Source of the DNA: Kluyvera intermedia
GTDB taxonomy: Bacteria; Pseudomonadota; Gammaproteobacteria; Enterobacterales; Enterobacteriaceae
DNA length: 54,045 bases
Direction: 5' to 3'
NCBI RefSeq assembly: GCF_021440345.1
Contig: NZ_JAKCNS010000066.1
Span: 1 to 54,045, forward strand
Shown here: piece by piece, positions 1-54,045 of the stretch
Numbering within the stretch: the stretch's first letter is position 1
How the letters are laid out: every line of letters starts with the position of its first letter
The notes under the pieces: model-generated
Database searches by the model: none
What the model was told of the DNA's origin: nothing
Seen by the model: the letters and a program-made list of their open reading frames with translations, nothing else
Position numbers and translations under genes: made by a program

Positions 1-90
1 AATGCTCAGGTTTATGCTCTTAGTGAATGTATTGATAATGAAAGAGATAAAAAACCGCGATGCACGGATATCGTCGGGGAGATGAAGTAA
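1..90 (+). CDS. Possible 3' end of a gene cut by the window edge
   Basis: Frame 1 is open from the first base to a TAA at 88-90 and gives about 29 residues ending in DIVGEMK. I do not recognise it. It may be the end of a real gene whose start lies outside the window, or a chance open frame in AT-rich DNA. There is no clear terminator hairpin after it. Confidence 0.25.
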   Translation, partial: NAQVYALSECIDNERDKKPRCTDIVGEMK

Positions 91-498
91 ATAAACAATT
101 TCATGCATAACAAAAGACTAATAACAAAGTGAATCATGGCATGTTTCAAGTGAGAAACATTGATGTAGTTAGATGGTTTGTTTTATTAGCAATGTGAATG
201 GTAAGTGTAATATATAAAAATATGAAGTATGTATTTGCGATAAATTGCAAGAGTAAAAATAATGGCGTGAAGAAAAATACCTGGAGAGATACATAAGATG
301 TGGCCTCTTGGTATGTGATAGCAATGATTATCGTGCTGGACGACAAAATTGCCGAGGATCAACTGAGCGCCATTTCATCGCGTTAAGGTCGAATCAGAGA
401 CTATCGCGTGCGACTTAAATCGTTATAATGTGACTGTTGTCACGTTTTGTCTGATGACGTTATTGCCGTTAGTATTATTCGTGTGATGAGAGTGGTTT
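91..498. other. AT-rich gene-free stretch upstream of drpB
   Basis: About 400 bases without a supported gene. The first 250 are strongly AT-rich, and the only long frame here (minus strand, 146-346) encodes low-complexity hydrophobic sequence that I do not accept. A TATAAT at 424-429 could be a -10 element for drpB, but no good -35 precedes it at normal spacing. Base composition changes near position 350, where the drpB-side sequence becomes typical of the chromosome. Confidence 0.4.
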
Positions 499-780
499 AT
501 GGAAGAAAGGATGAATCGCAGCCCTGGCGGTAGACTGGCGCTCTGGGTTTTCTACGCGTTTTGCGGTTACTTTGTCTGGGCGATGGTGCGTTACATTTGG
601 GTCATCAGCGCAGTACAAAGCATCCCTGGGGCAACCCTTGACGGTGAGATTGGTTCTACCAGCGGCAAATGGCTGGGAGCGCTACTGGGTTTTCTGTTAC
701 TGAGTATCGTGGGTTTACTATTGGGGGGCATCGCCTGGTATACGCGTCCTCGCACGGCTGAACAGGAAGAGCGCTTGTAA
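499..780 (+). CDS. drpB: DrpB (YedR) cell-division membrane protein
   Basis: A 93-residue inner-membrane protein that resembles E. coli DrpB (formerly YedR), a division-related protein that can join the divisome. Two hydrophobic segments are visible, about residues 13-35 (LALWVFYAFCGYFVWAMV) and 57-80, with a short C-terminal tail containing YTRPRT. The ATG at 499 is used because GAGAG lies upstream; an in-frame ATG at 511 is an alternative. The gene stands alone before yedJ, as in the E. coli gene order. The assignment rests on my recall of the E. coli protein. Confidence 0.8.
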   Translation: MEERMNRSPGGRLALWVFYAFCGYFVWAMVRYIWVISAVQSIPGATLDGEIGSTSGKWLGALLGFLLLSIVGLLLGGIAWYTRPRTAEQEERL

Positions 781-825
781 TATTGCTATGCTGGGGATCG
801 GTTTACATCCTTAGGTAGCGATGGA

Positions 826-1533
826 ATGGATCTCACGACATGGCAGCAACACATTGAGTTGTGGTTTGAACAACATTATGACGGCGGCGATGCTTCGCAT
901 GATATTGCCCATTTCCGCCGGGTATGGCGGTCCGCGCAGCAGATTGCCGATGGACAGTCGGTTTGTCTGACCGTCGTTCTCTTCGCCAGCTATTTTCACG
1001 ATTTGGTCAGTTTGCCGAAAAATCATCCTGACCGCGCCCGTTCTTCTCTCCTATCCGCCGAGCGGACGTTACAGATTTTATCGCGCGATTTCCCGCAGCT
1101 TCCTGCCGAACATCATGCCGCCATTGCCCATGCTATCGAAGCGCATAGCTTTAGCGCGCAAATTGCGCCGCAAACGCTAGAAGCCAAAATTGTGCAAGAT
1201 GCCGATCGCCTGGAGGCGCTGGGGGCGATAGGTCTGGCGCGCGTCTTTGCGGTCTCTGGTGCCATGAATACCGCGCTATTCAATGCCGATGACCCTTTTG
1301 CCGAGAGTCGCGCGCTGGATGATAAAGCTTACGCCCTTGATCATTTCCAGACTAAGTTACTGCGGCTGCCGGAAACCATGCAAACGGCAAAGGGTCGTGA
1401 AATAGCACAGCGTAACGCGGATTTTCTGGTGCACTTTATGGCCAAACTGGGTGCCGAATTGAGCGGAGACCCTGACTCGCTGAATGCCAATGTGCTCAGA
1501 CGATTCGCGGCGCAAGATCTGCCCAACTTATGA
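826..1533 (+). CDS. yedJ: YedJ, HD-domain phosphohydrolase
   Basis: A 235-residue soluble protein of the HD superfamily, matching E. coli YedJ. Metal-binding residues are visible as [12 protein letters not shown] (H near residue 27), SYFHDLVSL (the HD pair near 51-52) and the late aspartate in [12 protein letters not shown] (about 125). The family hydrolyses phosphate esters or nucleotides with a divalent metal; the substrate of YedJ is not known to me. It ends 43 bases before dcm on the same strand, so co-transcription is possible. Confidence 0.88.
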
Positions 1534-1576
1534 TAATCTCAGGCTTATTTTCCTTTTTCTGTATCTGGTCAATTTT

Positions 1577-2998
1577 ATGCAACAGCGAGTCTTAATAAAC
1601 GAGGTGGTGGCGAGCCCTGAACCGGATGCTCAGGCGCTGCTCCAGCATATTCTGGAAATTTACGATCTTAAGACCGTTGTCGCCGAGCTGATTGCTGTGG
1701 GGGAACAGCACTGGAGCCCGGCCATCATCAAACGCGTCGTCGCGTTATCGCGCGCCAACACTCGGTTGAGTGAAAATGAGTGTGCGCATCTGGCGGCGAT
1801 GCTGCCGAAACCACCGGCGCATCATCCGCATTATGCGTTTCGTTTTGTCGATCTCTTCGCTGGAATCGGTGGGATCCGCAGCGGTTTTGAAGCCATTGGT
1901 GGACAGTGTGTTTTTACCAGCGAGTGGAACAAACATGCGGTGCGGACCTATAAAGCCAACTGGTACTGCTGTCCGCAGGAACATCAATTTAATGCCGACA
2001 TTCGCGACGTCACGCTCAGCCACCATCCCGAAACCAGCGACAGTGAGGCCAGGGCGCATATTCTGCAGTCTATCCCCCAGCATGATGTCCTGCTGGCGGG
2101 TTTTCCCTGTCAGCCATTCTCGCTGGCGGGGGTATCGAAAAAGAACGCCATGGGACGGGCGCACGGGTTTGCCTGTGATACCCAGGGAACGTTGTTCTTT
2201 GACGTGGTGCGTATTATTGACGCTCGCAGGCCGCCTATCTTTGTGCTGGAAAACGTCAAAAACCTGAAGAGCCACGATAACGGGAAAACCTTCCGTGTCA
2301 TCATGCAGACTCTGGATGAGCTGGGTTATGAGGTGGCTGATGCGGCGGCAATGGGGGCTGACGATCCGAAAATTATTGATGGTCAGCATTTCCTGCCCCA
2401 GCACCGCGAACGTATTGTACTGGTGGGTTTTCGCCGGGATTTAGGGCTGCAAGAAGGGTTTACTCTGCGCGATATTCCCGCGCTATACCCGGAACATCGT
2501 CCTGGTTTTGCGGAATTACTGGAACCAACGGTCAATCCGAAATTTATCCTGACGCCGGTGCTATGGAAATATCTCTATCGCTATGCCCAAAAGCATCAGC
2601 AGAAGGGCAACGGTTTTGGCTATGGTCTGGTCGATCCTACGCGGGCAAACAGCGTCGCGCGTACGCTCTCAGCGCGTTATTACAAGGATGGTGCCGAGAT
2701 CCTCGTCGACAGAGGCTGGGATCGTTCGTTGGGCGAGAAAGACTTTGACGATCCACAAAACCAACTGCATCGCCCGCGTCGTCTGACGCCGCGTGAATGC
2801 GCGCGTCTGATGGGTTTTGAATCACCGCAGGGATACCGTTTCCGCATCCCGGTGTCCGATACGCAAGCCTATCGCCAGTTTGGCAATTCCGTTATCGTGC
2901 CGGTGTTTGCCGCCGTTGCTCGCCTGCTGGAATCGCGCATTTTGCAGGCCGTAGCGCTACGTGATGCGGACAAGAACGATGGCAGACGTTCACGATAA
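1577..2998 (+). CDS. dcm: Dcm DNA (cytosine-5)-methyltransferase
   Basis: Methylates the inner cytosine of CCWGG from S-adenosylmethionine. At 473 residues it matches the E. coli Dcm length (472) when the ATG at 1577 is used; an upstream in-frame ATG at 1484 would run back into yedJ and is rejected. Motif I is [14 protein letters not shown] (about 90-103), the catalytic loop is [11 protein letters not shown] with Cys178, the ENV motif is LENVKNL, and the late motif [10 protein letters not shown] is intact. The 3' end overlaps vsr by 20 bases in another frame, the standard dcm-vsr arrangement. No partner restriction enzyme is adjacent, as expected for an orphan enzyme. Confidence 0.97.
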
Positions 2999-3473
2999 GG
3001 CCACCCGCAGTAAGAATATGCGCGCGATTGGCGCGCAGAACACGGCTATTGAAAAACGGATGGCGGCTTTGCTGGATTCGCTTGATCTGCGCTGGTTAGC
3101 GCAGGACAGCAGTCTGCCGGGCCGCCCCGATTTTACCCTCAGTGACTACCGCTGCGTGGTCTTTACCCACGGCTGTTTCTGGCATCATCACGACTGTTAT
3201 CTGTTTAAAGTCCCTGCCACCCGAACTGAATTCTGGCTGCACAAAATTAACGGCAATGTTTTGCGCGATGCGCGCGATATGAGGCTGCTCAGTGAGCAGG
3301 GCTGGCGCGTACTGGTCGTGTGGGAATGCGCGTTACGGGGACGAATGAAGCTGAGTAACGCTGCGCTGTGTGAGCGTCTGGAGGAGTGGATCTGCGGCGG
3401 CGACGGCAGCGCGCAGATCGGCACTCAAGGGATTTCGCGTCTGACTTTTATTTCTGCGTCGGACACGCAATAG
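2979..3473 (+). CDS. vsr: Vsr very short patch mismatch endonuclease
   Basis: Nicks 5' of the T in T:G mismatches created by deamination of Dcm-methylated cytosine and so starts very short patch repair. It has 164 residues from the ATG at 2979, inside the dcm end; an ATG at 2961 is in frame but adds residues absent from the family. The catalytic aspartate is in GRPDF (D51), and [15 protein letters not shown] supplies the histidines and zinc ligands. The C-terminal tail (about ten residues after TQGISRL) is slightly longer than in E. coli and makes the gene overlap the 3' end of convergent yedA by 26 bases. Confidence 0.96.
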
Positions 3474-4359
3474 CCACACTTTTCGCCGGGAACAGATACT
3501 TGCCAAGCGTGACCAGCACGACCGCCGCAATGATAATCGCCAGCGCCAGCCACTCTATGGCGGACAAATTTTCGCCGTTAAAGCTGGTGCCTAACAGCAC
3601 GGCGACCACAGGGTTAACGTACGCATAGCTGGTTGCCACCGCCGGAGTGACGTTGCGGATAAGATACATGTAGGCATTAATGGCGATAATCGAGCCAAAT
3701 ACCGACAGATAACCCACTGCGAGAAAACCGCGTAAATCGGGCATGGTGGTCAGACGTTCCCCGCTCAAGAGCGAAGCTGCCATCAGGACAATTCCGGCGG
3801 CCAGCATTTCAATGGCCCCGGCCATCATTCCGCTCGGCAGCGTAATCCGCGAGCCGTACACCGAGCCAAACGCCCAGCTCAGGGAACCGATTAAAATCAT
3901 CAATGCCCCCCAAGGATTGCCGCTGAGGTTGCCGCCGCTATTGAGCAGAACAATTCCGGCAAGACCAATGGCAATCCCCATCCACTCCAGTTTACGCGTA
4001 GCGATACCAAAAAAGCGGCTAAAGCACAGGGTAAATAATGGTACGGTGGCCACCATTACCGCCGCGATACCGGAAGGCACATGCTGATGTTCGGCGACTG
4101 TTACCATGCCGTTACCGATAGCCAAAAGCAGCACGCCAATCAGCGCTGCATTCAACAGCGGTTTAGGTGCCGGCAGACGGTGACCGGTCGCCAGCAGAAA
4201 AATGAACAGTACGATGCCCGCTGAGAGAAAGCGTACGCCCGCCATCATCAGCGGCGGCCAACTGGCCACGCCAATGCTGATGGCAAAGTAGGTCGATCCC
4301 CAAATGATGTATAACGCGAATAGCGCGCCAACCAGCGGCAACAGATGTTTAAAACGCAT
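3448..4359 (-). CDS. yedA: YedA, EamA/DMT-family exporter
   Basis: A 303-residue polytopic inner-membrane protein of the drug/metabolite transporter superfamily. It has two EamA repeats (about residues 8-140 and 155-290) with roughly ten hydrophobic helices. The start MRFKHLLPLVGALFALYIIWG and the segment SYAYVNPVVAVLLG near residue 245 match my recall of E. coli YedA. The substrate is unassigned. It converges on vsr and overlaps its end, and is divergent from yedI across a 175-base gap. Confidence 0.93.
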   Translation of the reverse strand: MRFKHLLPLVGALFALYIIWGSTYFAISIGVASWPPLMMAGVRFLSAGIVLFIFLLATGHRLPAPKPLLNAALIGVLLLAIGNGMVTVAEHQHVPSGIAAVMVATVPLFTLCFSRFFGIATRKLEWMGIAIGLAGIVLLNSGGNLSGNPWGALMILIGSLSWAFGSVYGSRITLPSGMMAGAIEMLAAGIVLMAASLLSGERLTTMPDLRGFLAVGYLSVFGSIIAINAYMYLIRNVTPAVATSYAYVNPVVAVLLGTSFNGENLSAIEWLALAIIIAAVVLVTLGKYLFPAKSVAIACPTQK

Positions 4360-4534
4360 ACTTCCTCACGGCAAAATAGCAAGCAGGCAGATAGTAAACG
4401 CCAAAACTACCTCGCTGGCGAGTGCTTTAATTCAGGGATTGATGTTGCCTTTATGTTATGAATATGTATCACTTACTCCCAGCGCTTTTTTGCTTCATAC
4501 TTTGTTATCAATACAAAAATGAAGGATGTCACTT

Positions 4535-5446
4535 GTGGCAGGAAGTAGCTTATTAACGTTATTAGATGATATCGCCACCTTACTGGACGATATCTCCATG
4601 ATGGGCAAGCTGGCGGCGAAGAAAACCGCTGGCGTATTGGGCGATGATTTATCGCTCAACGCGCAGCAGGTCTCGGGCGTGCGCGCGAACCGCGAGCTGC
4701 CGGTGGTGTGGAGTGTCGCCAAGGGATCGATGCTCAACAAAGTCATTCTGGTGCCATTGGCGCTGCTGATTAGCGCCTTTATTCCCTGGGCGGTAACGCC
4801 GTTGTTGATGATTGGTGGCGCCTACCTCTGTTTTGAAGGCGTTGAAAAAGTGATGCATACGCTGCATGAGCGTAAGCATAAAGATGATGATGATGCGCGC
4901 CAACAGCGTCTGGAAGCGATTGCTCAACAAGACCCCGGTAGCTACGAGCGCGATAAGGTGAAGGGCGCTATCCGTACGGATTTCATTCTGTCGGCGGAGA
5001 TCGTGGCTATCACTCTGGGCATCGTTGCCGAAGCGCCGCTGCTCAATCAGGTGCTGATTTTATCCGGCATCGCGATACTGGTGACGGTGGGGGTTTATGG
5101 CCTCGTTGGCGTTATCGTGAAGCTTGATGATATGGGCTACTGGCTAGTAGAAAAACGTAATGCACTGGCGCAGGGGCTGGGAAAAGGGCTGCTGGTGGTT
5201 GCGCCGTGGCTGATGAAGATACTCTCGGTGGTCGGTACGCTGGCGATGTTCCTGGTCGGTGGCGGGATTGTGGTTCACGGCGTTGGTCCACTGCATCACG
5301 CGATTGAGGCATTCTCTGCACAGCAAACCTCCTGGGTGGCGATGCTGCTGCCAACGCTGATAAACCTGGTGCTGGGCTTTATCCTCGGCGCCGTCGTGCT
5401 GACGGTGGTAAATGGGATTTCACGTCTGCGTCAGAGCAATGTATAA
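4535..5446 (+). CDS. yedI: YedI, DUF808 membrane protein
   Basis: A 303-residue integral membrane protein of the DUF808 family, matching E. coli YedI. The N-terminus [20 protein letters not shown] and the block [18 protein letters not shown] are typical of the family, followed by at least four hydrophobic segments. The GTG at 4535 is chosen because AAGGA lies 8 bases upstream; the in-frame ATG at 4526 falls directly on that ribosome binding site. Function is unknown. Confidence 0.9.
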
Positions 5447-5523
5447 AAAATGCTACCCCGCTACGCAAACCGGTCAGGAATCGGCTAAGGTGAAACAGTT
5501 TCACCCTGATACCGGAGGCAATA

Positions 5524-5703
5524 ATGGTCTTTTTGGTCAGTGATGAAGTCAGGCCCAAAAGCGGCGGGCCGAGGATGGTCGTAACGGGATATGCCAGCGG
5601 GATGGTTGAATGCCGTTGGTATGATGGATTCGGCGTCAAGCGGGAAGCTTTCCGCGAAGATGAGCTGATCCCCGGCGATATTCATAAACAAGAAAAGACG
5701 TAA
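5524..5703 (+). CDS. yodC: YodC, small DUF2158 protein
   Basis: A 59-residue protein, short enough to be missed by usual length cut-offs. It begins MVFLVSDEVRPKSGGPRM and contains the typical VECRWYDGFGVKREAF block of the DUF2158/YodC family. A ribosome binding site (GGAGG) lies 5-9 bases before the ATG. The protein is probably a small beta-barrel cytosolic protein; its function is unknown. It lies between yedI and dgcQ, as in E. coli. Confidence 0.88.
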   Translation: MVFLVSDEVRPKSGGPRMVVTGYASGMVECRWYDGFGVKREAFREDELIPGDIHKQEKT

Positions 5704-5900
5704 TGACCGCGTCTACGCCCGGCGTTTGCCGGGCGATTTATACTCGTCTTCCTTCAATGTGAATGATTGCGAGTATCGAACTGCATATTTCAGAATCTTT
5801 GTCGTAGCATGAAGTTGTGGAGCATCATGAATTATCAGCAGCAGACAAACGTCAAAAGAGAAAGCGTTGTGGTGATAAGCAGTAAGCACAGGGGGCAAAA

Positions 5901-7607
5901 GTGCATCCCTTAACGGTAAAGACCACTGCCTCACCTCCTGGACTGTGGGCGAGGCTGACCCGGCGCATACGACCTGAACGGGTCGTGAACATCTGCTTTC
6001 TGGTAGTGATGTTTTTTTCGACACTTTTGACCTGGCGTGAAATCATCGTGCTGGAAGATGCCTATATCTCCAGCCAGCGTAATAACCTCAAAAACGTCGC
6101 TAACGACATGGATGCGCAGCTACAGTTCAACACCGACAGGCTGCTGTTTTTCCGTAACGGTATGCAGTCGGCGCTTCAGATCCCTCTGGCTTTTGAAATT
6201 CTGCGTACAGCGGAACAGCAATTTGAACGTCAGCGCGCCTTACCGGATTGGCGAATTTCCCTCAATAACAACCGTACTCTGCCGCTCACCGGCGTGTCGG
6301 ATGCGTTCGTCGAAAATACGCATCTGCTGTCGCGCGATAACGCGCTGCTGGGGAATGAGTTTATGGCGAGCATTGAGCTTGGCTATCTGCTGCGGCTCTC
6401 ATCGCTAACTCGTCAGCATGTTTCTCGTTTCGAGACGCATATGATTTACGTTTCCCGCGCGGGGTTCTATCTCAGCACTGAGGACGAGCAGCGCGGTAGC
6501 ATTACGGAATACTATTACAAGTTGGTCACTAGCCCGTGGTTTACCATCCAATCCCAGCGTAATAACTCGGATCGCGGCGTCAAATGGCTCACCACCTTTA
6601 ATCAGGACAAACCCCCGAGTGCAGAGATGGTCATTGCCTCTGCGCCGCTGGATTATCAACAGTATTGGTACGGCGTGCTGGCCATCCAGCTGTCGGTCAA
6701 CGAGATGGCCCAGTTTCTCATACAGTCGATAGAAGGTGAGGACGACGGTGAATATCAGCTCTACGACCGCCGCATGAATCTCATTGCTTCTTCCGAACAG
6801 CTTCCCTCACGGCGCGTTCAGCTCTCACAGGAAGTGCAGGCTCAGCTTTCTCACGCTTATGAGAGTGACAATGAAGGCAGCGTGCGTCAGCTTTCGCGTT
6901 TTATCAGCTGGGAAAAGCTGCGTAACTTTGATGGTGTACTGCTGCGTATTCACAGTCTCGACGATGGCATACGCGGAGATTTCGGCAGTATCAGTATCGC
7001 CTTGACGCTCCTGTGGCTGCTGTTTACCTCGATGCTGTTGATCTCGTGGGCGGTGATTCGCCGTATGGTGCGCAATATGTCGTCGCTGCAGGATTCGCTG
7101 GAATGGCGTGCGTGGCATGACATGCTGACGCGTTTGTATAACCGTGCCGCGCTGTTTGAGCGTGCGGGCAAAGCGCTGGCGCTTTGCCAACAGAACAATC
7201 AGCCGATGGCGGTGATTCAGCTCGATCTCGACCATTTCAAAAGCATCAATGATAAGTATGGCCATCAGGCCGGCGATCGGGTGCTGGTGTATATCGGGCG
7301 GGTGATTATGAACAAAATCCGCAAACACGATATTGCCGGGCGTGTCGGTGGGGAAGAGTTCTGTATTGTGCTGCCGGAAACGTCTCTGGAACAGGCCCGC
7401 GTCATAGCCGAGCGTATTCGCGAAAGCATCAATGCCCGTGAAATTCTGGTTGGTAAGAAACAGACGATTCGGGTCAGCGCCTCGCTCGGGGTGTGCTGTA
7501 GCGAAGAGCTTTACCAATACGACTTTGAGCATTTGCAATCCATTGCCGATAGCCGTTTGTATCAAGCGAAGAAAGGCGGGCGCAACCGTGTCAGTACGGA
7601 AGATTAA
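5901..7607 (+). CDS. dgcQ: DgcQ (YedQ) membrane diguanylate cyclase
   Basis: Makes cyclic di-GMP from two GTP and in E. coli and Salmonella affects cellulose production. It has 568 residues from a GTG start at 5901 with GGGGG just upstream. One membrane helix lies at about residues 31-46, then a periplasmic sensor region, a second helix near 358-380 (LLWLLFTSMLLISWAV), and a C-terminal GGDEF domain from about 400. The active site is GGEEF, preceded by RKHD five residues upstream. That is a complete RxxD inhibitory site, so product inhibition is expected. The gene stands alone. Confidence 0.94.
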   Translation: MHPLTVKTTASPPGLWARLTRRIRPERVVNICFLVVMFFSTLLTWREIIVLEDAYISSQRNNLKNVANDMDAQLQFNTDRLLFFRNGMQSALQIPLAFEILRTAEQQFERQRALPDWRISLNNNRTLPLTGVSDAFVENTHLLSRDNALLGNEFMASIELGYLLRLSSLTRQHVSRFETHMIYVSRAGFYLSTEDEQRGSITEYYYKLVTSPWFTIQSQRNNSDRGVKWLTTFNQDKPPSAEMVIASAPLDYQQYWYGVLAIQLSVNEMAQFLIQSIEGEDDGEYQLYDRRMNLIASSEQLPSRRVQLSQEVQAQLSHAYESDNEGSVRQLSRFISWEKLRNFDGVLLRIHSLDDGIRGDFGSISIALTLLWLLFTSMLLISWAVIRRMVRNMSSLQDSLEWRAWHDMLTRLYNRAALFERAGKALALCQQNNQPMAVIQLDLDHFKSINDKYGHQAGDRVLVYIGRVIMNKIRKHDIAGRVGGEEFCIVLPETSLEQARVIAERIRESINAREILVGKKQTIRVSASLGVCCSEELYQYDFEHLQSIADSRLYQAKKGGRNRVSTED

Positions 7608-7833
7608 GAGCAAAGTCGGCGACAGAGGCCATAGCACATAAATTTTACTTATGGATAAAATAAACCCTAAGAAAAATCTCAAACGTTGGATGAGGATTTT
7701 TTGAATGAATAATCATCAACTATCTGATTTTTAACGCTGTTCCAGGAGAGGGTATGAACGATGGATGTCCGGTCATACTTATTTATTAGGTGAATAATTC
7801 TTGTCATTCGAAATAAACGAAGATAATGTTTCA
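7608..7833. other. Intergenic region between dgcQ and DsrA; mapA absent
   Basis: No gene seen. In E. coli the phosphatase gene mapA (yedP) lies between dgcQ and yodD; nothing like it is present here. The right end holds the DsrA promoter: a GATAAT -10 at 7822-7827 ends seven bases before the expected RNA start, with TTGTCA at 7801-7806 as a possible -35 at a short 15-base spacing. Confidence 0.5.
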
Positions 7834-7922
7834 TCCACGTCAGATTTCCTGATGTAACGAATATTTCAATGCTTCTTGCTTCGGCAAGGTTGATCCCGAC
7901 GCGTAGGTGTCGGGATTTTTTT
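7834..7922 (+). ncRNA. dsrA: DsrA small regulatory RNA
   Basis: Hfq-dependent sRNA that activates rpoS translation and represses hns in E. coli. Stem-loop 1 sequence (TCAGATTTCCTGATGTAACG at 7840-7859), the second element (TGCTTCTTGCTTCGGCAAGG) and the final terminator (ATCCCGAC ... GTCGGGAT followed by seven T) are all recognisable. The first loop, which carries the rpoS-pairing bases, is almost unchanged relative to my recall of E. coli DsrA, while the terminator loop and middle region differ. The RNA ends seven bases from the stop codon of convergent yodD. Confidence 0.93.
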
Positions 7923-7928
7923 ACCCGC

Positions 7929-8135
7929 CTAGCGCGTCACTTCCGTGATGCTGAAATCATGAATATCCAGCTCGAAGGCTTCCGCCAGCTCATGCCAGGT
8001 ATGGTATTCTCGACCGTCCACGCTAACATGATGCGGGTCACTCGCCGCACGATGAATCTCGCTTTCGCTGATCTCGTTGATGGCCGCCAGCAGCGCATCA
8101 ACATTTACCCCCCGAGGGTTAATGGTCGTTTTCAT
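7929..8135 (-). CDS. yodD: YodD, small stress-related protein
   Basis: A 68-residue protein whose C-terminal two thirds (VDALLAAINEISESEIHR and the SVDGREYHTWHELAEAF block) match E. coli YodD, a small protein reported to be induced by peroxide and acid stress. The start at 8135 is preferred: AAGG lies eight bases upstream and E. coli YodD also begins MKT. An adjacent ATG at 8138 is equally open, and the longer frame to 8246 lacks family similarity. It is convergent with DsrA. Molecular function unknown. Confidence 0.88.
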   Translation of the reverse strand: MKTTINPRGVNVDALLAAINEISESEIHRAASDPHHVSVDGREYHTWHELAEAFELDIHDFSITEVTR

Positions 8136-8286
8136 CATCAGTACCTTTTTTCCGCTCCCTGTATAAGTATACATCTGTTGAATGGTTCTGCTCATTTTTT
8201 GAGCAATTAACAGTAAGCGACGGATTAATAGGCAGTTATGCAGCAATGCGCTGTCAGCCCGACGATTTTGTTCTACACTGGGCTAA

Positions 8287-8496
<210 letters not shown>

Positions 8497-8506
8497 TATT
8501 AGACGT

Positions 8507-8528
8507 CTGGCGGTAGACATACCGCCAG
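8507..8528. terminator. Hairpin between convergent dsrB and rcsA
   Basis: Perfect inverted repeat CTGGCGGT / ACCGCCAG with a six-base loop, centred between the stop codons of dsrB and rcsA. It probably acts on both strands, although the following T-rich tract is short. Confidence 0.55.
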
Positions 8529-8547
8529 TTTCCCTGTCCCGCGAGTC

Positions 8548-9171
8548 CTAGCGCATATTCACAAAGATGCCCGAAGTGACGTTCTCTGCCAGGCGAACAA
8601 CGTGGTAGATAACCTGTTTGTTATGCGTTTTTATCTTCCTTTTAATATTACCCTTATGTGATGATACCGTTTTGGCTTTAATATTCATCTGATCGGAAAT
8701 TTGAATCGTTCCCTGGCCTGACATCCACATTTTCAGCATGCTTGATTCTGTCCGGCTTAATGACAATGTGGAGACGCTAGTTTGCTTTGCATCTGCAGTT
8801 TCTTTTTTCAGATAATTCCCTAGAATAATATCAAGCGTTTCCGGTTTTATCGATTTGGAGCTAATTAGCAGATTACTCCGTACCATCAAATATTCATCAA
8901 AATGTATATTGGCAATAGCCATAAAAACGATGAATAAAGTTCTGGGATGTTGATTAATGATCTGCTTGATATGCAGGCTACTCTGCACATCGTGAATGAA
9001 GCAGTCCTCATTAATGAACACGACAGAGGGTTGTCGGGCGCTACAGATTTCCGCAAGCCCGTCTACGCTGTCTACATTGTCAATATCTCGCTTCTTCACT
9101 CCACGACTGGCCAGGTATCCGGTTAACCCTAGCCGCGTGTAACTGCATATATCCATAATAATCGTTGACAT
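8548..9171 (-). CDS. rcsA: RcsA, auxiliary regulator of capsule synthesis
   Basis: LuxR/FixJ-type DNA-binding protein that forms heterodimers with RcsB to activate colanic-acid capsule genes and repress flhDC. At 207 residues it has the usual length. The N-terminal part resembles a receiver fold without the phosphorylation site, and the C-terminal helix-turn-helix runs from about residue 137 ([20 protein letters not shown]) through [17 protein letters not shown]. RcsA is a Lon substrate in E. coli. It lies directly downstream of the fliR end, linking capsule and flagellar regulation physically as in other enterics. Confidence 0.95.
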
Positions 9172-9312
9172 GGCATACCCTCACTCAATGCGTAACGATA
9201 ATTAACCCATTACCCTCGAACTTCATCGTCCTAACGAACCTGGTGAAAATAAAAATGAGAATGAAGACGATCAGGCGGCATCAACTATCCCGTAAAGTTA
9301 CGTATAATTTGC

Positions 9313-9326
9313 CAGGAATCTTCTCA
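9313..9326 (-). promoter_or_regulatory. RcsAB box upstream of rcsA
   Basis: Read on the minus strand, TGAGAAGATTCCTG lies 142 bases before the rcsA start. It matches the RcsA-RcsB recognition pattern TaAGaatatTCctA at its conserved positions and is in the place expected for rcsA autoactivation. Confidence 0.75.
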
Positions 9327-9447
9327 AAGTAAAGTAAATGTTATGATTTGTGAATAATCTAAAAACAAATAACCCGCACCAGCGATATGCTGGTAGATGT
9401 TTTATCGTTTTTATTTTAGGAATTTCCTTATAATAGCCGCGGTGGCA

Positions 9448-10242
9448 TTATGGAGAATTTATGCGTGGTAACTCGGTGATAATATCTGCTAATAGATCGA
9501 ATATTTCACCAAATAAATGTTCACAGAAGGGGGCAATCAATGGCATTAATGCAGCCATCAGCAAAATACCCACGGTCAACGTAATAGGGAAGCCAATCAC
9601 GAAGATGGACAGCTGTGGCGTCATTCGGTTGAGCATGCCCAGCGCCAGGTTCACCGTCAGAAGCAGGGTGATAATCGGCAAAGCCAGCATCAAACCGTTA
9701 AGGAAGATCATGCCACCGGCTCGAGTGAGCGCCAAAAATGCGTTGCTATTGATCGGTTCGCCGCCAATAGGCAGAGTGTGAAAAGTATCGACTAGCAGTG
9801 AAATGAGCCACAAATGGCCGTTAAATACCAGAAATAGCAGCAGCGCCAGCATATCCATAATACGCGCCAGCACCGGCATGTTGAGATTGCTGCCGGGATC
9901 GACAAATGTGGCGAACGACAGGCCCATCTGTAAGCCAATAATCTCGCCGCTGGTCCTTATCGCAGCAAACGCAAACTGCATAGTAAAGCCCAGCGCAATA
10001 CCGATAAGAATTTGCTGTAGCGCGAGCCACAGCGCATGCGCCGAGAATAACGGAACTTCCACCACCGGCAGCGACGGGGCTATCACAATGGTTATCAGCA
10101 CGCCAAGGCCCAGCTTAACCCGCTTAGGTACCGACTTTTCGCTCAGGATCGGCGCGGTGGTGATCAGCGCCAGTACGCGCAGAAGCGGCCAGAAATACAG
10201 GCTTATCCAGGAGATCCACTGGTCGCTGGTGACGTGCATCAT
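9448..10242 (-). CDS. fliR: FliR, flagellar export gate protein
   Basis: Integral membrane component of the flagellar type III export gate (FliPQR complex). It has 264 residues, the same as Salmonella FliR, with about six hydrophobic segments, including [20 protein letters not shown] and [20 protein letters not shown]. It is the last gene of fliLMNOPQR and begins five bases after fliQ. A 276-base gap separates its end from rcsA. Confidence 0.96.
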
Positions 10243-10247
10243 GGGGC

Positions 10248-10517
10248 TTAACCGATGATGTAGGGAAGGTTATTGAATAACGTGCGCACATAGTCGAGCA
10301 GCAGGTTGAGCATCCACGGCCCGGCGACAATGATGGCAATAAAAACGGCAATGATTTTAGGAATAAATGACAGGGTCATTTCGTTAATCTGCGTGGCTGC
10401 TTGCAGAATACTGATAATCAGGCCGGTCACTAGCGACACCAACAGCAGCGGGGCGGCCAGCGCTAGCGCCACCTTCATCGCTTCAGTGCCCATCATCATG
10501 ACGGATTCAGGGGTCAT
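10248..10517 (-). CDS. fliQ: FliQ, flagellar export gate protein
   Basis: 89-residue membrane hairpin of the export gate, with two transmembrane segments (about 13-38 and 50-75) around a polar loop with [12 protein letters not shown]. Length and sequence match Salmonella FliQ almost residue for residue. It lies nine bases downstream of fliP in the same operon. Confidence 0.97.
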
Positions 10518-10526
10518 GGTTACTCC

Positions 10527-11264
10527 TTAACTGTAAAAACTTTGCGCCAGCGACCCAACCAGCAGCTGCCAACCATCAACCAACACAAACAGCATCAACT
10601 TGAACGGCAGCGCGATAGTGGCAGGGGGAACCATCATCATCCCCAGCGCCATCAGTACGCTGGCAATCACCAAATCGATAATCAGGAACGGAATGAAGAT
10701 GGTGAAACCAATCTGGAAGGCCGTTTTCAGCTCACTGGTCACATAGGCCGGTAGCAGAATGCGCATCGGTACGGCTTCTGGCCCCTGAATCGGCGCGCTG
10801 TTGGCAAGCCGTGCAAACAGCGCCAGGTCAGCTTCGCGCGTCTGGCGCAGCATAAACTCACGCAGCGGCTGCGCGCCTTTATCCAGCGCTTCCTGCATGG
10901 TGATTTTGTCTTCGCTAAACGGTTGATAGGCGTCGGTGTAAATTTTATCGATAACCGGCGACATGATAAAAAAGGTTAAAAACAGCGCCAGCCCCAGCAG
11001 AACCTGGTTTGGCGGAGCGGACGGCGTACCTAACGCGCTGCGTAACAGGCCAAAAACGATGATGATGCGGGTAAAGCTGGTCATCATCAGCAAAATGGCC
11101 GGAATAAAGGTTAGCGAGGTGATAAACACCAGCGTCTGCACTGGTAGCGACCAGCTCTGGCCACCGTTGGCTAGCGGCTGGCTGATTAAGCCCGGCAGCT
11201 CGGCAAAGGCCGAAGGGGAGAGAAGCAACAGCCCGCCCAGCGTAAGGGAAAATAAACGACGCAT
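10527..11264 (-). CDS. fliP: FliP, flagellar export gate protein
   Basis: 245-residue core of the type III export gate. It has a cleavable signal peptide (residues 1-21, ending SAFA), unusual for a gate protein but normal for FliP, followed by four membrane helices. Conserved blocks include [20 protein letters not shown] and [18 protein letters not shown]. The start codon overlaps the end of fliO by one base, suggesting coupled translation. Confidence 0.97.
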
Positions 11265-11695
11265 CAGGATCTCCCGGGACGCTTAAGCATAGTTTTCATC
11301 AGTGAAGCAAATTCTGGCGCCGCCGCCGGTGACGGCTGAGCATCGACAGGGGCCGGCGGTAAGGTATGCAGTAAAGTGACCTGCTGGGCGGTTACGCCAA
11401 GCACCAGTCGCGCATCTTCGACGTTAACAATCACCACCCGTTCACGATTGCCCAGCGAAGCGCTAGCGCTCACCGACAGACCGTTGACCGTGCGGCCTTT
11501 TAGTGCGCCGGGCATCACCCGTTTCACGACCCACGCGGCAGCGAGAATTAACACAATAATGCCCAGCAGCGCGCCGCTAACCTGAATCAACGGCGAAGTC
11601 ATGGGTTCATTGGCATGCGCCACGGTGACCGACTCAGTGGTGTGCGCGGTCGTTGCGGTCGATGTCGGGTGCGTTGTGCTGGGCTGGGCTTTCAT
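11264..11695 (-). CDS. fliO: FliO, flagellar export gate assembly protein
   Basis: 143-residue single-pass membrane protein that helps assemble the FliP ring. A helix at about residues 38-60 is followed by a conserved cytoplasmic domain with [17 protein letters not shown] and ARLVLGVTA. It is about 18 residues longer than Salmonella FliO because the Thr/Ala-rich N-terminus is extended. The ATG at 11695 is kept because it lies one base after the fliN stop; Met32 is a possible later start. Confidence 0.93.
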
Positions 11696-11696
11696 A

Positions 11697-12110
11697 TTAA
11701 CGACTCAGGCGACGCATACGTTCTGATGGCGTAATGATATCGGTGATGCGTACGCCGTATTTATCGGCCACCACCACCACTTCACCCTGGGCAATCAGAT
11801 AACCGTTAATCAGAATATCCAGCGGTTCGCCAGCCAGACCGTCCAGCGCGACGACCGAACCTTGGGTCAGACGCAGCAGCTCTTTAATGGTCATCCGGGT
11901 ACGGCCCAGTTCGACGGTCAGTTTGACCGGGATATCCATAATCAGATCGATATCCTGCAATGTGCCGCTGACATCGCCGCCGCCAAGTTGCTGGAACACC
12001 GCGTCAGCGGCGCTTTTGCTGGTGGTTGATTGTTGCTCGTTCAGCGCTTCAGCCCACAGATCGTCCACGGATCCGCTGTTGTCATCGGGTGGAGTATTCA
12101 TATCACTCAT
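11697..12110 (-). CDS. fliN: FliN, flagellar switch (C-ring) protein
   Basis: 137-residue C-ring protein with an acidic variable N-terminus and a C-terminal SpoA domain (about 55-135; IPVKLTVELGRTRMTIKELL, GEPLDILINGYLIAQGEVVV). It forms the lower C-ring with FliM and binds FliH for export. Its ATG overlaps the fliM stop by four bases (ATGA). Confidence 0.96.
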   Translation of the reverse strand: MSDMNTPPDDNSGSVDDLWAEALNEQQSTTSKSAADAVFQQLGGGDVSGTLQDIDLIMDIPVKLTVELGRTRMTIKELLRLTQGSVVALDGLAGEPLDILINGYLIAQGEVVVVADKYGVRITDIITPSERMRRLSR

Positions 12111-13111
12111 TTGGGCTGTTCCTCGTTCAGCGAATTCAAAATCGGGTTGATCAAATGTTCTACGCGCAGCGCATACTGGCCGTTGACGGTGCCGTACTGG
12201 CTGGTAAGTACCGGTACGCCATCGACGTGGGCAATAATGCGATCGGGCTTGTCAATCGGCAGGACATCACCGGGTTTTAATTTGAGTATTTGTGATAAAC
12301 GCAGCGATATATCGGCGAAGTTCGCCACCAGTTCCAGCTCTGAGTGTTGTACCTGGCGCACCAGGTTTTCCCGCCAGTTCTGATCTTCATTGCGCGAGTT
12401 CTCCAGCGGTGGATTAACCAGCAGCTCGCGCAGCGGTTCAATCATGCTGAATGGCAGGCAAATATTGAACTCGCCGGTCAGGTTGCCGATTTCCACATGG
12501 AACGGCGTGTTAACCACGATGTCGTTTGGCGAGGTGGTGATGTTGGTGAATTTCACCTGCATCTCCGAACGCACGTACTCCACTTCCAGCGGGTTAATCG
12601 CTTTCCACGCGTCGCTATAGCCTTCCAGCGCCAGCTTCAACATGCGGTTGATCACGCGCTGTTCGGTATGGGTGAATTCGCGCCCCTCGACCTTGGTCGG
12701 AAAACGGCCATCGCCTCCGAACAGGTTGTCAACGGCGATAAACACCAGGCTTGGTGAAAACACCACCAGACCGGTGCCACGCAGCGGTTTCAGATGAATC
12801 AGGTTGAGGTTGGTCGGCACCGGCAGGTTACGCGCAAACTCGTGATACGGCTGAATGCGGATCGCACCGACGGTAATGTCCGGGCTACGACGCAGCAGGT
12901 TGAACAGCCCCATACGGAAGTGGCGCGCAAAACGCTCGTTAATGATCTCCAGTGCCTGCAGACGTTCACGAACCACACGTCGCTGAGTATTGGGATCATA
13001 GGGGCGAATATCATCTTCGCCCACTGCACGCGCCAGAGGCTCGCTGGCGTTATCGCTGTCACCGTTGAGCAGCGCATCAATTTCGGCCTGAGAAAGAATA
13101 CTGTCGCCCAT
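12107..13111 (-). CDS. fliM: FliM, flagellar switch protein
   Basis: 334-residue switch protein that binds phosphorylated CheY and links FliG to FliN. The CheY-binding N-terminus is ILSQAEIDALLNG, the middle domain carries the conserved NLFGGDGRFP motif near residue 130, and the C-terminal SpoA domain includes LPIDKPDRIIAHVDGVPV. The start at 13111 (MGDSIL) gives exactly the Salmonella length; the longer open frame to 13177 runs into fliL and is rejected. Confidence 0.97.
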   Translation of the reverse strand: MGDSILSQAEIDALLNGDSDNASEPLARAVGEDDIRPYDPNTQRRVVRERLQALEIINERFARHFRMGLFNLLRRSPDITVGAIRIQPYHEFARNLPVPTNLNLIHLKPLRGTGLVVFSPSLVFIAVDNLFGGDGRFPTKVEGREFTHTEQRVINRMLKLALEGYSDAWKAINPLEVEYVRSEMQVKFTNITTSPNDIVVNTPFHVEIGNLTGEFNICLPFSMIEPLRELLVNPPLENSRNEDQNWRENLVRQVQHSELELVANFADISLRLSQILKLKPGDVLPIDKPDRIIAHVDGVPVLTSQYGTVNGQYALRVEHLINPILNSLNEEQPK

Positions 13112-13115
13112 AGCG

Positions 13116-13583
13116 CTATCGCAGAATAAAGGCGGTGTACAGAACGTCGGTAATGTCCTGTTTAGGCTGATTGGCAATCAGCGGTGCGCTCAATGTCGCT
13201 TTGATATCGGCGGCGAGCTGTTTTTTACCCTCGTCGGTGGCGAGCTTGGTTGCATCCTGGCGCGACAGCAGCAGAAGCATCCGGCTACGCACTTCCGGCA
13301 GATAGTCGTTCAAACGCGCACGGTCGGCTTCGCCCTTCATCCGCAGGGTCACACCCACGTAGAGCACGCGATCGGCATCGCCCAGGTTAACCGTAAAGGT
13401 ATCCAGCGGGAAAAAGACCGGTGCGGCCGGCGGTGGGGCTTCTTTTGGCGCGGCTTCAGCGGTCTTATTTTCAAAACGCCAGTAGCTGTAGCCCGCGGTG
13501 GCGCAGGCGGCAAGCGTTACCAGCACCAGTAGCGGGATCCAGATAGAGCGTTTGCTCTTTTTAGTGATTGCGGTGTCAGTCAT
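13116..13583 (-). CDS. fliL: FliL, basal-body associated protein
   Basis: 155-residue single-pass inner-membrane protein that surrounds the stator and supports torque. It has a short cytoplasmic N-terminus rich in Lys/Ser, one helix at about 14-31, a Pro/Ala linker and a periplasmic stomatin-like domain ([20 protein letters not shown]). First gene of fliLMNOPQR; the 103-base gap to fliK should hold the operon promoter, but I cannot identify a convincing one. Confidence 0.95.
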
Positions 13584-13686
13584 CTGAAACGGTCTTCCTT
13601 TTAGTACTGCTTATCAGATGATTATCCCGCCTCCCGCGCGGGTCAAAGCGTGGAAAAGACGGGAATAATCATGTTACCTCGGGCGT

Positions 13687-14880
13687 TTAAGCAAAGATGT
13701 CTACTGCGTTGTCGCCGCGGGCGGCGGATTGCAGCGCGGCAGGGACGGCCAGCACATCGCCATCTTCCTGGCCGTCAGCGGCACTCGTGTTGCCGCGCGA
13801 GGCGAAAGACTGCTGGGATGAGGACTGTTGCTGCTGACCGGCAAAACCGTCGCTGCTGATATTGCTCTGCCCCAGTTGAATACCGTTATCCTCAAGCTGG
13901 CTGCGCAGCATCGGGAGTGCAGCCTCCAGCGCGGCGCGTACGTGGCTGTGCGGTGACATCATCTGGATCTGCGCAAGGTTATCTTCCACTTTCAGCGTGA
14001 TGTGCACCTGACCTAAGGCCTCGGGGTGCAGACGCAGTTCGGCGGTCTGCTGACCCTGACGAGTGAACAGCGTGATGTGCTGGCTGACGTTTTGCTGCCA
14101 GTCCGGCGTACCAAGCTGTGCATGGATGTTCGCGGTGGCGGCTGCGGCAGACGCGGCCGCTGGCGTGACGGTTTGCGCGGCGACCGGGGTCAGCGTGGAG
14201 GTTGGTGCCGCCGGGCTTGGGGCGCTTTCTGCTTCTGCCTTTTGTGCAGGGATCACAAAGGCGGAATCTGCGGGCAGGGCGCGAGCTTCGGTCTGTGGTT
14301 GTGACGCAGGCGTGCCTTTCACATCGACAAAGCCTTCCGCTTTACCGCCGCCGCGGTTTAGCGACGAGCTCAGGGTGTTGAGCGTCTCGCTTGCCGCCGT
14401 TGGCGTGGTTGTGCTGGCAACCTGCTGAATTTGCGGCGTGGCTGGCAGCATGGCCATTAACGCGCTGAGGCTTTTCAATTCCTCGTCGCTGAGTTTACTG
14501 TCCGCCGCTTTATCATCGCTGTCCGACGTTGAAACGCTCTCTTTGCCCGCCGTCAGCTCACTTTTAAGGTGGGCGGCTAATGAGCTCAGCAGCGTCTGCG
14601 CATCCACCGGCGTCGCGACATCAATATCGGCCGTCGCGCTGGCAGCGTCTTGCTGCATTAACCATTGGGTGAGAGATTGGCCCTGGGTTTTCAGCGAACG
14701 CGTCGAGTCGACCTCATCGCTTGCCGGTAAGGTGGCTTTTTCCGCGCTGACGCCAGGAAGTTGGCTTAACGCCCCCGTCAGGAGTGCCAGAAAATCCTCA
14801 GGGCTGCCCGCGGTTTTCGCCGCAGCATCCGCGCCGGGAAGGGTTGCATCGCTGACAACAAGATTAGGCAGAGTGATCAT
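13687..14880 (-). CDS. fliK: FliK, hook-length control protein
   Basis: 397-residue secreted molecular ruler that switches export specificity when the hook is complete. The N-terminal two thirds are Ser/Thr/Ala-rich and poorly conserved (usual for FliK). The folded C-terminal domain runs from about residue 255, with [20 protein letters not shown] and [16 protein letters not shown], and the tail is Gln/Ser-rich. Length is close to Salmonella FliK (405). It overlaps fliJ by four bases. Confidence 0.95.
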
Positions 14881-15320
14881 TCGGGTTTCCTCAAGGTAGC
14901 GCGTTGGGCAAACTCATCCATCTTCTTCTGGTCAAGGCGGTTTTCCGCCAACAGCTCTGCGGAGGCCTGCCTGTCCTGTAGCGTTTGCCATGCCTGCAAA
15001 CGCTGTTTTTTCTCTCGCCAGAAAGTCAGCGCCTGTTCCACCTTGTTATTCCACTGGATTAACTGCTGGCGGTGTTGGTCAATGGCTTTCTCAAGCGTCT
15101 GGATAAACTGCTGGTAGTTTTGCCAGCGTAGGCTGGCTATCCCCTGACTCATGTCGTTGTTCAGGTTGTTCTGGTATTCAAGCTGGTAGTCCATCAACAT
15201 TTTCAGCTGTTCTTCCGCCTGCTGGCAGCCGCGCCGCATCTCGCCCAGTACCAGGGCGGCGTTGTCGACATCGGTTTCTGCCAGTTCTTTTAGCGTTGCT
15301 AATGCACCATGCTGCGCCAT
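14877..15320 (-). CDS. fliJ: FliJ, export chaperone-escort protein
   Basis: 147-residue coiled-coil protein that sits in the FliI hexamer pore and couples it to FlhA. The sequence is charged and Gln-rich with heptad-like spacing throughout ([36 protein letters not shown]). Its ribosome binding site (AGAGGA, eight bases before the ATG) lies just outside the ERIC element that separates it from fliI. Elsewhere fliI and fliJ are closely spaced. Confidence 0.95.
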
Positions 15321-15344
15321 GTTTGTGATCCTCTTGCTTCACTC

Positions 15345-15468
15345 TACCCGTCATACTTCGAGTGGCATGTGTGTTGGCTGCGTTCGTACACCCCAGTCAC
15401 TGACTTCAGTCAGCTCTAGGGGATTCACTCTCTTGCCGCCTTCATGTCACTCGAATTATTTAGGGTAA
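15345..15468. repeat. ERIC element between fliI and fliJ
   Basis: About 124 bp with the diagnostic ERIC core: CACCCCAGTCACT, then a short variable stretch, then CTAGGGGATTCAC. The ends form an imperfect inverted repeat (TACCCGTCATACTTCGAGTG against CACTCGAATTATTTAGGGTAA read from the other side). It lies inside the fliHIJK transcription unit and supplies the fliI stop codon and last residues. Ends are placed by eye and may be off by a few bases. Confidence 0.88.
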
Positions 15469-16836
15469 CGACGTTGGGAAAATCATTTCCAGATTCAGGA
15501 TTGACGATTCCCAGTCTGCTTTTTCAAGAATGCCTTGCTGCAAAAACGCCTCCAGCTGCGGCCACAGCGTAATGGCCTTGTCGAGCATCGGATCGCTGCC
15601 TTTGGCATAGGCGCCGACGCTTATCAGGTCACGGTTACGCTGGAAGCTGGAGAGCAGTTGTTTAAAGTGCCGGACCTTCGCGTAGTGCTCTTCGCTTATG
15701 AGCGCGGTCATTGCACGGCTTATCGACGCTTCGATATCAATGGCCGGATAGTGACCGGCTTCCGCCAGCCGTCGCGACAGTACGATGTGGCCGTCGAGAA
15801 TGGCGCGCGCGGAGTCGGCAATCGGGTCCTGCTGGTCATCGCCTTCGGTCAGCACCGTATAAAACGCGGTGATGGAGCCACCACCGCTGATGCCGTTACC
15901 GGCGCGTTCTACCAGAGCAGGCAGCTTGGCGAAGACCGACGGCGGATAACCTTTGGTTGCCGGAGGCTCACCGATAGCCAGGGCGATTTCACGCTGCGCC
16001 ATCGCATAGCGGGTGAGGGAGTCCATAATCAACAGCACGTGTTGACCTCGGTCGCGGAAATCTTCCGCCACGCGGGTGGCGTAGGCGGCACCCTGCATGC
16101 GCAGCAGCGGCGAAACATCAGCCGGTGCGGCGATCACCACCGAACGGGCGCGCCCTTCGGTGCCGAGAATGTTCTCGATAAAATCTTTGACTTCGCGGCC
16201 ACGTTCACCGATAAGCCCGACGACAATTACGTCGGCGCGGGTATAGCGCGCCATCATGCCGAGCAGCACGCTCTTACCGACGCCGGAACCGGCGAACAGC
16301 CCCATACGCTGGCCGCGACCCACGGTGAGCAGGGCGTTGATCGGCCGTACGCCGGTATCCAGCACGTGCTCGATAGGCGTTCGTTGTAGCGGGTTAAACG
16401 GCTGGGTGATCAGCGCGCCGGTTTCGGTGGTGTCGGGAGCAGGGAGGCCGTCCAGCGGTTTACCGCTGCCGTCCAGGACGCGCCCAAGCAGCGCCGGGCC
16501 GAGCGGCAGCTGTTTGCCGCTTTGCAAACCTTCACCGGCGATATTGCGTGCATAAACGCGCGCGCCGGGCAGGATCCCTTCGACCTCTTCCAGCGGCATT
16601 AAAAACAGGCGCTGGCCGTTAAAACCCACCACTTCGCTCTCAACTTCCTGAGTCTCTGTGCCCTGCTGACGTTCGATAATGCAGGTTGCCCCCAGCGGCA
16701 GCTGTAGGCCGGTGGCCTCCAGAAGCAGCCCGGTGGCGCGGACCAACCGGCCGTAGCGGCGTACGGCGGGAAGCTGTGCGATGCGTGCTTCAAAGTTGTC
16801 TAACGTGTTGAGCCAGCGGGTCAGACGGACGGTCAT
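15460..16836 (-). CDS. fliI: FliI, flagellar export ATPase
   Basis: 458-residue ATPase of the flagellar type III secretion system, related to F1 beta. Walker A is [15 protein letters not shown] (about residue 170), Walker B is [16 protein letters not shown], and [12 protein letters not shown] is the catalytic glutamate region. The start is the ATG at 16836 (MTVRLTRW), sharing one base with the fliH stop; the frame to 16866 is within fliH. The last residues SLP and the TAA come from the ERIC element, where Salmonella FliI ends in FPTV. Confidence 0.96.
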
Positions 16837-17537
16837 CAGCAGGCTCCCGGTGCCGCCAGGCGGCACAGTTCCTGCCAGCGGGTAGCCACGCTGGCGTCAA
16901 GATCGCCTTCATCGGCGGAGACTTTACAGCCGCCGGGATGCAGGGTTGGGTCGCCGCGCAGCCGCCAACCGTGCAGGTTGAGCGTTGCACCAAGCATCTC
17001 TTCGACGCGCGGTAAATCTTCCGGGCTCACCCGCAGCTGCGGTTTGCCGGTAAACAGCGGCTCTTGTTGCAGCAACGATTGAATCTGTTTAATCAGCGCG
17101 GTGTTATCCACCACCGGCACCTGGCCGACGATTTGCCGCGCCGCTTCCAGCGCCATCTGCATCAGGCGTGAAGCGATAACGCTGTCCAGCGTATCCAGGG
17201 TGTGCTGGAACTCGCTCGCCAGCTGTTGCATGCGGGCATGAATCGGCGCCTGTTCCTGCTTTGCCTGCACCAGACCTTGTTCCAGCCCCTGCGCCAGACC
17301 TTCCTGATAACCTTGCTGTTGTCCGGCGGCTTGGCCTTCACGCAGCCCGGCCTGATAGCCCTGTTCATGGGCTTGAATCTGTAGCTGGGCCAACTGCTGC
17401 TGTTGCAGCTGTTCGGCAGAAATTTCCTCCTGCGGCTCGCCGTCGGGTTCATCGACGGAGAGCGGGGTAAACTCGGCCACCGTCGGTGGCGCGAGGTCGT
17501 CAGGCTGCCAGACTTTCCACGGTGTGGTATCAGACAT
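16836..17537 (-). CDS. fliH: FliH, regulator of the export ATPase
   Basis: 233-residue protein that binds and restrains FliI and docks it to FliN. A proline-rich acidic N-terminus with the tryptophan docking residues ([13 protein letters not shown]) is followed by Gly-repeat helix sequence ([20 protein letters not shown]) of the GxxxG type. The C-terminal domain, similar to the V-ATPase E subunit, ends with [20 protein letters not shown]. The start at 17537 overlaps the fliG end by eight bases. Confidence 0.95.
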
Positions 17538-18525
17538 AGGTGTCGTCTCCGCTGCCAATCACCATCTCGCCGGTCTCGGCCAGTCGACGGACGATAAGCA
17601 GAATCGCTTTCTGTTCGTTCTCCACCTGAGACAGACGCACCGGCCCACGGTTGGCCAGGTCGTCGCGCAGAATATCGGCCGCACGCTGGGACATATTGCG
17701 CAGGAACTTCTCGCGTAGCGGCGGCTCGGAGCCTTTGAGGGCAATAAGCAGCGATTCGGAATCCACTTCCTGCAGCAGGCGTTGGATGCTGCGGTCGTCG
17801 ACTTCGACCAGGTTTTCGAACAGGAACATTTCGTCGATGATTTTCTGCGCCAGATCGCCGTCGAACTCGCGCACCGCGGAGATAACTGCTTCTTCCTGCT
17901 GCGTTTTCATCAGGTTGATAATTTCTGCCGCCGTTCTCACGCCGCCCATTTTGCTGCGCTTGAGGTTCTGGCCGTCGAGCAGGTTGTTCAGCACTTCGGT
18001 CAGCTCTGCCAGCGCGGCTGGCTGTACGCCGCCGAAAGTGGCAATACGCAGCATCACGTCGTGGCGCAGACGTTCATCGAACAGCGCCAGAATATCGGCC
18101 GCCTGGCCGCGTTTAAGATGCACAAGAATGGTGGCGATAATCTGCGGATGCTCGTCGCGGATAATATCGGCCGCGCTCTGCGGCTCCATAAAGTTGAGCG
18201 TTTCGATGCCGCTGGTGGTTTCGCGGGTTTCGAGAATATCTTCCAGCAGGCTGGAGGCACGCTCTTCGCCCAGCGCTTTGACCAGCACCGAACGCAGGTA
18301 TTCATTGGCATTGACGCTCAGTGCGGCAAACTGTTCAGCTTCTTGCTCGAACTCTGCCAGCACGTCGGTCAACTGCTTGTTGGAGATCTGCTTGACGTTG
18401 GCCATCGCCGTACTGAGCTGCTGCACTTCGCGGGTGCTGAGGTGCTTGAACACCTCAGCCGCGCGATCTTCGCCAATCGTCATCAGCAAAATGACGCTTT
18501 TGTCGATTCCGGAAAGATTACTCAT
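17530..18525 (-). CDS. fliG: FliG, flagellar rotor/switch protein
   Basis: 331-residue switch protein; its C-terminal charged ridge interacts with MotA to create torque. The EHPQ motif ([16 protein letters not shown]) is at about 124-139, and the torque helix region includes [20 protein letters not shown]. Length equals Salmonella FliG. It overlaps fliF by eight bases. Confidence 0.97.
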
Positions 18526-20200
18526 GATCGTTATTCATCCATTGGCGAATGACCAGCGCCACGACGCGCGGATCGTTATCAGACATCTCACGGATACGCT
18601 GGCTCATGACTTCAGCGCCCAGACGCTGGTTGGCACGGCGCTGCTGTGTCTGTTCATCTTTACTCAGGCGTACCTCAACGGCTTCCTGAATTTCCTGCTG
18701 CGCTTTGCTCTGTTCAACGGCGGCTTGAGCAACCTGCTCACGGCGCGCCAGCTGCGGTTTAATCGCTTTACGCCACAGCAGCCACGCCACGATCAGGACC
18801 AGTAACCAGCGGCCTGCGGACATCAGCTGATCGATAAACGACTGTTGTTTCCAGAACGGCAGTTCGCCACCGGACTCATCGGTATCGGTGAACGGTGAGT
18901 TGACCACGTTGAGGGTATCGCCACGCGTCGTGGAGAAGCCCATCGCTTCGCGGGTCAAATCTTCAATCTGCTTCATCTGGTCGCTGGTCAGCGGCAGCGG
19001 TTTACCGTCCGGCAGATTGCGATAATTGACTACCACGGCCACCGAAAGACGCTGGACATCGCCGACGTTCTTTTTGGTATGCATGATAGTGCGGTCCACT
19101 TCGAAGTTGCTGGTTTCGCTGCGCTGGCTGTTATGCGGGCCGGTAGTAGTGGTGGTGCGTGCGGCGCCATTCTGGCCGTTGGCGGCCTGATTCGCCGTTT
19201 GGTTAGTCGGTGGGTTGGCAATCGGCGCTGACGGCGCGGGCGCTGGAGTATTTGACAGCGCACCCGGCACGCCGCCCGGATACGGGCTACCGCTCTGATC
19301 GCTTTCGCTCACCTGACGGGAACGAATGGCCGCCTGAGTGGCGTCACCGTTTGGACGGTACTGCTCATCGGTCTGTTCTTTATTATCAAAGTTAACCTGC
19401 GCAGTGACCTGCGCGTGAACGTTGCCGTTACCGACAATAGGCCCAAGGATGGCTTCGATGCGGCGCTGCACGCGGCCTTCAACGTCAGCGGTATATTTCA
19501 GCTGAGCATCATTAAGGTCACGGGCGCTGGTATTGGATTGGGTCAACAGATGCCCACCCTGATCAACCAGTGTCACGTTACCCGGCGGCAGGCCGGCAAC
19601 GGCGCTGGAGACCAGGTGCACCACGGCGGAAATTTGCCCTTCATCGAGCGCGCGGCCCGGTTCGAGGTTGACGGTAATCGACGCTGACGGTGATTTTTGC
19701 TCGCGCACGAACAGCGACGGTTTTGGCATCGCTAAATGCACCCGCGCGCTTTTGACCGGGCCAAGCGTTTCGATGGTTCGCGACAGTTCACCTTCCAGCG
19801 CGCGCTGGTAGTTCACCTGCTCGCTAAACTGGCTGATGCCGAATTTTTCCTGGTCCAACAGCTCAAAGCCCACGGTGCCGCCTTTCGGCAGACCGAGCTG
19901 AGCCAGACGTAAACGCAGTTCGTGAACTTTATCCGCAGGCACTTCCAGTGCGCCACCGTTATCGGCAAAGCGATAGGGGACGTTCATCTGGGTCAGTTGA
20001 GTCACAATCGCGCCGCCGTCCTGGTCGGACAGATTGCTAAACAGCGTGCGGTAGTCCGGGGCTTTGGCCCACAGAACCATGGCCACGAGAACGGCCACCG
20101 CAGCGGCGCTTGCCACCATCAGTGGAATTTTTGGATTGGCGCGCAGGCGATTCACCCATTCAAGGGTTTTATTTTGTGTGGCCGTAGCACTCGCGCTCAT
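18518..20200 (-). CDS. fliF: FliF, MS-ring protein
   Basis: 560-residue inner-membrane protein that forms the MS ring on which the flagellum is built. Helices lie at about 27-45 and 452-470. Between them are ring-building motifs ([34 protein letters not shown]) and a variable Pro/Thr/Asn-rich loop near 300-345. The C-terminal FliG-binding tail ends [14 protein letters not shown]. First gene of fliFGHIJK, divergent from fliE across a 215-base promoter region. Confidence 0.97.
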
Positions 20201-20415
20201 TGCGCACCTCGTCGATCCTGATCAATGGCGTTAAACGTGAACGAAAACAAAGCAGACTCCCAGGTCAGAACACATAAAGACAGCCATGCCATTATTTGAC
20301 GCTTTGCGATTTTTGATGGCCCAAATAACCCATTTTTATAGCGCTATTTAGCGCCTTTATCTTATTGACAAACTGCTAAGCTCGTTCACAGGTTAAAATC
20401 AATCTGGGAGTCAAG
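20201..20415. promoter_or_regulatory. Divergent fliF / fliE promoter region
   Basis: Gap between the divergent fliF and fliE genes, AT-rich in its right half. It should hold the FlhDC-dependent class 2 promoters of both operons. I cannot pick individual FlhDC boxes with confidence. GGGAG at 20406-20410 is the fliE ribosome binding site. Confidence 0.5.
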
Positions 20416-20727
20416 ATGGCGATTCAGGGTATTGAGGGCGTCCTGTCACAGCTGCAGGCGACGGCGTCGATGGCGCGCAATCAAAGCGTGGATACACAGC
20501 CGACGATAAGTTTTGCCGGCCAGCTGCACGCGGCATTGGATCGGGTGAGCGAGGTACAAACCAGCGCCAGAACGCAGGCGGAGAAATTCTCGCTGGGCGA
20601 ACCGGGTATCGCGTTGAACGATGTGATGACCGACCTGCAAAAGGCGTCAGTTTCACTGCAGATGGGCATTCAGGTGCGCAATAAACTGGTTAGCGCGTAC
20701 CAGGAAGTCATGGGTATGCAGGTCTAA
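20416..20727 (+). CDS. fliE: FliE, MS-ring/rod junction protein
   Basis: 103-residue secreted protein joining the MS ring to the rod and the first substrate of the export gate. Typical features are the helical N-terminus ([18 protein letters not shown]), [16 protein letters not shown] and the C-terminal [17 protein letters not shown]. It is one residue shorter than Salmonella FliE. Monocistronic, divergent from fliF. Confidence 0.96.
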
Positions 20728-20733
20728 ATCTGT

Positions 20734-20759
20734 GCGGGTGGCGAGATTGTCGCCACCGC
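20734..20759 (+). terminator. Hairpin after fliE
   Basis: Inverted repeat GCGGGTGGCGA / TCGCCACCGC, with one bulge, starts seven bases after the fliE stop. There is no strong T tract, so it may be a weak terminator or an mRNA-end stabiliser. Confidence 0.5.
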
Positions 20760-20963
20760 TATGTTCAGACGTAAGTTCTCACGTCTATTTGCTCGTCCGT
20801 CTATCCGGGCGGCTTTCATTTTGCACAACCCCATTATTCTCCTGTGTATTTTCCAGACATCCTTCAGCCCCACAATCCTCGTCGATATCGTCAATTACCG
20901 TGAAACGGTAGGGGGTTTAACGCTATAATGTTGCTGTATTTTTCTCCCGGAACAGGACGGATA

Positions 20964-21377
20964 ATGAAAAAATTAGCCATTGTAGCGGCGCTGTTGACGC
21001 TGGCGGGCTGTGCGCAAATTACCGATTACTCAACCGTCGTCAAAGCGCCGGCGCCAGAAGGGTTGGCCGGTTACTGGCAGACCACGGGACCGCAGCGCGC
21101 GCTGGTCAGCCCTGAAGCGATGGGTAGTCTGGTGGTGACGCGGGCGGGTGATACGCTGGATTGTCGCCAGTGGCAGCGTGTGATTGCGCTCCCGGGTAAA
21201 CTGACCCTGCGCGATAACGAAGTGTATAACGTCACTAACAAGCTGGACGTGTATGCGGTTGAACGTAAAGGCGATTCGCTGGAGTATGATGGCATGACGC
21301 TGCATCGTGTTGAGCGCCCAACGGTAGAGTGTGCGGCTGCGTTAGCGAAAACGCCGTTGGCCTCGGTACTGCCATAA
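20964..21377 (+). CDS. yedD: YedD lipoprotein
   Basis: 137-residue lipoprotein with signal peptide MKKLAIVAALLTLAGC, cleaved before Cys16 (lipobox LAGC). Residue +2 is Ala, so outer-membrane sorting is expected. The mature part (YWQTTGPQRALVSPEAMGSL, TLDCRQWQRVIALPGKLTL) matches E. coli YedD. The start at 20964 is used; the frame from 20928 lacks a signal peptide at its beginning. Not itself flagellar, although enclosed by the fli clusters. Confidence 0.92.
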   Translation: MKKLAIVAALLTLAGCAQITDYSTVVKAPAPEGLAGYWQTTGPQRALVSPEAMGSLVVTRAGDTLDCRQWQRVIALPGKLTLRDNEVYNVTNKLDVYAVERKGDSLEYDGMTLHRVERPTVECAAALAKTPLASVLP

Positions 21378-21420
21378 TTCGGATGTCGCTCCGGCGCGCG
21401 GATGGCCGGAGCATCCCCGT

Positions 21421-21795
21421 TCAGTGGTTTTGATCAACATTATCCTGCGGGACCAGTACGAAGCCACCCTGATTTCCATAGGTGTTCATCACCGTTTTCT
21501 GGATTGAGGATTGACCGACCAGTTTAGCCAGCTCGTCCATGCGTGCCTGCAGCAGACGTTTTACGGTATTTTCATTATCCAGCACGGTACGCAGCAGCGG
21601 ACGGAGCTGTTCCTGGACCGGATCGTTGGGCTGACTGTCCTGGGTTAACTGAGCAATTTTCTGCACCGCATTAACGTAGTCCATTTCACTGGCAATCAGT
21701 TCGTCCCACAATCCCTCCGTGGCAAGCCGCAGCATCATATTGCTTTTTTCAACCAGTTGTTGGTACGAGAGATAAAGATGCGGTGCGTAGCTCAT
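21421..21795 (-). CDS. fliT: FliT, FliD export chaperone and FlhDC antagonist
   Basis: 124-residue helical protein that binds FliD before export and, when free, binds FlhD4C2 to reduce class 2 transcription. The start ([20 protein letters not shown]) and [14 protein letters not shown] match FliT. The tail after NTYGNQGG is somewhat divergent. It shares one base with the end of fliS; last gene of fliDST. Confidence 0.94.
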
Positions 21796-22205
21796 TAGAC
21801 GGCGTCCTGAATCAAATTGGGCGAAAGTAAGGATTCCTTCCAGGCATCGGCGATATTGCGCATAAGGCCTTCGACCTCTTCAACCGCGCTGCAATCATTG
21901 CGCAAATTGGCCTGCAGAAGACGTCTGACCATATAGGCGTAGAGCGCTATCATATTCTGCGTCAGCTCGTCTTTGCTCTCTTCTTCAAGGCCAACCTTCA
22001 GACCATTTTCGATGATATTGATAGCTTTCGACAGGGAAAGACCTTTCCCCTGTAGATTGCCGTCCTGCATAAACAGGCGGGCGCGAATCAGCGCGCTGAG
22101 CGCGCCATCGAACAGCATAGTGACAAGCTGTTGCTGGCTGGCGCTCATGACCGCGCTTTCTACTCCAATCTGTGCGTAGGCCTGCGTACCTTTTGCCCCG
22201 TACAT
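21795..22205 (-). CDS. fliS: FliS, flagellin export chaperone
   Basis: 136-residue helical chaperone that clamps the C-terminus of flagellin and prevents premature polymerisation. Typical blocks: [39 protein letters not shown] and LIQDAV at the end. It lies 23 bases after fliD. Confidence 0.96.
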
Positions 22206-22228
22206 GACGTCTCTCCTGATAGTGATGA

Positions 22229-23629
22229 TTATTTAGAGTTGTTGGTGGACTCAAACTGCTGGGTTAAGTAGCTGCTGGTGTTATTCAGCGAGCTCATTAA
22301 CACATCCAACTGGGTAAACTGCGCTTTGTAGCGGGCGACCTTCTGATCGATGATGTCGCTGGCTGCGTTGTAGTCTTTGGTCAATTTATTCAGCGTTTTG
22401 CTGACGCCATCTTTGGCGGCTTGAATGATCCCGGTGCTGGAAAGCCAACTGGTCAGGTTGCTGCCAATATTGGTGGTAATACCGGTCTTTTTACCGTCAC
22501 CGACGATAAGCTGGCCGACGTCGGCGGAATCTTTTTTCAGCGCCGCGGTCAGTTTGGTGTCATCGATTTTAAGCTGGCCGGTACTTGGATCGGAGGTGAT
22601 ACCAATCTGCGCCAGCGTTTTAAAGGCGGAAGAACTCGCGGTGTTGCTCAAGGCGCTCTTCAGCTGGGTCTGGATTGTGCGCAGGGTAGAGTCGCCGATC
22701 AGCGCGCCATTGCTCGTACTCTGCGCATCTGCACCTGGGTCAACGGCGGTGTATTTGGTCAGGCTGCTGAAGGTATCCTGCAGCGCGTTATAGGCGGTCA
22801 CCCAGTCTTTGATGGCGGCCTGCGCTTTGGTGTTGTCCTGGGTGATGGTCAGCGTTTGGTTGCCGGTGGTGACATCATTCAGGTTCAGGGTGATATCTTC
22901 CAGCGCATCGCTGATGGTGTTGCTGCTGTTTTCAATCGCCACGTTGTTGACGGTGAGTTCGGCGTTTTGCGCGGTGACGCTCTCTTTCATGCCGCCGCCG
23001 GTGCCGTCATAACCCATAAAGCTTTGCAGAGCGCTGTCGCCGCTGACGCTCAGGGTCATACCGTTGTCTTTACCGGTGTCATTTGAGGTAATAGACAGAC
23101 GATACTCACCGTTGCCAACGTTAATCACGCTGGCGCTGACGCCCGCTTTGGCGTTGTTGATTGCATCACGAACACCGGTTAACGAAGAGTTCGCGGCGCT
23201 GATATCAATGGTGACCGGCTTCTTGCCACCACCTTGTTGAATGGTCAGTACGCTGTCGCTGGTGGCGATGGCGGCTTTACTGTCTTTTTGCGTTGATGTC
23301 GACGTCAGGGTTTGCGCCTGCGCCAACTGAGTAATTTTAATCGTATATTTCCCGGCAATCGCGTTCCCGGTGGTGGTGGCGCTGAATGCGGTACTGCTGC
23401 TGGCGGTGGTCGTGGCGGTAAAGAGATCGGCTTTCCCCAGAGCGGTATTGGCGGTCTGGAAAGCCTCAAGGGCGCTTTTCATGGTGCCATAGGCGCTGAG
23501 CTTGGACGTATAAGATGACTGTTGTTTTGTAATAGGTGTCAGTGTGGCTTTTTCTGCTGCGGTAAGGCTATCCAGAATGTCGCCAAGCTTCAGGCCCGAA
23601 CCGATTCCCAATGAAGAAATGCTTGCCAT
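22229..23629 (-). CDS. fliD: FliD, filament cap protein
   Basis: 466-residue capping protein that folds and inserts flagellin at the filament tip. Conserved termini are SISSLGIGSGLKLGDILDSL and YKAQFTQLDVLMSSLNNTSS; the middle is Ser/Thr-rich and variable. It is transcribed from a sigma-28-type promoter 43 bases upstream, divergent from fliC. Confidence 0.96.
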   Translation of the reverse strand: MASISSLGIGSGLKLGDILDSLTAAEKATLTPITKQQSSYTSKLSAYGTMKSALEAFQTANTALGKADLFTATTTASSSTAFSATTTGNAIAGKYTIKITQLAQAQTLTSTSTQKDSKAAIATSDSVLTIQQGGGKKPVTIDISAANSSLTGVRDAINNAKAGVSASVINVGNGEYRLSITSNDTGKDNGMTLSVSGDSALQSFMGYDGTGGGMKESVTAQNAELTVNNVAIENSSNTISDALEDITLNLNDVTTGNQTLTITQDNTKAQAAIKDWVTAYNALQDTFSSLTKYTAVDPGADAQSTSNGALIGDSTLRTIQTQLKSALSNTASSSAFKTLAQIGITSDPSTGQLKIDDTKLTAALKKDSADVGQLIVGDGKKTGITTNIGSNLTSWLSSTGIIQAAKDGVSKTLNKLTKDYNAASDIIDQKVARYKAQFTQLDVLMSSLNNTSSYLTQQFESTNNSK

Positions 23630-23671
23630 TTTTATTCCTTAATATGTCGACACGTAAAACGAATATTTGGG

Positions 23672-23698
23672 TTATCGGCCTGAATACGACAAAGTTTA
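23672..23698 (-). promoter_or_regulatory. Sigma-28 promoter of fliDST
   Basis: On the minus strand, TAAACTTT, eleven bases, then GCCGATAA: one mismatch from the FliA consensus TAAAGTTT-N11-GCCGATAA. It is followed by the fliD start about 43 bases on. Confidence 0.88.
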
Positions 23699-23790
23699 CG
23701 CTTAATCGGTTTTTTTTAATGGCCGGAATAAGGGGCACAGGAAAGAGTAATTCGGCGGCTAAAAAAATTCGTGAATACTAAAAAAAATTC

Positions 23791-23817
23791 TAAAGGTTGT
23801 TTTGCGGCAGACGATAA
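23791..23817 (+). promoter_or_regulatory. Sigma-28 promoter of fliC
   Basis: TAAAGGTT, eleven bases, then GACGATAA, which matches the FliA consensus spacing exactly with two base differences. It lies 77 bases before the fliC ATG. Confidence 0.9.
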
Positions 23818-23893
23818 CAAGTTTGACGGCGATTGAGCCGACGGGTGAAAACCCAATACGTAATCAACGACTTGAAATATAGGATAACGAATC

Positions 23894-25687
23894 ATGGCAC
23901 AAGTCATTAATACCAACAGCCTCTCGCTGATCACTCAGAACAACATCAACAAGAACCAGTCTGCTCTGTCCAGTTCTATCGAGCGTCTGTCTTCTGGCTT
24001 GCGTATCAACAGCGCGAAGGATGACGCAGCGGGTCAGGCGATTGCTAACCGTTTCACTTCCAACATTAAAGGCCTGACTCAGGCAGCTCGTAACGCCAAC
24101 GACGGTATCTCCCTGGCGCAGACCACCGAAGGCGCGCTGTCAGAAATCAACAACAACTTGCAGCGTGTACGTGAACTGACCGTACAGGCTACTACCGGGA
24201 CTAACTCTGAGTCTGATCTCTCTTCTATCCAGGACGAAATCAAATCCCGGCTGTCTGAAATTGACCGCGTATCTGGTCAGACCCAGTTCAACGGCGTGAA
24301 CGTTCTGGCGAAAGACGGCACCATGAAAATTCAGGTTGGTGCTAACGATGGTCAGACTATCTCCATCGACCTGAAAAAAATTGACTCTGATACCTTGGGT
24401 CTGAATGGCTTTAACGTAAATGGTTCCGGTACTATTGCGAACAAAGCAGCGACTATCAGTGATTTAACCGCTGCAAAAATGAACCCGGGAACCAACACCA
24501 TCACTACTACAAACAATGCATTAACTGCAGCTCAAGCTCTGAACCAGCTGAAAGATGGTGACACGGTTACTATTAAAGCGGGTGTTGCACAGACTGCAAC
24601 AACTTATACCTATAACGCTGCTTCAGGTAACTTCTCGTTTGAAAATACTTCGAATAACACCTCAGCATTGGCTGGTGGCGTTGCTGCTGGCCTGCTGCCA
24701 CCTGCTGGGCAAACGTCTAGCGGTGTTTATAAAGCAGAAAGTGGCGAAGTTAACTTTGATGTAGATGCAAATGGCAAAATCACGATCGGCGGCCAGGATG
24801 CTTATCTGACTGCTGATGGTAACCTGACAACAAACAATGCTGGTGGTGCTACTGCTGCAAAACTTGATGCCTTGTTCACAAAAGTTGGTGATGGTCAGTC
24901 AATTGGTATCAATAAGACTGCATCAATCACTATGGGTGGGACCACCTATAACTTTAAAACGGGTGCTGATACGACTGCTCCAGTTGTTGCTGCCAACGCC
25001 GGTGTATCTTTCACTGATACAGCTAGCAAAGAAAGTGTTCTGAACAAAGTAGCTACCGCTAAGCAAGCTACTGGTACTGCTGCTGCTGGTGATACCTCAG
25101 CTACCATCACTTATAAATCAGGCGTTCAGTCATATCAGGCAGTGTTTGCGGCCGGTAATGGTACTGCGAGTGCAAAAACTGTAGATAATACAGCGATTGC
25201 AGGAGCAACAGCAACCTATACTGATTCTGATGGCGAAATGACCACAGTTGATTCATATACTACTAAATACTCTATTGATGCTAACAATGGTAAGGTTACT
25301 GTTGACTCAGGAACTGGCACTGGTAAATATGCACCAAAAATTGGTGCTGAGGTTTATGTAAGCTCTAATGGTACACTGACTACTGAGTCTACAAGTGAAG
25401 GTACCGTAACTAAAGACCCACTGAAAGCACTGGACGCAGCTATCAGCTCCATCGATAAATTCCGTTCTTCCTTGGGTGCTATCCAGAACCGTCTGGATTC
25501 TGCGGTCACCAACCTGAACAACACCACTACCAACCTGTCTGAAGCGCAGTCCCGTATTCAGGACGCCGACTATGCGACCGAAGTGTCGAACATGTCTAAA
25601 GCGCAGATCATTCAGCAGGCCGGTAACTCCGTGCTGGCAAAAGCTAACCAGGTTCCACAGCAGGTTCTGTCTCTGCTGCAGGGCTAA
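23894..25687 (+). CDS. fliC: FliC, flagellin
   Basis: 597-residue filament protein. D0/D1 domains are conserved at both ends: residues 1-175 (including IERLSSGLRINSAKDDAAGQ and the TLR5-type region near VRELTVQATTGTNSESDLSS) and about 505-597 (LGAIQNRLDSAVTNLNNTTT, VLSLLQG). The central 330 residues are Thr/Ala/Asn/Gly-rich surface domains. Their codons are AT-richer than the flanks, a common sign of recombination of antigenic flagellin segments. Alone in its transcript, driven by the sigma-28 site upstream and ended by a strong terminator. Confidence 0.97.
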   Translation: MAQVINTNSLSLITQNNINKNQSALSSSIERLSSGLRINSAKDDAAGQAIANRFTSNIKGLTQAARNANDGISLAQTTEGALSEINNNLQRVRELTVQATTGTNSESDLSSIQDEIKSRLSEIDRVSGQTQFNGVNVLAKDGTMKIQVGANDGQTISIDLKKIDSDTLGLNGFNVNGSGTIANKAATISDLTAAKMNPGTNTITTTNNALTAAQALNQLKDGDTVTIKAGVAQTATTYTYNAASGNFSFENTSNNTSALAGGVAAGLLPPAGQTSSGVYKAESGEVNFDVDANGKITIGGQDAYLTADGNLTTNNAGGATAAKLDALFTKVGDGQSIGINKTASITMGGTTYNFKTGADTTAPVVAANAGVSFTDTASKESVLNKVATAKQATGTAAAGDTSATITYKSGVQSYQAVFAAGNGTASAKTVDNTAIAGATATYTDSDGEMTTVDSYTTKYSIDANNGKVTVDSGTGTGKYAPKIGAEVYVSSNGTLTTESTSEGTVTKDPLKALDAAISSIDKFRSSLGAIQNRLDSAVTNLNNTTTNLSEAQSRIQDADYATEVSNMSKAQIIQQAGNSVLAKANQVPQQVLSLLQG

Positions 25688-25704
25688 TCCCCCGCAACCT
25701 GACC

Positions 25705-25729
25705 AACCCCGCTTCGGCGGGGTTTTTTT
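25705..25729 (+). terminator. fliC terminator
   Basis: AACCCCGC-TTCG-GCGGGGTT followed by T5: a textbook intrinsic terminator 18 bases after the fliC stop. Confidence 0.92.
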
Positions 25730-25817
25730 GTTAACCGAATTTCACTTACTCCGCAAATAAACCCCTCTTTTCCCCACTGTTCCATCGATTAAAACGCCTG
25801 TAGAAACGGATAATTGT

Positions 25818-25825
25818 GCCGATAA
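25818..25825 (+). promoter_or_regulatory. Sigma-28 type -10 element upstream of fliA
   Basis: GCCGATAA 27 bases before the GTG start of fliA, the FliA-dependent -10 that gives autoregulation in E. coli and Salmonella. The -35 part (TGTAGAAA at 25799) is poor, as is usual at this weak autoregulated promoter. A GATAAT -10 for a sigma-70/FlhDC promoter may overlap just upstream. Confidence 0.65.
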
Positions 25826-25851
25826 CTCATATTAATGCAGGGCTGTTTATC

Positions 25852-26571
25852 GTGAATTCAATGTATACCGCTGAAGGTGTAATGGATAAACACTCGCTAT
25901 GGCAACGCTATGTGCCGCTAGTGCGTCACGAAGCGCTGCGCCTTCAGGTGCGTTTGCCAGCGAGCGTGGAACTGGACGATCTGCTCCAGGCGGGCGGTAT
26001 CGGCTTATTGAATGCTGTTGAACGCTATGACGCTCTGCAAGGAACGGCATTTACCACTTACGCAGTGCAACGCATCCGTGGGGCGATGCTGGACGAACTA
26101 CGCAGCCGCGATTGGGTGCCGCGTAGCGTCCGGCGGAACGCTCGTGAAGTTGCGCAAGCGCTGGGTCAACTTGAGCAAGAGCTGGGACGAAATGCGACGG
26201 AAACCGAAGTCGCGCAGCGATTGGGGATCGCGATTGAGGAGTACCGTCAGGTGCTGCTGGATACCAACAACAGCCAACTGTTCTCCTACGATGAGTGGCG
26301 AGAAGAGTACGGCGACAGTATCGAGCTGGTGACGGAAGAGAATCAACACGAAAACCCATTGCATCAACTGCTGGAAGGTTCCTTACGCCAGCGCGTGATG
26401 GAGGCCATTGAAGCCTTACCGGAACGCGAAAAGTTGGTGCTCACCCTCTATTACCAGGAAGAGCTGAATCTCAAAGAGATTGGCGCCGTACTGGAAGTGG
26501 GAGAGTCGCGCGTCAGTCAGCTGCACAGCCAGGCAATTAAGCGTCTGCGCATCAAGCTGGGTAAGTTGTAG
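25852..26571 (+). CDS. fliA: FliA, flagellar sigma factor (sigma-28)
   Basis: 239-residue sigma factor for class 3 flagellar and chemotaxis genes, held inactive by FlgM until the hook is finished. Region 2 includes LPASVELDDLLQAGGIGLLN and FTTYAVQRIRGAMLDELR; region 4 has LNLKEIGAVLEVGESRVSQL. The GTG at 25852 is the start because it gives exactly the E. coli length and N-terminus (MNS.YTAEGVMDKHS); upstream codons to 25816 are not conserved. Confidence 0.97.
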   Translation: MNSMYTAEGVMDKHSLWQRYVPLVRHEALRLQVRLPASVELDDLLQAGGIGLLNAVERYDALQGTAFTTYAVQRIRGAMLDELRSRDWVPRSVRRNAREVAQALGQLEQELGRNATETEVAQRLGIAIEEYRQVLLDTNNSQLFSYDEWREEYGDSIELVTEENQHENPLHQLLEGSLRQRVMEAIEALPEREKLVLTLYYQEELNLKEIGAVLEVGESRVSQLHSQAIKRLRIKLGKL

Positions 26572-26632
26572 GTTGGAATAACGTCACGTTGGACCAAAAT
26601 GCCGCATTATGAAATGAAAACCCGGAGTTATC

Positions 26633-27181
26633 ATGATGATGCAGGTAAAAAGACGGCCACTAAGCCGCTATCTGAAAGACTTCAAACACAGCCAAACGCA
26701 TTGCGCTCATTGTCATAAACTGCTGGATCGCATCACGCTGGTCCGTGAGGGGGAGATAGTCAATAAAATTGCTATCTCTCGTCTGGATACCCTCATGGAT
26801 GACACCGCGTGGCAGCAGGAACGGGGCGCATGGTCAGCCCTGTGCCGTTTCTGCGGGGACCTGCACTGCAAAGAACAGAGCGCATTCTTCAACATTATCG
26901 GTTTTAAACAATACCTCCTCGAACAAACGGATATGAGCGCCGGAACGGTGCGCGAATATGTGGTGCGTCTGCGACGGCTGGGAAACCACCTCAATGAACA
27001 TCAGGTTTCGCGCCAGCTGTTGCGCGAACGCCACGCCGAAGATCAGCTGGAGCAATGGTTGCCGAGCGTGAGCACCAACAATTATCGTATTGCACTGCGT
27101 AAATACCTCCGCTTTCATCGCCAGATAGCGCCCAGCGACGAGCAAAACTTCGCGGACTGTGAAACCTCTGATATATATTAA
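26633..27181 (+). CDS. fliZ: FliZ, regulator of flagellar and sigma-S genes
   Basis: 182-residue DNA-binding protein that represses sigma-S-type promoters and, in Salmonella, promotes FlhDC activity. The N-terminus (RRPLSRYLKDFKHSQTHCAH) has a conserved Cys-x2-Cys, a second Cys/His group is ALCRFCGDLHC, and SAGTVREYVVRLRRLGNHL is the core-binding-like helix region. The C-terminus ends in SDIY as in E. coli. 61 bases after fliA, probably co-transcribed. An adjacent second ATG is also possible. Confidence 0.95.
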   Translation: MMMQVKRRPLSRYLKDFKHSQTHCAHCHKLLDRITLVREGEIVNKIAISRLDTLMDDTAWQQERGAWSALCRFCGDLHCKEQSAFFNIIGFKQYLLEQTDMSAGTVREYVVRLRRLGNHLNEHQVSRQLLRERHAEDQLEQWLPSVSTNNYRIALRKYLRFHRQIAPSDEQNFADCETSDIY

Positions 27182-27268
27182 ATTGGAATAAGATGTATCT
27201 CATGGGTGTTTGTCTTTAATGGCGAACGGTTTACACTGGCAAAAAAAGTGAAGCTTTTCGGGGGTATA

Positions 27269-28069
27269 ATGAAGCTGAAGTTTCTGGGTCGTCAGGCGCT
27301 GATGGGCGTAATGGCCGTTGCGCTGGTAGCAGGGGCGAGCGTTCAAACGTTTGCTGCTGAGAATTTGTTAAACCAGGTGAAAGAGCGCGGTACGCTGCGC
27401 GTCGGGCTGGAAGGCACCTATCCTCCGTTCAGTTTCCAGGGCGAAGATGGCAAGCTGACCGGTTTCGAAGTGGAGTTTGCCAATGAACTGGCAGAACACC
27501 TTGGCGTAAAAGCCGATCTGAAACCGACCAAATGGGACGGTATGCTCGCCTCTCTCGATTCTAAGCGTATCGACGTGGTGATAAACCAGGTGACGATTTC
27601 GCCGGAACGCCAGAAGAAATATGACTTCTCCACCCCGTATACCATCTCCGGTATTCAGGCGCTGGTGAAAAAAGGCAGTGAAGACACCATCAAGACCGCG
27701 GCTGACCTGAAAGGGAAGAAAGTCGGCGTGGGTCTGGGCACTAACTATGAAGAGTGGCTGCGTCAAAACGTGCAGGGCGTGGATATCCGCACCTACGATG
27801 ATGACCCAACCAAATACCAGGATCTGCGCGTAGGCCGTATTAAGGCCATTCTGGTCGATCGTCTGGCGGCATTGGATCTGGTGAAGAAAACCAACAATAC
27901 GCTGGCGGTTGCCGGTGACGCGTTCTCCCGCCAGGAATCCGGCGTTGCGCTGCGTAAAGGCAACGAAGACCTGCTGAAAGCGGTGGATAGCGCCATTGAC
28001 GCCATGCATAAAGACGGTAGCCTTAAAGCGCTGTCTGAAAAATGGTTCGGTGCTGACGTTACGCAATAA
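27269..28069 (+). CDS. tcyJ: TcyJ (FliY), periplasmic cystine-binding protein
   Basis: 266-residue solute-binding protein for L-cystine uptake with TcyL and TcyN. The Sec signal peptide spans residues 1-29 (ending QTFAA). The mature protein has the family-3 binding fold: GTLRVGLEGTYPPFSFQ, DVVINQVTISPERQKKYDFS, and DLKGKKVGVGLGTNYEEWL. The start at 27269 puts the signal peptide at the N-terminus; the longer frame to 27206 is not conserved. GGGGG lies five bases upstream. A strong terminator separates most transcripts from dcyD. Confidence 0.95.
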   Translation: MKLKFLGRQALMGVMAVALVAGASVQTFAAENLLNQVKERGTLRVGLEGTYPPFSFQGEDGKLTGFEVEFANELAEHLGVKADLKPTKWDGMLASLDSKRIDVVINQVTISPERQKKYDFSTPYTISGIQALVKKGSEDTIKTAADLKGKKVGVGLGTNYEEWLRQNVQGVDIRTYDDDPTKYQDLRVGRIKAILVDRLAALDLVKKTNNTLAVAGDAFSRQESGVALRKGNEDLLKAVDSAIDAMHKDGSLKALSEKWFGADVTQ

Positions 28070-28081
28070 CCGCACTGATTT

Positions 28082-28110
28082 AAAAAAGGCGCTGATGGAG
28101 CGCCTTTTTT
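28082..28110 (+). terminator. Terminator or attenuator between tcyJ and dcyD
   Basis: Perfect inverted repeat AAAAAAGGCGCT / AGCGCCTTTTTT with a five-base loop. It may leave tcyJ in excess over the transporter genes, as is common for binding proteins. Confidence 0.9.
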
Positions 28111-28141
28111 TATTTTGGGCGCATAATAAAAACGAGACTAA

Positions 28142-29137
<996 letters not shown>

Positions 29138-29150
29138 ATAGAACGCGCCC

Positions 29151-29819
29151 ATGCAAGAAAGTATTCAATTAATTATCGATTCCGCGCCGTACCTGCTTAA
29201 AGGCGCGGTCTTTACGCTCCAGCTCAGTATTGGCGGGATGTTCTTCGGTCTGGTGCTAGGGTTTATTCTCGCGCTGATGCGCATGTCGGCAATCGCCCCG
29301 ATACGCTGGCTGGCGCGCTGCTATATTTCGATTTTCCGCGGCACCCCGCTGATTGCGCAGCTGTTTATGATCTACTACGGCCTGCCACAGTTTGGCATTG
29401 AACTGGATCCTATCCCGTCAGCGATGATTGGCCTGTCGTTAAATACCGCGGCCTACGCGGCGGAAACGCTGCGCGCGGCCATTTCGTCTATCGATAAAGG
29501 GCAGTGGGAAGCCGCCGCCAGTATTGGCATGACGCCGTGGCAAACGCTGCGCCGGGCCATTTTACCGCAGGCCGCGCGCGTGGCGCTGCCGCCGCTGTCG
29601 AACAGCTTTATTAGCCTGGTGAAGGATACCTCGCTGGCCGCCACCATTCAGGTGCCGGAGCTGTTCCGCCAGGCGCAGTTGATTACTTCGCGCACGCTGG
29701 AAGTGTTCACTATGTATCTGGCCGCCTCGCTGATTTACTGGGTGATGGCTACGGTGCTGTCGGCGCTGCAGAACTATTTTGAAAACCAGCTGAACCGCCA
29801 GGAGCGAGATCCGAAATGA
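29151..29819 (+). CDS. tcyL: TcyL (YecS), cystine ABC transporter permease
   Basis: 222-residue inner-membrane permease of the HisMQ family with about five helices. The EAA loop that contacts the ATPase is EAAASIGMTPWQTLRRAILPQ at about 122-142, preceded by SLNTAAYAAETLRAAISSID. It starts 14 bases after dcyD, and its end overlaps tcyN by four bases (ATGA). Confidence 0.95.
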   Translation: MQESIQLIIDSAPYLLKGAVFTLQLSIGGMFFGLVLGFILALMRMSAIAPIRWLARCYISIFRGTPLIAQLFMIYYGLPQFGIELDPIPSAMIGLSLNTAAYAAETLRAAISSIDKGQWEAAASIGMTPWQTLRRAILPQAARVALPPLSNSFISLVKDTSLAATIQVPELFRQAQLITSRTLEVFTMYLAASLIYWVMATVLSALQNYFENQLNRQERDPK

Positions 29820-30568
29820 GCGCAATTGAAGTCAAAAACCTGGTGAAAAAATTCCACGGGCAGACGGTGCTGCATGGGATCAACCTTGAAGTGGCTGAAG
29901 GTGAGGTGGTGGCCATTATTGGGCCTAGCGGTTCTGGTAAAACCACGCTGCTGCGCAGTATCAACCTGCTCGAACAGCCGGAGAGCGGCACCATCCGCGT
30001 GGGAGAGATAACCATCGATACGGCGAAACCTATCGGCCAGCAAAAAGGGCTGATCCGCCGGTTACGCCAGCATGTCGGCTTTGTCTTCCAGAGCTTCAAT
30101 TTGTTCCCGCATCGAACGGTGCTGGAGAATATTATCGAAGGTCCGGTTATCGTCAAAGGTGAAGACAAGCCGGGGGCGATTGCTCGTGCTCGCGAGCTGC
30201 TTGCCAAAGTCGGACTGGTGGGAAAAGAAGGAAGCTATCCGCGTCGTCTTTCCGGCGGGCAGCAGCAGCGTGTAGCGATAGCGCGCGCGCTGGCGATGCG
30301 TCCGGACGTTATTCTATTCGATGAACCGACCTCGGCGCTGGATCCCGAACTGGTGGGCGAGGTGCTCAACGCCATCCGCGCACTGGCGCAGGAGAAGCGC
30401 ACGATGGTGATTGTGACCCATGAGATGAGTTTTGCCCGCGACGTCGCCGACAGAGCTATCTTTATGGATCAGGGGCGCATCGTGGAAGAGGGCGAAGCCA
30501 AAGCGCTGTTTGCGAATCCGCAGCAGGCGCGCACCCGACAATTCCTGGAAAAATTCCTCATGCAGTAG
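29816..30568 (+). CDS. tcyN: TcyN (YecC), cystine ABC transporter ATPase
   Basis: 250-residue ATPase energising L-cystine import. Walker A is GPSGSGKTTLLR, the Q-loop is VGFVFQSFNLFPHRT, the signature is LSGGQQQRVAIARAL, Walker B is DVILFDEPTSALDPE, and the H-loop is TMVIVTHEMSFA. It completes the dcyD-tcyL-tcyN unit and is followed by a GC-rich terminator. Confidence 0.96.
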   Translation: MSAIEVKNLVKKFHGQTVLHGINLEVAEGEVVAIIGPSGSGKTTLLRSINLLEQPESGTIRVGEITIDTAKPIGQQKGLIRRLRQHVGFVFQSFNLFPHRTVLENIIEGPVIVKGEDKPGAIARARELLAKVGLVGKEGSYPRRLSGGQQQRVAIARALAMRPDVILFDEPTSALDPELVGEVLNAIRALAQEKRTMVIVTHEMSFARDVADRAIFMDQGRIVEEGEAKALFANPQQARTRQFLEKFLMQ

Positions 30569-30575
30569 CCTTGAT

Positions 30576-30605
30576 TCGCGCCCCGCGCGATTGCGTGGGG
30601 CGCGA
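30576..30605 (+). terminator. Terminator hairpin after tcyN
   Basis: Inverted repeat TCGCGCCCC / GGGGCGCGA with a 12-base loop, eight bases after the tcyN stop; a T7 run follows eight bases later. Confidence 0.7.
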
Positions 30606-30886
30606 GTTAATGACTTTTTTTCCATCGCAAATGATGGACTGTCTATATCATCCCTCTTTTTATGAAAAATTTTACTTAAGGGTGCCTAATCAATAGGTAG
30701 ATATTATGTTGCCTGATGATTGGCAAAAGTGCCTGGCAGCGGGAATATCGCGGCATGAGTTACGAAAATAGGGTGAATTGGGATTATTTTGTTGATGCAT
30801 GATACTTTATACATATAAATAAGATTTATGTGTTAGTTTTCTGTATTCATAAAAATAATTGTTAATCAGGGGATTTCTCGTTTGTG
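30606..30886. other. AT-rich sdiA upstream region
   Basis: About 280 bases without a gene, strongly AT-rich on the right (TTTATACATATAAATAAG near 30800). It should hold the sdiA promoter; several TATA-like -10 candidates exist and none is decisive. GGGG at 30869 is a plausible ribosome binding site for the sdiA ATG. Confidence 0.45.
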
Positions 30887-31609
30887 ATGAGAGACGATGA
30901 TTTTTTCAGTTGGCGGCGGGAAATGCTGCATCTTTTCCAGGCAGCTTCAGTAAGTGACCAGATCTACCGAGTGCTTCAGCAGCAAACGGAACTTCTGGAG
31001 TACGATTTCTTCGCCCTGTGCGTTCGTCATCCCGTGCCTTTCACGCGGCCTAAAATTTCGGCGTATAGCACCTATCCAGACGCCTGGATGTCGCAGTACA
31101 AGTCGGCAAACTATATGGCTATTGACCCGGTGCTAAAACCCGGTAATTTTTCGTTGGGCCATCTGCGCTGGAATGACGAGTTGTTCTGTGACGCACAGGA
31201 ACTGTGGGATGCCGCGCGCGAGCACGGTTTGCAAACCGGTGCCACCCAGTGCCTGATGCTGCCAAATCACGCTCACGGCTTCTTGTCGGTGTCGAGAACC
31301 CGGACATCACGCACTGCGCGTGCTGACGATGAGATTGCGCTGCGTTTACAGATCCTGTTGGAAATGAGTCTGCTGGCGTTATTACGCCTGGAAGATGAAA
31401 TGGTCATGCCGCGGGAAATGAAATTCAGTAAGCGTGAATTAGAAATTCTGAAATGGACGGCGGAAGGAAAAACGTCAGCCGAGATCTCGATGATTCTGGC
31501 TATTTCGGAAAATACGGTGAATTTTCACCAGAAGAACATGCAGAAGAAATTCAATGCGCCGAATAAAACGCAGATTGCCTGCTATGCCGCGGCGATTGGC
31601 GTGATCTGA
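30887..31609 (+). CDS. sdiA: SdiA, orphan LuxR-type quorum-sensing receptor
   Basis: 240-residue transcription factor that detects acyl-homoserine lactones made by other species; no LuxI-type synthase is seen in the window. The N-terminal ligand domain has conserved LuxR residues (ISAYSTYPDAWMSQYKSANY, ...AIDPVL, ...LRWNDELF). The C-terminal GerE/LuxR helix-turn-helix is FSKRELEILKWTAEGKTSAE to SENTVNFHQKNMQKKF. The ATG at 30887 gives the E. coli length and aligns with MQDKDFFSWRR; an in-frame GTG lies immediately upstream. Confidence 0.95.
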   Translation: MRDDDFFSWRREMLHLFQAASVSDQIYRVLQQQTELLEYDFFALCVRHPVPFTRPKISAYSTYPDAWMSQYKSANYMAIDPVLKPGNFSLGHLRWNDELFCDAQELWDAAREHGLQTGATQCLMLPNHAHGFLSVSRTRTSRTARADDEIALRLQILLEMSLLALLRLEDEMVMPREMKFSKRELEILKWTAEGKTSAEISMILAISENTVNFHQKNMQKKFNAPNKTQIACYAAAIGVI

Positions 31610-31639
31610 CCTGTTTTGACGTTCTGCGTGCCAGACCGC

Positions 31640-31675
31640 AAACCGGCTGTGAGCAATGATGCTAACAGCCGGTTT
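31640..31675. terminator. Bidirectional terminator between sdiA and yecF
   Basis: Perfect 11-bp inverted repeat AAACCGGCTGT / ACAGCCGGTTT between the convergent stop codons of sdiA and yecF. Confidence 0.8.
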
Positions 31676-31679
31676 ATTA

Positions 31680-31904
31680 TTACTGGCGGTAAGCTTGTTT
31701 AATTTGCTTAACGGTGCTGGAAAATACGGCAGCCTGAGCGTCATCTTCTAACTGCGCAATTTGCTTTTCCATCTTAATAATCACGCGGCCTGCATCTGCC
31801 TGGCCCATTGCCTGCAGCATCAGGGTCAGCAAAGACTTCAGGCAGGAAACTTCCTGCGCCAGATTTTGATTATTTTCAGCGGTGGAAAAATCAGGTGTGC
31901 TCAT
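31680..31904 (-). CDS. yecF: YecF, DUF2594 protein
   Basis: 74-residue small soluble protein matching E. coli YecF nearly throughout ([39 protein letters not shown]). It is mostly helical and likely coiled-coil. Function unknown. Divergent from uvrY across a 457-base gap. Confidence 0.92.
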
Positions 31905-32361
31905 TTATTGCCTCGTACGATTTCTGCGCAATATGCGCGGTGCGGATTGTGAAAGCGGCGCAGTATACCACAAGCCTGAAGAAAAACAGGAGTGGCTGTT
32001 TTTTGCGCGCTGCTCAGATCTGATATTAATTATTATTTAACAGTGTATACACAGCAAGTTAGCGTTGAATTGTTTAATTCTGGTTCATGTGCCGTTAATT
32101 GTTGTTACATATTATGAGTCTTATTTATCAAATATACGATAAAACACCTGTTTACGCCGCTTAAGTCCGCCAGAGTGCTGAGTTATCCATCTTGCATCTT
32201 ATTGTTTTTTAGCACTTTCCAGAAGATGTACATGATTATTTCCAAAAACGAGATCGAAATCGAAGCCTTGGCATTTTTAGACTTTCACAGTTGATATAAA
32301 ACCCGGTAGTATGGGGGAATTAAGCAGTAGTAGCGTTATCCCTATTCTGGAGATTATTCCT
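31905..32361. promoter_or_regulatory. Long yecF / uvrY regulatory gap
   Basis: A 457-base AT-rich region without a supported gene. It must hold the yecF promoter and the uvrY promoters. A perfect palindrome GTGTATACAC at 32043-32052 is visible, and several AT-rich -10-like stretches (TTATTTATCAAATATACGAT near 32121). I see no LexA box of the form CTGT-N8-ACAG. Confidence 0.45.
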
Positions 32362-33018
32362 TTGATCAACGTTTTTCTTGTTGATGACCATGAACTGGTG
32401 CGCGCAGGGATACGACGCATTCTTGAAGATATAAAAGGTATTAGAGTCACCGGCGAAGCCAACTGTGGAGAAGATGCGGTGAAGTGGTGCCGTGCTAATC
32501 CGGTTGATGTTGTGCTTATGGATATGAACATGCCGGGGATCGGTGGCCTTGAAGCTACGCGTAAAATTGCGCGTTCTGCGGTCGATACCAAAGTCATTAT
32601 GTTAACCGTACATACGGAGAACCCACTGCCTGCGAAAGTCATGCAGGCGGGCGCAGCTGGCTATCTAAGCAAAGGTGCTGCGCCGCAAGAGATGGTTAAT
32701 GCTATTCGCTCGGTGTTCTCCGGTCAGCGTTATATTGCCTCGGATATCGCTCAGCAAATGGCATTGAGTCAGATTGAACCGGAAAAAACGGAATCGCCGT
32801 TTGCCAGTTTGTCTGAACGTGAATTGCAGATTATGCTGATGATCACCAAAGGTCAGAAGGTGAATGAGATCTCAGAGCAGTTAAGTCTGAGCCCTAAAAC
32901 GGTAAACAGTTACCGCTACCGGATGTTCAGTAAGCTGAATATCCATGGCGACGTTGAACTGACCCACCTGGCAATTCGCCATGGCCTGTGCAATGCGGAG
33001 TCGTTAGCAAGTCAGTGA
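32362..33018 (+). CDS. uvrY: UvrY, response regulator of the BarA system
   Basis: 218-residue regulator phosphorylated by BarA that activates csrB and csrC. The receiver has the acidic pocket D8/D9, phosphoacceptor Asp54 ([12 protein letters not shown]) and Lys104-region AAGYLSKGA. The C-terminal LuxR helix-turn-helix is [20 protein letters not shown]. It starts with TTG at 32362, as in E. coli, which gives the correct MINV N-terminus; the frame upstream is not conserved. Its stop overlaps the uvrC start (GTGA). Confidence 0.95.
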
Positions 33019-34847
33019 GTGATGTTTTTGATTCAAAAGCCTTTCTGAAAACTGTAACCAGCCAGCCCGGCGTTTATCGTATGTATGACGCCGGCGGTAC
33101 GGTTATTTATGTTGGTAAAGCCAAAGACCTTAAAAAGCGTCTTTCCAGCTATTTTCGTACCAACGTAGCCTCCCGTAAAACGGAAGCGCTCGTCGCCCAA
33201 ATTGCCCAGATTGATGTCACCGTTACCCATACTGAGACGGAAGCGCTGCTGCTTGAGCACAACTACATCAAGTTGTATCAACCGCGCTATAACGTACTGC
33301 TGCGGGATGACAAATCTTATCCTTTCATCTTTCTGAGCGCCGATACTCACCCACGCCTGGCGACCCATCGCGGCGCAAAGCATGCGAAAGGTGAATACTT
33401 CGGGCCGTTCCCCAATGGCTATGCTGTTCGCGAAACGTTGGCGCTGCTGCAAAAAATCTTCCCGATTCGTCAGTGCGAGAACAGCGTTTACCGCAATCGC
33501 TCGCGCCCCTGCCTGCAGTATCAAATTGGCCGCTGTCTGGGCCCCTGCGTGACGGGGTTGGTGAGCGAAGAAGAGTACGCGCAGCAGGTTGAGTACGTAC
33601 GCTTATTCCTTTCTGGCAAAGACGATCAGGTCCTCACGCAGCTTATTGCGCGGATGGAAAAAGCCAGCCAGGCGTTGGCTTTTGAAGAGGCGGCGCGCAT
33701 TCGCGACCAGATCCAGGCCGTACGCCGGGTGACTGAGAAACAGTTTGTGTCGAATAACGGCGACGATCTTGATGTTATCGGCGTTGCGTTTGAAGCGGGC
33801 ATGGCCTGCGTACATGTGCTGTTTATTCGTCAGGGCAAAGTGCTGGGTAGCCGCAGTTATTTCCCAAAAGTTCCAAACGATACCGAATTGGGCGAAGTGG
33901 TGGAGACGTTTGTCGGCCAGTTCTATTTCCAGGGCAGCCAAATGCGTACGCTGCCGGGTGAAATCTTGCTCGACTTCGCGCTAAAAGATAAAACGCTGCT
34001 CGCGGACTCCTTATCCGAGCTGGCCGGGCGGCGCATTCAGGTACAGACAAAACCGCGCGGCGACCGTGCGCGTTATCTGAAGCTAGCGCGCACCAATGCG
34101 GTCACGGCGCTGTCGACTAAACTGTCACAGCAGTCCACCGTGCATCAGCGTCTTCAGGCGCTGGCCGCAGAGCTGAAGCTGCCGGCCATTAAACGCATGG
34201 AGTGCTTCGATATCAGCCATACGATGGGCGAGCAGACCGTCGCCTCCTGCGTGGTATTTGATGCCAATGGTCCGCTGCGGGCGGAGTATCGCCGCTATAA
34301 TATTACCGGCATTACGCCAGGCGATGACTATGCTGCGATGAATCAGGTTTTGCGCCGCCGCTACGGTAAAGCCATTGATGAAAGCAAAATCCCCGATGTC
34401 ATTTTGATTGACGGCGGGAAAGGGCAACTGGGGCAGGCTAAGACAGTATTTGCCGAGCTGGACGTGCCGTGGGATAAACACCATCCTCTGCTCCTTGGCG
34501 TCGCTAAAGGCAGCGATCGTAAAGCCGGGCTGGAGACACTATTCTTTGAGCCGGAAGGTGAGGGGTTTAGTTTGCCACCGGACTCACCCGCGCTGCATGT
34601 GATTCAGCACATTCGCGATGAATCGCACGATCATGCCATTTCTGGCCATCGTAAGAAACGGGCGAAGGTGAAGAGCACCAGTACGCTGGAGACGATTGAA
34701 GGGGTGGGGCCGAAACGGCGTCAGATGTTGCTCAAATATATGGGCGGTTTGCAGGGTTTGCAGCAGGCAACCATCGATGACATCGCGAAAGTGCCCGGAA
34801 TATCGCTTGGGTTAGCAGAAAAGATCTTCTACTCGTTGAAACATTAG
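33015..34847 (+). CDS. uvrC: UvrC, excinuclease ABC subunit C
   Basis: 610-residue endonuclease that makes both incisions in nucleotide excision repair with UvrB. The GIY-YIG domain is at 15-95 ([20 protein letters not shown]), a Cys cluster is [13 protein letters not shown], and the UVR motif is [16 protein letters not shown]. The RNase-H-like nuclease is [12 protein letters not shown] onward, and tandem helix-hairpin-helix repeats end at SLKH. The GTG start at 33015 overlaps the uvrY stop by four bases and gives exactly the E. coli length. Confidence 0.97.
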
Positions 34848-34902
34848 GGGCTCTGTAGCAACATAGGGCTAATATTTACTAACAACAGATAGTTACCACG
34901 CC

Positions 34903-35451
34903 ATGCAATATAATATCCCTACATTGCTTACGTTGTTCCGCGTCATCCTGATACCGTTTTTCGTGCTGGCGTTCTACCTTCCCGTTGTCTGGTCACCGTT
35001 TGCCTGCGCGCTGATCTTCTTTATTGCCGCGATAACCGACTGGTTTGATGGTTATCTGGCCCGTCGCTGGAACCAAAGCACCCGGTTTGGCGCATTCCTC
35101 GATCCGGTTGCGGATAAAGTGATGGTGGCCATCGCGATGGTGCTGGTGGCTGAGCACTACCACACCTGGTGGGTAACATTGCCTGCTGCCACCATGATTG
35201 CTCGCGAAATTATTATCTCTGCGCTGCGCGAGTGGATGGCGGAGCTGGGTAAACGCAGCAGCGTTGCCGTATCGTGGGTGGGTAAGGTAAAAACCACCGC
35301 GCAGATGACTGCACTGGTCTGGATGCTGTGGCGGCCAAATATGTGGGTTGAGTGGGCAGGAATTGCGTTATTCCTGGTCGCAGCGGTACTGACACTATGG
35401 TCAATGCTGCAATATTTGAACGCTGCACGCGGCGATTTGCTTCAAGAGTGA
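34903..35451 (+). CDS. pgsA: PgsA, phosphatidylglycerophosphate synthase
   Basis: 182-residue inner-membrane enzyme that transfers phosphatidyl from CDP-diacylglycerol to glycerol-3-phosphate, the committed step to phosphatidylglycerol and cardiolipin. The CDP-alcohol phosphotransferase signature with its four aspartates and the AR pair is at about 46-70 ([11 protein letters not shown] ... [10 protein letters not shown]). Several hydrophobic helices flank it. 55 bases after uvrC; essential in E. coli. Confidence 0.96.
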
Positions 35452-35501
35452 TCGTTTCGCCGTTATTTTCAGCAAACGACACCAAGTTGCGAAAAATACC
35501 G

Positions 35502-35529
35502 TTGACTCACCGCGCCAGATAAGTAGAAT
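35502..35529 (+). promoter_or_regulatory. Promoter of the glyW-cysT-leuZ tRNA operon
   Basis: TTGACT at 35502-35507 and TAGAAT at 35524-35529 with a 16-base spacer, followed by a GC-containing discriminator (GCAACGC), as expected for a stable-RNA promoter under stringent control. Confidence 0.85.
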
Positions 35530-35602
35530 GCAACGCATCGAACGGCAGCACTGATTGCCAGACGATAGCAAAATCAAGTGGTTAGCAAATCAACTTGATA
35601 AT

Positions 35603-35678
<76 letters not shown>

Positions 35679-35721
35679 AATTAAAAGCATCGGCAGTTGC
35701 GGATGTTATTAAAGCTTCAAA

Positions 35722-35795
35722 GGCGCGTTAGCAAAGCGGTTATGTAGCGGATTGCAAATCCGTCTAGTCCGGTTCGACTCCGGAACGCGCCTCCA
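35722..35795 (+). tRNA. cysT: tRNA-Cys(GCA)
   Basis: 74-nt cloverleaf with acceptor GGCGCGT / ACGCGCC, anticodon GCA in GATTGCAAATC, T-arm CCGGTTCGACTCCGG and encoded CCA. Confidence 0.98.
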
Positions 35796-35807
35796 CTTTC
35801 TTCCCGA

Positions 35808-35894
35808 GCCCGGATGGTGGAATCGGTAGACACAAGGGATTTAAAATCCCTCGGCGTTCGCGCTGTGTGGGTTCAAGTCCCACTCCGGGTACCA
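35808..35894 (+). tRNA. leuZ: tRNA-Leu(TAA)
   Basis: 87-nt class II tRNA with a long variable arm (CTCGGCGTTCGCGCTGTG region), anticodon TAA within GGATTTAAAATCC, and encoded CCA. Its 3' part from 35839 is the left copy of the island's direct repeat; the gene is intact, so insertion reconstituted it. Confidence 0.98.
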
Positions 35895-35965
35895 TGGGAA
35901 AGCCAAGAATAATCAAAGCAATAAGCAGTGTCGTGAAACCACCTACGGGTGGTTTTTTTGTTTTT
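35839..35965 (+). repeat. attL: left 127-bp direct repeat (leuZ 3' end plus terminator)
   Basis: Identical to 46038-46164 except for two adjacent bases (CC at 35903-35904, TA in the other copy). It starts in the leuZ anticodon stem, includes the rest of the tRNA and the following terminator hairpin, and ends at the T run. This is the signature of site-specific insertion at a tRNA 3' end. The distance between copies is 10,199 bp. Confidence 0.93.
35936..35959 (+). terminator. tRNA operon terminator
   Basis: AAACCACC-TACG-GGTGGTTT followed by more T: intrinsic terminator of the tRNA operon, carried within the attL repeat and duplicated in attR. Confidence 0.92.
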
Positions 35966-35974
35966 ATGGCTCCT

Positions 35975-35996
35975 TTCCTAACATCATTCCTAACAT
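35975..35996 (+). repeat. Tandem TTCCTAACAT pair just inside attL
   Basis: Two perfect TTCCTAACAT copies (35975-35984 and 35987-35996), 12 bases apart, ten bases from the inner edge of attL. Their position suits arm-type or accessory binding sites of a recombinase, but this is inference. Confidence 0.45.
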
Positions 35997-36005
35997 GATC
36001 GGCGT

Positions 36006-36260
36006 TTAAGCCTGTTTTTGGTTGTGTACTTCCCATCGTGAAATGCCTGCGGCATAGCAAAAATCAGCCAGAAAATTCAGCCCTGACCATTCCCGGATCC
36101 CTCCGCGAACCTTCTCCACATAAATTGCCGTCTCGCCGTCTCGGTGCAAACCGAATAGCTTCCATTGAGCATCCTGGGTTTTTATCGCGACTACGCGAGT
36201 AATCAGCTCTGACTCGTAAAGCCCGATAAAATTTTGTCTCGGCCTGGTTGTGACTCTCAT
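36006..36260 (-). CDS. Small uncharacterised island protein
   Basis: 84 residues, not recognised. The sequence is charged with an alternating beta-like pattern (ELITRVVAIKTQDAQWKLFG, ETAIYVEKVRGGIREWSGLN) and no membrane segment. The start at 36260 is the only good ATG after the paired palindromes. It is transcribed away from the defence operon, and the operator-like palindromes lie 22-58 bases before its ATG. It could be an autoregulator, a recombination accessory factor or a leftover of the mobile element. It lacks integrase motifs. Confidence 0.55.
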   Translation of the reverse strand: MRVTTRPRQNFIGLYESELITRVVAIKTQDAQWKLFGLHRDGETAIYVEKVRGGIREWSGLNFLADFCYAAGISRWEVHNQKQA

Positions 36261-36281
36261 TCTTCATTTCCCACAAAAGAA

Positions 36282-36318
36282 CAAACCTTAGGTATGCAGT
36301 TAGCAAACCTAAGGTTTG
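36282..36318. promoter_or_regulatory. Two 15-bp palindromic operator-like sites
   Basis: CAAACCT-A-AGGTTTG at 36304-36318 is a perfect palindrome; CAAACCT-T-AGGTATG at 36282-36296 matches it with one broken pair. Centres (36289 and 36311) are 22 bp apart, two helical turns, so two dimers could bind the same DNA face. They sit between the small minus-strand gene and the sigma-factor operon. Confidence 0.6.
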
Positions 36319-36515
36319 GACTGCATGTGTTGTCAGCAAATGCTTTAACAGGTCCTTCAGCTCAGCAAAAGCTCGATTTTTTCATCAAAGCCCAATTGGC
36401 GATGAAGATCACCAAAAATGATATGTTGCTTATATATACAGTACCAAATTCGATTTTCTCCCTATAAGATAGATCGCATTTCCGCGAGTGTGGTTTACAA
36501 GGAAAAGCTGTCAGC
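36319..36515 (+). other. Upstream region of the defence operon
   Basis: About 200 bases with AT-rich promoter-like sequence (TTATATATA near 36430, TATAAGAT at 36463-36470), but no -10/-35 pair at normal spacing that I would call. AAGGA at 36500 lies 11-12 bases before the ATG of the sigma gene, a long but usable spacing. Confidence 0.4.
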
Positions 36516-38573
36516 ATGCATCGCTCTGTTTCTAAGTTTTATCGCATCCCCCCTTTACTTATTCGGGCGCTAAAAAGCGGGGTCGCCTCCGTGGTGGAGT
36601 TTCATCTCAGCAGGGGATTGCCGAAAGATTCACGAGATTCTCTGGGAAATAGCACATTGATGATTGCGGCCCAGAATGGGCATTTCGCTATTTGCGAAAT
36701 GTTGTTGTGTGCGGGTGTCGATGTTGAACATCAAAACAACCTCGGGTTTCGCGCCAGTGACCTCGCGCAGGAGCAAACGCTGCGTGATCTGTTAGCTCGT
36801 TATCGGCAATCTCCTCCGCCTGACGGGCAGCAACTAGCAGGGGAGCTAGATGATGAGGCAAACGTTGAGCTTGTAATTGAAGCCGATGTCGAAACAGAAC
36901 CTCCCGAAACCGAAGACGCAATGGATTTTATGCAGTGGGATGCTGAAATCGAATCGGAACCCGCCGAAGATAATCTGACATTACGACACGCTTCCGCTGA
37001 GGCTCAGCAATTATTATCCCGCTATCGCCCGATAGATAACGCTGCTGAGTGGATCGATATCGAACTCTCCCTTCCTGACCCGCCGACGCCAGTTTCTCAC
37101 TCTCCGCAAAATTATCCCCATTTCTCAACGTTGCTCACTAGCGCACTGGATGCCGGTCGTGTCTCTGTTCGTGACATCCGGTCTGCCGGGGAAGATGATT
37201 TCGGCATGCCGTGGCCTGAATTCCGGCTCAGCGTAGAGGCATTGATCAAGGACCTACCTTTGATTGTGGATGGTGATGATGCTTTCCCGGAAAGTGATGC
37301 CTGTGGGGAATTAGCGGCGAGTGATGATCTCGAGCCCTGGTTTGACGCTTTCGGTGCATTGCGGCAGTCCGGCGTCTTTGAACGTTATCTCGTGGACATT
37401 CGCCAATGGGATGTCGTCGATAAAACAAAGGAAGAGCGACTCGGGCAGCGCATGGATACGGCGCTTATCAACTTGATGACGATCCTGGCGAGATTACCCG
37501 AAGCAGAATATCTACAGTTGCTGCATCCGAATTGCCTTCCCGCGACATCGCCTGAGATTACTGAAGAGGATGACGACGCGGAAGAAGCGGATGAGGAAAT
37601 CTCTTCCGCAGCCGATGACGATGACGATGACGCCATCACCTTTAACGATCTGCTCATTCTGCTGAGAAGTGGGAAAGCTGAAGAGTACCAGGATAATCAT
37701 ATCCCTCGCCCGGAGTACCGTGACCTGCAGCAGATAGTCGAGCGCGCCCAAACGCTCATCCCTGATGAATGCCATAATGTCAGTCTGTATGTCAGTAGTT
37801 ACAGAGACGCATGGGAGGGGTTAATCCACGCCAATTTACGTCTTGTGGTCGCGATTGCGAAAAAACACTGCGGGCGAGGATTAGATATCGAGGATCTGAT
37901 CCAGGAAGGTAATCTGGGCTTGATCAAAGCCGTTGAAAAATTCGACTATCGGCGTGGATTCAAATTCTCTACCTATGCCTCCTGGTGGATCCGCCAGAAG
38001 ATCAGCCGCGCAATTGCCGATCAGGTTCAGCTCATTCGTTTACCCGTTCACTTCTATGAGCAATTCAGGCGCTGGCGGAGCAGTCTGGATCAGTTGCTGC
38101 ATCGCCAGGGGATAACGCCCACCCTCAGACGGTTGCAGGAAATGACCGACCTGCCAGAGCGTCAACTTCTTCAGATGGCTAAATATGAAGAACAGACGGT
38201 GCTGATTGGTGATTTTCATGAAGACGCTCAGGACCGCGAAGCAGCATTGTCGGGAGACGCGCTGCTGACCAGAAGGGATTTCACCAGTGCTCCCGTTCAG
38301 TCTCTGGAGCTAAGAGAACATATTTCATCGGTCCTGAATACGCTGTTGCCACGCGAAACACAGATCATAAAAATGCGTTTTGGCATCGGTATGACGCAAG
38401 ATTTCACGCTGGAAGAGGTGGGTAAACAGTTTGATGTCACGCGAGAAAGGATACGTCAGATAGAAGCCAAAGCGCTCCGTAAGCTCCGTCATCACAGCCG
38501 GGCGTCGAAATTAGGCGGCTTCGTCGAACAGTGGGAAACCACGTTGAGCGAGATGCAGGAAGAAGAAGAATGA
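36516..38573 (+). CDS. Ankyrin-repeat / sigma-70 fusion protein, first gene of the defence operon
   Basis: 685 residues. Residues 10-95 are ankyrin-like ([20 protein letters not shown], then a second partial repeat). An acidic linker (110-160) follows, then a helical region resembling sigma region 1.1 (200-255), a second acidic stretch (349-372, mostly D/E) and full sigma-70 regions 2 to 4. Region 2 (437-512) has [20 protein letters not shown]; region 4.2 (640-660) has [19 protein letters not shown], identical to E. coli RpoD as I recall it, including the -35-contacting Arg/Glu residues. Region 3 and the finger are diverged. It should bind core RNA polymerase and read near-standard promoters. 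The stop overlaps the next start by four bases. Its role in the system is not established. Confidence 0.9.
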
Positions 38574-40072
38574 CGACCATGCGCCATGCGCCACCGAATG
38601 CAGCCATTATGATCGAAGCTCTGCGAGGGCTCGGCTACAACACCGCCACCGCACTGGCTGATATCATCGACAACAGCATCAGTGCTGGTGCTCGTAAGGT
38701 CGATCTGGCTTTTCACTGGCGTGAGTCGGATAGCTATATTGTGGTTCGGGATAATGGTTGCGGCATGTCGGCCGCTGAACTGGATGTTGCGATGCGGCTG
38801 GGGGTCAAAAACCCGCTGACAAAGCGTCCAGGACACGATCTGGGCCGCTTCGGTCTTGGACTCAAAACCGCCTCCTTTTCGCAATGTCGTCGCCTGACGG
38901 TCTCCTCTAAAAAAGAGGGGATAACGACCATCCTGCGGTGGGATCTGGACATTCTCGCCGCCAGTACGGACGACGGTTGGTATTTGCTTGAAGGTGCTGA
39001 CCCAGGGAGTCAGGAGGCGTTAGCAAATGCGGAACCTGACTCCCACGGTACGGTGGTGCTGTGGGACGTTTTAGACCGAATTGTCACCCCCGGCTACGGT
39101 GAGAAAGATTTCCTCAATCTGATGGATGGCGTTGAACAACATCTGGCGATGGTATTTCACCGATTCCTTGAGGGGAACGCTACCCGACTCACTCTCACTC
39201 TCAATGGTCGCAAAATTAAAGCCTGGGATCCCTTTCTCAGCGGGCATCCTTCCAAGCCCTGGCATTCGCCTTCGGCAATGGCGCCAGGCGCTCCTGCCGT
39301 GAAGGTGGAGTGTCATGTTCTGCCGCATCAGGATCACCTGACGACGCAGGAGTATCAACAGGCTCAAGGACCGGCAGGCTGGACGGCTCAGCAAGGATTT
39401 TATGTATACCGGAATGAGCGATTGCTGGTGGCGGGCAACTGGCTTGGACTTGGAAATCCCCGGGCCTGGACGAAAGATGAAACCCACCGCCTTGCGCGGA
39501 TCCGTCTGGATATCCCTAATGATGCCGACATAGACTGGAAGATTGATATTCGTAAATCGATGGCGCGCCCTCCGGTTTCGCTGCGTCCCTGGTTAACTCA
39601 ACTGGCGCAATCAACACGCGATCGTGCGGTAAGGACATTTGCCAAACGCGGTAAAATGAATAAGCGCAAGCCCGGCGAGAAACTCGTTCATCTCTGGCAG
39701 GCGCAGAAGACGTCATCAGGTGTTCGTTACCAGATTTCGTTACAACATCCTGTCATCAGCAATGTCCTTTCGCAGGCTGGTGAGTTATCCCCACAAATTC
39801 AGGCCATGCTAAGACTGATTGAGGAAACCGTTCCGGTTCAGCAAATCTGGCTTGATACGGCTGAGACAAAAGAGACGCCGCGGACAGGCTTTGAAACCGC
39901 GCCGCCCGCAGAGGTGTTATCCGTATTGCAGGTCATGTACCAGACCCTGGTTGGTCAGCAGGCGATGTCACCGGCGCTGGCGAAACAGCATCTGCAAAAT
40001 TTGGAACCTTTCGATAATTATCCCGAATTAATTGCACAACTCCCCGACGATCAACAAGAGAAATCGCTATGA
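38570..40072 (+). CDS. GHKL ATPase of the MORC/MutL type
   Basis: 500 residues; the ATG at 38570 overlaps the sigma gene stop (ATGA). The N-terminal GHKL (HATPase_c) domain shows motif N as [13 protein letters not shown] (31-42), motif G1 as RDNGCGM (60-66) and the lid [16 protein letters not shown] (91-106), followed by an S5-like domain with [10 protein letters not shown]. The position of the usual catalytic Glu is Asp31. Such ATPases dimerise on ATP and clamp DNA. In predicted MORC restriction-like systems they accompany helicases and nucleases, exactly as here. The C-terminal 100 residues are not recognised. Confidence 0.9.
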
Positions 40073-42927
40073 GTCTGAATCCCTTGGATGACACGCAACT
40101 GAGTGTATTGCAGATTGTACAAACGCTCCTGCAAGGCCAGGATAAAAGCACGATCACCCCTGGCATTCTGCGCCAACATATTGACATGGTTTGTCAGATG
40201 AAACCGGAGTGGAGCCGCCTTGATAACCGGGATATTCTGGTCGAAGAGTTGATCCGCCGTTATAGCATCTGGATGGGCGAAGATACTTCTCTGAGTAATG
40301 ATGAAGGACATCAACCTTGGCTGACCGCAGATGCGAAACGCGAGTGGCGCTACTGGCATCGATATCGCCAATGGCTTGGTAAAACGATGCCCTGGGGAGT
40401 CCTGGATACCCTTGACCGTTCAACGGATCGTGTTCTGGGATTACTTGAGCAGCCAGGGCGGGAAGGGCGCTGGGACCGGCGTGGTCTGGTGGTCGGCCAT
40501 GTTCAGTCGGGGAAAACCAGTCACTATACCGGTCTAATCTGTAAAGCCGCGGATGCGGGATATAAGATAATCATTGTGCTTGCGGGTTTGCATAATAACC
40601 TCCGCTCGCAGACCCAAATGCGTCTGGATGAAGGATTTCTTGGCTACGAGACGAGTCCACTCAGAGAAAAAGTGACCATCATTGGGGTGGGCGATATTGA
40701 TAGCGATCCCGTAATTCGTCCCAATTACGTCACCAACCGATCTGAAAAGGGCGACTTCAGTGCCGGAGTGGCTAAGAATCTGGGAATCAGCCCCGAGCAA
40801 CGGCCCTGGCTGTTCGTGGTAAAGAAAAATAAATCTATTCTGAAACGCCTGCATACCTGGATTGAGAACCATGTTGCCACCAGTGTTGACCCCGTCACCG
40901 GAAAGCGTTTTGTTTCGGAATTACCGCTGCTAATGATTGATGATGAAGCGGATAATGCCTCAGTTGATACGGGGGAAATCGTCTACGATGACGATGGAAA
41001 ACCGGATGCTGAACATCAGCCAACGGCAATCAATAGCCTGATTCGTAAGCTTTTGATGCAGTTCAGCCGTAAGGCGTATGTCGGCTATACTGCCACTCCC
41101 TTTGCCAATATTTTTATTCACGAGAGCAATGAAACGCGTGATGAAGGCCCGGATTTATTCCCTTCCGCCTTTATCATTAACCTCGGCGCACCTTCTAATT
41201 ACATTGGCCCGGCGAGGGTATTTGGTCGGGCCGCCTCGGAAGGGCGGAACGGTGAACTGCCTTTGATCAGGCGGGTGAGCGATCATTGCAGCGATGACGG
41301 AAAAAGAGGGTGGATGCCGGTTTCTCATAAGAGCTCGCACTATCCCACGCTCGATACGCTAACCCATTTCCCGGACTCGTTAAAACACGCCATCGATAGC
41401 TTTTTGCTGGCGTGCTGTGTCAGAGAATTACGCGGTCAGGGAGATAAACACAGTTCGATGCTGGTCCATGTGACCCGCTTCAATAAAGTGCAATCGGTCG
41501 TTTATGAGCATATTGACGCCTACATTCAGGACGTGAGACAGCGACTGATGCGAAGGATTGGACACGAGCCTTTTTTACATCAGCTTGAATCACTCTGGCA
41601 GGCCGACTTTTTGCCGACTGGTGAGACGATTCGCGACGTCATGCCGCAGCAGATTCCGGACGACGCCTTTGCGTGGCGGGAGATCGTCGACAAGCTGTAT
41701 ACCGTGATCGAAAACGTGTCGGTACGAATGATAAACGGAACGGCGAAGGATGCGCTTGATTATTCGGACAGTGCGGCAGGCTTAAAAGTCATTGCGATTG
41801 GCGGAGACAAACTGGCTCGAGGGCTAACGCTTGAGGGATTATGCACCAGTTATTTCTTACGCGCCTCCCGCATGTATGACACGTTAATGCAGATGGGGCG
41901 CTGGTTTGGCTATCGACAGGGATATCTGGATGTATGTCGGCTGTATACCACCGATGAGCTGATTGAATGGTTTGAGCACATTGCGGATGCCTCAGAAGAG
42001 CTGCGGGAAGAGTTTGACAATATGGTCGCCAGCGGCGGAACCCCGCGTGATTTCGGGCTAAAAGTGAAATCACACCCCGTGTTAATGGTGACATCCCCCT
42101 TAAAAATGCGTAGCGCGCGCTCACTATGGCTCTCTTTCAGTGGCACGGTGGTCGAAACGATTTCGTTGTTTAAAGAACCGGAGTACCACAAGCGTAACTA
42201 CTCGGCCTTCCAGCATCTGACCGGGCGTGTCGGTTCTGGCGCGCCGATCCCTGAGAGACGGCGCGCAGAGAAGATTGAAAAATGGAAAGGGGTCATTTGG
42301 CAAAACGTCTCTCCCGAGCCGATCATTGATTTCTTAACGGAATATGAAACCCACGCTCAGGCCAGGAAAGCCAACAGCAAACTGCTGGCGGATTTCATTA
42401 CGCGGATGAATCGTGTTGATGAACTCACCCAATGGACGGTGGCGGTGATAGGGGGGGGCGTCGAGCGTCATCATGCTGTCTGTGGCTTCCCCGTCCCGCT
42501 TATGATGCGTAAAGCGTCTGAGGGGGTCACTGACCGCTATTCTATTGGCCGTTTACTTTCCCCACGCGATGAAGGGATTGACTGCGATGAATCGACCTGG
42601 CTTGCCGCGTTGGCCGAAACGCAGCGTATTTTTCATGCCGATCCCGGACGCAATGAAGGGCGAGAGGAGCCCGTCATTCCTGGTGGCGTAGTACTGCGTC
42701 GGATCAAAGGATTTGGCATAAACGACATCCCGGCACAGCGTCAAAAAGGGCTACTGCTCATTTACTTACTGGACCCGCAACAGGCGTTGTCGGCAGCGGA
42801 ATATCAGGACGATGCCTTGCCGGTGGTGGCTTTTGGCATCAGTTTTCCGGGAAGCCGCAGTGGGGTAACGGTGGAGTACAAAGTGAACAACGTACTGTGG
42901 GAGCAAGAGTATGGTGCGGCTGAGTAA
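40069..42927 (+). CDS. Z1-domain superfamily II helicase-like protein
   Basis: 952 residues, starting with a four-base overlap with the ATPase gene. Walker A is VVGHVQSGKTSHYTG (141-155), Walker B is LLMIDDEADNAS (287-298), motif III is GYTATPFANIF (339-349), and a late arginine-finger region is LMQMGRWFGYRQGY. This is the Z1 domain found in DNA-methylation-linked and MORC defence operons; it should translocate on DNA using ATP. A G8 tract at 42451-42458 encodes part of codons 795-797; loss or gain of one G would truncate the last ~150 residues. The end overlaps the nuclease gene by 17 bases. Confidence 0.92.
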   Translation: MSLNPLDDTQLSVLQIVQTLLQGQDKSTITPGILRQHIDMVCQMKPEWSRLDNRDILVEELIRRYSIWMGEDTSLSNDEGHQPWLTADAKREWRYWHRYRQWLGKTMPWGVLDTLDRSTDRVLGLLEQPGREGRWDRRGLVVGHVQSGKTSHYTGLICKAADAGYKIIIVLAGLHNNLRSQTQMRLDEGFLGYETSPLREKVTIIGVGDIDSDPVIRPNYVTNRSEKGDFSAGVAKNLGISPEQRPWLFVVKKNKSILKRLHTWIENHVATSVDPVTGKRFVSELPLLMIDDEADNASVDTGEIVYDDDGKPDAEHQPTAINSLIRKLLMQFSRKAYVGYTATPFANIFIHESNETRDEGPDLFPSAFIINLGAPSNYIGPARVFGRAASEGRNGELPLIRRVSDHCSDDGKRGWMPVSHKSSHYPTLDTLTHFPDSLKHAIDSFLLACCVRELRGQGDKHSSMLVHVTRFNKVQSVVYEHIDAYIQDVRQRLMRRIGHEPFLHQLESLWQADFLPTGETIRDVMPQQIPDDAFAWREIVDKLYTVIENVSVRMINGTAKDALDYSDSAAGLKVIAIGGDKLARGLTLEGLCTSYFLRASRMYDTLMQMGRWFGYRQGYLDVCRLYTTDELIEWFEHIADASEELREEFDNMVASGGTPRDFGLKVKSHPVLMVTSPLKMRSARSLWLSFSGTVVETISLFKEPEYHKRNYSAFQHLTGRVGSGAPIPERRRAEKIEKWKGVIWQNVSPEPIIDFLTEYETHAQARKANSKLLADFITRMNRVDELTQWTVAVIGGGVERHHAVCGFPVPLMMRKASEGVTDRYSIGRLLSPRDEGIDCDESTWLAALAETQRIFHADPGRNEGREEPVIPGGVVLRRIKGFGINDIPAQRQKGLLLIYLLDPQQALSAAEYQDDALPVVAFGISFPGSRSGVTVEYKVNNVLWEQEYGAAE

Positions 42928-43939
42928 AGATGATCTGCTGGCGGCCTGGAAAGCCTTAGATCGATCTCAGATAGACGAACAGCCCGGCGCTCAGGGCTGG
43001 CGCGGGATTCGGCTTTTTAAGCACCAGGGTTGTAGCTTTCATGCCGGGCGTCGTCAGCCTGATAATGAAGAAATGCTGATTGCCGTGTTTCCTCATCCTC
43101 TTTCGCCGGGGTCGACGGCGCTGCCGTCCTGTAAAGGATTTCGCGTTGAGATGACCGGAACAGAGGAGGGGCGGCAGAACGGTTTGATGATCCGTCGTCA
43201 GCAAACGGGGAATGCGGATGTCTTTACGACGATGATTCTGGATATTCTCCATTCGCTCCTGAACGTTTCTGAACCGCGTCTGTTTGAAACCCTGCTCCGT
43301 CGGATTCGTTTATGGCAGGCGTTTATGGAGCGCGATACCCGTCCACTCAGTCATGAAGAAGAAGTGGGGTTAATCGGGGAATTGACGTGTCTGGAGCGGT
43401 TAATCGAGAGCGGTCTTGCGCCGTCAACGGCAGTCGAAGCATGGGTAGGACCGCAGCATGGCCTACAGGATTTTGAACTCGATGAACGCGCCATTGAGGT
43501 AAAAAGCACCACAGCAGAGCAGGGCTTTTGCGTAACCATCCACGCGCTTGAACAACTGGACTGGCAGCGGCTTGGCTCGCTCATGTTGTGCGGTTTGCGC
43601 TTCAGCGAGCATCCCACCGGCGCGACCCTGAATGACCTCATTTTCCGTTTTCGTCAGCGGTTTGAGGGAAACGCTCTGGCGGCCTGTCTTTTTGAGGGAT
43701 CGCTTTGTCACGTCGGATATTTCACTGAACATGCTGAATTCTATACACGTCATTTCTTGCTGACAGAGGCGTTTGCACTTCCGATTGAAGCGGATTTTCC
43801 CTCTTTGACGCATGCCAATGTCCCGTTGCCGGTGGTGAGTGCGTGCTATCAACTCGAACTCCAGACACTTATTCCTCAGGCTCAAAATTTTAACCATTGC
43901 TTATCAGACTTTGCAGGATTACCGCATGGAACTTATTGA
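42911..43939 (+). CDS. PD-(D/E)XK nuclease, DUF4420-like
   Basis: 342 residues; it starts inside the Z1 gene end (17-base overlap). A PD-(D/E)XK core is visible: a conserved Glu in VGLIGELTCLERL (E157), Asp187 in GLQDFELDERA, and Glu196-x-Lys198 in AIEVKSTTAE. The family (DUF4420, PD-(D/E)XK motif protein) is usually beside Z1 and MORC genes and is the likely DNA-cutting subunit. The flanking N-terminal part (RLFKHQGCSFHAGRR) and the C-terminal third have no motif I know. All active-site residues appear intact. Confidence 0.88.
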   Translation: MVRLSKDDLLAAWKALDRSQIDEQPGAQGWRGIRLFKHQGCSFHAGRRQPDNEEMLIAVFPHPLSPGSTALPSCKGFRVEMTGTEEGRQNGLMIRRQQTGNADVFTTMILDILHSLLNVSEPRLFETLLRRIRLWQAFMERDTRPLSHEEEVGLIGELTCLERLIESGLAPSTAVEAWVGPQHGLQDFELDERAIEVKSTTAEQGFCVTIHALEQLDWQRLGSLMLCGLRFSEHPTGATLNDLIFRFRQRFEGNALAACLFEGSLCHVGYFTEHAEFYTRHFLLTEAFALPIEADFPSLTHANVPLPVVSACYQLELQTLIPQAQNFNHCLSDFAGLPHGTY

Positions 43940-45722
43940 TTTTTTACGTCAAACGCAGAATGAGATTCGCAAGGAATATCAGGATCAAATGGCTCAGCCT
44001 GGGGTTGAGTCGCCTTTTCCGGAACTGATTTTTACCGATATTGTTATGCGTCATATGGCCGATATCGGCATGACATTCGATGATGCCGAGACGTGTCACT
44101 TTATGGCGAAAGTCAGTGGACACAATGTGCGTCTCAGCGGTTATGCCTTCTCAGAAGATGGCGATCAACTTGACCTTTTTGTCAGCATTTATCACGGTAG
44201 CGACGAGCTTTGTCACGTCCCGGATGCTGAGACAAAAGCGATTGCCGGTCACTGCATTCAATTTTTGCAGAAGTGCGTTGACGGTAAATTATCATCCACG
44301 CTCGATCAGTCCAATGATGCCTGGCAACTGGTGACGACCATCGAACAGTCATACACGGAACTGGAGCAAATCAGAATTTATGTTCTGACCGATGGTCAGG
44401 TGAAAACCCGCTGGTATCAGTCCCGCGATGTGGCCGGTAAAACCATTAAATTAGAGGTTATGGACATTGTCCGCCTGTTTAATCACTGGCAGGAAGGTAA
44501 GCCACGCGACGAACTGCAGGTTAATTTTGATGAGGTGGGGGGGGGCGCACTCCCCTGTGTCTGGATCCCGGATGAAATGGGTGAATATGATTATGCACTG
44601 ACGGTGGTTCCGGGCGAGACGCTGCGATTTATCTATGAAAAATATGGCAACCGGATTCTGGAAGCGAACGTTCGCTCATTTCTGAGCCAGACGGGGAAAG
44701 TCAACAAAGGGATTCGTGACACTTTACGCGAGCAGCCTGAGCGTTTTATGGCTTATAACAACGGCATTGTGATTGTTGCCGATCAGGTCAGGCTTGGCGA
44801 AGCGCCGGGAGGTGGTCCTGGTATTGCGTGGATGCAGGGGATGCAGATTGTCAACGGTGGGCAGACGACGGCTTCTATGTTTTTCACCAAAAAGAAATTC
44901 CCGGCAACCAATCTGCGTAACGTGCGTGTACCCGCAAAAGTCATTGTGCTGAAACAGACGAATAATGCACAAGAAGAGATGCTAATTGCGGATATTTCGC
45001 GCTTCTCGAATAGCCAGAATAAAGTCAATATTTCCGATCTGTCAGCCAATCGACCGGTACATGTACAGCTGGAAAAAATGGCAAACACGGTGTATTGCCC
45101 GGACGGATACAGCCGTTGGTTTTACGAGCGAGCGAACGGCAGTTATAAGGTTATGCTGGAACGGGAAGGTAAAACACCCGCTGGAATCAAACGGTTAAAA
45201 GACGCGATTCCTGCCTCTCGCCGGATAACGAAAACAGATTTCGCAAAATATCATTGTGCCTGGCTCCAGCGTCCGGATTTAGTCAGCCTCGGCGGACAGA
45301 AGAACTTTGCCGCATTAATGTCGATGATCGACAAGGATACTGAGCGTTATGGGGATGAGCTGAACATTGAGAGTTTTAAAAATTACATCGCGCAGGCCAT
45401 TATTTATAAGAAAGCCTATAAGTTGATTAATTCACTTTTCCCCGCATTTAAGGCGAATATTGCCGCCTATACCGTGGCCGCCTATTCACATCTTTATGGC
45501 AACCAAACGGATCTGGCAGAGATCTGGAATCAACAGGGCATTGAGGAAACGATGGGCAACCGCCTTGTCAGCTTAGCCCATCGGGTGAATAGTCTTCTGA
45601 ACGAATCCGCGAATGGCAGGATGATTTCAGAGTGGGCGAAGAAGCCTGAATGCTGGGAGTATGTGCGCAGCAAAATCTATTTCTCCGCACATGGAAAAAT
45701 GGAAGACCACATGAGTAGTTAA
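43926..45722 (+). CDS. AIPR-family (abortive-infection phage-resistance) protein
   Basis: 598 residues from the ATG at 43926, 14 bases before the nuclease stop; the frame extends to 43839 but that part overlaps the nuclease coding region. The AIPR domain spans about 230-480, with ANVRSFLSQTGKVNKGIRDT, RFMAYNNGIVIVAD and QIVNGGQTTASMFF. The N-terminal part (DGDQLDLFVSIYHG) may be a separate module. A G9 tract at 44537-44545 lies in codons 204-207. Loss of one G gives a stop at 44599 and gain of one at 44573, removing almost two thirds of the protein. Last gene of the operon, followed by a terminator. Confidence 0.9.
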   Translation: MELIDFLRQTQNEIRKEYQDQMAQPGVESPFPELIFTDIVMRHMADIGMTFDDAETCHFMAKVSGHNVRLSGYAFSEDGDQLDLFVSIYHGSDELCHVPDAETKAIAGHCIQFLQKCVDGKLSSTLDQSNDAWQLVTTIEQSYTELEQIRIYVLTDGQVKTRWYQSRDVAGKTIKLEVMDIVRLFNHWQEGKPRDELQVNFDEVGGGALPCVWIPDEMGEYDYALTVVPGETLRFIYEKYGNRILEANVRSFLSQTGKVNKGIRDTLREQPERFMAYNNGIVIVADQVRLGEAPGGGPGIAWMQGMQIVNGGQTTASMFFTKKKFPATNLRNVRVPAKVIVLKQTNNAQEEMLIADISRFSNSQNKVNISDLSANRPVHVQLEKMANTVYCPDGYSRWFYERANGSYKVMLEREGKTPAGIKRLKDAIPASRRITKTDFAKYHCAWLQRPDLVSLGGQKNFAALMSMIDKDTERYGDELNIESFKNYIAQAIIYKKAYKLINSLFPAFKANIAAYTVAAYSHLYGNQTDLAEIWNQQGIEETMGNRLVSLAHRVNSLLNESANGRMISEWAKKPECWEYVRSKIYFSAHGKMEDHMSS

Positions 45723-45745
45723 ATTGTCCACTGAGTTCATGATCG

Positions 45746-45788
45746 AAGCCCCGCGTGTGTGTTATGGGTTGCTCGTAGCGGGGCTTTG
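45746..45788 (+). terminator. Defence operon terminator
   Basis: Inverted repeat AAGCCCCGC / GCGGGGCTT with a 23-base loop, 24 bases after the AIPR stop. The right arm runs into the IS903-like end sequence, so the terminator may have been partly created by that insertion. Confidence 0.6.
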
Positions 45789-45850
45789 TTGAATAAACCG
45801 AACTTTTTCTTAGTTGAAGACTTAGATTACACATCATCTTACAACGCCGG
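45782..45850 (+). mobile_element. Decayed IS903-like left end
   Basis: Begins GGCTTTGTTGAATAAA, the IS903 (IS5 family) terminal inverted repeat with one change in its last two bases, and continues CGAACTTTT...AGTTGAAG...AGAT...CATC...CAACGC as in the IS903 left end. By eye, about 80 % of ~68 bases match the IS903 sequence as I remember it. No transposase frame and no right inverted repeat are present, so this is a solo remnant. Confidence 0.7.
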
Positions 45851-46037
45851 TAGCCCCATGGCGCTTCACATCATCATTCTTTAAAATATTCTCAGGCAGA
45901 AAACTCTTCTCCTGTGCTTCTTCTGTGCTCAACGTTATCCAAGTCTATTTATTTACTGCCAATTACAGTAAAATGAGTAAACAATTACAGCAAAGTTTCG
46001 CAATGCACTGCTATGTAACTCATTGATCCTGCGTAGA
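45851..46037. other. AT-rich right end of the island with AATTACAG repeats
   Basis: Nothing coding is seen. Two AATTACAG copies (45961-45968 and 45983-45990), 22 bp apart, lie 48-77 bases inside attR and could be protein-binding sites for excision or integration. No integrase, excisionase or relaxase remnant is visible. Confidence 0.4.
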
Positions 46038-46164
46038 ATTTAAAATCCCTCGGCGTTCGCGCTGTGTGGGTTCAAGTCCCACTCCGGGTACCATGGGAAA
46101 GTAAAGAATAATCAAAGCAATAAGCAGTGTCGTGAAACCACCTACGGGTGGTTTTTTTGTTTTT
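46038..46164 (+). repeat. attR: right 127-bp direct repeat
   Basis: Second copy of the leuZ 3' end and terminator, with TA at 46102-46103 in place of CC. It lacks the 5' half of the tRNA and so is a pseudo-tRNA fragment. It marks the right boundary of the island; sequence from 46165 onward should be the original leuZ flank. Confidence 0.93.
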
Positions 46165-46349
46165 GTACCTTTACTCCACCATTCGCTTTCGCCATCAGGG
46201 CAGAGACTCAGCGCAAGCATTTTCTGTAAGACCATCAACGAGAGTATAAATTAACTCTTGTTTAGCTGGGCTAACCCCGCTCCGGTTCATGAAATGATCA
46301 TGCCATCCATCTTCTGACAACCACAGCACGAGTTAGGCGGTAAAAAAGT
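46165..46349. other. Chromosomal flank after attR
   Basis: 185 bases with no gene, RNA or repeat that I can support; it ends at the stop codon of the beta-lactamase-fold gene. Confidence 0.4.
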
Positions 46350-47555
46350 CTAATTTTTTGCGAAACGGTTGCCAGAGATATGGCGATCGTTTTTTGCCAT
46401 ATCCATCAATAGCATCATGCCAATATAATTGCTCCAGTTAAAAGCATTTTGCAGCACCACGACCGCATTGCCTTTTTGTTTATCAAAACCGATAAAGCTG
46501 GAGTAGCCGCCAATATAGCCTACTTGATAAGTGATTTTTTCCCGACCGATAAAATCGGTTACCCAGGCAAGATCCTGTGAACCTTCGGGGCGTTGAAAAT
46601 AGATATTGCTGACTTCGGAAAACACCACATCCAGTACGCTGTCGTCGGTTTTTGACACGTGATAACGGGCGTAGGCGATTAAATCTTCGGCGTTACTGTA
46701 CAAACTCGCCGCCGCCACCATGTTATTGGTGAAATGCCAATCGGGAGTTAACTGCCCGCGCGGGATGAATTTGGGCTGGTCGCCTGCGTGACCAAGCGCT
46801 CGCTGCGGGAAACCTTGCAATTCCTGGGGAATAAAGCTGCTGTTAGCCATTTTTAGTGGTCGAAAAATAAAGTGCGACGCTAAAGTCTGTATATCTTCGC
46901 CAGTTTTATATTTTAGAATGTAACCGATAAGTGCATAGCCGAGATTGGAGTATTCCGGTGTTTTACTTTTTGGCGCTCGCCAGTCGGCTAAATAACGCAA
47001 CACGTTATTGCTATCCAGTTCGCCATAAAAATTTTCACCACTCCCTAAATAGCCGATGAATTTTTCCAGCATCTGAATATCCATATTCTGACGCGGCAGA
47101 CCGGAGGTGTGAGTGACCAGCTCCAGCAAAGTAATATTTTGTGCATCCATACTGAGCGGCGTGCCTGGCGGTAACAGGGTCGCCAGTTTGTCATCCCAAC
47201 TGAGTTGTCCTTCATTCACCAGGCACGCCACCACTTCTGCCGTTACCCCCTTGCTGAGAGAGCCGAGGGCAAATAGGGTATCTGGCTTGACAGGGTAGCG
47301 ATGGACTGCATCGGTTACCCCCCAGCTGTAAAACTGCGGCTCACCGTGATTGTGGATCACAGCGACGGTCATCCCTGAGACGCTTTTTTGCGTCATATAG
47401 TGACGTACCAGGCTATCAACGTCGCCATCCAGCGATTGATGAGTGAGGAGTTCCTGAGTACCTGCCGGGGAGGACATTTGGGAGAGCGTGCCGCAGCCGC
47501 TGAGTAGCGGGATAACAAACAGCATCCATTGAAATCGGGTAGTAATGTTCTGCAT
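46350..47555 (-). CDS. Beta-lactamase-fold serine hydrolase lipoprotein
   Basis: 401 residues. A lipoprotein signal (MLFVIPLLSGC, Cys21) leads to a class C / penicillin-binding-protein-like domain with the nucleophile motif Ser99-x-x-Lys102 (ALGSLSKG) and Tyr202-Ser203-Asn204 (PEYSNLGY). The usual HTG/KTG third motif is replaced by VGYIGGYSSF near residue 345, so it is probably an esterase or peptidase-like member, not a true resistance beta-lactamase. Residue +2 is Gly, consistent with outer-membrane sorting. It lies alone between the island and the liv operon; function unknown. Confidence 0.85.
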   Translation of the reverse strand: MQNITTRFQWMLFVIPLLSGCGTLSQMSSPAGTQELLTHQSLDGDVDSLVRHYMTQKSVSGMTVAVIHNHGEPQFYSWGVTDAVHRYPVKPDTLFALGSLSKGVTAEVVACLVNEGQLSWDDKLATLLPPGTPLSMDAQNITLLELVTHTSGLPRQNMDIQMLEKFIGYLGSGENFYGELDSNNVLRYLADWRAPKSKTPEYSNLGYALIGYILKYKTGEDIQTLASHFIFRPLKMANSSFIPQELQGFPQRALGHAGDQPKFIPRGQLTPDWHFTNNMVAAASLYSNAEDLIAYARYHVSKTDDSVLDVVFSEVSNIYFQRPEGSQDLAWVTDFIGREKITYQVGYIGGYSSFIGFDKQKGNAVVVLQNAFNWSNYIGMMLLMDMAKNDRHISGNRFAKN

Positions 47556-48093
47556 ACCTGTTGTTGTGTGTGGTTGTCATCGGTGCGCGGGAAATGTACC
47601 ACACCTGGCGCGCTTCAAACGTACTGTTTGCTATATTTTGGCCGCCGGGTAGGTTGTTTTCGTTGTTTTTCAGAACTGTTACCCAGAACCTCCGGGTGGT
47701 TGTCTTGTTTTTGTCCTTAGCCCCATCTGCACCCTAAACATCCCGCGTTTGCACCATCAGCTAACATAACCCGTGCATTTTGCAGCAAAAATGCGCAAAG
47801 CGTGACTATTGCATTATTTATGTACTTTATTGTTAACCAGATGTGATCACCACCGTAATTTCACTTCATCGCACCGGAAGCCCCAAAACGGCGCTCTATA
47901 CTCAAAATTGTCGAATTCCGGGCAGTGGTGCGCAAAGTTGGCAACCATTTTGCTTAATGATTTGGCCTGAAAAGCGTAAGGAAACCTCGCCGTTATCAGC
48001 AGGATATTGTCAGGATGTCGTTTGTTTGGTGAACGTGCCAGTCGTTCGGCTTCACACCGCTATGCATAAACCTCTTTGCTAAGGTAGATAATA
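47556..48093. promoter_or_regulatory. Regulatory gap upstream of the liv-type operon
   Basis: 538 bases. No supported gene; a 79-codon frame (47843-48082) lacks a ribosome binding site and family features. The central part is AT-rich (GCATTATTTATGTACTTTAT near 47812), with a half CRP-like TGTGATCACC at 47841 that does not complete the palindrome. Lrp or other amino-acid control is likely for such an operon but cannot be shown. AAGG at 48081 is the ribosome binding site of the next gene. Confidence 0.4.
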
Positions 48094-49215
48094 ATGTCGC
48101 TGAAATTGATTAGAAGTCCGCTTTCTCTTGTGTTGGCAGGTTGTCTGGTGACGGCGTTTTCCGCCCAGGCTGATATTGTGATTGGCGTTGCTGGGCCATT
48201 TACTGGGCCAAACGCCACTTACGGCGATCAGTACTGGCACGGTGCGACTCAGGCCGCAGAGGACATTAACGCCGCTGGGGGGATCAACGGCGAAAAAATT
48301 AAACTGGTACAGGGTGATGATGCCTGCGAACCAAAACAGGCCGTGTCGGTGGCTAACCGTTTGGTCGATCAGGATAAAGTCCAGGCCGTTGTCGGTCATT
48401 TCTGCTCTTCTTCTACTATGCCTGCGTCAGAGGTTTACAGCGACGCTGGAATTATCGCTATCACCCCAGGCTCCACCAACCCGTTGATTACCGAACGCGG
48501 GATGAACGACATGTTCCGCATGTGTGGTCGTGATGACCAGCAGGGCGGGGTGGCCAGCGATTTCATCATCGACAAGCTCAAAGCCAAACGCGTGGTGATC
48601 ATTCACGACAAAGACACTTACGGACAGGGTCTGGCCGATGCCACCCGTGCGGCGCTGGCCAAACGCGGCGTGAAGGACGTGATGTATGAAGGCCTGTCGC
48701 GCGGTGAAAAAGACTTTAACGCATTAGTGACCAAAATTGGTGCCCAGAAACCGGACGTCGTGTTCTTCGGTGGCTGTCACCCAGAAGCGGGCCCGCTGGT
48801 GCGCCAGATGCGTGAGCAGGGGGTACAGGCGGCATTCTTCTCCGGCGACTGTATCGTCAATGAAGAGATGGTGACTGCGGCGGGTGGCCCACAGTATACC
48901 AAGGGCATCTATATGACCTTCGGCAAAGATCCGCGACTGCTGCCTGAGGGCAAAGCAGTTATCGAAAAATTCCGTGCCAACAAGTTTGAGCCGGAAGGCT
49001 ACACCCTTTACTCCTATGCCTCTATTCAGGCCATCGCTGCGGCGTTTAAAGCTACCGGCGGCACCGATTCAACCAAAGCCAGCGCCTGGTTGAAAGCTAA
49101 CCCGGTGGAAACCGTGATGGGCAAAAAAGCCTGGGACAGCAAAGGCGACCTGAAGGTTTCGGACTACGTCGTTTATCAGTGGGATGACAAAGGCAAATAT
49201 AAAGAAGTCGAGTAA
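48094..49215 (+). CDS. Periplasmic branched-chain amino-acid-type binding protein
   Basis: 373-residue LivJ/LivK-like substrate-binding protein for the ABC transporter encoded downstream. The signal peptide (1-26) ends FSAQA before DIVIGVAGPFTGPNATYGDQ. A LVLAGC segment within it could be read as a lipobox, but the AxA site fits the family better. A conserved Cys pair (DDACEP and HFCSSST) and the type 1 fold (VVIIHDKDTYGQGLADATR) are intact. The ligand may be Leu/Ile/Val or a related compound; it is a second, non-orthologous liv-like set. Confidence 0.9.
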   Translation: MSLKLIRSPLSLVLAGCLVTAFSAQADIVIGVAGPFTGPNATYGDQYWHGATQAAEDINAAGGINGEKIKLVQGDDACEPKQAVSVANRLVDQDKVQAVVGHFCSSSTMPASEVYSDAGIIAITPGSTNPLITERGMNDMFRMCGRDDQQGGVASDFIIDKLKAKRVVIIHDKDTYGQGLADATRAALAKRGVKDVMYEGLSRGEKDFNALVTKIGAQKPDVVFFGGCHPEAGPLVRQMREQGVQAAFFSGDCIVNEEMVTAAGGPQYTKGIYMTFGKDPRLLPEGKAVIEKFRANKFEPEGYTLYSYASIQAIAAAFKATGGTDSTKASAWLKANPVETVMGKKAWDSKGDLKVSDYVVYQWDDKGKYKEVE

Positions 49216-49277
49216 CGCTCAGCGCCGGTATGGTGACATATCGGCGCTCAATAATAGGCCTATAACAAGAGCGCACG

Positions 49278-50195
49278 ATGATGGAGACATTCTTTCTGCA
49301 GCAGTTAGTCAATGGCTTGACGCTCGGTTCAGTTTACGGATTGATAGCCATTGGTTACACCATGGTGTACGGCATTATTGGCATGATTAACTTCGCTCAC
49401 GGCGAAGTGTATATGATCTCGGCTTACCTTTGCGCTATCGGTCTGGCGCTGCTGTCCTTCTTCGGTTTGCACTCATTCCCGCTTCTGATCCTCGGCACGC
49501 TGGTGTTTACCATCGTGGTGACCGGTGTCTATGGCTGGACGATTGAGCGCATTGCATACAAACCACTGCGCAACTCGACGCGCCTGGCGCCGCTGATCTC
49601 CGCCATCGGCATGTCGTTAATTCTGCAAAACTATGCGCAAATCAGCCAGGGGCCGCGCCAGCAGGGCGTACCAACGATGCTTGACGGCGTGCTTCGTCTG
49701 CATCTTGGCGAAGGATTTGTGCAAATCACCTATACCAAAATCTTTATCCTGGTAGCCTCGTTTGCCGGGATGCTGCTGCTGACCTGGATTATCGGCCACA
49801 CCCGCTTAGGGCGGATGTGCCGCGCGGTGCAGCAGGATCGCAAAATGGCCTCCATTCTGGGGATCAACACCGACCGGGTTATTTCGCTGGTATTTATGAT
49901 TGGTGCGGCGATGGCGGGCCTTGCCGGGGTGCTGATTACCATGAACTACGGCACTTTTGATTTCTACGCCGGATTTATTATCGGCATCAAAGCGTTCACC
50001 GCTGCGGTACTCGGCGGAATTGGCTCACTGCCGGGGGCGATGCTTGGCGGGCTGCTGCTGGGGATTGCCGAAGCGCAGTTCTCCGGCATGGTGAACTCGG
50101 ACTACAAAGACGTGTTTTCCTTCGGCCTGCTGGTGGTGATCCTCATCTTCCGTCCGCAGGGCCTGCTCGGTCGCCCGATTGTGGCCAAAGTGTAG
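49278..50195 (+). CDS. livH: LivH-like ABC permease
   Basis: 305-residue permease with about eight helices. It starts METFFLQQLVNGLTLGSVYG, followed by INFAHGEVYMISAYL, the family signature; AFTAAVLGGIGSLPGAMLGG is near residue 240. It pairs with the LivM-like protein. The symbol is by family; E. coli livH belongs to another locus. Confidence 0.9.
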   Translation: MMETFFLQQLVNGLTLGSVYGLIAIGYTMVYGIIGMINFAHGEVYMISAYLCAIGLALLSFFGLHSFPLLILGTLVFTIVVTGVYGWTIERIAYKPLRNSTRLAPLISAIGMSLILQNYAQISQGPRQQGVPTMLDGVLRLHLGEGFVQITYTKIFILVASFAGMLLLTWIIGHTRLGRMCRAVQQDRKMASILGINTDRVISLVFMIGAAMAGLAGVLITMNYGTFDFYAGFIIGIKAFTAAVLGGIGSLPGAMLGGLLLGIAEAQFSGMVNSDYKDVFSFGLLVVILIFRPQGLLGRPIVAKV

Positions 50196-50204
50196 GAGCT
50201 GAAC

Positions 50205-51494
50205 ATGACAACTTTAACCGCTTCACACGATGGTTTTTCGCTTAAACGCTGCGTTCTGGACACCATTTTTTCCGGGCTGGTGGCATTAATTCTCTTTGGC
50301 CCCATCGTCGGCGTGGTGCTGGACGGCTATAGCTTTAACTTCGAAGGGCAACGGCTGGTGTGGATCATCGCGGCAGTGATGGCGGGGCGATTTCTGCTTA
50401 GCGCGTTTCTGATGACCCAGACCGGACGCCGATTTGCCACACGCTTTGAAGGCGATAGCGCCGGGGTGTACGTCCGTCCGGCGGGCTACAAAAGCCGGAT
50501 GCGCTGGGTTATCCCGTTGATGCTGGCACTGGCTATCTGCTTCCCATTCGTGGCTACCAAATATGTGCTGACCGTCGCGATCCTGGGTTTGATTTATGTC
50601 CTGCTGGGGCTCGGACTCAACATCGTGGTCGGTTTGGCCGGTCTGCTGGATCTGGGCTACGTGGCCTTCTACGCCATCGGCGCGTACGGCCTGGCGCTGG
50701 GGTATCAGTATCTGGGGCTGGGTTTCTGGTCCATGTTGCCTATTGCCGCGCTGATGGCCGCTGCCGCCGGGGCGCTGCTCGGCTTCCCGGTATTACGCAT
50801 GCACGGCGATTATCTGGCGATTGTCACTCTCGGTTTCGGCGAGATTATCCGTCTGATCCTCAATAACTGGCTGAGCTTTACCGGCGGCCCGAACGGGATC
50901 TCCGCACCGCCGCCAACTTTCTTCGGGCTTGAGTTTGGCCGCCGGGCTAAAGAGGGAGGCGTGCCGTTCCATGAGTTTTTCCATTTGAGCTACAACCCCA
51001 ACATGAAGTTTATTTTTATCTACGCGGTGTTAGTGCTGGTGGTGTTGCTGGTGCTGTACATCAAACATCGCCTGACGCGAATGCCGATTGGCCGCGCGTG
51101 GGAAGCGCTGCGTGAAGATGAAATTGCCTGCCGTTCGATGGGCCTTAACCATGTGCTGGTGAAGCTCTCGGCCTTTACTCTTGGGGCGTCAACGGCGGGG
51201 ATCGCCGGGGTGTTCTTCGCCACCTATCAAGGCTTTGTGAACCCGACTTCATTTACCTTCTTTGAATCGGCGCTGATCCTCGCCATCGTGGTGCTGGGCG
51301 GTATGGGCTCGACCGTCGGCGTGGTGCTGGCAGCCTTTGTCCTCACAGTCACCCCGGAACTGCTGCGCAGTTTTGCGGAATACCGCGTGCTGCTGTTCGG
51401 CGTGCTGATGGTGGTGATGATGATCTGGCGGCCGCGCGGCCTGATCCGTATTAATCGCAGCGGCTATGCCGTGCGTAAAGGAGTCGCACCATGA
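50205..51494 (+). CDS. livM: LivM-like ABC permease
   Basis: 429-residue permease with an extended N-terminus and about ten helices (LGLGLNIVVGLAGLLDLGYV, MHGDYLAIVTLGFGEIIRLI). The ATPase-contact region is MPIGRAWEALREDEIACRSM. The end overlaps the next gene by four bases (ATGA). Confidence 0.9.
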   Translation: MTTLTASHDGFSLKRCVLDTIFSGLVALILFGPIVGVVLDGYSFNFEGQRLVWIIAAVMAGRFLLSAFLMTQTGRRFATRFEGDSAGVYVRPAGYKSRMRWVIPLMLALAICFPFVATKYVLTVAILGLIYVLLGLGLNIVVGLAGLLDLGYVAFYAIGAYGLALGYQYLGLGFWSMLPIAALMAAAAGALLGFPVLRMHGDYLAIVTLGFGEIIRLILNNWLSFTGGPNGISAPPPTFFGLEFGRRAKEGGVPFHEFFHLSYNPNMKFIFIYAVLVLVVLLVLYIKHRLTRMPIGRAWEALREDEIACRSMGLNHVLVKLSAFTLGASTAGIAGVFFATYQGFVNPTSFTFFESALILAIVVLGGMGSTVGVVLAAFVLTVTPELLRSFAEYRVLLFGVLMVVMMIWRPRGLIRINRSGYAVRKGVAP

Positions 51495-52369
51495 ACCGCG
51501 ATGTGATTTTACGCGTGGAGCATCTGATGATGCATTTCGGCGGTATTAAAGCGCTAAACGACGTTAACCTCGAAGTGGAGCGCGGGTCGATAACCGCGCT
51601 TATCGGACCAAACGGTGCGGGAAAAACCACGGTATTTAACTGTTTGACCGGTTTCTACAAAGCCTCCGGGGGCCATATTCTGTTTAATGCGCGGGGCAAA
51701 ACCACCAACGTTATTCAGATCCTTGGGCAGAAATTCCAACCGGGCGATTGGCTGAACCCGGCGCAGCTTGGATCGCGAGTCTTCTACAAAATGTTTGGCG
51801 GCACGCATCTGGTGAATCGGGCGGGGCTGGCGCGCACGTTTCAGAATATCCGCTTATTCCGGGAGATGTCGGTGGTGGAAAACCTGCTGGTCGCCCAGCA
51901 TATGCAGGTCAACCGCAATCTGCTTGCCGGGGTATTGAATACGCCAGCCTACCGCCGGGCGGAAAGTGACGCATTGGATCGCGCTTTTTACTGGCTGGAG
52001 GTGGTGGATCTTGTTGATTGCGCTAACCGGCTGGCAGGAGAGATGTCATACGGCCAGCAGCGACGGCTGGAGATTGCGCGAGCGATGTGTACCGGGCCGG
52101 AGATTCTCTGCCTCGATGAACCTGCCGCCGGGCTGAACCCGGTGGAGACGCTGGCGTTGAGCAAAATCATCCGTTTTCTGCGGGAACATCACGCGATAAC
52201 CGTCTTACTGATCGAACATGATATGGGAATGGTGATGGAGATTTCGGACGATATTATCGTGCTCGATCATGGCGATGTGATTGCGCAGGGCAAAGCGGAG
52301 CAGATTCAACATGACGAGAAGGTGATTGCCGCCTATCTGGGCGCCAGCGAAGATGAGGTTCATCTATGA
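51491..52369 (+). CDS. livG: LivG-like ABC ATPase with a ~35-residue insertion
   Basis: 292 residues. Walker A is GPNGAGKTTVFN, the signature is MSYGQQRRLEIARAM, Walker B is ILCLDEPAAGLNPVE, and the H-loop is VLLIEHDMGMV. It is about 37 residues longer than E. coli LivG (255). The extra sequence, about residues 68-105 (TNVIQILGQKFQPGDWLNPA onward), lies between Walker A and the Q-loop region RTFQNIRLFREMSV. It overlaps the neighbours on both sides by four bases. Confidence 0.91.
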   Translation: MNRDVILRVEHLMMHFGGIKALNDVNLEVERGSITALIGPNGAGKTTVFNCLTGFYKASGGHILFNARGKTTNVIQILGQKFQPGDWLNPAQLGSRVFYKMFGGTHLVNRAGLARTFQNIRLFREMSVVENLLVAQHMQVNRNLLAGVLNTPAYRRAESDALDRAFYWLEVVDLVDCANRLAGEMSYGQQRRLEIARAMCTGPEILCLDEPAAGLNPVETLALSKIIRFLREHHAITVLLIEHDMGMVMEISDDIIVLDHGDVIAQGKAEQIQHDEKVIAAYLGASEDEVHL

Positions 52370-53082
52370 GCGAGCCGATGCTGGAGTTTCGTGAAGTGGA
52401 TGTGTTCTACGGCGTGATTCAGGCGCTTAAACAGGTGTCATTGCAGGTCAATAAGGGCGAAACCGTGTCGCTGATTGGCGCCAACGGTGCGGGAAAGTCG
52501 ACGCTGCTGATGTCAATATTCGGCCAGCCGCGGGTGCGCAGTGGTCAGATCTTGTTTGGCGGTGAGGACATCAGCCATAAATCGACCTATTTCGTCGCCT
52601 CGGCGGGCATTGCGCAGGCCCCCGAGGGGCGACGCATCTTTCCTGATATGACCGTCGAAGAAAACCTGCTGATGGGGACCATTCCAATCGGCAACAAATA
52701 TGCTGCCGAAGATCTGCAAAGCATGTTCGATCTCTTCCCGCGTCTGAAGGAACGGCGTAAACAGCGGGCGATGACCATGTCCGGTGGCGAACAGCAGATG
52801 TTGGCGATTGCCCGTGCGCTGATGAGCCGTCCCAAGCTGCTGTTGCTGGATGAACCGAGTCTGGGTCTGGCGCCGATTGTGGTGAAACAGATCTTCCAGA
52901 CATTACGCGAGCTGGCGCGAAACGGCATGACCATCTTTCTGGTTGAGCAAAACGCCCACCATGCGCTCAAACTCTCGGATCGCGGTTACGTGATGGTCAA
53001 TGGGCAAATTCGTCTTAGCGGCAGTGGCGAAGAACTATTAGGTAATGAGGATGTACGTAAGGCCTATCTGGGCGGCGTATAG
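52366..53082 (+). CDS. livF: LivF-like ABC ATPase
   Basis: 238 residues. Walker A is GANGAGKSTLLMS, the Q-loop region is AQAPEGRRIFPDMTVEENLL, the signature is MSGGEQQMLAIARAL, Walker B is LLLDEPSLGLAP, and the H-loop is FLVEQNAHHAL. Last gene of the five-gene transporter operon; same length class as E. coli LivF (237). Confidence 0.93.
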   Translation: MSEPMLEFREVDVFYGVIQALKQVSLQVNKGETVSLIGANGAGKSTLLMSIFGQPRVRSGQILFGGEDISHKSTYFVASAGIAQAPEGRRIFPDMTVEENLLMGTIPIGNKYAAEDLQSMFDLFPRLKERRKQRAMTMSGGEQQMLAIARALMSRPKLLLLDEPSLGLAPIVVKQIFQTLRELARNGMTIFLVEQNAHHALKLSDRGYVMVNGQIRLSGSGEELLGNEDVRKAYLGGV

Positions 53083-53178
53083 CGAGATGGGGTAATGATG
53101 CTGGAGTTCAGCGGTAAACTCCTGCATCATTGCCGCCTGAATCTAAGATACACGTCATCAACAACGATAGAGATAAGT

Positions 53179-53847
53179 ATGAAAACGGGACCATTAACCG
53201 AAAGCGAACTGGAATGGCTGGACGAAACGATTGCTAAGTATGCCACCGATGCGTCAATTATCGACGTCTCAGAACTCGACGGTATGCTGACCGCAGTGCT
53301 TTCGTCACCGCTGGAGATTGAACCAGCCGAGTGGATGTTCGCCGTATGGGGTGGGGCCGAGCACGTGCCGCACTGGGCGACCGACCGCGAGCGCGATCGC
53401 TTTGTCAATCTGACGCTGCAGCATATGAGCGATATTGCCGATCGTCTGAATGATTATCCCGATCAGTTCGAACCGCTGTTTGGCACTCGCGAAGAAGAAG
53501 ATCAGGAGCTGACCATCGTTGAAGAGTGGTGCTACGGCTATCTGCGCGGCGTGGGTATGAGCGATTGGACCGGTCTGCCGGAAGAACTGCAGGCGGCGCT
53601 GGATAATATTGCCCTGCATGGCGATGAAGAGAAAACCACCGAACTGGGTAAATTCACCGCCGAAGAGTACGTTGACAGCATCGATCAAATCCGCCCTTCG
53701 GCGCTGGCGCTGTATGACTACTGGATGGATAACCCAAAAGAAGCACCGGTGCAGCAGCCGATTGTTAACGCACCGAAAGTCGGCCGGAACGATCCGTGCC
53801 CGTGCGGCAGCGGAAAAAAATATAAGCAGTGCTGCTTAGCGAAATAA
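53179..53847 (+). CDS. yecA: YecA, UPF0149/SEC-C zinc-binding protein
   Basis: 222-residue protein with an N-terminal UPF0149 (YgfB-like) helical domain ([34 protein letters not shown]) and a C-terminal SEC-C motif ([18 protein letters not shown]), the zinc site shared with SecA. E. coli YecA binds ribosomes. The start at 53179 matches E. coli (MKTGPL); upstream codons to 53095 are not conserved. It closes the conserved block before tyrP in E. coli. Confidence 0.95.
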
Positions 53848-53855
53848 GCAAAAAG

Positions 53856-53892
53856 CCGCCTATATCTGGCGTGATATTGGCCAGATATGCGG
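53856..53892. repeat. Inverted repeat after yecA
   Basis: CCGC-CTATATCTGGC and GCCAGATAT-GCGG form a long imperfect hairpin nine bases after the yecA stop, probably terminator or mRNA-end structure. A second perfect hairpin, ATCAGCT-TCCC-AGCTGAT, follows at about 53900-53917. Confidence 0.55.
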
Positions 53893-53968
53893 TATTACGA
53901 TCAGCTTCCCAGCTGATTGCGCTCCTTGTTTACCACCTGCCATATAATCTGAGCGGCGCAAGGAGCAC

Positions 53969-54000
53969 GCAGGGGGTGGCCAATCGCCGCCGCCCCCTGC
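53969..54000. repeat. GC-rich inverted repeat near the window end
   Basis: GCAGGGGGTGGC and GCCGCCGCCCCCTGC flank a short AT stretch. No gene is associated; it may belong to the next intergenic region. Confidence 0.4.
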
Positions 54001-54045
54001 ACCCCCAGGCTCTGGCGGCAGAATAGCCGCTGCGCGGTACCCTCA

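What the first reader, a model, noticed from the sequence alone, without database searches (positions are those of the whole stretch)
35839..46164. leuZ island carrying a sigma(ankyrin)-MORC-Z1-PD(D/E)XK-AIPR operon
Five genes overlap one another by 4, 4, 17 and 14 bases, which implies a single coupled complex. GHKL/MORC ATPase + Z1 helicase + DUF4420-like nuclease + AIPR matches the predicted MORC/Z1 restriction-like defence class (established by comparative genomics). The addition of an ankyrin-sigma-70 protein as first gene is, to my knowledge, not part of a characterised system. Antiphage function is inferred.
Basis: partly seen in the sequence, partly recalled or inferred. Interest (0 to 1): 0.88.

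Follow-up and report, generated by a model that had tools for sequence, protein, structure and literature searches.

The report
Known MZA anti-phage system, leuZ island

Summary
The five overlapping genes are the complete mzaABCDE (MZA) anti-phage system: all five proteins exceed the NCBIfam equivalog cut-offs for MzaA-E and match PADLOC's MzaA-E models. The ankyrin-sigma-70 gene is mzaA itself. Two 127-bp repeats, 98% identical, bound the island; the first reaches into tRNA-Leu(TAA). One same-genus genome shows the empty site. E. coli carries the cassette at about 98.5% identity. Already known.

No paper that my searches found explains the mechanism. Two results bear on it. (1) In 70 MzaA proteins the four -35-reading residues are kept in 70 and four -10-region residues in 68-69, though two others vary (W433 48, T440 29), while most of MzaA drifts. 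(2) 42 of 50 well-flanked relatives have a cytosine-C5 methyltransferase within 4 kb; the window's genome has only Dcm, 33 kb away. I infer an ATP-driven, restriction-like nuclease complex tied by MzaA to promoters or RNA polymerase. Host mimicry by MzaA is not supported.

The parts
35808..35894 (+). tRNA-Leu (anticodon TAA), the integration target (leuZ by its E. coli position; gene name recalled)
   Evidence: ARAGORN; same tRNA order in E. coli
35839..35965 (+). left direct repeat (attL-like), 127 nt
36006..36260 (-). 84-aa phage-type ORF of unknown function, probably a remnant of the mobile element. The non-mza space left in the island (35966-36515 and 45723-46037) is too short for a full integrase gene
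   Evidence: PHROG 4595, 4.6e-34; no Pfam or NCBIfam hit
36516..38573 (+). mzaA: ankyrin repeats + sigma-70 (regions 2 and 4)
   Evidence: NF041931 824.7 bits over cut-off 800; PADLOC MzaA, residues 1-685 against profile 1-683
38570..40072 (+). mzaB: MutL/MORC-like GHKL ATPase
   Evidence: NF041932 893.1 over 850; GHKL motif residues conserved in at least 97% of 77 rows
40069..42927 (+). [not shown]
   Evidence: NF041933 1533 over 1500; GHVQSGKT, DDExD and DTLMQMGRWFG conserved in at least 97% of 81 rows
42911..43939 (+). mzaD: PD-(D/E)XK nuclease (DUF4420)
   Evidence: NF041934 458.1 over 420; E157, D187, E196 and K198 conserved in at least 97% of 79 rows
43926..45722 (+). mzaE: AIPR protein; predicted N-terminal restriction-endonuclease-like fold
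   Evidence: NF041935 1123.6 over 1050; AlphaFold2 model, residues 1-190
46038..46164 (+). right direct repeat (attR-like), 98% identical to the left
1484..2998 (+). dcm-like C5 cytosine methyltransferase, outside the island; the only PF00145 match in the genome

Best explanation
[not shown]
Against: No experiment here. Not all sigma contacts are kept: W433 is 48 of 70, T440 29, E407 49, N409 45. A five-member Pseudomonadaceae clade has BCDE without MzaA, with a C5 methyltransferase in its place, so a sigma factor is not indispensable to every version. The window's island has no methyltransferase, so classical restriction-modification is not shown. MzaE's restriction-like fold is a modest structural match and lacks an evident catalytic lysine after D83. 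Sigma conservation is equally expected of a plain transcriptional regulator.
Confidence: 0.7

Rival explanations
1. MzaA is only the operon's own sigma factor or autoregulator: it switches on mza transcription (or a host stress regulon) on infection and takes no part in the nuclease complex.
For: Largely intact promoter-reading and core-binding residues; first gene of the operon; WYL-type regulators sit upstream of mzaA in 12 of 80 relatives, so control is under selection.
Against: It reads the housekeeping promoter type, poorly suited to specific control. mzaA overlaps mzaB by 4 bases, so it is made in step with the effectors. No sigma-70-like site on the + strand was seen in 35900-36700 in a simple scan, which proves little.
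Confidence: 0.3
2. MzaA is a decoy or guard: a copy of host sigma-70 that phage anti-sigma proteins or polymerase-takeover proteins bind, which triggers the effectors.
For: The window's MzaA is identical to its host's RpoD over the whole -35 recognition helix and its surroundings (TLEEVG to RKLRH).
Against: MzaA does not follow its own host's RpoD in 30 hosts: region 2 identity 0.563 to own against 0.564 to other hosts, region 4 0.540 against 0.529. Within class, own exceeds the mean of others in 17 of 30 for region 4, 6 of 30 for region 2 (12 below, rest equal) and 20 of 30 for region 3, where the mean gain is only 0.006. Conservation centres on DNA-reading residues.
Confidence: 0.12
3. MZA is in essence a C5-methylation-dependent restriction system; enteric copies have dropped their methyltransferase and rely on resident Dcm (or need none), and MzaA is an accessory.
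For: C5 methyltransferase within 4 kb in 42 of 50 well-flanked loci, within 1.2 kb in 37. Of ten genomes listed with a match in both, eight have both genes on one contig within 6 kb (mostly distant MzaC relatives). The MzaA-less clade has the methyltransferase directly upstream of mzaB. The window genome's only C5 methyltransferase is Dcm. All 8 genomes whose MZA lacks one within 4 kb have at least one (in two of them one lies at 4.2 or 4.7 kb).
Against: Baseline: 88 of 150 phylum genomes have a C5 methyltransferase anyway, so the last point is weak. Of seven MZA genomes with linked methyltransferases tested with the window's Dcm, only two (alphaproteobacterial) hold a close Dcm relative.
Confidence: 0.2

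Closest known systems
MZA (mzaABCDE) anti-phage system (Gao et al. 2020, recalled; NCBIfam NF041931-NF041935; PADLOC MzaA-E)
   Same: All five genes, order, strand and full-length proteins.
   Different: Nothing essential; another enterobacterial genus (unnamed here) and a minimal island without room for an integrase gene.
MORC-type restriction-modification operons of Iyer et al. 2008 (PMC2292703, passages read)
   Same: MORC-like GHKL ATPase, SFII helicase with the DThhQXuRhFG motif (window: DTLMQMGRWFG), RE-fold nuclease with E-D-ExK, AIPR named in its operon figure legend.
   Different: No linked methylase in the window. 'Sigma factor' and 'ankyrin' do not occur in that paper's main text; its figures are not held.
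Type II system of the gene-language study (PMC9523054, one passage read)
   Same: Its three core genes, which include a PD-(D/E)XK nuclease and a cytosine methyltransferase, plus AIPR and an association with a MORC protein; mzaA in a few.
   Different: About 20% identity to mzaBCDE by that paper; methyltransferase is core there.
CglI/NgoAVII ATP-dependent restriction (PMC4267653, passages read)
   Different: PLD-B3 nuclease; described as three genes, with no GHKL ATPase, AIPR or sigma subunit.

Membership tests
MZA anti-phage system | five proteins each above the curated MzaA-E equivalog cut-offs | tested here: met
   824.7/800, 893.1/850, 1533/1500, 458.1/420, 1123.6/1050 bits
MZA anti-phage system | gene order A-B-C-D-E on one strand with overlaps | tested here: met
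   same in E. coli
MZA anti-phage system | protection against phage | not testable with these tools
   needs plaque assays
[not shown]
   motifs in the window and conserved in at least 97% of rows; motif definition
[not shown]
   no methylase domain in the five genes and the one phage ORF; the genome's only PF00145 match, Dcm, ends 32.8 kb before the island
CglI/NgoAVII family | PLD-B3 restriction subunit | tested here: not met
   no such domain among the Pfam matches of the five proteins
group 1 sigma factor RpoD (for MzaA) | RpoD equivalog score | tested here: not met
   NF004208 292.3 against 555; TIGR02393 254.7 against 354
sigma-70 superfamily (for MzaA) | regions 2 and 4 with promoter-reading residues | tested here: met
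   PF04542 1e-23, PF04545 3e-18; residues, W433 and T440 excepted in many relatives; the window itself has W at 433 and S at 440

The most novel reading that the evidence does not exclude
Probability: 0.1. Interest if true: 0.75.

Novelty: already known. Interest (0 to 1): 0.22.

Why it matters
It corrects a false lead: the sigma factor is part of a named system. It also sharpens an open question, namely why a phage-defence operon has kept a sigma factor whose -35-reading residues never change in 70 sequences while most of the rest of the protein drifts, and why most relatives carry a cytosine methyltransferase that the enteric copies read here lack. Both can be tested in laboratory E. coli.

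Tried and rejected

Literature: the listings showed no paper on the MZA mechanism in the held library; the 2020 discovery paper is not held and is recalled. One search listed 40 of 2,015 papers, most of them unrelated. Passages only were read of PMC9523054, PMC4267653, PMC2292703, PMC8011034, PMC10740426 and PMC5379612; the last three gave nothing used here.

Rows dropped: 6 of the 12 loci without mzaA have under 650 bases upstream of mzaB and were not counted as lacking it (L021, L058, L066, L069, L078, L080). Of 80 loci only the 50 with at least 4 kb on both sides were used for the main methyltransferase count. Alignment A1 (and the structure) used 45 of the 68 MzaA loci plus the window and leaves out most of the alphaproteobacterial branch (L071-L091); one search includes that branch. 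L048's genome was not held, so 29 of 30 asked hosts were searched. Of the 218 E. coli genomes with a match I read two; the 163 that cover under 80% of the cassette, mostly at 90-95% identity, were not examined.

Full report

Identity. All five proteins exceed the NCBIfam equivalog cut-offs for MzaA to MzaE (824.7/800, 893.1/850, 1533/1500, 458.1/420 and 1123.6/1050 bits), and all five PADLOC models match over their whole length. This is the MZA anti-phage system. Its experimental discovery (Gao et al. 2020) is recalled, as that paper is not held. A held paper, PMC9523054, of which I read one passage, calls mzaABCDE validated and names mzaA a sigma factor.

Distribution. In E. coli, 218 of 5426 complete genomes have a near match and 55 have one covering at least 80% of the cassette, all on chromosomes; the 30 listed are about 98.5% identical. 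The other 163 cover less, mostly at 90-95% identity, and were not examined. Over 9.8 kb the cassette is 98.5% identical between window and E. coli and 98.4% between window and an Enterobacter sp. (L016), while chromosomal DNA beside it (32243-35961) is 81% identical to E. coli, so the cassette has moved recently between genera. Both E. coli copies I read end just before yecA. One has tRNA-Leu, the left repeat and an integrase gene in the stretch held; the other has a type I restriction system, other nuclease genes and a tyrosine recombinase upstream, and its tRNA end was not reached. The window's island has an 84-aa phage-type ORF (PHROG 4595), and the space outside the mza genes (550 and 315 bases) is too short for an integrase gene. 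Codon differences from the E. coli copy are 58 at synonymous and 52 at amino-acid-changing codons in total; mzaA (11 against 19) and mzaD (3 against 9) have more changing than silent differences (raw counts, no rate test).

Relatives. A scan of genome contigs with MzaC gave 80 loci (the best 80 of at least 578 confirmed). With iterated profiles of my own, 66 of 80 have all five genes and 68 of 80 have an mzaA-like frame. Twelve lack it, but six of these have too little DNA upstream to tell. Five of the remaining six form one fully supported Pseudomonadaceae clade nested among loci with mzaA (quick method). There a C5 methyltransferase gene sits directly upstream of mzaB (Pfam for four of them; the fifth, L033, by phmmer). 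In the genomes of these six loci nothing passes the MzaA cut-off; the best hits are at most 473 bits, as expected of RpoD and its kin. So mzaA is nearly universal but can be lost. In a wider sample, 25 of 398 phylum genomes have some MzaC relative, one (the window's) over the cut-off.

Methyltransferase link. Of 50 loci with at least 4 kb on both sides, 42 have a C5 methyltransferase within 4 kb and 37 within 1.2 kb. Position and orientation vary: 20 genes downstream on the minus strand, 16 upstream on the plus strand, 5 downstream plus and 2 upstream minus. Two more loci have one at 4.2 and 4.7 kb; six have none in the DNA held (L016, L017, L044, L064, L068, L086). Beyond 4 kb, only those two were seen in 295,051 flank bases, against 516,159 bases within 4 kb. 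In another sample, ten genomes are listed with a match in both the MzaC search and the methyltransferase search; in eight of them the two genes lie on one contig within 6 kb. The other two are the window's genome and G124, whose positions were not listed. Genomes without a methyltransferase are not all listed, so this second count may be selected. The association fits the MORC restriction-modification operons described in 2008 (PMC2292703, passages read) and the methyltransferase-containing systems of PMC9523054, so the link as such is not new. The window, the two E. coli copies read and Enterobacter L016 have none nearby. The window genome's single PF00145 match is Dcm at 1484-2998, followed by vsr. 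All 8 genomes whose MZA lacks one within 4 kb have at least one C5 methyltransferase, two of them at 4.2-4.7 kb, but so do 88 of 150 phylum genomes, so this is weak evidence. In seven MZA genomes with a linked methyltransferase that I tested with the window's Dcm, only two (both alphaproteobacterial, 56-60% identity) hold a close Dcm relative, so a lost Dcm-type partner is not supported in the nearest relatives.

Conclusion. What it is: the known MZA system (identity about 0.95). How it works: I favour an ATP-driven restriction-like complex that MzaA directs to promoters or polymerase (about 0.35 for that step). Rivals are an autoregulatory sigma factor, a decoy, and a methylation-centred restriction system with MzaA as accessory. 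The system is already known; the retention of promoter reading in MzaA and the missing methyltransferase in enteric copies are the points worth testing.

Noticed in passing
L022, L029, L030, L033, L034: A Pseudomonadaceae clade with mzaBCDE but no mzaA, with a C5 methyltransferase directly upstream of mzaB instead.
   Followed up: yes
L082:5155-8475, L091:5182-8475, L071:5962-8475: Three alphaproteobacterial MzaA proteins carry GcrA-like helix-turn-helix copies (one in L071, three in the other two) around the sigma part.
   Followed up: partly
L017:15625-18345, L020:15455-18298, L023:15400-18324, L035:14472-17120: A second, larger AIPR-like frame (883-975 aa) follows mzaE in four betaproteobacterial loci (the L023 one confirmed by Pfam).
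   Followed up: partly
L018, L027, L049, L055, L065, L071, L072, L073, L075, L077, L082, L091: WYL-type regulator genes upstream of mzaA in 12 loci (the L082 one checked by Pfam; the others by similarity to it).
   Followed up: partly
window 1484-3473: dcm-like methyltransferase and vsr pair; the methyltransferase is the genome's only PF00145 match.
   Followed up: yes
window 36006-36260: 84-aa phage-type ORF (PHROG 4595, unknown function), likely remnant of the integrating element.
   Followed up: partly
window 46350-47555: Beta-lactamase-superfamily gene next to the island; its best class C model scores 106 bits against a cut-off of 415, so probably an esterase or peptidase.
   Followed up: no
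NZ_CP013662.1 2273229-2284253: In this E. coli genome an IS421-type transposase lies inside the mza stretch (listing).
   Followed up: no
L092:1989-3290: A TerB-domain protein lies upstream of mzaB in a Bacteroidota locus without a detected mzaA.
   Followed up: no
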